The position numbers and the translations under genes are program-made. Source: Symmetrospora coprosmae (Eukaryota; Basidiomycota; Cystobasidiomycetes; Symmetrosporaceae). Taken from it: a stretch of 64,000 nucleotides of DNA. This document shows positions 1-64,000 of this stretch, in pieces. The DNA is taken from the NCBI GenBank assembly GCA_008802785.1, contig VUYT01000006.1, positions 62,001 to 126,000 of the forward strand, in the 5' to 3' direction. The notes under the pieces are model-generated. The model made no database searches. It worked only from the letters and a program-made list of their open reading frames with translations, and was not told the DNA's origin. How positions within the stretch are numbered: position 1 is the first letter of the stretch; each line of letters opens with the position of its first letter.

Positions 1-1005
1 GGCTGTAACGATGAGAAAAGCGGGCGAGATGGAGCTCTCGAGGGCTCCCTGCAGTGCGCGTAGCGCCATCGTTGTCGCCCAGTTCTGCGAAGCCGCTATT
101 GCGCCAACCACGATGCCCCAAAGGATCATCATGATGCCGAGTACCTTGTTGATTGCAAAGCGTTGCAAGAGGTAGACGACGAGCGGTTCCGACACGACTG
201 CGGGCGATGACGGCGAGCACAAGTCAGCCATATAGCCAGGACTGCACAGTTGTGCAGGAACTGCAACAGTGCGACAGCCTTACGATATGAGAGATAGAAG
301 ATGCTGTAGGTACAAGATGAGATGCTCTGGTGAGCGTCGGGAGTACGGCGTTTCGGCCGGGCTAGCAAGGCCGCACTCACGTAGTCAACCAGCTGTATTG
401 CTGGCCGCGCATATTGAGATCTTCACGCAGTCCAAACGTCGACTGCGTCGATACTGAGACCTTATCGGCCTGCTGAGTGCCTGCAGTCGAGCCGGAAGAG
501 CTGATAGTCGGCGATCATGCACACGGGAGTCTAGGCCTCGAGCTCGCGCGGCGGACAATGAACGCACCATACTGAAGAAGTGCAGCAAGCAGCGTGAAAG
601 GGAGCACGAGATGCAGCGAATCAGTAACTGCGCATGTAGCCACTGTCATCCGACTGCGAGCTTCTCGCTTCCGCGCCGCCAGTGACAGCGGTGGGGTTGT
701 GGTCTGTCGCAGTGCGGTTTCGAGCCCGGCAGAGGCGGCAGTGGGCGACTCACACAGAGCCACATCAGGGGGAGCAGAATGAGATCTTGCTTCATGAGGA
801 CACGCTTGTACTGCTCATCCGTGTAGATGAGCGAGTCCTGGAGGAGCTCCTCTATCGAGCCTCCCTTCTCTGCCTCTCCTTCGCCGAGCTTGGCTTCGTC
901 CGAGGAGATGGACGACAGCGGCGGCAGCTGTGGCCGCGGTACGAGATGACCGTCTCGTTCCTGGTCATCCCCTTCGCGAGTTGTGGCTTTGAGAGCTGCT
1001 GTCAT
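1..1005 (-). CDS. MFS transporter, allantoate permease (Dal5-like, ACS) family, N-terminal part, runs off the left edge
   Basis: Predicted plasma-membrane proton symporter for small organic anions or amino-acid derivatives. The start is the ATG at 1005-1003; a cytosolic head of about 80 residues leads to the family signature YTDEQYKRVLMKQDLILLPL, and the exon ends in MWLC before a GTGAGT donor near 750. A short middle exon near 280-300 encodes IFYLSY. The leftmost exon (about 1-185, minus) reads LLQRFAINKVLGIMMILWG and then IVVGAIAASQNWATTMALR, which are transmembrane segments 3-4 of the family, followed by the ESSISPAF region. The last two-thirds of the protein lie outside the window. It is divergent from the amidohydrolase gene, with which it shares about 1.1 kb of upstream DNA. 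The family is clear; the substrate cannot be told from sequence. Confidence 0.85.
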
Positions 1006-2121
1006 GGCGGACGTCTCCCTCGGATGGGTCGGAGAAACGACAACAGCATCGCCCAAGTCGCAGCCGGCTGGCCTGGAGCACGCCCTCTGCGGAGGACGAG
1101 GCGGGACCCGTTCAGCCCTGCTCGCGCCGGCGGGCTGAGGTCGACGCAGGACGAGCTGCGATTGAGCGTCTCTGCTATGCTGGTGACATATCACGTCCTG
1201 CCCGTCCGCTCCTCCCCCGTCCAGCCAACGACTGCGCTGTCGCTTGCGGGCCAGCAGCAGGCTGGATCACGAGGCGGCCTAAGGTACCTTCACGATGAAC
1301 AGCGGTCGTTGCGCCTTAGCTCCGTACATGAGCAACGCTGAGATCGTGCGTTGAGTCTGCATGGAGTCTGCATGGCAGATCTCAAGCACCCGAGGCGCGC
1401 CTGTGACGGTCGGGCGTTGGCAGGTACGAAGGATCGTCGAGTGCAGGAGGTAGGGTACGATCAGTACCATGGAGGCGACAAGCCCTTGCTACTACTGCTG
1501 TACCGTACTGGACCGTGTCGGAGACGGACGCTGTGCAGTGCAGAGATTGTCGAGAGGGAAGGCGGGACGAGGCAACGGCGGCTGGGGTGTCAGCGAGCGT
1601 CCTTCACCTGGTTGTGCTTCCTGCGTGCCTCCAGCTGAGCCTAACTAGCGGCTTCAGCGGCAAGGCCGGCTCTCCCTGATTGCCGCCAAAGCGAAAGCGG
1701 GCAAGCTCAAAGCAGGCCCATCTCGAAACAGACTTGGCCATCTTGAACAGCAGGGTCTCCTTCACTCTACTCCGATATAACACTCCTCCCGCCCGCCAGC
1801 TAACGAGACAGGGAGGCGGAGGCAGCTGTGGGCCACCGGAATTGCGACAACTGCACGCGGACGCGGAGTGCGGGACGAACAAGTCGCGCCCCCACGTGCA
1901 GCCTCTCTCGCTACGAGGAGCAGCCACGACCCTCGACCGCTAGCCCAAGTAAACAGCACCAAGCAGCTCAGTCCCGGTCTTCCTTGGCTTTCTGCCATCC
2001 CGTCTTCTTCTCCCCACGTTGCGGATCCCCATCAACACCTATCGTTGATTGTGCCTTGCGCCTCAGCCCTTCCCTCCTTGCTCGCCTCCTCCTCCTCTCC
2101 GCCCCTCTAGTCGGACAGCCC
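1006..2121. other. shared upstream region of divergent transporter and amidohydrolase genes
   Basis: About 1.1 kb lies between the two divergent start codons. Open frames here are short, unspliced-looking and match no family. The stretch before the amidohydrolase start (about 1980-2110) is CT-rich, as fungal leaders often are. A shared promoter is inferred from geometry alone. Confidence 0.5.
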
Positions 2122-4098
2122 ATGACGCGCACCGGCGGACGGCCGTCCGCCTCTGCGGCAAGCACGGAAATGGCCATCAGTCCAGAGGAGATGGCCAGAG
2201 ACGCAAGAAGTGTCAAGATCATTCGCGCAGCCCGACTTCTCGTCGATAGCGAAGCCGAAATCATCGAAGACGGCGCGGTCGCGGAAGTCTCCGGAAAGAT
2301 TTTGTACGCTGGCCCTCGGTCTGGCTTGGAGCAAAACCTCCGCACTCAGGGCTTTGCGGAGGTTACGGAACCGACGCAGGATCTCGGTGATGTTACATTG
2401 ATGCCCGGTAGGTTTCGACTCGACTTCGTAGAGGTCGATTCCGGGCTGCCCCTAAGATTGCGGAGCAGGTCGGAACGAGGCCTGTCTCTTCTCACTGACA
2501 CACAAAGCCGCCTTCTTACGACCTCTATTGTCTTACAGGTCTCTTCGACTGCCATGTTCACCTGGTCATGGACCCAGGGAGCACGCGGACGGCGTCTGAC
2601 TTTCTCAAGCTAGACGATGCCGCCCAGTTGACCCTGATGGCCTCAAATTCGCTCAAGCTGCTCGATGCGGGTGTGACCACAGCACGCGATCTAGGATGTC
2701 CAAAGACGCTCGCAGTGACTCTTCGCGATCAGATTGCGTGCGGAGAGCGGAATGGTCCCAGGTGCGACATCTGAACCAGAAGTGAGCCTCGCACATACGG
2801 GCCTCTGACCGAAGTCTGCATGCTCGACGTCGTACATTACGGATTGGACTCGTCAGGCTGCTAGTGTCCAACGGTGAGCTGATGAGCTGGGACCTCAGGG
2901 CACTTCCCGGTCGCCATGAAAAGCTGACAATTTCCCCCATGAAATGACATCAGCTCCAATAACAGTCTTCCGCGGTCATGCCTGTGCAATGGGCGGCGAA
3001 GCTGAAGGGATCGAAGGCGTGCGCGCAGAAGTGCGGAAACGGGTAGCAGAAGGGGCCGATGTGATAAAAGTCATGACGACGGGCGGTTTCATGACGCCTG
3101 GAAGTCATCCATCTGAAGCGCGGTATAGCTTGGAAGAGCTACAAGCGATCCGCGAAGAGGTGAGCGCGACCCATATTCTGCAGCGATGAGTGGGCCACGC
3201 TGAGTAAAACCCTGCCCGTGTCTCTTGTCGTAATCTACAGGCTCGCAGCGCCGGGCTCATGGTCACAACGCACGCCCAAGGGGTTGAAGGCATCCGGAGA
3301 GCCGTCGAGGCCGGCTTTGATTGTATCGAGCACTGTTCCTGGATCGTGGACAAGGGCACCTTGTACAACGCCGGAATCGCGAAGCGTATCGTCGATAAGG
3401 ATATCGCTATCTGCCCGACAATGAACACTGTGAGTCGCGCGGCGTGCACCTGACCAGACAAACTTGCTGAATAGCGGTCCTCTCCGTAGGCATGCTCTCG
3501 CGAATGCTACTTTTGTCCGTGGGACGCGCGCGACATGATTCTATCCAACCTTTCCGAGCTGCGGGCCGAAGGCGCTCGGACCATCATCGGCACAGATGCT
3601 GGAATCGGGCTGTGTCACTTTGAGCGCTATGCCGACGGCCTCGTCGTCATGCAAGAAGCTGGGTACACCCTGCGCCAGATCATACACAGTGCAACTGCCG
3701 TGCGTATGCAGCAAGACTCGAAGCGACGCGTATACCGCATCTGAAGACTGACTGCTGCTGTCTTCATTTACCGATTCCATCAGGGCGCTGCCCTAGCTTG
3801 CGGACTGCAGAATACGACGGGCAAGCTACGCCCGGGTTTCGCTGCAGACCTAGTTGCATTCCAAGGAAATCCGCTGCAAGATATCAACGCATTCAAGCAT
3901 CCAACGTTTGTCATGGTGCGTATAGAATACTCTGGTTAGCTACATTACTATTCTGCCTGTGCTTGACGCTCGATTGCGTCTCTACAGGCTCGCGGACAGG
4001 AACATACCCTCACCCCGATACCGCCGCTGGGAGACCACGCTCACGAGATCAAGCAGATATACCAAAGCTTGAGAAAGGGAGCGGGATTCAGCGATTGA
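2122..4098 (+). CDS. metal-dependent amidohydrolase, imidazolonepropionase/prolidase-like
   Basis: Cytosolic amidohydrolase-superfamily TIM-barrel enzyme. At least seven exons keep one frame. The start is the ATG at 2122; exon 1 ends at DVTLMPG before an intron with GTAGGT donor at about 2408. Exon 2 gives the first metal site LFDCHVHL (HxH). Later exons carry [12 protein letters not shown], where the Lys is the likely bridging residue, then VTTHAQG (His), CIEHCSWI (His) and IIGTDAGI (Asp), the full metal-ligand series. The C-terminal part has [14 protein letters not shown], the beta-sandwich signature of this subfamily, and the protein ends KGAGFSD. Relatives hydrolyse cyclic amides, X-Pro or X-Arg/Lys dipeptides, or N-acyl amino acids; the substrate cannot be chosen here. 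The aminotransferase 340 bp downstream on the same strand suggests a joint role in amino-acid catabolism, which is inference. Confidence 0.88.
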
Positions 4099-4439
4099 CT
4101 AGCATACGTGGACATACTAATTTCGTGGCGTAGTGGCGGACAGCACAAATTAGAGCAGATATGGCAAGCGCGTCACAACCGCAGTGTAGCAGTACTGTAC
4201 CATATGCTGGCTAGACACGTCGCGAGCGGTCCAGAGAGCGCATCGCCTGCAGCTGCCCATGCGACGCATCCATCGGGATCTCTAGCGATAAGAAAGCCGT
4301 CCGGCGGAGGCGGAGCTCGAGGCGTCCCGTGCACACGCGCGTGACCTGCCGACATGTCACCGGCACCTCGTGCTTCCTGACAGGTTGCCCGTCTCGCTGC
4401 TTTCTCCTGTACCGCAACAGCATCACAAGAGTCGCAAAG

Positions 4440-6656
<2,217 letters not shown>

Positions 6657-6870
6657 TGCGTTCATCGCTATCACGGTGGAAGCCATGCCTTTGAGACCGG
6701 AGTCGCAGAACTACTCCATTTAGAGCAGCTTAGCATTCGTATGCAAGCAGCAACGTTGCATTAGGCGCGAACACAACAACAGCTATTCCTTGGCAGTCAC
6801 AGGCTTGCCGGCTCGCAGGTCTCTTTCGTCTGTTCGTCACTGCATGTTGCTAAGCGACAGCTGCCAATAA

Positions 6871-9800
6871 TTACCAGATGGTCCACGGCGGTAAGCTGAA
6901 GTACAGCTCGCCGTTTGGCTGGTGTGCCGCAGGCGCAGCGGTAAAGGACGGATCCTGGAAGCCTTGTAGAGTGTGATGGTGCTGCATCATCATCGGCGGA
7001 GCGCCAAAAATGCTCGATGCATCCTCAAGCTTGGGCTGGGGCAGCATTCCATACGCGCCGAGACTGTTTGAAAGCGAGTGCTGCAGCTGCATGGGCTGGG
7101 TATGTGGAGCGGGATGGTATCCTGTCTGCCGCTGCCAAAGAGAAGGATCAAAGGCCGCCCCGCCAGGGTTGGTAAACGGTGGCCCGGACGGCTGAGGTAG
7201 CGGTGGTGGCGCTCCACCCTCGAGCAGGCTCTCAATCTGCGAGATGAGCGCCGAGACTGATTGCTTCATCCCGGGAAGGCTGACCCATGTCAGGAGGATT
7301 CGCGAAGAATTGCGAAGGCGGTCAAGAAGCTCGGGACGGAGGCCCTCTCGCTTGGCCGCCGCGACATCGATTGTTGCGCCCCAGAAGGCACTGCGATAGA
7401 ACGTCAGTCGAGTCAGTAGGTACTGATTTCTTGGTTGTACAAAAGCAGACCCGCCAACTCACGCATAAATATAGATGAAGGTGAGGCGCAGCACGCCAAA
7501 GGTATTCTCGAACATGACGAAGAGAGCATGTATCTCCTTTGCGCGCTCGTTGCATTGCTGCCGCGCTTCCTGCATTGGGCTTCTTGCGGCGGCCATGTTG
7601 TAGAACGGTCGATAAAGGAGGATCCACGTTGACCGCAAGAGGAGGCTATGGCACGAGGGGCATGATTAGCCATGCTCTCCTCGATCGAAGCAGGCCTGCA
7701 CGATGAGACTGACTTGAAATGAGCAATGTGAGGCGGAGGCGAGATAGCAGGCATGTCGTTGGTATCGATAAGGATGTCGGATGGTATCTTGGCTTGCCAC
7801 GCCTTCATGCGGTCTCGAATGTTACGGACAGCCCGGTAGATATCGTCAACGTGTCGCTGATCGTGCGAAGCCATGTAGACGTTGCTAAGGATGTCATCGA
7901 GAAACTGCACGGCAAACGGTCAGTCAGCCCCAGCACTATCGAGGCAAGACTCCGAGAACAAAACTGACAGTGAAGAGCATACACGCCTGGTGATGGCATG
8001 CAATCTCGTTGTTTGCCTGTGGTGTTGTGACCACGGAGGGGATGTCGGGATCGTCCTCGGGACGTACGGGGAGGACCGGGACCCAGAGCGCTCTCTCCTC
8101 GCCGTTCGGCTCTGGGAGATCAACACGGAGCTTTGGCATTGGAGGACGACGGTTCATATTGAGCGCCATAACGATAGACCTGAGACGGGGAGCGAAGCGG
8201 GCACACTCGAACAGTCAGCACAAAAGGGTTGTGAGTGCACGCGACACAGCTTGCCCAGCGCACCAGACATAGGCAGACCAGTAGAGACGCCTGATCATCC
8301 GCGCTTGAGCAGCATCGTAGTTATCGATGCCTTCAAGGAGGTCTGGGAAACGAGCGGAACACAGTCAGTAAGATAGCCCTACCTTGCCCGTCCAGCGAGC
8401 AGACCAGCCGTAGCAACGCACCATTGACCAGCGCGACAATCGTGTACGTCATCGCCCAGGCCAAGGTGTGGTCTCCTCGTGCAGCGGCGGCCGCAGCCAA
8501 TAGCAGCGAGCCTAACCGAGCACAACGCGGTGATTGCGAATCGAGCGATTAGCAATAGACCGTTACTTATCACTTTAGATCGAGGGCTCACCTTGCGAGG
8601 TCGTGAGCGATGGGCTCCTGCCCTTTGTGTACTCAACGCTCATGAGCAAGTGCGCTCGGGCGCGATACTCTCTTCGCCTGCCTTGCGAGCCCGGACAGTG
8701 AATGGCGGCGTGTGCATAGATTGACCAAAGGAGGAATGGCGTGCAGAATGTCTGGTCCCCGCTCATCTTGGACCTCCTGAACTCTGCTTCGTCGAGAAGC
8801 GAGTAGCGCGGGTTAAGCCAGCAGAAGTAGTAGCTGAGCAGGCGCTCCTCCTCGTCCGCGTCAGGAGCACCCTGCATCATGCCGCCGGGAAGCGCGGCCG
8901 TCACGTAGTCCTCCATGAGGTCGAGGATGTCCTCGTCCTCGTTCACACCGGCGATCTTGTTGCTTGTGAACTGAGCAATGGCCTCGCCCGACCCGTCGGA
9001 AGCCGGTGCCGTGCCCGTCCCCATCTGTTTGGGCGAGATGAGGATGTTGCGCGCCCCATGCGGTCCGCGCATGCTGCCCGGGTGTGCAGCAGACGTCATG
9101 GCAGGAGTGGCGGGGTTGTTGGCGCTTTCAGAGTATTCGCCATGCTGCAGGCTGCCGTTACCCGACGCGCGGGGACTGTGTTGTCCATGCTCAAGGTAAT
9201 CTTCTCTATCAGCGTGGAGGCCAGATGACTCGCCGTTTTGCGGGTGCCGGCCGTCCGCATCAAAGCCGTTCCGGTTGATCTTCTGGTCCTGCTCATCGTA
9301 CCCTGCAAAGCTGCCCGCTCTCGTGCCCTGCTCGTCTCCCGAATAGTCCCGATACCCATACTCCGGGCTCTGTTGACTAAAGCGGCGCTTCTTGCCGCCT
9401 CTTCCAGAGCCACTTGCACCCGTGCTCCCGCCCCTATGCGAGGCCGCCGCAGCGGCCGTTGCCTTCTCGAGCATCTTGCTGCCCTTCTCTGAGCCAAGGA
9501 AGCTCTGCAGAATCCGGTCCTTCTCGCCCAGATCTCCCGCGTCAAGTGCCTCACGAATGGCACTCTTGAGCTTCTCGTTTTCGTTATCGGCGCGCCGCAA
9601 TCGGCTCGGCTCGCCCAAGCTGCCGTAGGTGCACTCTACACCGCGGTCCTCGCACGCTCGGCACAGCGTCTCTCCGGTGACTGGATCCCTCCCAGGGCAC
9701 TTGCGCTTGCGTGCGCGACACGCATCGCAGCTTGCATTGTACCGCCGGGTAGGCTTCTTCTTGCCAGATCCAGATGCGTCGCCCTCGCCTCCGCCGCTGT

Positions 9801-10806
9801 CACCTGCTGCAGGACTGCCGGTAGCCGTATCTGTCCCCCCTCCTCCGCCTCGCTTCTTGCCGGATTTGGCGGTCGTGCTAGCACCGTCGTTACCGCCTTT
9901 CTTCTTGCGCTGCACTGGCTGGCTCTTGGGCGACGCGCGCGGTGCAAAGTTGACGGCTGGGTTAGATGAACCAACACGGTCGGTGTCGTGCAGCTGCGAA
10001 AGGCTAAGGCCAGATTGAGGGTGGGGTATCGGTGGCATGGATAAGGGCAGGCCCGCGTCTGATTGCGCGTGAGCATGTCCATGTGCTTGACCATCGCTCT
10101 GATGCTGCGGAAGGTGACCAATAGAGTTGCGATGTACGTTCGGATAGCCAGGTAGGATGTCTGCATCGTAGTAGGGCATCGCTGGGCCGGACATCGAGTG
10201 TTGCTGTTGATTTTGATGGTGCAGCTGACTGTTGTCGTAAGGGTGCTGGTGGGTCATCCCACCGGCGTTACCGAGGTGAGGCGAGTACTGGCCGCTGTGC
10301 GGGCCGTCTAGACCCATTGCAGTTGAAGCCGAGGCAGCCGAGGCCAGCATCGAGATTGCGGCCGATCTTGGCGAGGTTGCCATGCCTCTGCCTCCTGGAT
10401 GGCTGCTACTGAGCGACATGGCCGTGTGCCCTTGCGGAGAGCCCTCGCTGGCGGCTCCAGCTTGAAGTGCCGGGCTCTGCGGCGGCATATGCTCCGGGTA
10501 GCCCGCCGGGTTGCCGGGGAAGTGGAAGGTGGAGCCGAGTGGGGTGCCCTGCGGTGCAGTCCCAACCCGAGCTCGTTCATTCATCGAAGCTTCCTGTCCA
10601 GCTCCACTCCCTCCTCCGTTGGCAGAATAGAGGAACGGCTGGTGCTGGCCCTGGCCTGGATGGGACTGCGAGAGTGAGTGCTGGTGCGAGTACTGGGGCG
10701 GGCGATGTTCCTGCTGTTGTGACGTAGCATAGGCATAGTGGTGCTGGCTGGGGTGGATATGCCCGTGCGACTGGGAGTGCGAGTGCGCGTGCGTCTGTTC
10801 CTCCAT
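6871..10806 (-). CDS. Zn2Cys6 transcription factor with fungal-specific regulatory domain (XlnR-like architecture)
   Basis: Nuclear DNA-binding regulator. The first exon (10806 to about 8590) holds a His/Gln-rich head and a basic Ser/Gly linker. The binuclear zinc cluster follows near residues 355-385: CDACRARKRKC, then CRACEDRGVEC, then a basic linker. A long disordered stretch leads to the fungal_trans domain, starting at SYYFCWLNPRYSLLDEAEF and spread over about seven exons: AWAMTYTIVALVNGALLRL, ARMIRRLYWSAYVWCA, MALNMNRRPPMPKLRVDLPE, FLDDILSNVYMASHDQRHV, LLYRPFYNMAAARSP. The protein ends in a Pro/Gln-rich tail, SLPPWTIW. The start could instead be the ATG at 10584 (residue 75), which overlaps the stop of the neighbouring membrane-protein frame; Gln/His codon use favours the upstream ATG. 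It may control the genes to its left (inference). Confidence 0.88.
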
Positions 10807-11284
10807 TCGAGCAGCAAGGCTGAGCCGATGACGAGGCCGCAGGAGCTGAGGCCGATAATGAGGGCGAGTATTGGTAGGCGGACTGCCCAGAGGCGATCAA
10901 CGGGGAAGATGAAGCTTGTCCTGCTCGACGACGAAGAGGGAGCGTCGAACGAGCTCTTCGAGCTCTCTCGGGCAGAAGCCGGCGGCGGGAGGAGGGGCTG
11001 CGGATCCGGTAGACGGTCACCGGTTCAGCGAGAGTGCAGGCTACGATGAGGTGAATGACAGCCATTGCTCACCGAGACGAGGACCCAGAGGGTGTAGTAG
11101 AGGTCGGCGAGTGTGGCTCCTACGAGGATAGCGGCTGCCAGCGGTGGTCCGGGCGAAAGAACGAGGAAGGAGCCAGGTGAGCCGTCAGTCATGCGTCAGA
11201 AAGCGCAGAGCTGCCAGCATCGAGAGGCCATCTCTGCTGGAGGCTCGACTACTCACCGCCAGTGACCCTATCGCCGTCTCCCAT
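10581..11284 (-). CDS. small predicted two-helix membrane protein overlapping the Zn2Cys6 gene
   Basis: A three-exon model, all joined in phase: 11284-11257 (MGDGDRVTG), 11134-11073 and 10997-10581, with GTGAG donors and CAG acceptors; the first intron has a CTGAC branch motif and a pyrimidine tract. The product is about 168 residues. One hydrophobic segment is AAILVGATLADLYYTLWVLV; a second is RLPILALIIGLSSCGLVIGS, followed by LLLEWRNRRTRTR, a positive-inside flank. A Ser-rich loop joins them and the tail is Arg/Ser/Thr-rich. I do not recognise the family. Its last 226 nt overlap the other frame of the Zn2Cys6 N-terminus, and its TGA stop shares bases with an in-frame ATG of that gene at 10584. 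The phase-consistent splicing and paired hydrophobic segments argue for a real gene; a chance open frame is the alternative. Confidence 0.5.
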
Positions 11285-11808
11285 GCACTGGCGGTACTTT
11301 ACTGTGCTCTCTCTGATATAATACTGCAATGACTGTTTTCCTGATGGCCGCTCCTCCTCTGCTTCTTTCGGGGTCGACGGCAAGAAGAGAGACGGACGTT
11401 GCGGGAAGGTGTGGTCAAGGACGGAGAGGTCGGGATGCCGCAGATGGCGGAGGGCGGACGCGGACGGAGGACGGAGGAGCAGCGGGATGTGGGCCTGCCT
11501 CGTTGCTTATCTGATTGATTCACTTGCAGTGTCAGCGTAAGGACAGGCAGAACATCCGACAGTCTCTCTGTGTGCTCTTTCTGTTCCCTCTCCCCTCCTT
11601 CCTCTCGAAAATCTGTCTCTCCTCTCTGGCCAGCAGGGCCCGGCGACTGATTGGTCCGACCCCGGCCGCCTCTCCCCCCGCGGGCAGGGGGAGGGAGGGA
11701 CCCTGCAGCTCGCGTCATCGGCACACGTGCCGCTTCACGCCACGCCCCAACTCGCAAGTCTGACCTGCAGAGGGGACAGTTGGCGTCCACTCACAACGGA
11801 GGGCAAAG
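11285..11808. other. intergenic region between divergent genes
   Basis: About 520 bp between the small membrane-protein start (minus) and the coiled-coil protein start (plus). Several CT- and GC-rich stretches are present. A minus frame at about 11504-11257 reads smoothly (for example LRHLRHPDLSVLDHTFPQR) into the membrane-protein start, but it has no upstream ATG, so it could be leader or an extra exon. No other gene was recognised. Confidence 0.4.
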
Positions 11809-14778
11809 ATGCAGAGCGGCATCACTGGCGGTGTATCGACATCCGCAACTGGAGGGGGAGGAGGAGGAGGAGGAGGAGGAGGAGGAGGAGGAGCACTCAT
11901 GCGCAAGCTCGGTGGGCGATTCACGGCAGGATTCGCAAAGGGGAAGCGGGAACAGCCGCAAAACAACAACAGCCAGCTGGAGCAGCAGTACGGGTACCAT
12001 GAGGACGCAGTCGCAGAGAGCGGGGCAGAAGGGGAGGACGAAGACGGATATGGCTTCACTGCACTGGCGACCGTCAGACCCGCGTCGCGAGTGCTCAGCT
12101 CGGTGAATGGCAGTGCGGGTACTGGGGTTCAGGCAGCCTCTACCTTTCCCTCGGACAGCAGCGGCAGCAGCACCAGCATCGCAGCAGAAACGTCCATGAG
12201 CAGCAGATCCAGGAGTCAGTCCCGACAGCTGCCTACTGCTACGGCGGCCCAGACATCGAGGCGATACGATTCTGCCCAGCTGGTGAGCGCTATCGGCGCA
12301 GCTCGCCCACTGCTTCACGCGTGCCAGTCTGACGAAGACGTGCGCTCCAGCGGACAATGCAGGATAACGACCCCGACAGCAGCGTCGCAGAGGTACTCGC
12401 TAGCCCAGAGAAGACGCGTCGACCTGCTGCGGCCGTAGGCGCCAGCGTATCTGCGCTCCCACAGTCGGCATCACTGCGCAGGAGGACCAGCTCGAGCAAT
12501 TTGGTGCGTGAGGCTATATGGTCGGGGTGAGTCGCGCAAGCTGACAACCGCCGATTCGCCCTTCTGCACTGTCAGAACATCGGGAAGATCGATATGGCCA
12601 GTCCAATGGGTCCTGCTACGGCTGTCCGACAGCCTGGGGCACTCCGCCACCGCGCGAGTCTCTCTAGCCTGGTGCGTCTGCTTATCCTCCTGCAAATGAG
12701 CCGGTTCTTACCGCTCTGTTTTAAATCCGCAGTCCGGGTCCACCTCCTCACTTTCCAACGCGGCCACCACCGTTTCTCCACCCTCCTCGGTTACAAACGG
12801 GGTGACGGCGCCGAGGCCTGTCAAAGGCTCTATGAGACCTAGAACAAGCATCTCCTCACTGTCGAGCCTCGCCTCTGCGCATTCCACTTCGGCAAGCACG
12901 GCCGCAGCAACTCCTTCAGCTCCGCTCGCAGTCGTCGGGCGCTCTGGTACCGGCACCACTGGGCTCGTCCAGCCCCGCCAGCGCACAATCAGCACAGCGA
13001 CCCAGTCCACCGCCCCACTGTCATCGAGTGCTGCGCGTTCCGTATCAGGCGCGGTTGCATCGCAGTCGCAGTCATCAGCTGGTCGCGCGCTGCAAAGCGC
13101 CAGCGGTGGACCCGCATCCAGTGGCAATCGCAACAGGACGGCTTCGATCATCTCGCCGCCTGTCCGGGTGGGCAAGTCGTCCATCCCTTCAGCGAGCAGA
13201 GTCCCTGCTGGCTTCTCATCTGCGTCCACCGGCTCGGTCTCGGCCGTCTCGCGTCGCTTAGGCTCCATCCAGCCTCATGCAGGCAATACCTCCTTCGTTG
13301 GTGCGGCACCTCGCAGCGCAAGTGGCAATACGAGCATCACAGGCGGAGTATCGGATTATACACCTAGACTCGCTTCAGTTGGCCAAAATAGCAGCAGCGT
13401 TCGGGGACCCATGGGCTCGCGCAGACCTGCCGTCACCCAGGCTGCAAGAGGGACGACGCCTAGGTCACGGACCGTTACTTCGATTGACCGAAAGGGGGCT
13501 GCAGACACATCGAGCTCGGCGCTGGAGGACTCGCCAGGCTTGAACGAGCTTGTCGCAAACACGACGGTGCAGATGGCCGACCTGAAGGACATGCTCAGCC
13601 CGCTCGCTGCGAGTACTGCGACTTCTGTGGGAAGCTATGCCGCCGGCCACAGGAAGGACAGTTGGGCGCCCGTCCACAGCGGGCGCGACGAGGAGGACGA
13701 AGAGGAGCTCGAAAACATCGCTCCAAGCCCGTCGACCAAGCCGGGGCCGAAACGGAGCATGACGGCCAGCAGTACCGCCTTCAGCTCGAAAGCTTCCGGC
13801 GGCACTTCTTCGCGGCTCGGACACTCAGGCATTAATGATGAGGAGGCGCGCGTCGTCAAGAAGAAGACGACTGCTTCATCGCTCACGACCGAGGGGCTGC
13901 CAGCCATGCCGGGATTGCGCGGAGGGGCCGTGCCCACGGGATCTCTGCGCCGATCGCCGCAGCATGCCTCTCTGCTTTCGCCGCCACGCAAGTACGGCTC
14001 GACTCTGGCCGCGACGACGGCTATACGCCCGGCTACCCAGAACACAAAGAAGGAATCGGACGATATCGAGGCTATCCTTGCGGCTGGCGCCTCACCAGGC
14101 CTCTTCGCTGCAGCCGCAGAGGCAAGCCCATCGCATTTCCTCTCTGGCGATACGTCCACCCAAGAAATGGAGAGCGATCTCTCCCGCGTAGCAATGACGC
14201 CGTTCAAGGTTCCTGCTGCGCCTAAAACGATGCGAGGCCTACCTGCCGCGACATTCTCTACAGAGGGTGCAGAGCAGGAGAAGGCACGGCGAGCAATGGA
14301 GGCCGGAATGCGGGCCACGTCCGAGGCGCTACAGGTGGAGCAGGCTCGCACTGCTGTCCTCGAAGAGGCCAAGGCGCGCGCTGAGGCCGAACGGGAGGCT
14401 GTCGAGGCGCAGCTGTCGGCCCAAGCGCGCGAGACAGAGACGCTCCGGCGGCTGCTCGCCTCTTGCGCGGAAGGCGCCACGCGTCTTGCCATGCTGGAAC
14501 GCAGTGCGGACGTCAGCAACGCACACACGGCAGACCTCGCTCGTGCGGGTGAGAAGCTCACACGGGCACGCAAGGAGAACGCCCAGCTCGTGCGGGGACA
14601 GGCTGTCCGCTCCGCCCGGGAGGCGTGGACAGGCCTGGTTGGGATGCTCGAGGAGGAAGGAAGGACGCTGGCGGGGCAGAGGGAGACGATGCAGGTGCTT
14701 GGGCAGATGCTGGCGCAGCTGCGTGGGGCCGCAGTTGCGAGGATTGGGTCTGGGGTGGAGCAGTTGGGTGGTGCCTGA
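11809..14778 (+). CDS. uncharacterised Ser-rich protein with C-terminal coiled coil
   Basis: I do not recognise this protein. The start is the ATG at 11809. Four or five exons are joined in phase: exon 1 ends SAQL at about 12282 with a GTGAGC donor; a short exon contains DNDPDSSVAEVLASPEK and ends SSSNL; another contains NIGKIDMASPMGPATAV and ends SLSSL; the last begins SGSTSSLSN near 12731 and runs to the stop. Residues 17-29 are poly-Gly from a GGA repeat, then MRKLGGRFTAGFAKGK. The centre is Ser/Thr/Ala-rich and probably disordered. The last 170 residues form a strong heptad-like coiled coil, with Glu/Ala-rich blocks such as EEAKARAEAEREAVEAQL, ending near LGQMLAQLRGAAVARIG. A cytoskeletal or kinetochore scaffold would fit this layout, but nothing proves it. 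The SMN gene follows 170 bp downstream. Confidence 0.75.
11851..11893 (+). repeat. GGA trinucleotide repeat encoding poly-Gly
   Basis: A near-perfect GGA run inside the first exon of the Ser-rich coiled-coil gene gives about 13 glycines. It is in frame, so length changes would alter only the glycine count. Confidence 0.9.
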
Positions 14779-14951
14779 GTTTCGAGCAGTCCTCAGTTCT
14801 GTCGTTGTACATAGCGGAGATGTCTTGCCTGCTCTTCCTCATTGGACGTCAGTCTTGGAACGGATGCGGTGGGAGCTCGTGCATGACCTGAAATTCGCCA
14901 CAGCAGATCAGACGCGCTTGACCTTCGTTCTCCTCGAACCACAGGCTCGAC

Positions 14952-15899
14952 ATGACGGCGGTTGTCGATGCTGATGAGGCTCTGCTCCTCTCACTCCTGG
15001 ATGACAGCGCTGCGCCCAAGCCGCTCGTCCCAGAGCATGTCTGGCATGAGTCGGCTCTGGTCGGAGCTTGGTCCGCCGCTATGAGCGAGTTCGCGGTGGG
15101 TCAGCACGGCAGCGACAGCGTGGACTTGGGCAGCGCCCCGCTTGACTTGGTCTCGTGCTATCGCGAATGCTGAATGCACTTTAACCCTCTCTCCTTGACC
15201 GCCCCAGCTCTTTGAGCATGCAAAGCGCGACGGAGTCGATGTCGTACCTCTCGACCGGTAGCAGCAGCTACTGGCATCCCCACTGTGCGTGACTGCACTC
15301 GCGATACGCAGCGTAGAGCCTACTGACTGGGTATAACCACCTCTCACAGTTGGTACGCACCTCCACCACCACCCAAGCCTCAAAAGCGGTCTATCGATAA
15401 AGTCGACACGGCCAGTACGAGCCAGCGGGACGCGAAGCGGCGAGAGCTTGTTGCGGAGCAGCACCAGCACAGCGATGCGTACGCGTCTGACGAGAGCGAA
15501 GAGGACGATGATGAGGAGGCGTATCATGCGCGGCCAAGACCCAAAGTGCAGCAGATAACGTCGAGTGAGGTCACTCGAGACGAGCTGCATCCAACTGAGG
15601 AAGCCGCTCTAGATCCTGAGCCTGCTTTAGACGGAAACGATGGCGAGCCGTACTTCAACGAAGACGAGTACGAGCCCGTCTCGCCGATGATGCACGCAGC
15701 CGCCGAATTGGATCCTCCAGAAGTCGACCTCGTCATTCCCGATCCGCCTCCTGTGGAATCCGCTATCCCGCAAGACGCAGAGCTCACTACACCTTCTGTG
15801 GACTCGGCTGCCGCGCTGCAGAAAGCGCTAAACGCGTGGTATACGGCAGGATACGCTGCGGCCTTGTATCACGTCAAAGCGGGCATGGTCCAGCCGTGA
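14952..15899 (+). CDS. SMN1: survival motor neuron (SMN) ortholog, snRNP assembly factor
   Basis: SMN oligomerises and, with Gemin2, loads Sm rings onto spliceosomal snRNAs. Three exons fit in phase: 14952-15095, 15208-15257 and 15350-15899, about 247 residues. The N-terminal Gemin2-binding helix is visible as VWHESALVGAWSAAMSEFA with LFEHAKR after the first intron, comparable to the human VWDDTALIKAYDKAV segment. The C-terminal YG-box self-association motif is LQKALNAWYTAGYAAALYHV, with the Tyr/Gly zipper WYTAGY. Between them lies a Pro-rich WYAPPPPPK stretch and an acidic, disordered linker. No Tudor domain can be seen, as in the short fission-yeast Smn1. The two end motifs in the correct order over an otherwise unconserved protein make this call strong. 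It converges with the sugar kinase gene, 32 bp between stop codons. Confidence 0.88.
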
Positions 15900-15931
15900 T
15901 GTCTCCCGCCCGTCAATCTGTTATTGTAGCA

Positions 15932-17004
15932 TCATTCGACACGCCTAGCCATGATCTCCGCAGCTGTCCTCCCCGTGTCGTCTACCACGACTGTCCGTGC
16001 AAATCGAAGACCCTCCCGCTGAAGCTGCGACAGAAAGGCAGCCTTGTAACTGTCTTCGCTGAACAGTCCGCCTCCGAGAACAAGTGTCTGCGGGGAGTGG
16101 TTGCAGGCGGACAGCTTTGCGACCAGGTCCGTTAGGCTGGGTACGGCCGTCCGAATGATCCCAAGTGCTTCGCTGTCTTCCATGGCGCATCTGCGCATGA
16201 CCACCTTGCACGTCGAGGCGATCCTGCCAGTCGGCGTGACGTCTGGGAAGACGGCCGAGTCTTGCTCGTAGACGCGTGCTAGGAGAAGCTGCGGATCTTG
16301 CCGACAGTTAAGGTGTTCGATAACGTCTCTGTGTAGCTGAGAGAGGGGAGACTGGGCGTCGAAGGCTGCGAGAGTGGAGACGATGGCAAGCTGGCCGATG
16401 TGGAATCCGGATCCCGGGTCACCTAGGAGGGCGCCGTACCCTCCGGCGCGGCGAGCAGCGACAGGTATGCCAGTCTTCGGGTCTTTCGTAAAAGCGAAGA
16501 CGACGGAGCCGGTGCCTACGGTCGGGCGTCAGCTTCGGCCGCACATAGGCTGAAGGTGATGCGCGCACCTGCCACCACTGCGGTCCCGCCCGCGTTCTCG
16601 TCATCTAGCATAGGTAGGGACAAGAGGGTCGCATCATTGCCCACGATGAACCTGCTCTTGTCTGACGGGTCCAGCGAGAACATATCGGCCAGGTGAGGTG
16701 TGATGGCCTGGATGTCGCTATCTCGGTCGAGGCCGGCCATTCCGAGGACGAGCGCAGAGACTGGCATGCTTGGATTCGGCAATCGCGACTTTGCTGCTTC
16801 GAAGCATCTTTGCAGCTGGTCCACCGCGCTCTTCAGGCCCAGAGTGGTGCTGCGAAGGCGGTGTCAACGCATGTCTGCGGCCGAATGCGGGGCCACTGAC
16901 TAGTTACACGGCCCGAGTGAAGCGCTAGCGGTCACTCCGTCCTCCTTGGTAGCTAGACTGACGCGGCAGCGAGTCCCTCCTGCATCGATGGCGACCACCA
17001 GCAT
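15932..17004 (-). CDS. BadF/BadG-type ATPase, N-acetyl-D-glucosamine kinase-like
   Basis: Actin-fold sugar kinase that probably phosphorylates N-acetylglucosamine for amino-sugar salvage. The start is the ATG at 17004, giving the phosphate-1 loop VAIDAGGTRCRVSL at once. An intron follows SLGP and resumes TTLGLKSAVDQLQRCFEAA. The next blocks are VSALVLGMAGLDRDSDI and FIVGNDATLLSLPML, then an intron inside VVAGTGS, the phosphate-2 motif, continuing VVFAFTKDPKTG. The metal and adenosine side is represented by GGYGALLGDPGSGFHIG and by QTLVLGGGLFSEDSYK near the end. It terminates with AAEIMARRVE. The length is about 325 residues, normal for the family. GlcNAc kinase is the best guess; other members of this ATPase family use other substrates. 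Confidence 0.82.
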
Positions 17005-17285
17005 GGTTGCGGCGGGAGGTCAAGGCACAGGTCCATTCAGGCACGAGAGGCTGACCTAATCTCAGGTGTACCTAGCATAGGATGGACGGACAGCTGGACG
17101 CACAGTGCGGAGCAAAAGGTATAGTCATCTCGTTACTCTGAGGAGAAGTAGGCGTTCAGGACCTTGTAGCAATCAGGCCCAGGTCAGGCACAGGCCCGTG
17201 CGGAGACGCCCCTTACGCAGAGGATCGTCTCGCGGACTCGAGCAAAAGTAAAGACACGTCTACGTGGACGAAGCAAAAGGGTAGA

Positions 17286-17374
17286 CGACCAATTACAGGT
17301 TTGAACTGTAGACCTCCCGATGTCATGCCAGCGCAGTAACAGTCGGACGCTCTAACCAACTGAGCTAATCAGTC
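17286..17374 (-). tRNA. tRNA-Asn(GTT) with intron
   Basis: Read on the minus strand, the acceptor stem GACTGAT pairs with ATTGGTC (two G-U pairs) and the discriminator is G. The D arm is GCTC-AGTTGGTTA-GAGC. The anticodon stem TCCGA pairs with TCGGG around the loop CTGTTA, giving anticodon GTT (Asn). The T arm TACAG-TTCAAAC-CTGTA is perfect. An intron of about 15 nt sits after position 37, the canonical place. A TTTT run about 8 nt past the 3' end is a likely Pol III terminator. Confidence 0.88.
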
Positions 17375-18314
17375 GACAGTTCGGTGCATTTACCCGTGTT
17401 TTACAAATATAATCTTCATCGTTACAGGCCTCTTCATGGCCGTCTCCGCTTCTCTTCTCCCCCAGGCCCCTCACCGAAGGGCATGGGAGCAAACCGGCCG
17501 GCGCACCTCTTCCTTCGCCTCCAACCTCTCCAGTGGATGCGCACACTCTCAGTTCAACACCTCGGTCTCACTCCTCGATATTTAGACGATTGCGGCTTTG
17601 GGGAGACCATCTCTGTGAAAACAGCTGTCGGGCAAGACCCTGAGGAAGCTTCAGCCGATACGAGACTTCTTCGGCTTTTTGTCGAATACTTTGCTCGTTG
17701 CACACAGCATGAGCATCTCTGCAAACTTCCAGCGTCTTTAAGGCTTGGATCCGCTCTCCATATCTGATACCGTCTCGCGACTTTTCTGGACGGTAACCGG
17801 CACCGAGAAGCTTCGTCCGCTATGCCTCTTTGTGCACGTTTCAGAGTCCAAATAGGTCGCAGCCTACAAGAATAGGCTATCCGCCACTTTACAGCATCTT
17901 TCCCAGTCTTCCAATGCTCCAACGATGCTCCAATGGACCGTGCTGCAGAACCGCCTGCCGGAAGGTCAATCACGGGTGCCGGCTGACCTCCCGATTCCAA
18001 CGTGCATCGTCCAGGCCAAGGCACTCGACTATTTTGCTGTCTTACAGTCCACCAAAATCTGTGATGCTTAGAATCATGCATGACTCCGTCCTTCCCTGCC
18101 CTGAACGCCCCTTTCTCCCTTAACCACGCCATGAATCCCCGTACGGTGCTATCGGCAATGCGGGTATCCAGCGGAGGCGACCTCGCTCACGCCCGTTGAC
18201 ATGCTAAGCGTGCTGACGAGACATTTCGCCGTTATACTATCTACACACCGTGCCCCCTGCATTTTCGTGCCGTGTCGACGACCCTCTCTTTTAGCCTTTC
18301 CGTATTCTCGGACA
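17375..18314. other. long gene-poor stretch
   Basis: No gene is supported. A 192-codon minus frame (17554-18132) has no recognisable motif, hydrophobic segment or splice pattern. Local base use is less GC-rich than in neighbouring genes. A plus segment at 18219-18261 reads RHFAVILSTHRAPCIFV, loosely like the His strand of Ulp1 proteases; it could be an upstream exon of the next gene but could not be joined with good splice signals. Confidence 0.4.
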
Positions 18315-18423
18315 TGACGTAGGTCTCTGGGCTTGCACATTGACGTATGCAGGCCGCCTGCTTAAGCTACTCACAAGTGACGTCCACATCCTCCACAGCC
18401 GTGGAAGATTAGGGTCTATATAA
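18315..18423 (+). promoter_or_regulatory. possible core promoter: three TGACGT sites and a TATA box
   Basis: Three TGACGT (ATF/CREB-type) hexamers sit at 18315, 18341 and 18378, followed by TATATAA at 18417-18423 and a CT-rich tract at about 18431-18473. The order is that of a fungal TATA promoter driving a plus-strand transcript that starts near 18450-18480. The CT-rich tract ends in TTCAG, so it could instead be the end of an intron. Confidence 0.45.
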
Positions 18424-18604
18424 GCTTACTGGTGCAGCTTCCCTCCTCTTCTCTCCTCTTTTCTCTTCAGTCGCACTCCGGCATCGCAGACCGAGCGCCA
18501 ACAGATCCCGCTGTCGACTGACGCGAACTACTTAGTAGGGCGCCGTGGCCGTAGCAAGCTCCGGAACGCTGGCCCCGCCGCGATTTGCGCCTGCCTCGCT
18601 TGGA

Positions 18605-19728
18605 GTACGAGACTCTCTCGTAGCAAACGAGAAAAGGCACGGAGCCACAGGCGAGATGATCAGAAGCTACCTGTTCAGCGAATGTCATCGAAAAGCGAGG
18701 GTCAGTACGTCTATTGCTCCTGGTTCTCGCAGAATCGCACTGTCAGCTGAAACCGTCCCGGTTTCGCTGCAGCATAATACCATCGATTGCGGCGCCTACG
18801 TGCTGCAGTTCGTGGTTGTAGTCCTCCGCTGGGCCAGCGCAGTCGCAGAGACCGACCGCGACTCCACACTCTTCCACAGCTATTATCCATACTCAGCGTC
18901 ACACGCACCACACGCGTTGAACCTGCCTTCTTTACCTCTACTCTTCTTGCCCCTTCCCTCCTTCATGGCAAGGCAGGCAGCCACGCCCAGGCAACTTGGC
19001 CGACGCGCTGAGCCTCGCCGACGTCGAAGCGCGCCGTGAGCCGCGCTTGCGTCGATACGAGGCAGCCGGTATCCTTTTCGAACAGGTGGGTATCTGTTGA
19101 CGCCATCCATTCTTGCACTGTACTGTTCACCGTGGAGACCGCCCGAGCTGACGCCGTCTCGTCGCCTGGTCACGCTTTACAATATCGACAGCAATACCAA
19201 CTGTGCCACAATGCCCAGAGGGCATATGCTCGACCTTTGCTGAACATCGACGCGGGGCCGGCGCTTCATGCTGTCAGCATGGACCTCAAGGGCGGACAGC
19301 ATCCACCCTTCTTTCGTCACAATCCAGCCGGTCACTTTGTGCGCTGGGCGCCGGACCCGACCGTGCCCGACGACATTCGCATCCGGGACAGCATCTTCGC
19401 CGCAGCGCGTTCATCCAAAAGGCTGGCGAAACAATCCGTCGAAGAAAGCTCGGACAGTCGTGGACACAGAAACGGACGATCGAGCAGAACCGGTCGACGG
19501 GCAAACTTCCGAGATGTGAGCATTGAAGGACCTAGCCAGATCGACAATCGCAGCCTACCCGTTTGTGGGGATTCCAGCGCATTCAAATACCAGCCAAGCA
19601 CAGGACACACGACTGTCATCAAGAAGTCCGATGTAGAACGCGTTGGACTGACCACGCACCGCGACAGTCGAGATTACCTCAACGATAGTATGCCACTGCC
19701 CAGGCAGACTGATTTGACTGTGCCGTGA
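18605..19728 (+). CDS. Ulp1/SENP-like (C48) SUMO protease, C-terminal half; 5' end of the model unresolved
   Basis: The segment encodes the back half of a C48 cysteine protease domain: VRDSLV (position of the catalytic Asp strand), GEMIRSYLFSECH helix, then VPVSLQHNTIDCGAYVLQF, holding the Gln of the oxyanion hole and the nucleophilic Cys (codon 18788-18790). In-phase introns lead to ADALSLADVEARREPRLRR, then RYEAAGILFEQ, and after a GTGGGT intron QYQLCHNAQRAYARPLLNID. A disordered tail ends QTDLTVP. I could not find the expected upstream His-Trp motif in any frame between 17400 and 18600. The first usable ATG is at 18656. Either an upstream exon was missed or this is a truncated copy; the maintained frames across introns argue against an old pseudogene. 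If active it would cleave SUMO in the nucleus. Confidence 0.55.
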
Positions 19729-20314
19729 CAGCCGTTGACAGACCAGGCGGTGGGCAATTGAATATGCCGTTAGACTGCCGCTCACTGTCAGGCCGCGATC
19801 GGCCTTCATCCAGAGGTATTCAGAATGAGGAGAGCGAGGATGACATGGCCATAACTCCTCAGAGGATAATGCCGCACAGCTGGATGGATCTCCACGGCCG
19901 CAGTCCAGTCATCCTGCTCAACTCAAGGCATTCTCGTCATCATGAGCAACTGGGCGAAGCAAAAAGGCGGTGGGTTATCGTCCTCGGGCTGCCACGTACG
20001 CACTAGCTGACCACCGGTTACTATGCTACACGATACCTAATGGTGGGAGCACGGGCGACTACAATTCAGCGGATCGAGCTGCATACTCCTCTCCCGGGAT
20101 GAAGATCCAGCGCAAAGGTTCCCCAGCGTAAAGCTCCACAAGGCGTTCCGCGATCTGTAGTCTTCACTCTAATATCAGAAGAGGAGAGACGCAGCATTCC
20201 GATGTGTATAGCTGTCGGACCCTATGTAGAGGCTGCCGTTGAAGGCCAAGGATCACCGAGGGAGGGCCTCACCCCTTGTCCTAAACGAGGATAGTCAGGT
20301 TCCTGTGATACCAC
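19729..20314. other. intergenic region between convergent genes
   Basis: About 590 bp between the stop of the Ulp1-like frame and the stop of the minus-strand Zn2Cys6 gene. A 93-codon plus frame at 19725-20006 lacks any recognisable feature. Both flanking 3' UTRs must lie here. Confidence 0.45.
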
Positions 20315-22806
20315 CTAGTCTCCAACGTGTTCCGGTATTGCAAGGAACCGTGTCAGATCATCGCACTGTGCCTTGCCAAAGGGAGCTTCCGCAACATCCT
20401 GGCGTGGGAAAAGCGTCGGGAACTGTTCGATCATGTCGTCCAACCTGCCGAGCTTATCCGATCCAGCCGTGGAGTTATAGACGGTCGCCAACTGCTCCAG
20501 GTTCGCGACGGCTGCAACCAGGTCCGGAAGATCGGCAGCTGGGAAAGATCTGCGACAACAAGCATTTGCTTAATAACTGGCTGACTCATCGAATGAAGCC
20601 GATTCAAGCTTACGCGAAGGTAAGCATTGTCGTGAAGAGGTCCAGATAGCCTGTGAATTGTACAATTGAGTTCCAGGTCATGCCGGATGAGGGAACCCGC
20701 ACACACCTCTGCAAATCTTTGCTTTCTGCTTCAGCCGCCAAGGACCTCTGCCATCGAAGGACTCTTCTTCGCTGATGGTGCGGATAGCGCGCCACAGCCG
20801 CTTCCTCGTGTATGCCGCCAGATACTGGTCGACGATGCACATGACGAGCATGTCGCGTTGCGGCTTCGTCGGTAGGGCGCCCTGCATGTTGGAGCAGACG
20901 ACATTGACAAAGGCTGATTGCAGGTCCTCAAAGACGGCCAGCATCTTTGCTATACACGAGCTGGTAATGGCGTCCTCCTTCGCTATAGCAGCTTCGAGGG
21001 TCTCGAGCGCTGCCGTGAGAAGGAAAGTGTCTGCATGTTTGAAATGGAGTCAGCTTGTGGGCGTGAGAGGACGACGCCAATCGCTTACGCTGCACGCGAA
21101 CGAGCGTGATCATTCGTCCGATTTGCGGCGGAACATAGCCCGAGTACATGCCCTTCAGTCGCTGTTCGAGGATCTCCAGAATTGTCTGTATCCGCTCAAC
21201 CTCTGGCTTGATACTGGCTAGCATTGCGAGATCGAGTTGGCCGCGTCGACGCGCTGGCGCCGAGCTGACCCGGTTGTGATAGTCCCGCGAGAGTGTGCAT
21301 ATCGGTCCGAACATTACATCGTAGATGGCGCCTCTCCCTATCTTATGCGGCCTTGCGCCGAGCCGGAATCATCGAGATGGTGTCAGTCCCGACGGAACCT
21401 GCCTCAAATGCCAGCAGCGACCGGGTTGGCTCACTCTATACTAGTGATAGTCTGCAGAATCCTCTCCGTTGACATGGCTGGAAAAGATGAGAAGAGCTCG
21501 ATGTCTGCGTCCGAGTAAGCTGGTGCTTGACCCGATAGAGCAGCCGCAAACGAGCAGACTGCGATGCTGCTGTAAAAGAGAGAGCCCATTGCGGGCGGTG
21601 GCAATTTCCCGAAATCTGCCATTGCACGTAAGTGCTCCGCGTAGGCCGAAAAGTAGCTTCGATATGTGCTAGAATGCTTATTGATCTCGGCATCCTCGCC
21701 TGGCGGGAGTAACCTCGGGTCAGCAAGACTCTGCGCCAAGGTCAACAGTGAGCGGCTTGCAGCTGACCTGAGGTGAGTGACATAAGTAGACGAAGAGTCT
21801 GTATACCCTCGTACGATGGCTTGCGGAGCATTGCGGTCCGATCCACCAGCTCTGTAGCTTGCTCGAGCATAGTCCTCGATTGATGCTGGTGCGTGGCCAT
21901 ATCGACGTGTGAGGCGAAGCCCAAGCGGCTCTCGCCTGTCCGAACCCGCGCAGCAATTGCGGAAGCGGCCAAGCAGAGTGCCTGGTCTCACAATCAGCAC
22001 GGGTGACCAGAAACTGAGAATGGTCCAGCTCACTCTGTCGAGATCGCTTAGCCCATGCACATCGAAGCCAGAGCCCATACAGGCATTCAGCAAGCGGGAG
22101 TACTGCAATGCGGTCGAGTACGCCACGTCAGTCAAACAGAGCGGGCTCGTGGACCGGAGTGTCCACACTCACGTCCGTGGTGGAGATGGTATCGGCTACA
22201 TCGACTTGATACGTCTGCAGCAGCGACAAGAGTGTCTGCGAGGACAGAGCCTTGCGAACCATCGTATTCTCCGTGTGGCGCTGCGATATTACGTCTTGCT
22301 TGTCTCGAGGAGCATCTCCTGTCCCAAAGGTCTGGCGGGCCAGTTCCAGGCGCTTGCCCGAAGCGGTCCGCTTCTGTGCGACAAAGTCGCGAGTGCATCC
22401 GATGCCACGACTCGCGCATGAAGCGCAGGGACCTGTGGAGCGTTCGCGAAGACAGCGGACCTTACGGAGTCGCTGCAGCGAGCAGACAGAGCATGAGGTG
22501 CGGTCTCAGCAGGGTGGAGAGGCGCCAAGGATAGGCCCTGGGCTCCGTTTCGGCTCGATGTGACTTGTCGCTACGCACACAGGCATCGCAGGAAGAGAAC
22601 TGTTTCCGCTTCTGCTTGACCGCTGGCTTGGCTGCTCCATCTGCAGCACTTCCACCTGCAACGTCTTGGGCTGCTGCGGGGAGGCTCGCGGACGGGACCT
22701 GAGATGTGCTGCCCTCTATCGGCGGTGATAGCGACTGCGCGTATGCCCAGGCTGAGCCTTCCGAGGATGGCGACAGGCTGAACAAGCTAGGCACTGCAAT
22801 GTCCAT
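20315..22806 (-). CDS. Zn2Cys6 transcription factor, second in the window
   Basis: Nuclear regulator. The start is the ATG at 22806 (MDIAVPSLFSLSPSSEG). The zinc cluster is interrupted by an intron directly after the second Cys: QFSSCDAC, then RLRKVRCLRERSTGP, then CASCASRGIGC, giving a complete CX2CX6C...CX2CX6C set once spliced. A linker, TRDFVAQKRTASGKRL, follows. The regulatory domain is spread over several exons: STALQYSRLLNACMGSGF, ASYRAGGSDRNAPQAIVRGY, ADFGKLPPPAMGSLFYSSIA, MLASIKPEVERIQTILEILE, and MLVMCIVDQYLAAYTRKRLW. The C-terminal exon is LPDLVAAVANLEQLATVYN, ending EHVGD. Target genes cannot be told. It is head-to-tail with IRE1, its start lying 292 bp downstream of the IRE1 stop. 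Confidence 0.82.
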
Positions 22807-23097
22807 GCTATCGATTGGTGAAAGACGGGAGGAGGTTGGTTGTCAGGCGGTGCACACGGCTCAGGCTGCACACGTGCACCAGTGAGCGGCAACGGCTTGC
22901 CGACGAGGGGCCAGCTGCAGGTGGCAGAGTTGCGGAGGACACGACTGTGTAGCTTACACACAACAAACAGGGCTGAGATGTATAGCGGACTGTTATATGC
23001 TACACCGACACTACGTCGACTTCTGTTACAGCGGCTACTGCTGCCTCGTTGTGAAGAGGCGAAAAGAAGCGAACTTGAAGCTGGAGCTCGGTCCCGC

Positions 23098-26000
23098 TCA
23101 ACCGTCATCGGGAGCGAAGTAAGGGGCGAACATCCTCTCGTGCGAGAGGTGAACCTTGACAACCCCGTGCACGCAGAGAAGAAGCTTCGGGAAGCGCTTG
23201 GTAAAGTAGGAAAGGAAACCAGCCGGCGGTTCCCCAAGGCTCTTCCGGACATTCTCTGGCAGATCCTGGTAATGGTGTTTCTGCAGAACCTCGCTTGCTC
23301 AGAAGGGGGTACGCCCGGGATTGTGACATACGCTGCGAAGACCCACCTTGTTCCGCAAGACCCGCATGAGGTCGCGCACGGAGCCACCATCGTACTTCCT
23401 GTATTTGCCCAGGTTGTCGACCAGGTTCCGGTCCAAGCCGTTGCGAAGCCAGTCGCTGCCGACCACCTGCTTAGCACTCGCTTCCAGATCGAGGACAACT
23501 TGCGCTTCGCGTTCCATGATCTCGAATCTGTCCGACGCATCGCAGAGGAAGTGGAGGGACTTGGATGGCGACCAGAACAGGGGATCCAGTAGAATCTCGC
23601 CAGCTGTTGGCCTAATGTGGCAAGGAAGCAGCACCTTCAGTGACCACCCCGAGAAGCCATCGTGTCGAGATGCGCACGGTGAACTCACCGGAAGTGCGCA
23701 TCGCCAGCGCACATTGCCTGTATTAGCTGCTGTGCCTCGTGCCGATTCTCCGTCATTACGCTCAAGCCATCGAGGCCTATCTTGTCATTGAGGATGTTTA
23801 CCTCCCGCTCATATCTCGATCCGAAGGGATGCTCGCCCAGCGTCAAGACGAAGTAGAATATGCAGCCCAAGGAGAAGATGTCGATGGACCGAGTGAGCTT
23901 CCTGCCTTGCCCTGTGCCGGCTTCGCCGTCGAGCAGGGCGCTACTGGACGAGCTTCGCGTCGGCGCCGATGTCAAAGTGGACGCGGTCGACGCGCTAGGC
24001 GAGTCCACAGCAGCGCCACTAGTATTGACGAGATCATTCGCATCCACTTCTCCGCGCAGGACTTCTGGCGCGCGGTAGCCGAAGCTGCCTGCTGCATGGT
24101 TCCCTCCACCGCGGGTGGACTGAAGGAAGCTGCTCTCGTCCAAGTCCAGCTTCTTGCAGAGACCAAAGTCAGAGATGACCATCCTGATCTCCTGAAGCGG
24201 CCTGTCCACGGCCAATGCCGTTGTAGCTGGACTTTCGGACCCCATGATTGCGCGAGACGATGGCTGTCGACGCAGCTTGGATGACGGCGGGGCAGATGGC
24301 GTGACAGCAACGAGGATGTTCTGAGGCTTGAGATCCCTGTGGATGATCTTGAGCTTATGGAGGTGCTGTAGGCCTTTGGTGATCTCCTTCAAAGCTTTGC
24401 AAGGATCGAAAGCCTCGACGAGTTCCGGGAACAGCTTTGGCGTGTCGACCAGCTCAAAGAGAGAGGCCGGGCATAACTCGAGAGCGATGTAGAGGAAGTT
24501 TTCGCTGGGATCCGCTTCCTTGCAGAAGTATCGGATGACATTCGAATGCGAGTCGGACTCCTGCAGCAGCTTCACTTCATGCGAGGCGACCGTGACAAAG
24601 TCCTTGAGGAGGCGCTTCACCGCGACCGCTCGACCCTGAAATGTGCCCTTGAGCACCACGGTCCCGTGCGATCCGTAGCCTGGTGCCCGTCGGACGATTC
24701 AGCTTGCACGCCTTGGCTGCTCCGATTGAAAGTATGAGCGATGCGGCTTACCGATGATGCTGTCGGACACAGTCAGACTTCCAATTCTGCCTGCTTCTTC
24801 GGGAGCTTTGCCAACTGTCGCTGGCTTTGCAGAAGGCGCGACAACAATCTGCGGGACTTCGCCTTCTTCCGCCCGTGATGCAGCAGGTCCCTCGTTCTGG
24901 TCGGTACCCGCTTTCGCGGCTGTCCGCTTCCCGCGCTTTCGCCGCCTCCCTTTCTTTGGGTTCTTGACCCCGTCTTTGACATCCTCAGACCCTTCAAAGC
25001 CTTCGTCCTCCTTCTCGCTGCTTTCTTCCTCGGTTGGAGGAAGAGCCCCACCCGCTGGCAGGTCTCCATCGGACGCGGCATGCCGATCACGCTCCGTCGA
25101 AACCGTTACATCTGCCGGTTCGACGGGCAGTGCTGGGAGGGCTTTGTCCATGCTGGCAGACGAGGAGTGGCCGTTTGCTCGGCGATGACCCGTACGAGCG
25201 GCAGGGATTGCATCTTGGGAGGGTGTCGCGCCATCACTAGACCCTTGTGGCTCCAATCGCTTGTCGCTCGAGCGCACAAGGGCTTTGGCGTCGAGCAGGC
25301 CGCGCACAGCCCTGCGGCGCAGCTGTCTCCGCAAGGCGAAAAGGCTGAAAGCCAGTATGCCAGCCAGCACAAGCAGTGACTCAATGCTGAACTTCAAGCC
25401 TATCCGCCGCCTACTGACGATCGTGTCGAGCGCCGCATCCTCCGTGCGCTTGGCCGATGGTACCTTGTCGCGGTAGGGCGGAAGTGCAGGCGTTGGTGGA
25501 GCCTGCTTGGGCTTCGAAGGCGCCGGATAAGGGTCGTCGCGATGCAACGGCTGCCGTGATACCGAAGGAGGGCCGTCGATGCTGGGTACATCGGGCGGCG
25601 CGTCGATGGTCTTGCCCGAGTCGGGCGGTCCTTGGATGATATGCGCTCCCAGAAGGCCAAAGCGCGGCCGGCTCTTGTCCTGCCCTGAATGGCTATCTCC
25701 CAATCGGCCGATATTGTCTGAGCGTGGCAGCCACGGCTGCTGCTGATCTTCCTCGGGTGCCGGTGCGAATGAGATCAAGGGGAAGTGTCCGCTCGACATG
25801 GCAAAGTACAGAGGCTGTTCGTCGTCGGCGGCGATGGCGACACCAGTGGCGTCCAGTACGCCGACGTATGCTCTGGGCGCCATATGACTGAGGTTGTCCA
25901 GCACAGTATGGGCTGACTGCGTAGGATGAGGGTGCAGAGAAGGCTGAAGATGTCTCTCCGTCGCAGTCTTGGTTTGCGAATCTGCTGCATGTGTGCTTAT

Positions 26001-27332
26001 TGCCGGATGGATAACGTCGAAGACGGCCACGATGGGCGACGATAGGTGCGTGGTCCACTGGAGGCCGTCACTGTCATCATCGTGGAAACAGGCGAGCGTG
26101 CCTTCGTGCATGGGCTGGATATACCGGCCATCAGGCGAGACTGCCGTCCCCATGTGACCCGGATCTCCGTACAGAGTAGATGGGAGGCCGGAACTGGCCA
26201 TGGAGGACGGCCCGTAAGAGGTATAGTGCAAGGTCTGCAGGAGACCTTGCGTTTTAGAGAAGATCGATATGTGATAGTCGGTCCTGCCCAGATACAGCAG
26301 GTCCCGTGGCCTGTTCTCGATAGAGTCGAGGTCCACATCGCTTCCAGCGCAAGAACTGAAAGCCGGGACGTCGCCTGTCCCAGCTTGGCCTGCTGCACCG
26401 TGCTGGTCCCACAGGCTCTGCCACTCGCACCATCCTGCCTCTGGGCCAAAGACGCCGACCAGCTTGCCGGTCTGCAAATCAACGCCTACGAGCTTTGTCT
26501 CCTTCTTTCCGACAAACAGCTTGCCGTCCTGCGCCTTGTCGTCGTAGGGCGACAGCTCGACCAGCTGCGAGACTGACAGGGGCAGCTTCTGAAGCGATCC
26601 CGTCGACTTGTGATACAGATAGATATCTCCTCCGGAACTCGGCTCGATAATGTAGACTTCGTCCTGGTCGCCACCTGCGACGCCTGGACCCGTCGCATTT
26701 GAGCTCCCCGAGCGGGATACCGGTGCAGTGCTCTTGACCAAGGGCGCGCGCACGATATCGTCCCTCTGTGCGGACGGGTTGTCGTCGTGTAGGGACCAGA
26801 CCCAATGACCAGAGTCGCGCTTGATGGCGTGGATTGAGCCGTCGACAGATACGACTAGCGCAATGTCGGCAAGCTGGTCTTTGTCTGACGGGGCCTGGAG
26901 GCTGCTGCTGGGTCCACTCGCTCCAGCACTATCATCATGACGACGCTCTTGGAGCGCGCCGTCTGCTTCGACAGTCGTGTCTCCTGCTGCTGCTGCGGAG
27001 TCGTTATCGTCGCCGGTGTTCGGCCGAGCTCGGTTGAAGCGGAACTTGCGCAACGCCTCCGAGACGTTGATGCGCTGCGGGCCCTGCTGACCCTTCAGCC
27101 CGCCACTGTAGCGGCTGCGTAGACTGAGGGCATTGCTCTGCCCTCCTCCTTCTCCTCCAAGCTGATGCTGCCGCTGCTGCTGCTCGACGAACCTGGGCGA
27201 GGCGGCTGCCAGGGTCGGGATGATGCCCAGAACGAAGAAGAGGATCAGGCGGTTGAGCAGGCTGCGCTGTATAGTGTGGACCATGTGAAGGCGACGATGC
27301 TGGTGCAGTGCCCTCCCCTCAGTCGTCGCCAT
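23098..27332 (-). CDS. IRE1: IRE1, ER stress sensor kinase/endoribonuclease
   Basis: ER-membrane sensor of the unfolded protein response: luminal binding of unfolded protein drives oligomerisation, kinase activation and RNase cleavage of a HAC1/XBP1-type mRNA. The start is the ATG at 27332 or, with a cleaner signal peptide, 27284 (NRLILFFVLGIIPTLAAA). The luminal beta-propeller has ALVVSVDGSIHAIKRDSGH, DIYLYHKSTG and LYLGRTDYHISIFSKTQG. The membrane segment is LLVLAGILAFSLFALRRQL, followed by a long charged linker. The kinase exon (24679-23689) starts IIGYGSHGTVVLKGTFQGR and has VAVKR, IHRDLKPQNILV and ISDFGLCKKLD. The RNase domain has RPTAGEILLDPLFWSPSKSL, FEIMERE, NLGKYRKYDGGSVRDLMRVL and HHYQDLPENVRKSLG, ending APYFAPDDG. 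The total is about 1,360 residues, usual for fungi. The kinase holds a Ser-rich insert before KLTRSIDIFSLGCIF. Confidence 0.95.
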
Positions 27333-27732
27333 GGCCAGGTTCTGCGAACATGTCCCCCTTCTCCTTCTCTTTTCCAAGTCGTCGGCGCGAGTTGCTGCGA
27401 AGGCGAGGGGAGGCGGAAGGGGCAGACACGCGCCGCCTGATTCCGACCGAGGTGAGACTTGCCTTCCTGACCTTCAAGAAGAACACTCTGTCAGCAGGAG
27501 AGGAACTCACTGGTCAAGCCATACGATGCGCTGGAGTCGGCACATTGGAACGCTTCGATAGTCCGCCTGACTGCGCGCCGCTATAGACCTGGCGTGCGCG
27601 ACGCCCGCACTGACTCACTTGCGAGATGACATATATGCCAAGGGACTGACAGTCGCGCTCGTGTGGCTTTCCCTGCTCATCCCAGTACCAACACTCCCCC
27701 TTCTCGGAACTCCACGCATCTCCCTTCGAAAC

Positions 27733-28245
27733 ATGTCTCAGCCATTTCACGCGGAAGCCGCGCATACCCGACTTGAGAGCCACCAATCGCAAGATTCGGA
27801 TGAAGCTACATCTCTGCCACCGAGCGCGCCTTCTGGTGATCCGGAAGCGGTAGAACAACTGCGCGGTCTGCTAGACACAACTTGGCGCGTCACGGTTCGA
27901 GACAATGACGGCGATAAGACCATACGGACGTTTGTTGGACGCCTCATGATGGTGGACAGACAGGTGTGCCACTCTTCTCCCTTGCAGTGACGCTACATTG
28001 ACGACCGTCGTGCAACATTCCCTTCTGCACTCAAGAACATAAGCTGAATTATGTCCTTGCTTGACGGGTCACAGCGCAACATCATTCTAGACGAGACGAC
28101 GGAGGAGGCTCAAGATATGCCTAGCTCAGAAGATAGACCGTACCGCAATCACAATGCAAGCAAGAGCAAGTTCGTCGGTCTGATTATGATACCTGGGAAC
28201 AGCATCGTATCGGCTGAGGTGGACCGAGATTCGACAGCAATGTAA
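27733..28245 (+). CDS. NAA38: NatC auxiliary subunit NAA38, Sm-like (LSMD1/Mak31)
   Basis: Small LSm-fold subunit of the NatC N-terminal acetyltransferase, which acts with NAA30 and NAA35 on ribosomes. Two exons: 27733-27963 and 28075-28245, joined in phase. The start is the ATG giving MSQPFHAEAAHTRLESHQSQ; a longer upstream frame begins with TTG and is not used. The Sm1 half is EQLRGLLDTTWRVTVRD and GRLMMVDRQ, continuing after the intron as RNIILDETTEEAQ. The Sm2 half is SKFVGLIMIPGNSIVSAEVD, a close fit to the family signature GLVMIPG. The product has about 133 residues. It lies divergent to IRE1 with 400 bp between starts and converges with the proton pump gene. Confidence 0.88.
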
Positions 28246-28566
28246 TAAAGTAATCGGCCAAATTGCAGGTGCCATTGGTAATTGAGACCACCCGCTCGAG
28301 GACCACTTACGTTGCACTGCCAAGTAACGTCCGTTCTGCCTTCTCACGGCAGCATTTCCCGACCTCGCGGTTATAGCTCCCACAGCCGACACACGCGCAA
28401 AGAATGATGACGAAGACGGATAGTAGAATCTTTGATTACGATGTACACGCATACATTGTGAATTCGATGGTGTGTTAGGTTTGGCTATTCACAGAAGCTC
28501 GACGCGACCATATTCAGAAGAGTCCGCGGTCTCTATTGCTTGTTGATCGAACGAACGCTGACAAGA

Positions 28567-31500
28567 CTACTGCTGAAGAGCCTTTGCCTTGTCTTCGAAG
28601 CGGAACTGGTCTGCCTGTCCGTCGGCGCCCTTCTCGTGGACGATGGTGACGCGCTGCAAGCTCGAGAGGAAGTCCTCGTACTGCCTATTGACGCGGCTTC
28701 GGTCTCGGCGGCCGAGATTGTCCAGGTACGGGATCTTGTTGAGCAGGTAGTAGACCAGAGCGATGATGATGGTGACACCAAAGGAGAAAAGCCAGACTCG
28801 AATGACAGTGACGACGTCGGTCTGCGCGTAAGGGAATAGGAGTATCAGCCATGTGCTGCGATCAAGCGTTGCGGTATTGCAGGAAAGGCATCGCTTACCC
28901 AGTGCTCGTGGTGGGGACCTCCATCCGGCCAGATGTCCTCGGAACCACGTCCGCCGCCGCAAAGCCATCCGAAGAGGCAGAAGAGTGTAGCAAGAGCATC
29001 GACGGCGAGAATGGCACCGACAAGCTGGAAGGACGGCCATGTGAAGCCGCCCTGCACTCGCGTGACAAAGATGAGCCAGTTCTCCGTAAGGGCAACCTCG
29101 AGGAAGAGAATGCCCTGGGGGTTGCCGAAGTTCTCGATGACACCGCCCCCATTTAGGAAGAGTGTTCCTCGGAGAATCCAAGTACCGGCAGCAAGGAGAA
29201 CACCCAGGATTGACGAGATAATCCAGATCTTGGGCAGCTGCCACTCGACCGGACGCTGTGCGTACTGTGCGTTGTCGTAAGCGATGGCAATGGTGGCGAC
29301 ATCGGCAAAGAGGGCCAAGAAGACGATGAGATCGACCCGGATGACTTCGTTCAGGATGAGAATCGAGAGGAGGAGGTAGATCTCGAGGTGGAGACAGAGT
29401 GCGATACGGTATTCGATATAGGCCTTCATGCGCGAGAAGATCTGTCGGGAGACCTTGATGGCGGTAATGATGGTGCTGTGTAGGGCAGATGGCACGTTAG
29501 CAAATTGCTCCGGCATTTGATGAATGAAATCTACTCACCTAAGACCCTCGTCAAGGAAGACGACATCTGCGGCAGCTCGAGCAGCGTCGGTAGCGCCCTG
29601 CACGGCAATACCACAGTCTGCGCGCTTGAGCGATGGAGCGTCGTTGACACCGTCCCCAGTCATTCCCGTCAAGTGGCCTCTCTGCTGCAGCATGACGACG
29701 ACCTGGTACTCTGCAAGACGCGACAAGGCGAGAAGACGTGTCAGAGGCTTTCGTCTCCACTCGTGCTGTTCTCCAGCGGCACTCACTGTGCTCAGGATAG
29801 ACCTCCCCAAAGCCGTCGGCAGCCTCTACAAAGTCGTGAATGTCGGATCCGGTCATTCCACCTCCAGAGATGAGCCTCTCGGAATCGTAGACATTGGTAC
29901 CGAGGTTGAGCTGCTTGCAAGTCTCGATGGCAATCGCGACGGCATCTCCAGTAAGCATCTTGACCTTGACGCCAAGCACGCCGGCCTCCTGAACAGTCTG
30001 GGCAGTGTCGCTGCGGGGCGGGTCGAACATGGGCATGATACCGAGAAGCTCCCACTTTCCGTTTTCCTGGAAGGCAACGCCGAGCGATCGGAAACCTCGG
30101 TGTGCGAACTCCTGTGCCTTCTGGCGGTAGAGGTCGGCAATCTCCTGGGGAGGCTGGCAGAGCTTGAGGACGGAGTTGGGCGCGCCCTTGCACGCGACGT
30201 ACGAGACACCATCCCGCTCGACCTCGGCGACGATGCGCTTCGAGACTGGGTCGAAAGGCGTGAACTTCTTCGTCTTCCAGCCAGCCTTGAGGTACTCCTG
30301 TGCCTTCGGGTAGCGAGCGACAGTTTCGATGGTGACCTTATCGATGGGGTCGAGCGAGTTGATGGCGTGAGACGAGGCAAGCGCAGCGACTGCCATGAGC
30401 CTGATCAAGGCGAGAATGGGCGAGAGCTAATCAGCAAAATGCCCACTTCCAACGGTCTGAGCACACGCTACGCACCAATCAGGCTCGACACCCTCTGAGC
30501 AGAATGGGTCGACAATGCTGAGCTTGTTTGCGGTGAGTGTTCCGGTCTTGTCGGAGCAGAGGACATCGACTCCGGCCAGCGCCTCGATGGCAGTAAGCTT
30601 CTGTACGATAGCTTGACGCTTGGCGAGGTACGACGCGCCGACAGCCAGGGTCGTGGTCGTGACACATGGCAGCCCGACGGGTACACCGATAATCAGGAAG
30701 ATCAGGGTGTAGACGAGCAGGTTGTTCTCCGAGGGAGTGGCGATGCCGATGTTGCGGAAGAAGCCTCCGATCCAGAAAGCAAAGGCGAATGCGACGACGA
30801 GGACCAGAAGTGCTGTACCGATAGACGTCATGACAATCTGGAAGTGACCCTTGCCTTGCTCGCCGGTGACGAGGGCCGCAGTTCGGCCAACGAAGGTGTT
30901 GGTACCAGTCTCGCTGACAATCATGAGAACCTTTCCGCGCTTGCATCCGCTGCAGGTCGACAAGCAGGCTAGTCAGTTTGACTGCGTTGACCATGCATGT
31001 GGAAGCCATCCCTCACGTGGTATAGAAGACAAAGTCGTCGAGGTGCTTGTCCACAGCGAGAGACTCGCCAGTGATGGCGGACTGGTCTGCTGCGGCGATC
31101 GTGTGACCCTTGTCGAGGTCATCCTCATCGGCGTCGTCTGTTGAGGTTCCCTTCTCCTGTGCCTTCTTTTCCTTGGCAGCCCGGATCTTCTTGATCTGCT
31201 CCTTGGCCTTCCGGCCGCCCTTATCGGAGTAGTCTGCCACGAGTCGACCATCCGCAGGGATGGTGACGCCGTCCTGAACAGCATGGAGGGGAAAGATTAG
31301 CAAAATGGCGATGGTCTGCCTTCCCACTAGTAACCCTGCTCACCTCGATGAGGACAATGTCTCCAGGAACCAGGTCGCGAGCCTCGACTTCGTGCTCCTG
31401 TCCGTTTCGTACAACCGTTGCCTTGAGTGCGATGTCCGCCTTGAGTTTGGCAACGACGTCTCCAGCAGCCTTCTCTTGGTACCATCCGACGAAGGCGTTC

Positions 31501-32703
31501 TGGGATTGTGGTATGGTGACGTTTCGCGATCAAAAACTGTGCGGACCGCCATGTATGTCGGGCCTTTACTCACGAGCAGCAGAATGGCAATCTGAGGAGG
31601 AAGGAAGGGTCGTGTCAGAACAAGCCTCAACCTGCTGTCGAGAGTAGACGCCCTGGCCGCACTCACAATGACACCGAAATCAATCCAGTCACGGAGACCA
31701 GCAGCAAGGATGACCGCAATCTCCATGGTATACAGAATAGGGCCTGATGATTATGAAGGTCAGCGCTTGCAGATTGACAATGCGCCGCGAGCGAATCGGC
31801 CAGGCCCACCCTGGAAGAAAGTAAGGAATTTGAGGAAGAGGTTTTCCTTGGATCTGAGAGCATGACGGCGCAGTAACGGCGATGTTGCAGCAACGCATCA
31901 AGCAGTTTGCGGAGAGCGCCAGGTGCATGCGCGAGAAAGAAGGGAGCGTGTGGCGAAGAAAAAGCATGATCGAGGTTTGATGTCAGCGAGAATCCCGCAT
32001 TTGCCACAGGAGAGCGAGGGCCGTGGGCTTCTGGGCGGGAGTCGAGGAGGAGGAGATAAGGCAGAGAGGTGGAGACCACCATGCCTCGACGCGGTAGAGG
32101 AAAGGAGAGACCACGCACGACTCGAGCTCGTTCCAGCCAACGACCTTGCGACGCTCTTCGACCTGTGCGTCAGTCAGGCCCTGTCCGACTTCCGTCTCGA
32201 GCCTATAAATAGGGAAGGGAGGGCGAAAGAAAGACTGCTCAGAACGACGGTCGTGCGCAGCGATGCGATAGACGAGGAATACACACCAGTCCTCTGGAGT
32301 CTGCATGGCGCTGTCGCCCTTGATGACCTCGCCGTTCTTGTCGTACTTGACCGTCTTTGTCTTCCATGGGGCGTACCACAGCCGATGCTTCTTCTCGTAG
32401 GAGCCGTCGCTATTCACGCCGGCCTTCTGCTGGGTCGACTTCTTCTCGCTCGACTTTGCAATGTACGTCAGGAGGGCTGCATACTCCTCCTCCTCGTCGC
32501 CACCCTCGCCATGGTGGGCAGTCTGGTCGTCTGCGGATGAGTGTGCAATTCGGGCGTCAGAGAGAGATCGCCCCGCTTGCAGCAGGCCCGCATGACGAGC
32601 TCGTCTGCTGCTGCTCACGCCTGGTATCGTCTGACGAGTGGTCAGACTGCACAGCGCCAGCAGGCTGCTGCTGCTGCTGGTTTGCAACCTTCTCGTTCTC
32701 CAT
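28567..32703 (-). CDS. PMA1: plasma-membrane H+-transporting P-type ATPase (P3A)
   Basis: Main proton pump, energising secondary transport at the plasma membrane. The start is the ATG at 32703 ([16 protein letters not shown]). About ten exons are joined in phase. The N-terminal domain carries [20 protein letters not shown]; the first helices include [20 protein letters not shown]. The actuator domain has [10 protein letters not shown] and [15 protein letters not shown]. Transmembrane segment 4 has [12 protein letters not shown], and the phosphorylation site is [13 protein letters not shown]. The nucleotide domain has [40 protein letters not shown] and [20 protein letters not shown]. The last helices include [15 protein letters not shown]. 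The C-terminal regulatory tail is [19 protein letters not shown], ending KALQQ. A charged insert of about 42 residues (31106-31231) lies in the actuator domain before TGES. Yeast-type rather than plant-type. Confidence 0.95.
31106..31231 (-). other. charged insertion in the PMA1 actuator domain
   Basis: Coding insert between ADGRLVA and [11 protein letters not shown]: a basic half ([19 protein letters not shown]) followed by an acidic half ([12 protein letters not shown]). In the yeast pump these two motifs are separated by only about ten residues. The sequence has no stop or splice signal, so it is expected in the protein. Confidence 0.8.
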
Positions 32704-34339
32704 CGCTGTGGTGTGTCGAGGCCGTACAGGAAAGAGGGAGGGAGAGAGCGAGATTGCCTGCCTGCCTGCCAGCTTCCTGCCTGAAGAGGCCGACCGGCCG
32801 ACACCCCCGCTGCCGGGCTTCGGCACCCCATGCTGCACCCTCCAGACCGCTTTCTTCGGAATTCGGGCGCAGGCGCATGATGCGCAGCTTGTGGTCAGAT
32901 CTTCCAGATAGGAGACAGCATTTCTATGACGACGGCCCGAGGCAAGGATGACTGTCCACCGGCAGCTCGCCAGACGGAACGGACCAACAGAGCGGACGCT
33001 GCGCAGCGGAGATGACACGCAGATCCCTGACATAGCAGGCCAATGATTGCGTCCAAGATAGCAGTAGGGGCTGTCGCCAGACGGCCTTTGAAAACGACAA
33101 ACGCATCTGCTTCTTGAGGTGCCTGCCTGGCATGCCGCCTTTAATGACTGACACAGATCTCGCCCGCTCGGGAGTTCCGTTTATGACCGCTCGCAATGAT
33201 GACGTCTCAGAAACGTCCGCAGTCTCGCTCCTCGCTGTCCGACATGAAGACATACCGCTGCTTGCAAGCGAACCTGGCTTGTACAATGCGCCGACCCGGA
33301 CGCGTAAAGTGCGGTCGCGGCTGGATGTCACCTTGCTCGGCCACACACCTGCATGAACTGCACAGCGTCGCGCCTCTCTCCACTATCATCACCCACATAT
33401 CCACATGCAACAGTCAAGTGACACTGTGATACCCATGGGGCACCTCGCAGCCGCCGTATGCATTCGCAGTGGCCATCTGGTTGCAGGCGGCTTCAGCAGA
33501 GTCGAGCGCCGGACGACCGCGCGGCGAGGACCCGTCTGAGGAGGCGTGCTCTGGCAAAGAGAGAGGCTGACGTCGATGCTGCTTCTCACGGATATACCGC
33601 AGCAGAAGCTGGAGGAGCTCGAGGCGTCCGGATGCGCTCGAGCGTGCTCCAAAACCGCTTGCTGCAATGCCCCACGGTGTGAAGATCGGGAGATTACGCC
33701 TCGCCTTGTTTGTCCACATCTGTATCGATGTCCTCGCGAATGGAATCATGATACGACACCGCAAGCAGGTCGTTGTTGTAGTAGAATGCTCCCTTGCGAA
33801 ATGGGCTCGCTCGTCCCCAGCCGTAAGTCTGCGGCCGGTCGATGCATTCGCGACTCGTTCTAGTGTAGGAAAGGAATAACAAGCCAGTTGTGACGCCGGG
33901 ATGCATTCGTTCCATGCAAAACCCGCGAGCTTCTCATCGCGTCCTCGTCGCACGTTGAGAGCAGAGACGTCATCTGTGGTGACCCTTCCGAGGCCGTGAT
34001 CTGCTCCCGCTTCCGGTCCCTGCGCTTTGCTCGAGCTCGGCTTGCCTTTCCAGAAAGGGACCGGAAAGAAGGGCACAGACGGGAACCAGGTGAGCAGGAG
34101 AAGGAGACCTAATCATGAAGCACTGAAGAAGGCAGACGGGTCCGACCCTAGCTGGCGAAAGGGAGATCAGGCACAGATGTAAGGAACAGGCGGCGGATCC
34201 AGTGTTCTCGGGAAGCTCTCCCTCAGCAGCCAGCGAGGCGAGGCGAGGCAGGCGCGGCCGTAATAGCAACCCTGGACCGAGCTACACAGGATGCAGTCGC
34301 CTGTAGCACGAGCATTCGGCTTACTACCGTGCTGTCGAC

Positions 34340-34371
<32 letters not shown>

Positions 34372-35511
34372 CACGCGCGGCGCTCGGTCCGTAGGGACCG
34401 AAAGGTGGCCTCAAGCCCGCAGCGAACGAACGGTTCGGGAAGGCGCTGCTGTCCGGTGCCAAATGCAATACACTTTCATGCAGCGCTTGATTGACAGCTT
34501 TCATGCACTCGCACTGACATCAGTACTACGGCAAGCTCGCTCACTCTCTCTCCTTCATCCCCGTCAGACAGCTTGGACGTCCTCGACTCGCTCAAGGAAC
34601 GCACGACAACCCTGGGGCCTCACGGACGCACAGGCCTCGCATCTTGCTTGGAGTGCTCCCCATTCTCACGTAGAGCAGCAATCACCTCTGCCACCAACAA
34701 CACCATCACCTCACACTCGTTGATTCGGCCCCGGGCTCATTCGCCCGCGACTGCTTGCTAGCGCACGTGAAGCGCACCAAGTGGACCCACAGCGCTTCAG
34801 CGGGCAGGCACCGGCCGCCTCCGCCCGGAACCCCCGGGACCTCCCCGTCACTCAGGTGGCTCGGGCATACTCTCCCGCTTGTAGAGTGACGCGCCGCCCT
34901 CTCGCACCTCCGGCGCTCGCTCGCCGCCGCCTCCGTCAGTCCGAGACGAGGCCTGCGCAGGTGCAGGGCGCATATTATTGCAGGGCGCGCAGGACAGCCG
35001 GCACATCAGCAAGGACGGGTAGCGCAAGCCCTCGCTCACGTCACGTCTGCACGCTGTGCATCTGCTTGCCTGAGGCCCTGTCGCGCTGGCCTTTGTGACG
35101 GGCGACTCGTCCACGGCAAAGCTGCCCATCTCGCCACACATTGACTCGCTTTGGCAGCACCTCGTCACCAAACACTGCCAATCTCGCCATCGAGGCACGG
35201 CAGACAGCCAGCATCCTGGCGCCGCTGTGCTGCGCTCTCTCCCTCATTCCGCTCCGTAACACGCCTTCATTACAGCTTCGCCTCGGTCCTGGATCCGGCC
35301 TTCCGCTCTTCCACCTCAACGCCTCCTAATCAGCACTTCCCTCGCCTCCGCCCTGCCGTGCTCAGTCGTTTCCGCCCTCCGCGAGTCTCCTCATCGACTG
35401 CGAAGCCCTCGGTGTTCAGCCCCTTTCTGCACGGACTAGTCGTCTCCGCTCTTCCTGGCCTCGCAGCACCACAGCCTCAGTCGAACTCCGTGCCCCGACT
35501 GCGTCAATATC
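32704..35511. other. 2.8 kb shared upstream region of PMA1 and the FAM72-domain gene
   Basis: No gene is supported here. Open frames are short or are shadows without motifs. It holds a (CTG)10 repeat at 34341-34370 and long CT-rich tracts near 35250-35500, as expected for leaders of highly expressed fungal genes. The large size fits a complex promoter for PMA1. Confidence 0.5.
34341..34370 (+). repeat. (CTG)10 microsatellite
   Basis: Ten perfect CTG units in non-coding DNA between the PMA1 and FAM72-domain genes. Confidence 0.95.
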
Positions 35512-36998
35512 ATGGTCAACGCACCCCCTTCACCCCCTGCTTCGTCACTCTTCGCCGACGTGGCCACTTTCCCTCTGTCCCACTCAGCCCTTCGCTTGGA
35601 TCCAGTCATCTCGCTTCGCCGCGCTCGTACCTTCGACCCGAGCTTGCCACAGCCTCCTGCATCCGCACACTTCACAATCGAGCACGAAATGATGCTCCAG
35701 GCGCAGTACATTCAAGAGCAGCAGCGCCAGCACGGCCGGTACCTGCCACAGTACGCCCACCATCCAGAGCCTTCGACACACCAGAGCGAGCAGGACTACC
35801 TGAGGTACACTCAGCTTTTATCCGGCTATGCGTCCCAGCAGCAAGAGCAGGAGGTGCATCTTCGTTCAACCCGACCTGCCTCGCTACAGTCCCCCTTCAC
35901 TCTGCATATGCAGGAGACCGCCTACCGCCAGGCCTCGCACCAGGCAGGACATGCCGGCGGCCTGTACCGGCTTGCACCCTCGGTGCCAGAGGTTGGTATA
36001 TCGCAGCAATCGACCCAGCTTCGCATGCAAGCGCAGATGCAGCACGCTCAGCATGGCCAAGCTCAGCTACAGCAATTCCACCAGCATCACCAGCAGGCGC
36101 AACAAGCGCAACAGCAGCCTCCAGTGCAGCGCCGGTCAGAGCCGCACCACAGGGTCTATACTCTCCGCTGCGCTCACTGCGACTCATTCCTCTCGGACCG
36201 GGGCATGCGGGCGGTCCTCCTGCTCAAGCCGCACATCACGCTCTTCTCCACGGATGCTAATCCGGTCAATTGCGCACCCCTCTACGGAAGTAACGATATT
36301 GAGCCAGTAAACGAAGACGAAAAGGTTGAAAGGACGTGCGAGTGCTTGACCCAGTCTCTGGGTTGTCACTGTTGCGGAAACACGATCGGCTGTGAGTGCC
36401 ATCGCTCTTCTCGTCTAGGGCAAAGTTCATATGCTGAATTTCGTGTTGCCTCTACCTATCCAGACCAAATCATTGCGCCCTGCGCTCGGTGTACAGCCTC
36501 CGTAACGAAGAACTCGAGACCTGCCAACGGCCACAGATTCGTCTTCCAGTGAGCTCCACTGCGATCAATGGCCTCATCCAAGTGCCAGATCTTGACTGAC
36601 ATGTCGGACTGCGATATCGCAGCCACAACGAAGTCACCTTTCGCGAACGAAAGTTCCATCCCAATGAGCAGGGCGTGCGAACCGACTTGGTTCGGCACGG
36701 CCAGCATACGTCTCGAACTGGACGTGCCTCGCCTGCGCCGACTGCCACTCCGCCTCAGCCCCAGCCAATCGACGTGGCCCGCTTGTTGGAAGGCGATGCA
36801 AAGGACGGCCACCTCTTCCTTGCTCCCTCGCAGCGAGTGCCATCGAGGTCGGCATCTCCGATGCCCGCGGCTCGCTCGCCCCTTGGCCTGAAAGAGGGTG
36901 ACACGATCTACTGGCACTACCTAATTTCTGCTGGAGAGATGGCGACGCCGGTCGACCCGCGATCGCGTGTACACACATCTCACAATATTGGTCGTTGA
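35512..36998 (+). CDS. FAM72-domain protein with Gln-rich N-terminus
   Basis: The FAM72 family is named after a human protein that binds the uracil-DNA glycosylase UNG2; the fungal role is unknown. The start is the ATG at 35512. Residues 50-210 are Gln/His-rich and disordered. The zinc-binding domain follows: LRCAHCDSFLSDRGMRAVLL, then ITLFSTDANPVNCAPLYG, then CECLTQSLGCHCCGNTIG, an intron splitting the next Tyr codon, and YQIIAPCARCTASVTKN with NGHRFVF. A second intron leads to HHNEVTFRERKFHPNEQGV. The last exon is Pro/Ser-rich and ends with KEGDTIYWHYLISAGEMATP. The CxxC pairs and the LFSTD, CGNTIGY and PC-x-x-C signatures agree with human FAM72A. The fungal C-terminal extension is longer than the animal protein. 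Confidence 0.88.
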
Positions 36999-37456
36999 CA
37001 CCATCGCATGATCATGAGTGAGCACCGATCGCTCCTGCCTCGCATACAAGGGACGAGAAGCTGATGCTAGGATTCAACATTAGTTGCACCCATGTAGCAG
37101 TACCTTCCACCGCAGTCCCTCTATCAGTACTAATCAGTCCGCAATCGCAGCACCCTACGCATACATGTTCATGCCTCCTAATCAGCCGCAACTGCATCAT
37201 TTCCATGTCGTTTGCTCTATGCGCCTCGTCCCACAGTAATACGTAGATTCTCCCGTAAGGCTCCTCACCATGTAGTATGCAACCCTCTGCCATGTAACGG
37301 CGGCCCGAACGGTTCTAGGGCGAGACAGTCACCAAGGATTTAGTCTGAAGCGGTCGGCTTTTGCCACATCGGACCCTCCGGAGCACGCGCGCTCTGACGG
37401 CTTTGCTCCTCTGCTCAGCTCGGCTCGCTTTGCCTCGCAAACGACCGGGATTGCGA

Positions 37457-38300
37457 ATGGACACTGAACGCCTCCGCTGGGCCTTACGCGATGCGCTCAC
37501 GACCGCAGCGGAGCGGACTGACCCGGACGATCTGGACGACATCATCGAGTTCCTGGCGAGCGAATGCATGTCATCCGGACTTTGTCTCCCTCTGGCAGGC
37601 GAAGATACATCTTCTGAAAAGCTCGACAGCCACGGACGAACGCTGGAAGACCTCCTTGCACATCCATTAACCGCAATAGTCGGACCGCACCTGGTCGACC
37701 TACTCGCCATCGAAGAGGGGCAAGTGGCGATTCTAGTAGACGATGTTCTGGATGCGTATGAAGACGGTACATTGCCTGTCCCGTCGTCTCCCGGCCTTCT
37801 GTCGCAGAGCTGACTCAGTGTGCGTACTCAGGTCCCGCGGCGATTCCAGAGGAGTACGCACACCACAGTGGCGAAGTCAAGTTGTGTGACCTTTGCGAGC
37901 GGCCGACTGCCCTTACAGAGCATCACCTCATTCCGCGTGCGTTGGCATGGCTGCTGCGACTGCAATGGAGTAGCTGAAGCAAGCGCACATCACAGGCACC
38001 GAGCACGAGCTCTGCATCAAGCGCGGTCTCTTCACTGCCGACGAATGTGCGTATAGCCAGCGGGTCTCCGGTGCGCACATTCTCGTTGACTTTGCATACG
38101 CAGGCCGCACACGCATCACCATGCTATGCAGGCCATGTCATTCTGCCGTTCATCGCGCAAAGACGACTCGCGAGCTGGCCCGCGAGTTCAACACGCTCGA
38201 CAAGCTTCTCGAGATCCCCGAAGTGACCCGCTTCGCCGAGTGGAACTCGAAGCGGAAAGTTGCGGGCACTGTCCCGCAGAAGCGCGGAAAGTATCGGTGA
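37457..38300 (+). CDS. uncharacterised fungal HNH-like zinc protein
   Basis: Function unknown; the fold looks like an HNH (His-Me finger) nuclease domain. The start is the ATG giving MDTERLRWALRDAL. An acidic helical N-terminal part ends DVLDAYEDG with a donor at about 37768. Exon 2 carries EEYAHHSGEVKLCDLCERP and TALTEHHLIPR, a CxxC followed by the HH-x-IPR core. Further introns lead to CIKRGLFTADEC and then RITMLCRPCHSAVHRAKT, the second CxxC plus HxxxH. The tail is LAREFNTLDKLLEIPEVTRF, ending KRGKYR. The arrangement CxxC-HHLIPR-CxxCH-VH is common in fungal proteins of unknown role. Catalysis is not shown; zinc binding is likely. The alternative readings of the last intron change about 19 residues. 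Confidence 0.7.
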
Positions 38301-38405
38301 CACCGCGTCGCAATTGCTGCCCTCCGTCGGCTAGACTAGTACAAACAACAAGGGTCACAACTGGTCGACCGACTTCTCCAACTCCTGCTTGCACACTCTC
38401 AGCCA

Positions 38406-40500
38406 TCATTCGTCATCCAGCTGCATTGAGTCATCTGGGTCCTCCTCCTTCTTGGACATCGGCACAGGCGCGGAGCCAGGCGTCGCGTCCGAGGTCTGAA
38501 CGGGTACTGCTTCGCCATTGGCGAGCCTCTCGAGCTCCCTGCTCCGCTCAAAGTAGCGATTCGGGTGGCTCACGCTCTCTCCGTTGCCGAGTCCATCGCC
38601 CTTCTTGACGTCAAACTTGCTGGCGTGGGTGATCTCGAAGACTCGGGTGCACGCAACGTGGTAGTGCTGCGATTTTGTGGCATCGAGGATTTCCTTGATC
38701 TGTGATGGATCCGAGATGCCGTAGCTCGTGAGCAGGAGGCTCTGCAGGGCTTGAGACGAGAAATGCCGGTAAGGGCAGCCGTGCGAGTCTTGCGTCCCAG
38801 GCGTGTCAGTCGTGAGGATGCGCTGACAGCTGTGGGACGTTCCTCCTCGTCAGTCCCCGCCGATCTACGTAGCTCGAGAACAGACGGTCAACCAACTCTT
38901 TGGGCGAGTAATTTTTCCGCCCTCCTTCCAGACCATACGTATGACGGACATTGTAGCGATACTCCTTGTTGAACTTGTCGTCGGTAATGGCTGAGAATCC
39001 CTTCCGCCAAAAGATGAGCGCTTCTTCGACCGAGAGGCCAATTCCCTTGAGGAACAGCGTGTACTGTATCCGCCCAAAGTGCTTGAGGTGCTTATTGGCC
39101 CGGAGCGTGTTATTCAGGTTGCGCATACAGGCTGGACCGTGCCGCGAGACGAGATCGTTGACCATGCCAGCAGTAATGGTCTCGCCGCCGTTCGCATCGG
39201 GATTGTAGTTGTATTCTGACGAGATGCCTGCCATGAAGCCCATCGAGAGGTGATCCAGCACGGGCAGGAGGCGGTCATCTTCGTCCAAGCGAGGCAAGGC
39301 GCGAGCTGTAGCCTGTGAAGAGGGTAGATGATTACAATCGTCAGCCCTCCCAGTCAAGGTTGGCAAAACCATCCTATCTACGCGTAGACCCACCTCTAGC
39401 GCTTGGTCCAGTCGGCTTGTGAACTCGGCAAGAACGAGACTGATTTGCTGCGACATGGGCACGTACGCTTGACCACGGCTGACATATACGCGTCGCTTGC
39501 CAACGAGATCGCTGACTTTTGTCCAGTGTACCTGCACGTCACGAAAACAGAAGTGCACGTCAATGTCACGTCCGACAAAGCGATACTGCAAGATCCGCTG
39601 ACCCGATAGAACGTCTCGCTGTCAAACGTCTTGAACAAGCTCGGGTTTGCTGCAGTCAGCTCGTCTCTCAGTGCCTTCTTGTCGTCAATCGATACCTGCG
39701 GACAGCGGTATTGCTCAGCTCGTGTGCTTCAGGCTCTCCCGCTGGCGATGCGGCGCACCGGCTGCCAGTCAAAGTTCAGGCTCTCGAGAAAGCGTTGCCG
39801 CTCCTCTGCCGAGTCAGAGTCGAAGCGTAGCCTGAAGAGAGCCGTTTCTGCCTTCATGAAACGTTGCCGCAGTTCCTGACTGTGTGCGTGTGGCGCGGCA
39901 AGACGCGTCGAAAAGAAGGGCAGCGGGAGATACGGGAGCGTCAGCAGAGTCGCCAGAAATGCTTGGACTACATGCATGGTCCACACATCAGCAGATTGTG
40001 CTGCTGTTTGACGCTCACCTCCTGCAGAAGGCCAGCCGGAGGACAAAGTGCCCGATGTGGTCCTTCCGCCGTTCTGCGTCGAGGTCGACATTGACGGCGG
40101 TGTTGTTCGCCATGGGTAGATACTGCTTCAGGCGTGGTGCAATGACGCGCGCAATCTCGTCTGCAGGCCTGCCACGCGTGAGGAGCGCTTCAATGTCGGC
40201 GAGCACTGCAGGTCGAGTCGTGTCGAGCGGGCGCGTCAGCCATCGAGCTCGCTCATCTGCACACCAATAGCAGCAGCAGCGGCGGCAGCAGATGGACGCA
40301 CCTCTGAGCCTGTCAAGTGCCCATCCCTCAAACTCCTCAATCGTCACCTCCTCCAGCGGAGCCCGCTCGTAGAAGCTCAGGCGAAACGGGTACAGCGCCG
40401 AAGGTCCATTCGAGCGGGTCGACGAGGAGAGCGCATTCCCGCCCTTGAGGTTGTGCCGCTGCACCTCGCCTGTGCGAGACGGATGATTGGATCTGAACAT
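38406..40500 (-). CDS. PRI2: DNA primase large subunit
   Basis: Iron-sulphur subunit of the primase/Pol alpha complex that starts Okazaki fragments in the nucleus. The start is the ATG at 40500 (MFRSNHPSRTGEVQ). The N-terminal domain has ALYPFRLSFYERAPLEEVTI and EEFEGWALDRLRG, the usual PRI2 opening. The middle has WTKVSDLVGKRRVYVSRGQA and DHLSMGFMAG. The C-terminal 4Fe-4S domain has GPACMRNLNNTLRANKHLKH, FGRIQYTLFLKGIGLSVEEA, KNYSPKELVD and HGCPYRHFS, then YHVACTRVFE, giving the expected four cysteines. The protein ends in an acidic disordered tail, PDDSMQLDDE. At least six exons. It converges with the HNH-like gene (105 bp between stops). Confidence 0.93.
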
Positions 40501-40522
40501 GCTGTTGTTGGCGATGTGAACG

Positions 40523-40546
40523 CTGCTGCTGCTGCTGCTGCTGCTG
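40523..40546 (+). repeat. (CTG)8 microsatellite in the PRI2 upstream region
   Basis: Eight CTG units start 23 bp upstream of the PRI2 initiation codon (gene on the minus strand), so they are likely to be in its 5' leader. Confidence 0.9.
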
Positions 40547-40995
40547 TCCTGCTATCGGGTGAAGCGAGAGCCGAAGCGCTGAAGCCAGCGCGCGTAAACA
40601 GCGACGCGTCGAAGGAGTGCATGGGGAGAAGCGAGATGCCCACAGCTCAGCATCGACACGATCCGAGTGGATCCCAGTAACAGACCAGATCATCTCTATC
40701 TATGCTACATATCGAGATATCATTCGATACTCGTCCCTTACCGAGTCGCATTTTGCGGCTTGCCGGCTTCACCGCCAGATCTGACCGTACATGAAGAGAT
40801 ACGTCTACACACAACAGACTCAGATGACGAGTGCCCCGAGAATTAGCCCATCTCCGTATCATCCTCCTACTCGCAGCAACAGCAGAGTATTCCCCTCTGC
40901 GACCTGTCCATCTCGAGCTCATGAAAGTAGCTGGGAGAAGGTGAGGTGACAATTAGCGCTCGAAAGGACGGTCTGCAGAGCGGTCAATAGCGAGC

Positions 40996-42407
40996 TCACT
41001 CGTGATCCGCCCATTGCTCATACGGCTGATATGTCGGCTTGCGCGCCGGCTTGCCCCCTTGGCTGATCCCAGAGATGGACATTGTTGGGACAGCACCATA
41101 CGCTGCCGCGCGCGGCTGGTAGTGCTGAACAGTCGCGCTCCCTGCCTGCGCGATCGACGGCGGTCTGTAGTTCATCGAGGGCGCATGCGAAGGCGCACGA
41201 TGAAGGGCAGGTGGCGGTACTGCCACCCCGGGGTGCGTTCCGGAGTAGGCCGCTTGAACCTGCGCCTGCGCCTGCGCCTGTGCCTGTGCCTGTGCGGTGG
41301 CATAGCCTGGATTTGACTTGGCAAGTAGACTCTGCTCGTACTGCTGCAGTAGCATCTGGTCCTCCCGAGAGAGCTGAGGCGAAGTCTGGCGCCGAGATGC
41401 ATTCGAGATGCTCGAATCTGGACGAGGCGAGCGCATGTGCCGCAGCATCCCGGTAAGCGGTGGTGCAGCCAGATCCGTGTGCATCTGCGGACTCGTCACA
41501 GGTTCTCCTCTGGCATCGAATTGCTATCGGCGGAAAGAGCCATCCGGCCGCTCGTCAGGGCATGCGTTCTAGGGCACGGCGACACCGATATTGGCATGAC
41601 TCACGAGCAGGTCTACCGGACTCGTGGGCGCCGAAGAGCCTGGACCGCGCATGCTTCCCCGGCTAGCTCCGCCCCGAACAGAGCCACCGACCAGCGTACT
41701 GCCCGCATAGGTCGAGCTCGGGTAGCGTCCATTCGGCGTCGCAGAGCTGCCAGATTGGCTATGTCTTTGCGATCGTCGTCTGGTGATGTCGCTGGCTGGC
41801 ACAAGATCTGCCGCAGGCTTGGTGACTTCCGGATGCTGATCCAGGTCGCGCTTGGCCGGGTTGAGGAAGGCGTCGTGATACCGCCCTGAGGGGTGTGAAA
41901 ATGAAGTTGCTTCAGAGATAGCGTGTGATAGCGGAAGAAAGAGAATCCACTTACGAGGCAGCGACACTGCATGGGCGGAGGTGAAGAAGTACCGGATACG
42001 AATGAGTAGGACGGGTCAGCGGCATGCCAGCGGACCCTTCGCCCCGTGAGTCGGACCTGGGTACTCACTGGCTCGATGTATCTCTGCTGGCCACGGCAGC
42101 CTCTGTCCGATCGGTTGGAGCTTGGCTGACTTGCTACACGGGAGTGTGAAAGCCGATAGAGAAATTTCAGCATGAGAGCGCACAAACAGGGACTAGAACC
42201 TCCGGGTGTATCGCGGACGTCCGCTTTCGGGGGACTCTGCCGGAGGTGTGGCTTTTGCTGATGCCCCGTCTCACGGAGAGTGACTCACCGATAGTGGGGA
42301 CTGATCCAGGACTCCTGCTCCTCTGCAGACGCGATACGAGGGGGTGGTGGACCATCTCTGACCGTCATGGGTCGTGGCAGTATGCCCGACTCCTGATAGC
42401 TAGACAT
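40996..42407 (-). CDS. uncharacterised disordered protein with Ala-Gln repeats
   Basis: I do not recognise it. The start is the ATG at 42407 (MSSYQESGILPRPMTVRDG), exon 1 running PPPPRIASAEEQESWISPHY. Short middle exons follow, including one near ASAKATPPAESPESGRPRY and one near QAPTDRTEAAVASRDTSS; their exact borders are uncertain. A larger exon begins near YHDAFLNPAKRDLDQHPEV and contains Gly/Ser-rich GGSVRGGASRGSMRGPGSS. The last exon has MRSPRPDSSISNASRRQTSP, LSREDQMLLQQYEQSLLAKS, an (AQ)n run from a hexanucleotide repeat at about 41258-41300, and ends KPTYQPYEQWADHE. No membrane segment or catalytic motif is seen. The C-terminal QPYEQWADHE block looks conserved-like and may be a short linear motif. 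Confidence 0.6.
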
Positions 42408-43679
42408 GGCCAGGCGCGGTAGTCGATGTGGCGGATTTAGAGGGGGAGAGCTTCGTTGAAGTAAGAGAGGCGTGAGCACGGAAAAGGGTTGAGTAGGACG
42501 AGAAGAGAGACGCGAGAAGGCGGATGCCCGGCTTTGTGCTGTGCTCTGGTATAGATTGTCGGACAGAAATCGTCCTCCATCGGGGGTGGCTTGGTGCCTG
42601 TCCCCTCACCGGTCTCAACGGTCACGGATGACGAAGGTCCTTCAATGGCATGTCAGGATGGGGCAGAAGGGGAGTGCGTAAGGCTGAAGACTCGTAGGAT
42701 TGGGGCGTCCGACCGACTGGAGGATGCGGGAAGTGTTGCGAGCGTCAGAAGGCAACCGCCGGGGTGATGGCGGCGCCGGCTCGTGCCCCGTGTCGGGAGC
42801 GTATTGCCTGCTTGACGCCTACGGGAGACCTTTAGGTAGCGAAATCTGCCTAACCGACGGTCACCGGTGTGTGAGGAGGACCTCTTCCGTCGAGGTTGTC
42901 GGACGGAACCGACAGTCGCGGATGCGGCGGGGAAGCTGAGATTGCGGAAACAGCGGGTGCGACACAGCGAGGTTGCGGCCGGTGTGGCACGGCTGCGAAT
43001 GCGGAATGAGGAGCATGTCAGAGTGAGACGAATCAGTTGTCAGGGCACGGTCAGCGCGGGGCGGCCATCGTTGCGCGTTCCCTTTGACTGGCAAACAGTC
43101 CTGCAGGCGAGGAAGTCAGCCGCCGAGAGAGCCGTCAGAGCCACAGCGGCGGTTGGCAGCCATAGACGACAGCAAGAGACCGCCTGTGCGTGCGATCAGC
43201 ATGCTCATTGATGACCGTCTTATTCAGGCTCGGCATGCGTATGTCGTCGCGTTGACAGGAGAAGAAGCCCGGTCGAGCTGGCCGTTGTTGCCCTTGCTCT
43301 GGACGACATGTCGCTAAGACAGCCCAAATGCGAGCAATGCAGCAAGGGGTTGTGATCATGACCAGGTGGTTGTGCTACTCACGCGCTCACTGTTCCTTGC
43401 ATTGACGTTCCTACTTACAGTAACATGGCCGCTCTGTGCGAGAGTGTCCTGCGCCGTTCTGCGTGGCCGCGTCGACGTCTGACGGCTGCTCGGGCGGGGG
43501 CTGCAGCATAGCCTCGACACGTCAAAGCAGCTGGACACGAAGGCAAGACTTTCAAGCAAGCATGTGCTCTGGCGGTGCTGCTGCTGCCCATGCGAGGTCG
43601 TAGCCCTGACTTTGCCTTCTGAGCCTGCCGATCTCTGACCCGAACTGAGTTGCTAAGAGCGCCAGACAGCGATTTCCAA
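42408..43679. other. intergenic region between divergent genes
   Basis: About 1.27 kb between the disordered-protein start (minus) and the four-helix membrane-protein start (plus). Open frames are below 140 codons and carry no motif. Nothing else was recognised. Confidence 0.45.
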
Positions 43680-45244
43680 ATGGCTGACAAGAAGGGCTCC
43701 ATCCTCAAGGACAGCGCTGTCGGTACCTTCCTCGTAGGCTTTGCCGTCGTCGTCGTAGGATTGGTGGTCACGGTGGTGAGTGAGCTATCTGCGAGAACGG
43801 CCCATATCATCCTCCTGCTGACGCAGACACCCACACAGACCTCTGATGAGTTCTGCCGCGCATACGAGAACTCGTCGCCTACAAGCCAGAACCAGAACGA
43901 CGCGTACTACTCTGCGCAGTACACGCGGGTTCTTGGCGGCCTGACTGCCGGCATCACCATACTCTATCTTGGATGGGTGTTCATCGACGCGCGCCACAAG
44001 GACAAGCGGCCATTGTCGGCCTTCGACGCTTATAGGCTGCAAGCTTCGTGCGTTCTGCCATCTGCTGGCCGACACCTCCTCTCTCTGCGGCTGATCTCTT
44101 GGCTACCTCCCTGGTACAGCCGGATCCACGCAAAGCGACAGCACGTACAGAAACTGAGCGTCTTCCAGGTTGTGCTTCTGATAGCTTGGATACCACCAGC
44201 CTTCATGTGAGCATGCATCGGCTGAGTTCAGGCCGCGTAGACGAGAATCTGACACATCCACCTTCACCAGTCTGGCCTTCAAGGGCTGGATGTACCGCGG
44301 CAGAGATAATGTGCACAAGGTCAGACAGGGTAGTGTCTGCAACAGCAGCAACACCGACCGATGCGAGCAGCTCAAGAAGGCCGGCATCTCGGTCCTCGTT
44401 GAGACTATACTGCTCCTTTTCGCTGTCATTCTGACGATCATCCCGCTGATCGCCAAGAAGAAGAGTGAGCACTTGCTCTCTGGACGTGCTGGCCCTCAGC
44501 TTGGGCATTGGCTGATGTCTAGAAACCGCACGACAACCCACAGTTCCGCCGCCCTTGCCGGAGAAGGAGATGCGCGAGAAGATCGCCAAAGACGACGAAG
44601 AGAAGAAGAAAAAGGAAGCAGCGGAGAATCTGGCCGCAGAGAATCGTATCCGAGCGGGGCTTGGGCTGCCGCCCAAGCCAGAGAGTGGGACCGATCCTGT
44701 CGACTTCGATAGGATGAAGCGGCGCCTAAACCGCGCTTACGGTGACCGGTTACCGCGGCGACGAGGCGGGGTCTTTCTACCCACTCATGGTCCCTATGCG
44801 CCACCGCCTCCATCGCCGTACGCGCCTTACATAGGTGGCTATCCAGCGTATGGCTACGGACCTCCTCCACCCGGTCCTCCACCTGGCTGGGGCGGAGGCG
44901 GTGGAGGCTACAGCGGCGGCTCTGGCCTGGCAGGGGGGACGAACGGTGGCGGAGGAGGCGGAACCAACATTGTCGGTTTCGGCTTCCCCATGCCTGGCGT
45001 GCAGCAAAGTCCGATGCGCGCCAGAAGACCTAGGCAGGCGCCTCGGCACCGCCTCAGGCGCCCTCCTCCGCCGCCGCCACCTGTCAACTCTCGCGCTTCA
45101 GGGTACACCACCTCAACGTCTACCGGGACTCGCTCGTCTCTCCGCAGCTACCCATCGCCTTCAGGTTCGTCTTTGTCTCCAAGTCAACTTGGTGCCGCGT
45201 TGCGACGAAACAGGCCTGGAGGCTGGGCGCGCCGATATCATTGA
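43680..45244 (+). CDS. four-helix membrane protein with Gly/Pro-rich tail, uncharacterised
   Basis: I do not recognise the family. The start is the ATG at 43680 (MADKKGSILKDSAVGTFLVG). Helix 1 is FLVGFAVVVVGLVVTV, interrupted by an intron with a GTGAGT donor. Helix 2 is GGLTAGITILYLGWVFI, followed by DARHKDKRPLS. Helix 3 lies near VFQVVLLIAWIPPAF. A loop with two cysteines, GSVCNSSNTDRCEQLK, precedes helix 4, ISVLVETILLLFAVILTIIP. An in-phase intron after IAKKK leads to the cytosolic tail: VPPPLPEKEMREKIAKDDEE, then charged coiled coil, RMKRRLNRAYGDRLPRR, and a Pro/Tyr/Gly-rich region ending GGWARRYH. The layout, four helices with a Cys-bearing second loop, resembles tetraspan or SUR7/MARVEL-like proteins, but I see no diagnostic signature. 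Confidence 0.65.
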
Positions 45245-45884
45245 CAGACTAGCGCTATGCTGCAAATACACGTCATTATCTGCTGGGGTCTGCCTTGCTC
45301 GGTGTCGATCCCTTATCCGAGATTTGACCCCGCTGCTTCAGGCCCTCGACTAACGCTACACAATCCCGGCTCACGATGCTGCATCTCCCAAAGGCATACC
45401 TCCTCCCCGGCTGCGGTGCACTGGTACAGTATTGATGTCGACTGATGCAGCTGACTACAGGTGTCTGAAGCTGCCACAGCACCGCATAGACACTCGCCCG
45501 ACGAAAGGCGGGAGTCGCCTGGTCCTTCTTGTGCAGGGTCAGAGGCTTCGTGGGGAGCTACGAGAGGAACAGCCGAGCACATGTACATTGTGAAGGCAGC
45601 GCTCGGCCGAAGGGTCTTCATTTCAGCACGGGTGCCTATGGCGCGATCTGAAGCTCTGCCGCAATGGATGTTTGCAAGGTGAGAAGAAAAACAACAACTA
45701 TTTGCATGACTTCATGAAAAGGGGAAACTGCATTTGAGCGATGTCGAGGCTCTCCCAGCAAGGGAGACCGTGGGCTTGATGGTCATCTAGGTTCTCTTCT
45801 TGTTGCAAACCCCGGTGTACCGTGTCTTTTCGTCTTGTGCGATCCTTGTGTGTCGGTCCCTGAGCCCATTGTGAGCGCGAAACA
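45245..45884. other. intergenic region between convergent genes
   Basis: About 640 bp between the four-helix protein stop and the MRE11 stop. No gene, RNA or repeat was recognised; both 3' UTRs lie here. Confidence 0.45.
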
Positions 45885-48800
45885 TCACCGCTTGCGCGCG
45901 GGAGCCTTCTTCTTCGGCGGTTCGTCCTCGGAGTCGTCCACGTCAATGACTGATCCGTCCTCCTCATCGTCCGAGTCGGCCTGCTGCGGCGGATCAGCAC
46001 TCGCCTCGAACACCTCGTAAGTACTGTGAATGCGGTTCCAGACTCACCCTCGCGTTCTTCTTGTTCTTGCTCGTCGCAGTCTTTGCGGCTGCACGGGTGC
46101 CCGTGCTGCTCCTGGACGGTGCAAAGGCGAGCTGCGACTGCGTCGGCGCGGCCGCCTTCTTGGCTTTTGAGGTCGTAGTCGCAGCAGCCTTCTTGCTGGT
46201 CGAAGCGGCCGCCTTCCTCTTGGGCGGCGGGTCGTCGGACGCATCTTCCTCGTCATTATCCGACTCCTCATTGAACAGCGTCGAACCTTTCTTCTTGCCG
46301 GAGGCTTTCGGCGCAGCCTTGCCCTTTGCGCCTCTCTTGGCTGCGGTCGCAGAGTCGACCGACATCTTGTCAAAGTCGCTCCCGTCGTCCTCGTCCTCCT
46401 GCTCCGATTCCTCCTGGCGCGCCTTGCCCTTGCCCTTCTTGGCGTTCTTCTCCTCAAACTGCTCGGCCAGCTTCGTCTTTGTGACGTGCATATTCTGCTC
46501 AATCTCCTCGTCCGTATCTGCTGCTTCTTCGGTCCTGTCGGTGCGCTCAATCTCCTTGCGCTGCGTGTCCAGCGTCTTTGTAATGAATCTGCGCGAATGG
46601 GGACGAGGGGTTTTCACACAAGTGTCAGACAGAGCGAGAGGCCGGAAACTCCGACGAGAATGAGCAACCCACGTGTCGATAGCATGCTTGTCGTCCTTCT
46701 CAACGAACGCATTCACTGCCGACCCGATTCCATTCTCATGAAGGAGCTGCAGCGTCTGCGCCTCGAGGTACTGCCTGACGAGCGTTTCGACCTTGATCTT
46801 CTCGATGCGCTCCGGGAGCTCGTCCCCTTCACCAAACGCAGCAGGGTCGAGCCCTTCAGGTTGGTCAATCGTGATCTTCTTTCCGCGCGCCACCTTCTTC
46901 TTGCGCGTGAACTGCACGATGTCGCGCGGGTTGGCCACCTTGTTTGTAAAGTCCTGCCCGAAGCGCTGCGGGTTGCCAATCTCCTGGTTCGTGTATTCGA
47001 CACGCAGCCGGACGAGCGGCAGAGGGCGCGGCGGGGCGTTCGGATCCGGGTTCCCGTCCTCGTCGGCGTTGAGCTCGTCCCACTCCGCATTGGCTTTCTC
47101 GATGAGCTCCGTGACCTGCAAGCGTCACAGGGCGGCGACCATGCTCAGGCTCGATCAATACGTTATGTCCCGTGACATTACGGCCGAGGCGACGACCGCT
47201 CACCCTCTTCTTGAGGTACTTATTGACCTGCACCTTCGTCTCTAGCTTGATGTCCTCAATCTCCTCGACGTCCGCGAGCACGAGGTCGTCCATGACGAAC
47301 GGCCTGACGGTCTTCAGGCGGATCTTTGTCAGGTCGAACGCCTTGTTCTGGATCTTGAGCAGGCCGACGTGCTTGGGAATCGCCTCGCCTGCCGCAAGGG
47401 ACGTGGCGACGCTGGAGCCCGGCTGGGAGATGTAGTACCCCTTGCCAGTGACTGGCTCCGGGTCAATGCGGCAGTCATGCTCGTGGCCCCAGACGATGAG
47501 GTCGACCTCATCGCCGAATCCGTTCTCCGGCACGCTTGATTTAGGTCCTCGGGGCACTCTGCGCAGCGGCAGACTCTGTTCAGCGCGATACGCGGTTTGA
47601 TCACGGAGCAGAACAGCACCCACCGATTTTGATGGATGAGGAGGAGGTTGAACCACTTGTCCATGTCTTCGGCGGGCCTGAACATGCTGATCCTATTCTT
47701 GCGCATCTCGGCATGGAAGCGTTCGTCCCTGATGTTGCCGACGCCGTACATTGCGAGTTTGGTCTCGCCCTTGCTGAGCAAGATGGGCTTGACCTGGATC
47801 CCGCTCTCGCGCGCCTGCTCGTCCGTCGACGCGTCCCCGGGCAGCTCCTGCCGCCCAAAGTAGTTGACGAGCCCGCACGCCGACAGCATGTCGAGCGCGC
47901 AGAGGGCACCCTCGGGTCCGGCCCCTTGCGGGTCGTCGTGGTTCCCGTGGATGCTGAAGATGGGGAGCGAGATGTTGTAGTTGACGTCTTCGTAGTTGAT
48001 GGGCGGGAAACTATGGTGGCGGCGCCGCAGCGGAGTGTGTCGGCAGTGCGCCCATTAGCATGTAGAACGGACTCCAGCGACATGAAATGGAGACACGACA
48101 CCCACCCGTATCCCGACTGCAGTCCCACGCCAACGTCGCTGACCACCTGCAGGGCGATGGGCCTGTCTCCCATGCAGTACTCGCGCATGAGGGCGATCGT
48201 CTGGTGCAAGCTTCCCCTGCTCGGCTTGTTCTCGTGAAAGAGATCCCCAGCGAGGAGGAGCATGTCGACCCCATTCTCGACTGCGAGCTTGAGGATCTCT
48301 TCGAACGTGATGAGGCTGTCTCGCCCGCGGATGGGGTCTCGCTCGCCGTATCCGATGTGGTTGTCCGTAGCCAGGAGGATCTGCAAGGGACAGCGAGCAT
48401 ATCAGCGGGGTGCCACTGGAAACGACGCGCTCCGTGCACAGATACGCGGGGCCGGACCCACCTTTATGCAGTCCTCGTCTCGCTCCTCGCCCGGTGCAAT
48501 CGAGCTGGCTGTGGGTGCGGGCATGCCTGACATGTCTGGATCGTCGTTGAGCGCTGCTTGCGTGTCGTGGCCGTGGCCGTGGCCGTGGCCGTGGCCATTG
48601 CTTCCAGTCCCAGCCGCATGCTCCTGTGCGTCTCCGTTCTGCTGTCCGCTCCCATTGACGCGTCGAGGCGTCCCGCTGAACGAGCTCGAGGCGACGACGT
48701 GGGCATCATCATCGTCATCGTCATCGTCATCGTCGTCATCATCATCGTCGAATGAGGCCTTGTTCTTGCTCCTGGACGTGTTCTTGCCCTTGCCCTTGCT

Positions 48801-48960
48801 CGTTGATGCCGTCGGTGCTCCTCCTCGCTGGGATGACGTTCCTCCTGCAGCTGCAGGGGATGCCCGTGCACGGCTTCGACTGAATCAGAGGAGGCAGTGT
48901 CATTGGTGCACTCATACAGGATATCTCCAGAGGAGTACGCGCTGCTCACCTCGACGACAT
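45885..48960 (-). CDS. MRE11: MRE11, DNA double-strand-break repair nuclease
   Basis: Nuclease subunit of the MRE11-RAD50-NBS1 complex, acting in break resection and checkpoint signalling. The nuclease domain starts at ILLATDNHIGYGERDPIRGR and has LLLAGDLFHENKPSR, then FSIHGNHDDPQG, a histidine region MDKWFNLLLIHQNR, and DLIVWGHEHDCRI, so all metal-ligand motifs are present. The MRE11 DNA-binding part has QPGSSVATSLAAGEA, RPFVMDDLVLAD and PLPLVRLRVEYTNQEIGNPQ. The C-terminus is acidic, Lys/Ala-rich and ends KKKAPARKR. The first exon is tiny: ATG TCG TCG AG at 48960, spliced with a GTGAGC donor to SRSRARASPAAAGG, so the start is inferred by phase. About 140 disordered residues, with an Asp run (48703-48750) and (GH)4 (about 48568-48597), precede the nuclease domain; most MRE11 proteins have far fewer. 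Confidence 0.93.
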
Positions 48961-49501
48961 TATTGCACGCGAGTGTGTGGCTGTGTGATGCGGTTGACGC
49001 ACAGAGACGACAGCAGTTCCAGGCACAGAACGAAGGCCCAAGAGTGTCACGGCAAACGCGTCTAGTATACACAGCTGATGAGCACACGGCGGTACAGGAC
49101 ACAGATGCCTCCTCCTGTGAGTGAGTGATTGTGCTCTCTTCTGCACTGATATTGCACCCTTTGGCAACTTGAAAGCATCAGCACACATGCAGACAGTTGT
49201 CGCCACCCTCTCGTGCCGCTGGCAGCAGCGCAGCCCGCGCGCTCTTCCCGCTGCAGCCGACTCGTGCAGATGGGAGTTCTACACCGCATCAGCATCAGCA
49301 TCAGCATTGGCAACCCTCCACTGAGCAATTGAAGGTGCTCGACTCACTCCCTCACACCACCGCTTCTTCCGTTCCCAGCTGGACTGGGCGGGACTCTCGC
49401 TTGCGGGCTAGAAGAAGCCAAAGCGAGCTGCTTCTCTGACAGGGCGGATAGCAGCAGCAGCGGCAGCAGCACCAGGCTGGGTCTGCAACAACATATCCAC
49501 C
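48961..49501. other. intergenic region between divergent genes
   Basis: 540 bp between the divergent starts of MRE11 and the SLC35F-like transporter. It holds CT-rich and CAGCATCAG-like short repeats (about 49283-49305). No gene was recognised. Confidence 0.45.
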
Positions 49502-51325
49502 ATGGCCCACCTCTCAAAAGCCGGCGCGTATGCCATCTTTGCCGCTGTCCTCGTCGCTTACACGGTCCAGGTGCGTCGCGGTTGCAGGTCACGGGCGTCG
49601 GTCCGCCTTGGGCTGGGCGTGGTCGCCGGAGCTGCAGCCGCAGCTCGGACCGCGACAGGTAAACAGCTTCGCATCTGTCAGCTGACCCGTCTGCCTGTCC
49701 TCGCATCCGCCGCCGCCGCCGCCGTCGCTCCCAGTGCGAGCTCGCGTCGTTCCTGCACCGCTCCGGCTACTCCAAGCCTTTCTTCATGCTGTACCTCACC
49801 CACAGCTCGTACACCCTCATCGGCATCATGCACTACAGCGCCCTGCGCCTCCTGCGGATACCCTTGGACCCTCTGCTGGACGAGGCACGAAGAGCCGTGA
49901 AAGACCAGCTGCTCGGCGGGCCAAGCCTCGCAGTCGACCGCCAGCCGTTTCCAACACGAGAGGCCGCGCGCCGCTTGCTCTCGCTCACTGTCCTCATCGC
50001 CCTGCCCGCGGGGATATGGTACTCGTCCATCAGCCTCACGTCAATGACGAGCCTGACGGCGCTGTACAATCTGAATGCGTGCGTCCTGACCGCATCTCGA
50101 GCAATCAGGCGGGAAGCTGACAATAAGCGCTCGCTCGGCGCCATGCCCTGCAGCTTCTGGGCATACATTCTCTCGATATACTATGCCAGATCCGAGCGCT
50201 GGGAGCTCCGCTCGGCCGTCTCTGTCGGGATTGCCTGCTTGGGCGTCCTCATCATGACGTACGGCGACTCTGGCTCGTCAGCCTCTCCAGAAGCAGCCGT
50301 CGAGGCCAGCGCGGGTGCTACCGAGACCGAGGGCAACACTCAAGGCTCGTTGCTGGGCGACCTGCTCGGTCTATTGAGTAGCTTAGCTTGCGGGTTCTAC
50401 GAGGTGAGGCGCTCTGCGGGCGGACGCGTCTTTGGGATCCGCTATTGCGCAGCTACTGACCGTTGCCGCCTGATGGTTCAACCAGGTCTGGTACAAGCGG
50501 TATATCGCTCTACCAACAGACACCTCCATTCTGCCAATGACACCCACGCAAGGCACGTACTCGCGCCTGGCGACACCAGGCGGAGGGGCTCGTCTCTCCA
50601 CGTCGAGCAGGGACGCCGACGACGACGTGCTCGACGAGATCGAGTCCGAGCTGCGGGAAGTCAGGCGTCAGCCGAACGGACGGCATCAGCGGAAGGACGA
50701 GCTGCGCGACTCGGACGGCGATTATGACGGGGAACCGGACGTGGCGAGTCCGCCGACGCCCGGCAGCAGCAGCGGCAGCAGTGGCGGCACTTCGGCCTCT
50801 CTCTTCCTCTTCCACGCAAACCTCGTCACGGCATGCGTGGGCCTCCTGACCATTGTCCTGCTCTGGCTGCCCATCCCCTTCCTGCACTGGAGCGGAATCG
50901 AGCCCTTTGCGCTGCCGCGCTCGCTGGGCGAGTACCTCGCCGTGTCGGGCGTGTGCTTCGCAGGCGTCATCTTCAACTCTGGGTTCATGGTGCTCATCAG
51001 CAACTGGGGGCCCGTCGTCACGTCCGTCGGCAACCTGTTCACCTTGATCCTCGTCGCCGCTGCGGACGAGGTCATTGCCCTCGTCAACGGGTACTCGAGC
51101 CTCAGCGTTAGCACACTCGCAGGCTCTGGCTTCATCCTCGCCGCTTTCGGCCTGCTCGTCTCGGCCCCTGGCGAAGGCGGGCACAAGGAGGCCAACCCAA
51201 AGGGCGCAAAGAGTGGCGAAAATGTCAGAAGAGGCGTCGAGACCGTGGTGGACCGGTTGAGGAGCAGTGCAAGCAGAAGTCAGGTGGATCTTGGAGCGGA
51301 GGAATCAGGTCACGTCCGGCGGTGA
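49502..51325 (+). CDS. SLC35F / YML018C-like drug-metabolite superfamily transporter (EamA type)
   Basis: Ten-helix transporter of internal membranes (Golgi or vacuole in relatives); the substrate is unknown. The start is the ATG at 49502: AYAIFAAVLVAYTVQ forms helix 1, ending at a GTGCGT donor. Exon 2 gives the family hallmark CELASFLHRSGYSKPFFMLY followed by LTHSSYTLIGIMHYSALRLL. The next helices are LIALPAGIWYSSISLTSMTS and, after an intron, VGIACLGVLIMTYGD. An exon ends LLSSLACGFYE; the next starts VWYKRYIALPTD, followed by a long Ser/Asp-rich cytosolic loop. The final exon has LFLFHANLVTACVGLLTIVL, LPIPFLHWSGIEPF, VSGVCFAGVIFNSGFMVLIS, NWGPVVTSVGNLFTLILVA and LSVSTLAGSGFILAAFGLLV. The tail is charged and ends ESGHVRR. 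The long central loop is typical of fungal members. Confidence 0.85.
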
Positions 51326-51680
51326 CGGCCGCCGCTCCACCTTGGGACAGTCCGCAGTGCTCAAGTATCAGTCGTTGGCAGTAGGTAACCCATTGTCGTA
51401 TAGCCTAGAAGCAGCATATCCAGCATGAGAGGTAGCAGTCAAATCATTACGCAACTGAGCACCGTCTATAGTCACAAAGGGGAGGATCGGTGGTATACAC
51501 TGAATGGCCCGAATGGGCGGACTTTGTCCAGCAAACAACCCAGCGATAGCCAGCAAGCGAGTCTCGTGGGAAGCTGGCTGATGGCAGTCACGCCTTTTAC
51601 ATTTGCATGGCGCCGGGTGGGCCCGTCGTACGGCTCTCGTACGGCCGTCGTGTAGGCGTAAAACCGTTTTGACGCCCTGC
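51326..51680. other. intergenic region between convergent genes
   Basis: About 355 bp between the transporter stop and the carotenoid gene stop. Nothing was recognised. Confidence 0.45.
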
Positions 51681-52096
51681 TCAGCGCCGGAGGTACACCT
51701 CTTTGAGCGCGATCCTGACCCTCTGCCACTTTGTAAGGCTGATCCTGCGTCCATCGTACTCCTCATTCCCACTCCCGTCCGCCTTGAATGCGACTTTGCG
51801 GATCTCGTCTCCAATGCCAATGTACACCTGCGTAGCGGCGCGGATCCCCGGTCTGCAGCTGCGCGGCAGCTTCCGGATCGCAGCTGCGGTCCCCGCTTTG
51901 TGCGCCTCGGCGAGGGCGAGGAGCTGCCGCACGTACACGTGGTACCGGAACTCGGTCGGCGTCGGGAAGCGCTGCCCGTGCGCCGCCTGGACGAGGTTCG
52001 CGTAGTCTGCCATGCGCGCGCGCTCCTCAATCCCTTCCTCGCTGAGCTTGCCCTTTTCAGCCGCCGGCGACTTGATTGCCTCTTCGGCTTTTTCGC

Positions 52097-52137
<41 letters not shown>

Positions 52138-52168
52138 ATGATCGTCGCCCCTGCTACTGCTGCTGTCT

Positions 52169-52202
<34 letters not shown>

Positions 52203-53962
52203 GCGCTTGAACCAGTCCTGCGGTATGTAGATGCGGCCCTTTGTCGCGTCTTCGCGTATATCGCGCGCAATGTTGGTGATCTGCAGCGCGACGCCCATGC
52301 TCGCAGCCTTGGCGAGGACCTCCTTGCGCTCGCGCGGGTCGTTCTGCACGGTCCCAGAGTGCGGCTCGTTGGCCCACATGGCCCACACGCACATCTCTGC
52401 AACACTGCTCGCGACGAGGCGCGAGTACTCTACGAGGTCCTCCTGCGTCACAATCGGGCTGCCGCGCAGGTCCCACTCGTACCCCGCAATCAGGTCGTCG
52501 AACGGGTATCGCGGTATGCGCGTGCAGATGGTCGAGACGAGGAAGAAGGCCGACTGGGCGTCCTTGGGGACGCGCTTGTGCAGGAACGCCGACACGTCGA
52601 AAGTGGACGGGATGGGCGCGAACGGCGGGGTGTACGCTGCGGCTTCCGAGGAGGACGCGGGCGTCGACGGGTACAGCAGGTCGAGGTACTCCTTGCTCAT
52701 GTCGATCAAGCGGCGCGCTTCCTCCTGCGTGGCCGACTCATCGCAGAAGTCGTCGAGCACCCGGCAGAAGGCGTACAGAATGACGAGGTCGCGCCGCACG
52801 GCTGATGGAAAGATGTAAGATGCCGTGTGGAAGGAGCGGGAGTGCACCGCCAGGACTTTTTGCGTCTCTTCGAACGCTGGTATCCGCGCGCGGTACGAGG
52901 CTGGAAGGCGGTCGAGGCGGAGGAGGAGCGATTTGACGAGGAACGTGATGAACTCGTACGGCGTCAGCTGGGACGGCTGGACGGCCTGCGGGCGTTTCGT
53001 CGAGTCGGCAGCAAGGAGGTCGCCAAACACGTCAATCACGGCGTAGGACCGGTCAAAGGCGTTCATGCCGCACACGAGGAGCGTGTTGGTGACGAGGAAG
53101 AAGACGGCCTCCTCGAGCGGGAGGTCGGGCACGACGAAAATGCCGGTGCTCGTGCGCTCGGTGATGTGCCATGTCCCTGCGCGCAGGGCGATCGTGTCGA
53201 CGGCGCAGAGGTACACGGTCGGGATGAGGATGGAGAGCAGGCTCGTCTTCCACCGCGAGAGAAAGTGGTCCCCTGCGATGCCCCACAGGAAAGTCATGAT
53301 GGGTGTGATCCACCAGGCGATGCAGCCGAGGTAGAAGCCATGCGTCTCTGGGATGGCGTACTTCCACCCGGTCACGCAGAGGGCCGGGAGCACGGCCAGC
53401 GGTCCCCAGCGCAGGACTTTGCGGATGTACGAGGAGGTCGAGACTGATGCGTCGCTGCGCGTGTCCTTCATCAAGTGCTGCGACGGCGTGTCAAACATGC
53501 CGAGCAGGAGGAAGAGCTGGGCCGTGAAGGTGGACTGGATCATGAAGAAGAAGACCTCCTCGATGGGTACTTTTTTGAGCGTGTACATGACGGCCCACTA
53601 CGAGGGAGGGGGGCCAGGCTGTTAGCTGGAGCAGGGAGAGGCCGATCATCAGTACAGAGACAACCCACCTCTGGGTAGGTCCAGGCATGGTTGTGGATGA
53701 TGTAGCTGTCCCAGGGGAACGTGTAGAGGGTGGCAATCGAGACATGGAACACGATGGTGAAGAGGTTCCTTTTGCTGAGGAGCGGGTTGAGGAAGAAGGA
53801 TGCGACAGTGGTAGCAGGGATTGTGTAGAGGATGTGTCTGGGATCAAGGTAGGATGGGGTTTCAGCATGACCTCAGCCTCAGCCCGGCTGCCGGCCGAGG
53901 AGGGATAGGCAGGCAGGCAGGGATCTTCCGCAGACCCACATCCTCCAGTACGTCAGCAACAT
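51681..53962 (-). CDS. crtYB: bifunctional lycopene cyclase / phytoene synthase
   Basis: Carotenoid enzyme: the N-terminal heterodimer-type lycopene cyclase is membrane-bound and the C-terminal domain condenses two geranylgeranyl diphosphates to phytoene. Exon 1 is short: ATG at 53962, MLLTYWR, with a GTGGGT donor; the frame resumes HILYTIPATTVASFFLNPL. Each cyclase repeat shows its signature: FPWDSYIIHNHAWTYPE, PIEEVFFFMIQS, then AGTWHITERTSTGIFV and LPLEEAVFFLVTN. The synthase half starts with TQKVLAVHSRSFHTASYIFP and has RRDLVILYAFCRVLDDFCDE (first Asp-rich motif), then VALQITNIARDIREDATKGR (second), RIYIPQDWF and a C-terminal RVRIALKEVYLRR. Length about 710 residues. Between DWF and the next helix is a poly-Thr then poly-Ser insert. 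Fungal counterparts are Ustilago Car2 and Neurospora AL-2. Confidence 0.94.
52098..52203 (-). repeat. trinucleotide repeats coding poly-Ser and poly-Thr inside phytoene synthase
   Basis: Plus-strand (CTG)n at about 52098-52130 and (GTC)n at about 52168-52203 are read on the minus strand as Ser and Thr runs. They sit inside the last exon of the carotenoid gene and keep its frame. Confidence 0.9.
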
Positions 53963-54447
53963 GGCTGGCTGGCTGCTATGTGCCCGTGAACGACGACGAC
54001 GACCTTCCTAAGGGAGTCGCCTGCTATGCTCGTCCCTTCCTTTCTCCTGCCTTGCTGCTCGCTCCCTCGCTCCTTCTCCCACGTGTATTTCACGCTCCTC
54101 CCCCCGAGCAGCTTCGCTCAAATCGCCAGGGATCGCAGCGTCTTCTCTGTATTCTGAAGGGATGAACAGATTGAGCTAGACTGTGCGATTCCGTGCGTAT
54201 ATTGCGATCCTCTGTAGCTGCTCTGCTGCCTGCTGCGTGTCGAGGGTGAGAGGGTGATGGAGGGTGAGGCGGAGGCAGGGAGGAGCAAGAGCAAGCTCCT
54301 CGCCGAAGGAGCAGCCTGGCCTGGCCGAAGGAGGACGCAGAGGAGGAGGACACCCGACAGACCGAGAAAGCCTGCGGGGAGCGGACTTTATCACCGGAAC
54401 CACTCAACCGATACAGTGCATCTCACATCAGAGCAGCGCCCCATAAG
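53963..54447. other. shared upstream region of the carotenoid gene and bL36m gene
   Basis: 485 bp between the divergent starts. GC- and CT-rich, with no recognised gene or clear TATA box. Confidence 0.45.
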
Positions 54448-54873
54448 ATGGCCCCCTCCCTCCGCACACTGTCGCTCGCTGCATCCAGGCGCACATCCTC
54501 ATTCGCGGTCCCTGCTCTCACGGCGCAGTCACGCCCTCTGTCGACCTTCTTCAACAAGGCCCGCCCGACAGTGACAAGCTGCTGCTCCGAGCATCACAGC
54601 TGCACCCACACTGGACACGTCCATGCACCATCATCATCACCGCTGCTAATGATGCAAGGGCAGGAACGCGGGATGAAGGTCCGCTCGTCCGTAAAGCTCT
54701 TTTGCGATGGGTGCAAGACGGTCCGCAGGAAAGGGTACCTCTATGTCATCTGCAGCAAGGATCCAAAGCACAAGCAGGTGTGTGCGCACATACAGGCTTT
54801 TGCAGGGTTGAGTGCACATCAGCTGATGCTGACTCTTCCGCCTGGGCCCATCCTCTGACAGCGTCAAGGATGA
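54448..54873 (+). CDS. RTC6: mitochondrial large-subunit ribosomal protein bL36m
   Basis: Small zinc-ribbon protein of the mitochondrial ribosome. Exon 1 (54448-54777) has a Ser/Arg-rich presequence, [20 protein letters not shown], and a His-rich linker, then the bL36 domain: [20 protein letters not shown] and [17 protein letters not shown], with the Cys-x-x-Cys, Cys and His zinc ligands. The universal C-terminus of bL36 is KHKQRQG. It is completed only if an 84-nt intron (donor GTGTGT at 54778, acceptor CTGACAG ending 54861) joins to a 12-nt last exon CGTCAAGGATGA (54862-54873). The unspliced frame would instead add 27 unrelated residues. The mature part starts at MKVR. Confidence 0.9.
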
Positions 54874-55311
54874 TCCCTCTCGCTCGCACGCAGAGAGACA
54901 GCCCAGGACATTCCGATACAGGCACACGGCAATCGCTAGACAAGCAGGACATGCGCATACAGTCGTCGAAGTTCACCACGCACTGCCTCCTCCATTGTTG
55001 TTGTAGCAACAGGCCACTCCAGGCAGGACCGAGCCATACGGTCTTCGCGTTGCACCGGGAGGATAGGATCCATCGGAGCAAGCAACATCAAGGATGACCG
55101 CCATGCGAACTGCTCCATCTATTGCACTGCAGCGCACTGCCTGTAGACTGCGAGGTACAGCGCAGACCCTATGTGAACGAGCGTGTGAGGTCATGAACGA
55201 CGATGAACGTAAAAGTGGGGACTGCGTGAGATATGTATGAAACGCCGCACTGACGGGAGAGTATGAAACGACGAAAGGCCTCGACGGAGGTACAAATGCC
55301 GGTGAAAGCAC
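54874..55311. other. intergenic region between convergent genes
   Basis: About 440 bp with no recognised gene. The 3' UTRs of bL36m and the secreted-protein gene lie here. Confidence 0.45.
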
Positions 55312-57570
55312 CTAGTGACGAGTCGCCGCACGGCGCCGGACACGTCGCCCACTTCCCGGCTCGCACCTGCTCTGGTCCTGCGACGGCACAAACCCGCTCT
55401 CGCACGACACTGCACACAATTATCAGCTTGGCCTTCCACATCTCATGGTGGGGAAGTGGTCAGACTCACGGACGAGGCATCCTCCCTTTACGCACTCCAC
55501 CCCTTCGACATGCTGGATCGTCGTGCTGTCCTTGCCCAGTCCCTCGAGCCAGCACCCGCCGCACGACTCGAGGTGCCGCGTCGTGTCGATGCACTCGAAC
55601 CGCCCGTTGCCAACAGGGCACGCCTCCTGCCCCGCTTTAAAGCACTTGCCGCCGCGCTTTTTGCTGTCGAGCGGGGCCGGCGCGGGAACCACGGGTGCGA
55701 AGGCGGCAGCATCGTCGGATCCGGCTGTTGGGGTCGCCATGGCGTGCGCGGCGAGAAGAGCCTGGTCGTGCGCTTCTTGCAAAGCACGACGCTTGCGGCG
55801 GAGAGCCTGGGAGGGACCTGCTCCTGGCTCGGGTAGAGGCTCGTATTCCGCGCGGTAGATGGTTCGGCCGTCTTCCTGATTCTCACCGAGTACTACAACC
55901 GACTGCGTAGAGTCGGCGGCAGAGAGGGTTGCTCCAGGTTCGGCAGTGACGGTTGCGGAACTTTCGAGGACCGCTGATCCGCCGTCCGCGACAAAGACGT
56001 TGGCACTCCGAGCAACCTGGCGGAATGCAATAACATGCATGAGATGGAGCGGCAAGGCGGAAATACCAATGAAGGCTACTCACTCGAGCCACACCGCCGT
56101 AGTTGACGGTCGCCACACCTCCAGATTGCGCCACCAGACTTCCTCCCTCGAAGACATTTGCAGTATTGGCACCTTCAGGACCTCCTACTGTCCCAACACC
56201 GCCATCGATAATGAAGATTTGTGCACCGCCTTCAACAGTGTTCGTCGCGATGGCAGTCCCGCCCTGACCTATCGAATACCGCCCTCGTTTAGCCCGGGTA
56301 CGCTTGCACAGCCTCATCCTGACAACACTCACCTGCGAATCCGCTTGCACCTTCGCGGTCTGCATATACGGTACCTCCGCTCTCTACATAACCTTCGACG
56401 GCCTGCCCCAGCTGCACCACATTGCCTGGGCCCACAGCCGTCATGGTCCCGTAAGACCCGGTCAGGGTATTGCCAGATCCCGACACCATCAACGTCTGAG
56501 CTGCCTGTGTGCTTGCGGCAATCTGCGCGAGAGGACGGGTGAGTCAGCCAACATAGCACTCTGTCGAAGGAGTCGGATCGAACACGTACCAGGAAGACAC
56601 TGTTGTTGTCCCCAAAAACAGAAAGGGTTTGACCGCGACCCGCGGTCTGTCTGGCTGCAAATACGGTGCTTTGGTCTGTGCAAGGGATTCGTCAGACCAG
56701 GTGTTTGTCTGCGTATACGAAGATGGACCTACAGATCGTGTTTCCATTGCCACTGATGACGGCTTGTCCGGTCGGGAGAGCAACGCGAACCACGCCACCC
56801 GTGTTCGTGATGGCGATAGCGGAAACAACGTTGCTGTTGCCCCGGCCTAATGGGTCCTCAAGTCGTAAGCTTCGCTGATCAAGCGCAATAAATATCCTCC
56901 GCTATTCACCAAGGTGACTGAGGCTGCTGAAGCCGAGACGCTGATCGATGCAATGCTCGAGAGAGTGCCGGTCATGTCCCAACCTGTGGCGAGCCGTCAG
57001 CTTGCTTCGTAGATCGATAGAAAGCCGGGCAACGCACCATTCCCGCTTGCAATGAGGGTGCCCGGATTGTTGGCGGATATGCGCCCTCCATTCGCAGAGT
57101 AGGACAGATAACCTCTGGAGCTGACCACTGCCGTCTGATCGACACCTGTAACGGTGGCTCGGCCTCCCAGATTGGTGACGCTGAACGAGACTATACGTAT
57201 TAGCCATGGTGTTACACCGTGTTAAGTCGGGACGACCCACATATCCCCCGTTCCGACTACAGTCCCGGAGGCCAATGGCGACCAATACACGACCGTGTTC
57301 ACGTTACCAGTCACGTCGACCGACACCGATTGCGCAGCCGCAGTCGGGCGCTGAATAGTAGGTCCTGTCGAAGTCAGCCGACGATGTGAACACCATAGAA
57401 GGCCATCCGGCGAGACGCACAGCCGCGATGTTGACGTTGTCAGCCGTGACCGCCGTTGTTCCGGTCGTGAAGGTCGTGATCTGTGCTTGTGTCTCCTGTG
57501 CCAGACTCAATAGAAGCGCGACGGCCCAAGCCGCCGCCACCGCAGGCGAAGTCGCTGAAGCTGAACGCAT
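55312..57570 (-). CDS. secreted protein with glycine-rich beta repeats and a C-terminal Cys-rich domain
   Basis: Predicted extracellular or cell-wall protein; no exact function known. The start is the ATG at 57570 with a signal peptide, SPAVAAAWAVALLLSLAQET. Many short in-phase exons encode degenerate repeats rich in Gly, Val, Ala and Thr: SVSVDVTGNVNTVVYWSP, VSGSGNTLTGSYGTMTAVG, VVQLGQAVEGYVESGGTVYA, TNTVEGGAQIFIIDGGVGTV, NVFEGGSLVAQSGGVATVNY, NVFVADGGSAVLESSATVTA. The spacing of GG pairs resembles the beta-helix passenger repeats of AIDA-type bacterial autotransporters. A basic stretch RRKRR precedes the C-terminal domain: EACPVGNGRFECIDTTRHLE, SCGGCWLEGLGKD, VEGVECVKGGCLVL and SCESGFVPSQDQSRCEP, a cysteine pattern common in basidiomycete PriA-like secreted proteins. 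The exon borders of the middle part are not certain. Confidence 0.72.
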
Positions 57571-58693
57571 CGTCGCTCTGGCGATGCTGCTGGCTCTGCC
57601 GTATAAGGAGTGTGGTATTAAGGACTGTGATAGCGCTTAGATGGAGCGAAGGCAGGCCGTTGATTGCGCAGAATCAGTTCGGCGGGCTGCTCAGCTCGCA
57701 CGCGCTTCGCCGCCAGCAAGGATCGCGGCAACCAGCATTCGAGGGCAGCAGAGGCGCCGAAGGCTGGGCGGCTTCCCGTCCGTATATCTTGGACTGATGT
57801 GCAAACGGTCATCAGCAAGGAGATGCACGGCCGTTCTTTTGAAGACGGGGGGTGCATTTCGGTCCATTCCGACGCGGTCACCCGCTGATCTTTTGCTCGG
57901 GGAGCGCTTGCGCGCGATAGATGTTGACACTGCTGGCAACGCGCTGAACAGAAAGGAAACCCAGAAGGAACGGCTGCGCTGTTACAAAAAGCTGGGGCCA
58001 TCAGTCTGGGTGGAAAGGTCGACCCGCAACAAAAGAAGTCGAGCGGCAAGAGCATCGAAGGCATGTCCGACAGAAGGCGATCGAGGTCGCATCGATGGGC
58101 CGCCCGGCCAGGCTCGGCAAATTGACGAGGATCAGCATGCAGAGGAGCTCCGACACGCGAGTGCTGTCCGTCGTCCTGTTGTTGTGGTTCGAGGGAAGCG
58201 GAATGCCATGCGCGAGCGGCAGATGTGCCGGGAGCGTCACGGCGGGATGTGCCTCAGGTCAAGCTGAGCAGCGCTGGCGCCTCGGGCGGTGAACGCGCAT
58301 TAGCTCGAGCACAGCAGCGCAGCGCAAGTCACGGTCGTTGCGCAGAGACTGCTGCGCGTCATGCCTATGCTTCGTCCCGGCTTGTCTGGACGGACAAAGG
58401 CAAACCTTCTGGTCAGTCGAACGCGCTGCGATCAGCTCGCGCAACGGGCGGAGGCGTCTGCACAATGGAGCAAATGGACAGCAAAGTGGGACATCGAGAG
58501 CACCAGAGTACAGAGCGACCACCCCTCTTCGTTGCTCTGCCATCTGTACATAGGTACACAGGACCCGTTGTCCACGTCTTTTTGAGCGCACACACATACA
58601 CGCAGACCAATGCTTAGCACACATATGCGCCAACAGACACGCCAAACCGAGTTCAGTCTGTGCCGATTAGTCGGCAAGGCCAAGGCATCTCGA
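57571..58693. other. intergenic region between tandem minus-strand genes
   Basis: About 1.1 kb between the secreted-protein start and the RPB1 stop. It must hold the promoter of the secreted protein and the 3' UTR of RPB1. Frames here are short and featureless. Confidence 0.45.
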
Positions 58694-61600
58694 CTACTTG
58701 TTGGGCTTCCAGCTTGGCGCGGCGGAGTACCCGTTAGGGCTTCTCGCGCCTGCGTTGTAAGCCGGAGCTGAAAAGGTAGCCGATAGGACATCAGCGCCCG
58801 CTCGCATTAAGGATGCGATTGCGACGACTCACATCTCGCCGAGTAGTTGGTCGAGTACGCAGGCGATGTGCCAGCGGGCTGCGGCACTGCACCGGCGTCA
58901 TTTGGTGTGTAAGCAGGCGAGGTAGGAGTGTAAGCGGGCGACGTGGGCGTGAATGCTGGCGATGAAGGGCTGAATGCTGGTGAGGCCGGGCTGTATTGCG
59001 GCGATGTAGGTGAATAGGATGGGGCTGCAAGATTGTGGGAAGAGGCGGAAAATGTCAGCAAAGCAAAAGAGTGTGAACAAGACGGCAGAGACAACTCACA
59101 AGTGGGAGACATCCGTGGGGATGTGGGCGAGTATGCTGGACTTGCCGGGCTGAAGCGCGGCGACGCCGGTGAGAACGCTGGAGAGGATGGCGAGAACCGT
59201 GGCGAGCTCGGCGAGAAGGCTGGACTAGCTGGCGAGAACCTCGGTGAAGACGGACTGAACGCAGGCGACGACGGACTGAATGCTGGCGAGCTTGGCGAGA
59301 AGGAAGGCGAGGTAGGAGAGTAGCTGTTCGGGCTTGTAGGGGAAGCGCCAAAGGTGAGCCGGGGCGAGGTAGGCGAGTACTGCGCGTTGGCTCTGTTCCC
59401 GGCGAATGGCGACGAGACATAGCCTGGACTCGTTGGCTGGTAGAAGGCCGGCGACGACGGCGAGAAGCCAGGCGAGGCAGGCGAGAACCCTCCAGGCGAC
59501 ATGCCGTAGCCGGGACTTGCACCTCCACGTGGTGTGTAGGGCGATGCCCCATAACCGCCATACATGGCTCCCATACCCTCGTCTCCTCCAGCCTGTACGA
59601 TGGGCGAGAAGACGGCGTTGATAGCCAGGTTGTCGTAGTTGGCACCACCTGGCGTCCTGCCGCCTGCACCATAGTCTGCCTCTGCATAAGGCGTCATGCC
59701 ACCACCCGGTGTCATTGACCCGTCCTGCCCAAAGATGACACCCTGAGCTGGCAGACGGTGGTCCACGACGACATCCTTGAGCATCTCGAGGTCGAGCGCA
59801 ACGTCGAAGCATCCCGTGCCCATCGGCGCAAGCGCACCCAGCAGGACAGACTCCGCCACTCCTGTGCAGTGATCACGTTCTCCGATCGCAGCGGCCTCCA
59901 TGAGGATCTCGACGGTCTCCTCGAAGGAACAGCGCATCAAGGCACCCGTGTCGGCTCGGTTGATGCCGTGTCGGGTGATGGCCATAATAGAGCCGCGGTT
60001 CGTCATGACGTCGACCAGAAGAGACAAGTGTCGGTAGTTGACAGAGGAACCTCCGAACTCGATGACGTGCCTCATCTCGCGAAGCAGTGACTGCCGAGCA
60101 GCCTCGATACCAAGCACGTCCAGAACCTCAACACAGTTGTTCGAGGTCGTCCGCACAGGATCGACACCATCGACGGTGAGGACCTTCCGCAGGTTGGAGC
60201 CGTCCGTCTCGAGCACCCATTCGGGCACCTGCTGGAACTCGCCGCTCTCCCCGAGGACGCTCTTCTTGCGCTCGACGATGAAGGCTCGCACGATACCATC
60301 GACACCACCGAGGGTGATGCTGGACAGCATTGACGTCTCGAGCTGCTTGAGGAAGACATCCTCGGCAATCTCGGCATCCTCATCATCCTCCGCATCTTTG
60401 TCGTTCTCCTGCAGCGCTCGACACCGGATGACCAGCTTCTCCGCCAGATCTTCGGACGCAATGACGAAGAGGTCCTGCTCGAAGACTGCCTGGATCTTGC
60501 TCTGAACAAAGCCCATCTCGTAGGCCTTGTCGACCATCCGGCGCTTGTCTAGCTCAAAGCGGAGCAGCCATGGCGATTGACGGTGAATATTCTGCTCCAC
60601 TTCAGGATCCGGAATCTCGAAGAATGCGTGCACAAAGTCGCGATCATCCTCGATGAGGGTTGTCTCGACATTGGGATCGTAGAAGATCTCGGTCGAGGCC
60701 GTAATGGTTTTGAGCGTCGTGTGAGGCAGGATGGACTGGATGCGCTTAGCGGATGCGGCATCTCTGCTGTATTCGGGCTGGAGGAAGACTGTCAACGAGG
60801 GTGTCTTGATGTTGACAGCGACGTTGATGATCTCCTTCAGACGCGGCACACCGAGCGTGACGTTCTTGGAGGACACTCCCGCATAGTGGAACGTGTTGAG
60901 CGTCATCTGTGTCGCCGGCTCTCCGATCGACTGCGCAGCGATAACACCGCACATCTCTCCAGGATGCGCAACCGACTGGTTGAAGCGCGCTTCAATCTCG
61001 CCAAGAATCCACTCGAATGCCTCTCGGTTGAGATGGTGTTCTTGCAGGACTCGCTTGGTCGCGAAGTTGGACCGCAAAAGGATTCGGAAGAGCAGCGTAG
61101 CGTTCTCCTGTGCGGTGAGAGTGAGGCGGTCCTGCTTGCCCCGAACGACAATGAGTCGCTCCTGCAGCTCGCGGACGGCCTGGACAATGTCTGCAGGAGG
61201 CAAGTCGGAAGGCTTTGACGTGTCGATGTGGAAGATTTGCTGAGCGTTCTGGATGATACGCCGCAAATTGACGGGAAGAGCCTTTGAGGAATCGCCATTC
61301 GTGATGATGAAGCCTCGAAGCAGATCTCGGTCTTTGCAGAGCTGCTGGTATTCCTCGTCCAGCAGCGCCTGCACTTCGATCGTCCCCTCGTCGAGCCCAA
61401 CCTGCAGTGTCCCACTCTTGAAGGTCCAGTCTGGATCCATCATGTCCACGCGGTACGCCTGCTCGAACTTCTGGTGCGACATACGGACCGTCTCCAGCGT
61501 CTGGTTCTCGACAAAGGCTCCGTCCATGCCGTCTTCACCATAGATGAACTGCACGACATCGCCGAGCGAGTTTCGGACCGTTCCGTCGTAGGTGACAGTG

Positions 61601-64000
61601 ATGTCCTCGAGCGCCTTGACCAGACGACGCTGGATGTATCCAGTTTCGGCTGTCTTGACGGCTGTGTCTATCAGACCTTCTCGCCCTCCCATTGCGTGGA
61701 AGTAGAACTCCTGCGGCGTGAGTCCTCGAAGGTACGAGTTCTCGACGAAACCGCGCGACTCGGGCGAGTAGTCGTCCTTGGTGAAGTGCGGGAGCGTTCG
61801 GAACTTGAAGCCGAAAGGCACACGCTTTCCTTCCACAATCTGCTGTCCGACGACCGCTGACATTTGGGCGATGTTGATGAAGGAACCCTGCATAGTGGCG
61901 AGTGTGAGCAAGTTACATTGGTAGCTGATCATAAAGCAGTGTTAGCGGCAACTCACCTTGGACCCCGCGACTACCATCTGCTTGACGTTGTTTTCGTCCT
62001 TGAAGCTCTCCTGTGCGTTCTTTCCGGCATCGTCACGCGCAGTATTGAGAATGTTTGAGATCTTATTCTCGAAACTCTCGCGGATCGTCATTCCCGGCTC
62101 CGACTCGAGTCCGTCCATGTGAGCGAGCTCGGTGACTTCGCGAGTCTGGCGTCTCGCCTCGCTGACGATGTCGACAATGTACTGCTGCGTGCTCGGATCC
62201 GGCACGGTGTCTCCGATACCGATAGAGAAGCCGTTGTGCAGCAGCCAGTAATTGACGACCTTCTGGATGCCTCCGATAAAGTCTCGGCAGATTTCGGGCC
62301 CTCGCTCGCGGAAGATGATATGGATCACACCGCCAGAGGATGCTCCGACGACCTTCTTCTCGATCATGCCGTACAAGATCTGACCGTCCTCGATGAGAAC
62401 GCCGGAATCTTCAGCATGCAGAGGATCAGGCTTGGACTCTGCCCTGAAGTAGTTGACCCCCTTCGGAATGACCCTTCATTCGGTGACAGGCGGCCAGCTA
62501 CTGTCAGGACCGCTTCTTGTATGCGCTAGAGAATGCTGTAACTCACATCGAGAGCATCTGCTTGCCCGTCCACATCGGCTTGGGCTTGATGATGGCTGGT
62601 GGCGGCAGCACACCGTCCCATCCCGGCACCCAAAGCAGAAGGTTCTGGACAAAGTCGCGGTCCATGAAGGTGTCGCGCAGGGTGATCTTGCGTGTTCCGC
62701 AGAGCGTGTCCTGCACAATACCCATAACAGGCTAGCGGAAGTGGGGAAGAGCTCGTCAGCCTCGTAACAGCAGAAATGGTGCGCAGCGGTACTGACCTTG
62801 TTGGACTGCGGCGAGACAATCTGCCTGGGCACCCAAGCGATCTGAGAGAGCTCGGCTCTCGTCTCTTCGCTTTGTGGTACGTGCAAGTTCATCTCGTCGC
62901 CGTCGAAGCTGATGTTCGAGGCAAGCAGTAGGGCGGATGATGTTCAACATATGGTCACCCAAATCGGACAGGCAACATCATACTCACTCGGCGTTGTAGG
63001 GTGAGGTGACGGAAAGATTAAGTCGGAAGGTGGAGTAGGGCATGAGTTTGATTCGATGTGACACTGCAGAATTAGGGAAACATCAGCTCGTCTATTTGGC
63101 TGACGATGCTTGTTTCGATTGATACGCACTCATGGACATCTTGTGAAGAGAGGGCTGTCGGTTGAACAGCACGTAATCGCCGTCTTTGAGATGGCGCTCG
63201 ACGATCCAGCCGTATTGCAAGAAAGTGCTAGCCTGCTTGTTGTACCGCAGGTCGATGCGCTCTCCGTTGTCTCGGACGACGTAGCGTGCTCCCGGATACT
63301 CGTTCGGACCATTCCTGACGAGCTCCTGCAGGTACGTTATATTGTACGGCGTGACTCGCTCCGGGTACGTGAGGTTGCGCGCAATGCTGTACGGCACGCC
63401 GACCTGGTCAAGATCCAGATTCGGGTCTCCCGTGATGACGGTACGCGCCGAGAAGTCGACTCGCTTGCCCATCAGGTTCCCGCGCAGTCGGCCCTCCTTG
63501 CCCTTCAGACGTGCTCGGATAGACTTGACCGGGCGGCCGGATTTTTGCATCGATTGAGGCTGGCCGGGCAGGTCATTGTCCATGTATGTCGCAATGTGGT
63601 ACTGAAGGAGCGTCTCGAACTCGTCGACGACGTGCGCAGGCGCTCCTTCTTGCTCGAGTCTTCGAACATTTTGGTTGGCCTTGATAATGTCGGCAAGCTC
63701 TGCAGGAGGGTGGCGAGGTCAGCGGGTCCGCAGCCGGTACACGGCATGAACGCAGAAAGGGCCGCACTGTATGTCAAGTCGTCTTCGGAGCGCATTGCGC
63801 CTCCATCGACCGTGACGGATGGCCGGACAGCAGGTGGCGGAACGGGCAGGACGGTGAGAATCATCCATTCCGGACGAGCTTCTGCCATCGAGAGACCCAT
63901 TATCCGCAAGTCTTCGTCCGGAATCTTCTTCATGATCATGAGCGCAGCCGAAGCGGGTAGGTTCTTGCGGTCTTCGACCTTTGTGGCCTTCCCTCCCTGC
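58694..64000 (-). CDS. RPB1: RNA polymerase II largest subunit, C-terminal three-quarters, runs off the right edge
   Basis: Catalytic core subunit of RNA polymerase II. The window starts at [20 protein letters not shown]. Conserved blocks follow: [72 protein letters not shown]. The active-site motif NADFDGDEMN is rebuilt across an intron that splits the first Asp codon (GA|C, about 62905-62986). Then come the bridge-helix and trigger-loop regions: [60 protein letters not shown]. Later blocks are [20 protein letters not shown] and [20 protein letters not shown]. The C-terminal domain has about 20 heptads and ends in NYSAR joined by an intron to [24 protein letters not shown]. All catalytic residues visible here are present. 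Confidence 0.96.
58911..59490 (-). repeat. RPB1 CTD heptad repeat array
   Basis: Tandem 21-nt units encode about 20 heptads, interrupted by one in-phase intron inside SPT|SPS (about 59031-59100). By my count 12 heptads begin with Phe ([14 protein letters not shown] and so on), 7 with Tyr and 1 with Met; only one exact YSPTSPS is present. Pro3, Ser5 and Pro6 are nearly invariant; position 7 is mostly Ala or Arg. Confidence 0.85.

Follow-up and report, generated by a model that had tools for sequence, protein, structure and literature searches.

RPB1 gene and its splicing

The window, by which we mean the whole stretch of 64,000 nucleotides of Symmetrospora coprosmae DNA that was analyzed, contains at 58694-61941 on the minus strand the 3' part of an RPB1 gene, which runs on rightwards and whose C-terminal region is the CTD. 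According to Pfam, Rpb1 domains 4, 5, 6 and 7 and the C-terminal repeat lie together in a single frame of 1044 amino acids (58807-61941), which identifies the array as the CTD of Rpb1. The solved structure closest to this frame was 3h0g rpb1 (1201 bits), followed by 28jc (1172 bits) and 1i3q (1121 bits), which we take to be the S. pombe, human and S. cerevisiae proteins, respectively. A second, consensus-type Rpb1 was not found in the same genome (20.05 Mb, 77 contigs), in which the Rpb1 domain 7 family has one match and both matches to the CTD query fall into the gene described here. Two neighboring frames were also recorded. At 51681-53597 (minus strand) lies an open frame of 638 residues that contains a squalene/phytoene synthase domain (PF00494) and runs of Thr and Ser; its N-terminal part presumably resembles lycopene cyclase, as in the fused fungal carotenoid enzyme. 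The open frame at 54268-54858 (plus strand) looks like mitochondrial ribosomal protein L36.

Two introns, both positioned by eye from the genomic sequence, interrupt the 3' end of the gene. The spliced reading of the array is preferred since removal of the 75-nt intron restores the heptad register. Because the length of this intron is a multiple of three and it holds no in-frame stop, its retention would keep the frame, add 25 residues and split a heptad; as the normal product, such a retained form appears less plausible from the register of the repeats and was set aside. In the direction of transcription, the features are as follows, with all heptads given in the spliced frame.

59446-59487, minus strand: two N-terminal Phe heptads, the first two complete ones
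59302-59379, minus strand: Tyr heptads YSPTSPR and YSPTSPS, with the irregular ASPTSPN between them
59134-59301, minus strand: central block, eight Phe heptads in a row, FSP[S/A]SP[A/R]
58975-59133, minus strand: further CTD units, one of them split by the 75-nt intron
59025-59099, minus strand: CTD intron, 75 nt, GTGAGT...GCAG; excision restores the heptad register
58933-58974, minus strand: Phe heptads FSPSSPA and FTPTSPA
58912-58932, minus strand: last Tyr heptad, YTPTSPA
58768-58832, minus strand: last intron, 65 nt, GTGAGT...TCAG, leading to the stop codon that ends at 58694
58694-58767, minus strand: last exon, a non-repeat C-terminal tail followed by the stop

Composition of the heptad array

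In the spliced minus-strand frame, 20 CTD units match the pattern X-[ST]-P-X-S-P-X from 59487 down to 58912; conservation of Pro3, Ser5 and Pro6 in these units is built in because the search pattern demands them, and degenerate units, some of which hold additional Tyr, were left out of the count. Position 1 is occupied by Phe in 12 units, Tyr in six, and Met and Ala in one each, and is thus aromatic in 18 of the 20, so that the ring appears to be constrained and the hydroxyl not. Position 7 carries Ala in ten units, Arg in five, Ser in two, and Gly, Gln and Asn once each; Thr2 was found in two units, and the exact consensus YSPTSPS only once (59322-59302). These counts bear out the first-pass annotation of this DNA, which had proposed that about 12 of 20 heptads carry Phe, that a single heptad matches the consensus, and that Ser7 is mostly lost to Ala or Arg. 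Its further statement that Tyr is kept at both ends of the array holds for the last heptad, whereas Phe heads both of the complete heptads at the start and recurs in two units close to the end.

The tandem arrangement is far from chance expectation, as 19 units of the form [FYM][ST]PXSPX were observed, compared with a mean of 0.18 and a maximum of two in 1000 shuffles of the same 167 residues; the Ser2-Pro3 and Ser5-Pro6 frame of an Rpb1 CTD is thus present. With Tyr in six and Phe in 12 of the 20 units, Tyr is not the dominant residue at position 1, as it would be in a CTD of the consensus type. Instead, the array has the features of a divergent fungal CTD rich in Tyr1-to-Phe (Y1F) units, namely these frequencies of Phe and Tyr together with Ala7 in half of the units, conserved Ser-Pro motifs, and Tyr residues spaced seven apart in four pairs (834/841, 951/958, 979/986 and 1008/1015 of the translated piece), among which only 951/958 joins two complete heptads. 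When the order of the units was shuffled, the run of eight Phe units was mildly longer than expected (permutation fraction 0.039). At the DNA level, Tandem Repeats Finder reported six short arrays of 21- or 42-bp periods with 64-90% matches in 58000-60500. The Phe-rich CTD is confirmed as real and well preserved.

Association between positions 1 and 4

The residues at positions 1 and 4 appear to be linked. Thr4 occurs in seven of the eight non-Phe units compared with one of the 12 Phe units (Fisher p = 0.0008), and the association persists when Tyr units are taken alone (five of six; p = 0.004). Conversely, Ser4 is found in seven of the 12 Phe units and in none of the other eight (p = 0.015). 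Ala4 is not associated with position 1 (p = 0.60), and at position 7 no association was seen for Ala (p = 0.17), for Ser (p = 0.15) or for Arg (p = 1). These values come from eight scored residue-by-position rows, six of them informative, in one gene of one genome, and since the units of a single array are not independent, the linkage between Tyr1 and Thr4 is to be taken as a lead.

This linkage matters because of what has been described for the same two residues in yeasts. In S. pombe, mutants of Tyr1, Ser2 and Thr4 are all synthetically lethal with deletions of ppn1 and swd22, and the three residues are said to make a three-letter CTD word in 3' processing and termination (PMC7990198). Moreover, Rtt103 binds the CTD phosphorylated at Thr4, and its Asn65 bonds the Tyr1 hydroxyl (PMC5452035). 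The array may thus represent a partitioned code in which retention or loss of Tyr1 goes along with that of Thr4, with YSPT heptads carrying the termination word and FSP[S/A] heptads serving in Ser2/Ser5 signaling only. The skewed distribution of Thr4 and the two yeast systems speak for such a code, as do the nearly random synonymous codons of the units (see below), which argue against an origin of the linkage by recent copying. On the other hand, the 20 units are non-independent members of one array, and descent from two old types of unit could produce the same linkage, so that we regard a partitioned code as doubtful. Its broader form, which we consider distinctly unlikely, holds that the two classes of unit would be selected as wholes, the YSPT class with the Tyr1-Ser2-Thr4 termination word and the FSP[S/A] class blind to phosphorylation of Tyr1 and Thr4; the number and place of YSPT units, not the length of the array, would then set termination control, and all Phe-rich fungal CTDs would lose Tyr1 and Thr4 in concert.

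No statement on covariation of Tyr1 and Thr4 was found in the literature among the matches listed, and the available part of Palumbo et al. 2022 (PMC9451162) contains none. A 14-residue CTD piece of Hortaea werneckii given in that publication, SPAYQVTSPRFSPA, likewise has Thr in its Tyr unit, and Ala in its Phe unit; with two units only, this is an anecdote.

Similarity of the units at the DNA level

According to the first-pass annotation, the Phe units are nearly identical at the DNA level and might have arisen by repeat homogenization. The first claim is wrong, and the second is not supported by the nucleotide sequence. Pairs of units in the central block have a mean identity of 0.602 (maximum 0.810), adjacent central units a mean of 0.578 with a maximum of 76%, and exact repeats in 58900-59490 reach 14 bp at most. 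Within the central block, the same codon is used at shared residues with a frequency of 0.416 compared with 0.352 expected (s.d. 0.049), a value reached in 10.5% of simulations in which codons were drawn independently from the gene's own upstream usage; the sample is small (37 Ser and 22 Pro codons). Across all 12 Phe units codon sharing is 0.416 compared with 0.356 expected (5.6% of simulations), or 0.332 compared with 0.262 when only Ser and Pro sites are considered (4.3%), and the excess of sharing within Phe units over that between Phe and other units has a permutation fraction of 0.076. In the central block, Nei-Gojobori estimates give pS 0.63 and pN 0.31, and pS 0.55 and pN 0.21 at positions 1, 2, 3, 5 and 6, which hold identical residues; this latter pN is due to Ser TCN/AGY swaps alone. 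Near-identity of the units that includes synonymous sites, as in a recently homogenized repeat, was thus not observed.

Since the identity is about 60%, exact repeats do not exceed 14 bp and codon sharing is nearly random, both recent homogenization and assembly collapse are unlikely. Recent homogenization through repeat exchange was rejected on the codon evidence, with a slight excess of sharing among Phe units remaining. More generally, an artefact of the assembly or the gene model might be suspected because CTD arrays consist of repeats and the splice sites were assigned by eye; yet the exact repeats are short, the splice sites are canonical and their excision restores the heptad register, and the Rpb1 domains are continuous upstream, all of which make this explanation highly improbable.

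A related possibility is that all Phe units go back to a single one that was multiplied by unequal exchange under neutral drift, in which case they would be functionally meaningless. The slight codon excess among Phe units, the contiguity of eight of them and the relation of codon sharing to distance are compatible with this idea, as the fraction of shared synonymous codons is 0.435 for units four apart (62 comparisons) and lies between 0.24 and 0.31 at other distances. However, neighbors are barely more similar than distant units (0.307 at a distance of one and 0.252 at six or more), adjacent central units are only 58% identical, and 18 of the 20 units retain an aromatic residue at position 1, so that a purely neutral origin seems improbable to us. 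Older duplications or shared ancestry are possible because of the codon excess in Phe units and the higher sharing between units four apart; the latter (58912-59487, minus strand) may be a trace of an old four-unit duplication. As judged from the codons, the simplest reading would be that the units are old, that drift has nearly saturated their synonymous sites, and that selection at the protein level has held Phe and the Ser-Pro motifs in place.

CTD readers in the same genome

In CTD-interacting domains (CIDs), an Asp or Asn in helix 4 forms a bond with the Tyr1 hydroxyl; in Pcf11 this residue is Asp68 (PMC10317158). Matching changes in the Tyr1 pockets of reader proteins had been named in the first-pass annotation as something to look for; they were not seen in the domains that could be judged, since the helix-4 residue is neither lost nor changed in two of two. 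The Pcf11-like gene (L005, near position 724,700 of contig G000:C65) reads YLLDSICKNIGAPY and keeps the aspartate (YLLDSICKN). Its identity is based on a match with an E value of 6.6e-7, which contains a stop read as an intron, and on an exon piece of 40 residues; Pfam named no family for this piece, and the gene is also absent from the list returned by the CID family search. Lys60, Tyr65 and Asp68 of Pcf11 are invariant in a three-sequence alignment that is otherwise loose. The Seb1/Nrd1-like gene (L002) likewise keeps the aspartate (YVIDAVARE), exceeds the Pfam cut-off for the CID family, and is closest to Seb1 (E 1.4e-10), followed by Nrd1 (E 2.6e-9). Unchanged readers are indeed expected because six Tyr heptads remain in the array.

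Another CID family match, L001, is presumably the splicing factor SR140/U2SURP. Searches for an Rtt103-like reader did not yield one. When S. cerevisiae Rtt103 was searched against the genome with exons taken singly, only a weak match (E 0.245) that overlaps the L001 gene was obtained. A fragment of 8yf5 chain E, which we take to be S. pombe Rhn1, found no match in a search of the same kind, run with exons singly and without a positive control. We also noted that the L002 frame (1156-1752, plus strand) is about 29 residues longer than the solved Seb1 between its two matched CID parts, owing to either an insert or an unspliced intron, and that the RPB1 and Pcf11-like genes lie about 600 kb apart on a common contig.

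Proposed function of the Phe-rich CTD

Taken together, the array is probably, at a rough probability of 80%, an ordinary and functional fungal Rpb1 CTD of the known Tyr1-to-Phe type, as far as can be judged from its sequence. The Phe units would then be old and held by protein-level selection that requires the ring and not the hydroxyl. Phosphorylation of Ser2 and Ser5 and prolyl isomerization could take place along the whole array, which would most likely serve Ser2/Ser5-based recruitment, while functions of the Tyr hydroxyl, such as Tyr1 phosphorylation and the bond to CTD-interacting domains, would be restricted to the Tyr heptads, which lie outside the Phe block and at which Tyr1-dependent steps would take place. 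Five of these six Tyr heptads also have Thr4. The Phe block might act as an aromatic Ser-Pro spacer and condensation segment that is closed to the Tyr1 phosphate, and its contacts with CTD-interacting domains would lack the hydroxyl bond. Tyr1 phosphate abolishes binding of Rtt103 (PMC5452035) and, according to a proposal for S. cerevisiae, keeps Pcf11 and Rtt103 away (PMC6195540).

Such a functional partition of the CTD is inferred by analogy with these systems. It bears on the earlier suggestion of a divided, partly rewired code, which can be retained insofar as the Tyr1 hydroxyl is absent from most units, few units still have Ser7, and the Tyr heptads stand apart from a solid Phe block; matching changes in the reader pockets are not supported, as the aspartate is kept in both of the domains that could be judged. 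The linkage of Tyr1 and Thr4 gives the division of the array some substance. For relatives with a comparable CTD, prokaryotic and viral contig collections were scanned and yielded none; nine pattern matches occurred in the first, none of which was confirmed by tblastn. Given the content of these collections, this negative result carries little weight.

It is also possible, by analogy with polar fungi, that units with Phe, Ala and Arg fit the phase-separation behavior of the CTD to the conditions in which the organism lives, an explanation that we hold tentatively and consider rather unlikely. Palumbo et al. 2022 propose such tuning for positions 1, 4 and 7, and in their assays, under the conditions used, mixed CTDs gave droplets and an all-Phe yeast CTD showed no phase separation (PMC9451162). 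In the present array, the five Arg7 units could in addition pair with aromatic rings.

Comparison with other CTDs

Like the CTDs of S. cerevisiae, S. pombe, K. phaffii and mammals, the array stands at the end of Rpb1 and keeps the frame of Ser2-Pro3 and Ser5-Pro6. The CTD consensus of K. phaffii carries Tyr, and the five structure chains that were compared, presumably mammalian, carry Tyr in regular heptads, whereas Tyr is a minority here; yeast chains were matched as well. The consensus of S. cerevisiae and S. pombe has Tyr as well (PMC9451162), and a residue other than Tyr at position 1 has been called relatively rare in nature, with Drosophila having three Phe units in about 45 (PMC6715403). 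CTDs from 38 eukaryotes including fungi have been surveyed in an article that does not use the word phenylalanine in the accessible part of its text (PMC4362643), and degenerate fungal CTDs were reported to accompany multicellular complexity (PMC4215175). A literature search for the exact strings FSPTSP, FSPSSP and FSPASP yielded, as CTD matches, a Plasmodium Rpb1 unit and a human construct. The natural unit FSPTSPA of Plasmodium falciparum Rpb1 is phosphorylated at its second residue; it is a single Phe unit beside Tyr units, and the excerpt at hand describes no block (PMC9426563), in contrast to the block of eight found here.

The closest counterparts are the fungal CTDs analyzed by Palumbo et al. 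2022 (PMC9451162), which vary at positions 1, 4 and 7 while their Ser-Pro motifs are essentially invariant, and among which Y1F and S7A are by far the most prevalent substitutions. Units with Y1F were frequent in species of Agaricomycetes, Sordariomycetes and Eurotiomycetes, and, in the available part of that article, no polar CTD was wholly substituted at Tyr1. Compared by description, the present CTD shares with these the conserved Ser-Pro motifs and the incomplete loss of Tyr, and it resembles those of Dioszegia cryoxerica, Naganishia vishniacii and others in having Phe as the main substitution at position 1, Ala as the main substitution at position 7, and its changes at positions 1, 4 and 7 (PMC9451162). 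Its length of about 24 heptads (167 residues from the first to the last unit) compares with 24-28 in the published fungi (PMC9451162). All seven polar or halophile CTDs complemented S. cerevisiae at 30 C (52-89%), while the same seven gave less or no complementation at 18 C (0-61%; PMC9451162). Since Y1F has already been reported as frequent in fungi (PMC9451162), the composition described here is less surprising than it might seem, and the RPB1 CTD is mainly a clear new example of the published Phe-rich kind, to which the linkage of Tyr1 and Thr4 is the added element. This linkage also makes a simple prediction that can be checked across fungal genomes.

Similar substitutions have been engineered in several systems with different outcomes. 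An all-Phe CTD is lethal in S. cerevisiae (PMC9451162), while S. pombe cells in which Phe replaces Tyr in all consensus heptads do well at 30 C and are slow-growing at 20 C (PMC7990198). In vitro, the kcat/Km of TFIIH was lower by a factor of nearly ten with Phe1 in a yeast CTD, and that of Erk2 was 2.5-fold higher (PMC6715403). In chicken cells an all-Phe CTD was inviable, and the 20F+6Y variant was stable and likewise inviable (PMC4042873). In human cells, mutation of Tyr1 in three quarters of the heptads (YFFF) led to pervasive termination failure, and this CTD did not rescue viability (PMC11754735). Having few Tyr is thus not harmless everywhere, given the inviable chicken 20F+6Y and the unrescued human mutant. 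The present array resembles the engineered Y1F, 20F+6Y and YFFF CTDs in the loss of the Tyr1 hydroxyl, and 20F+6Y also in its six Tyr heptads; unlike the engineered mutants it is a natural mix that carries changes at Thr4 and Ser7 as well and has additional Tyr in degenerate units. With 12 Phe and six Tyr heptads, a natural CTD is close in make-up to the 20F+6Y CTD that is inviable in chicken cells, and such a Phe-rich CTD offers a natural substrate for asking where the Tyr1 hydroxyl is needed.
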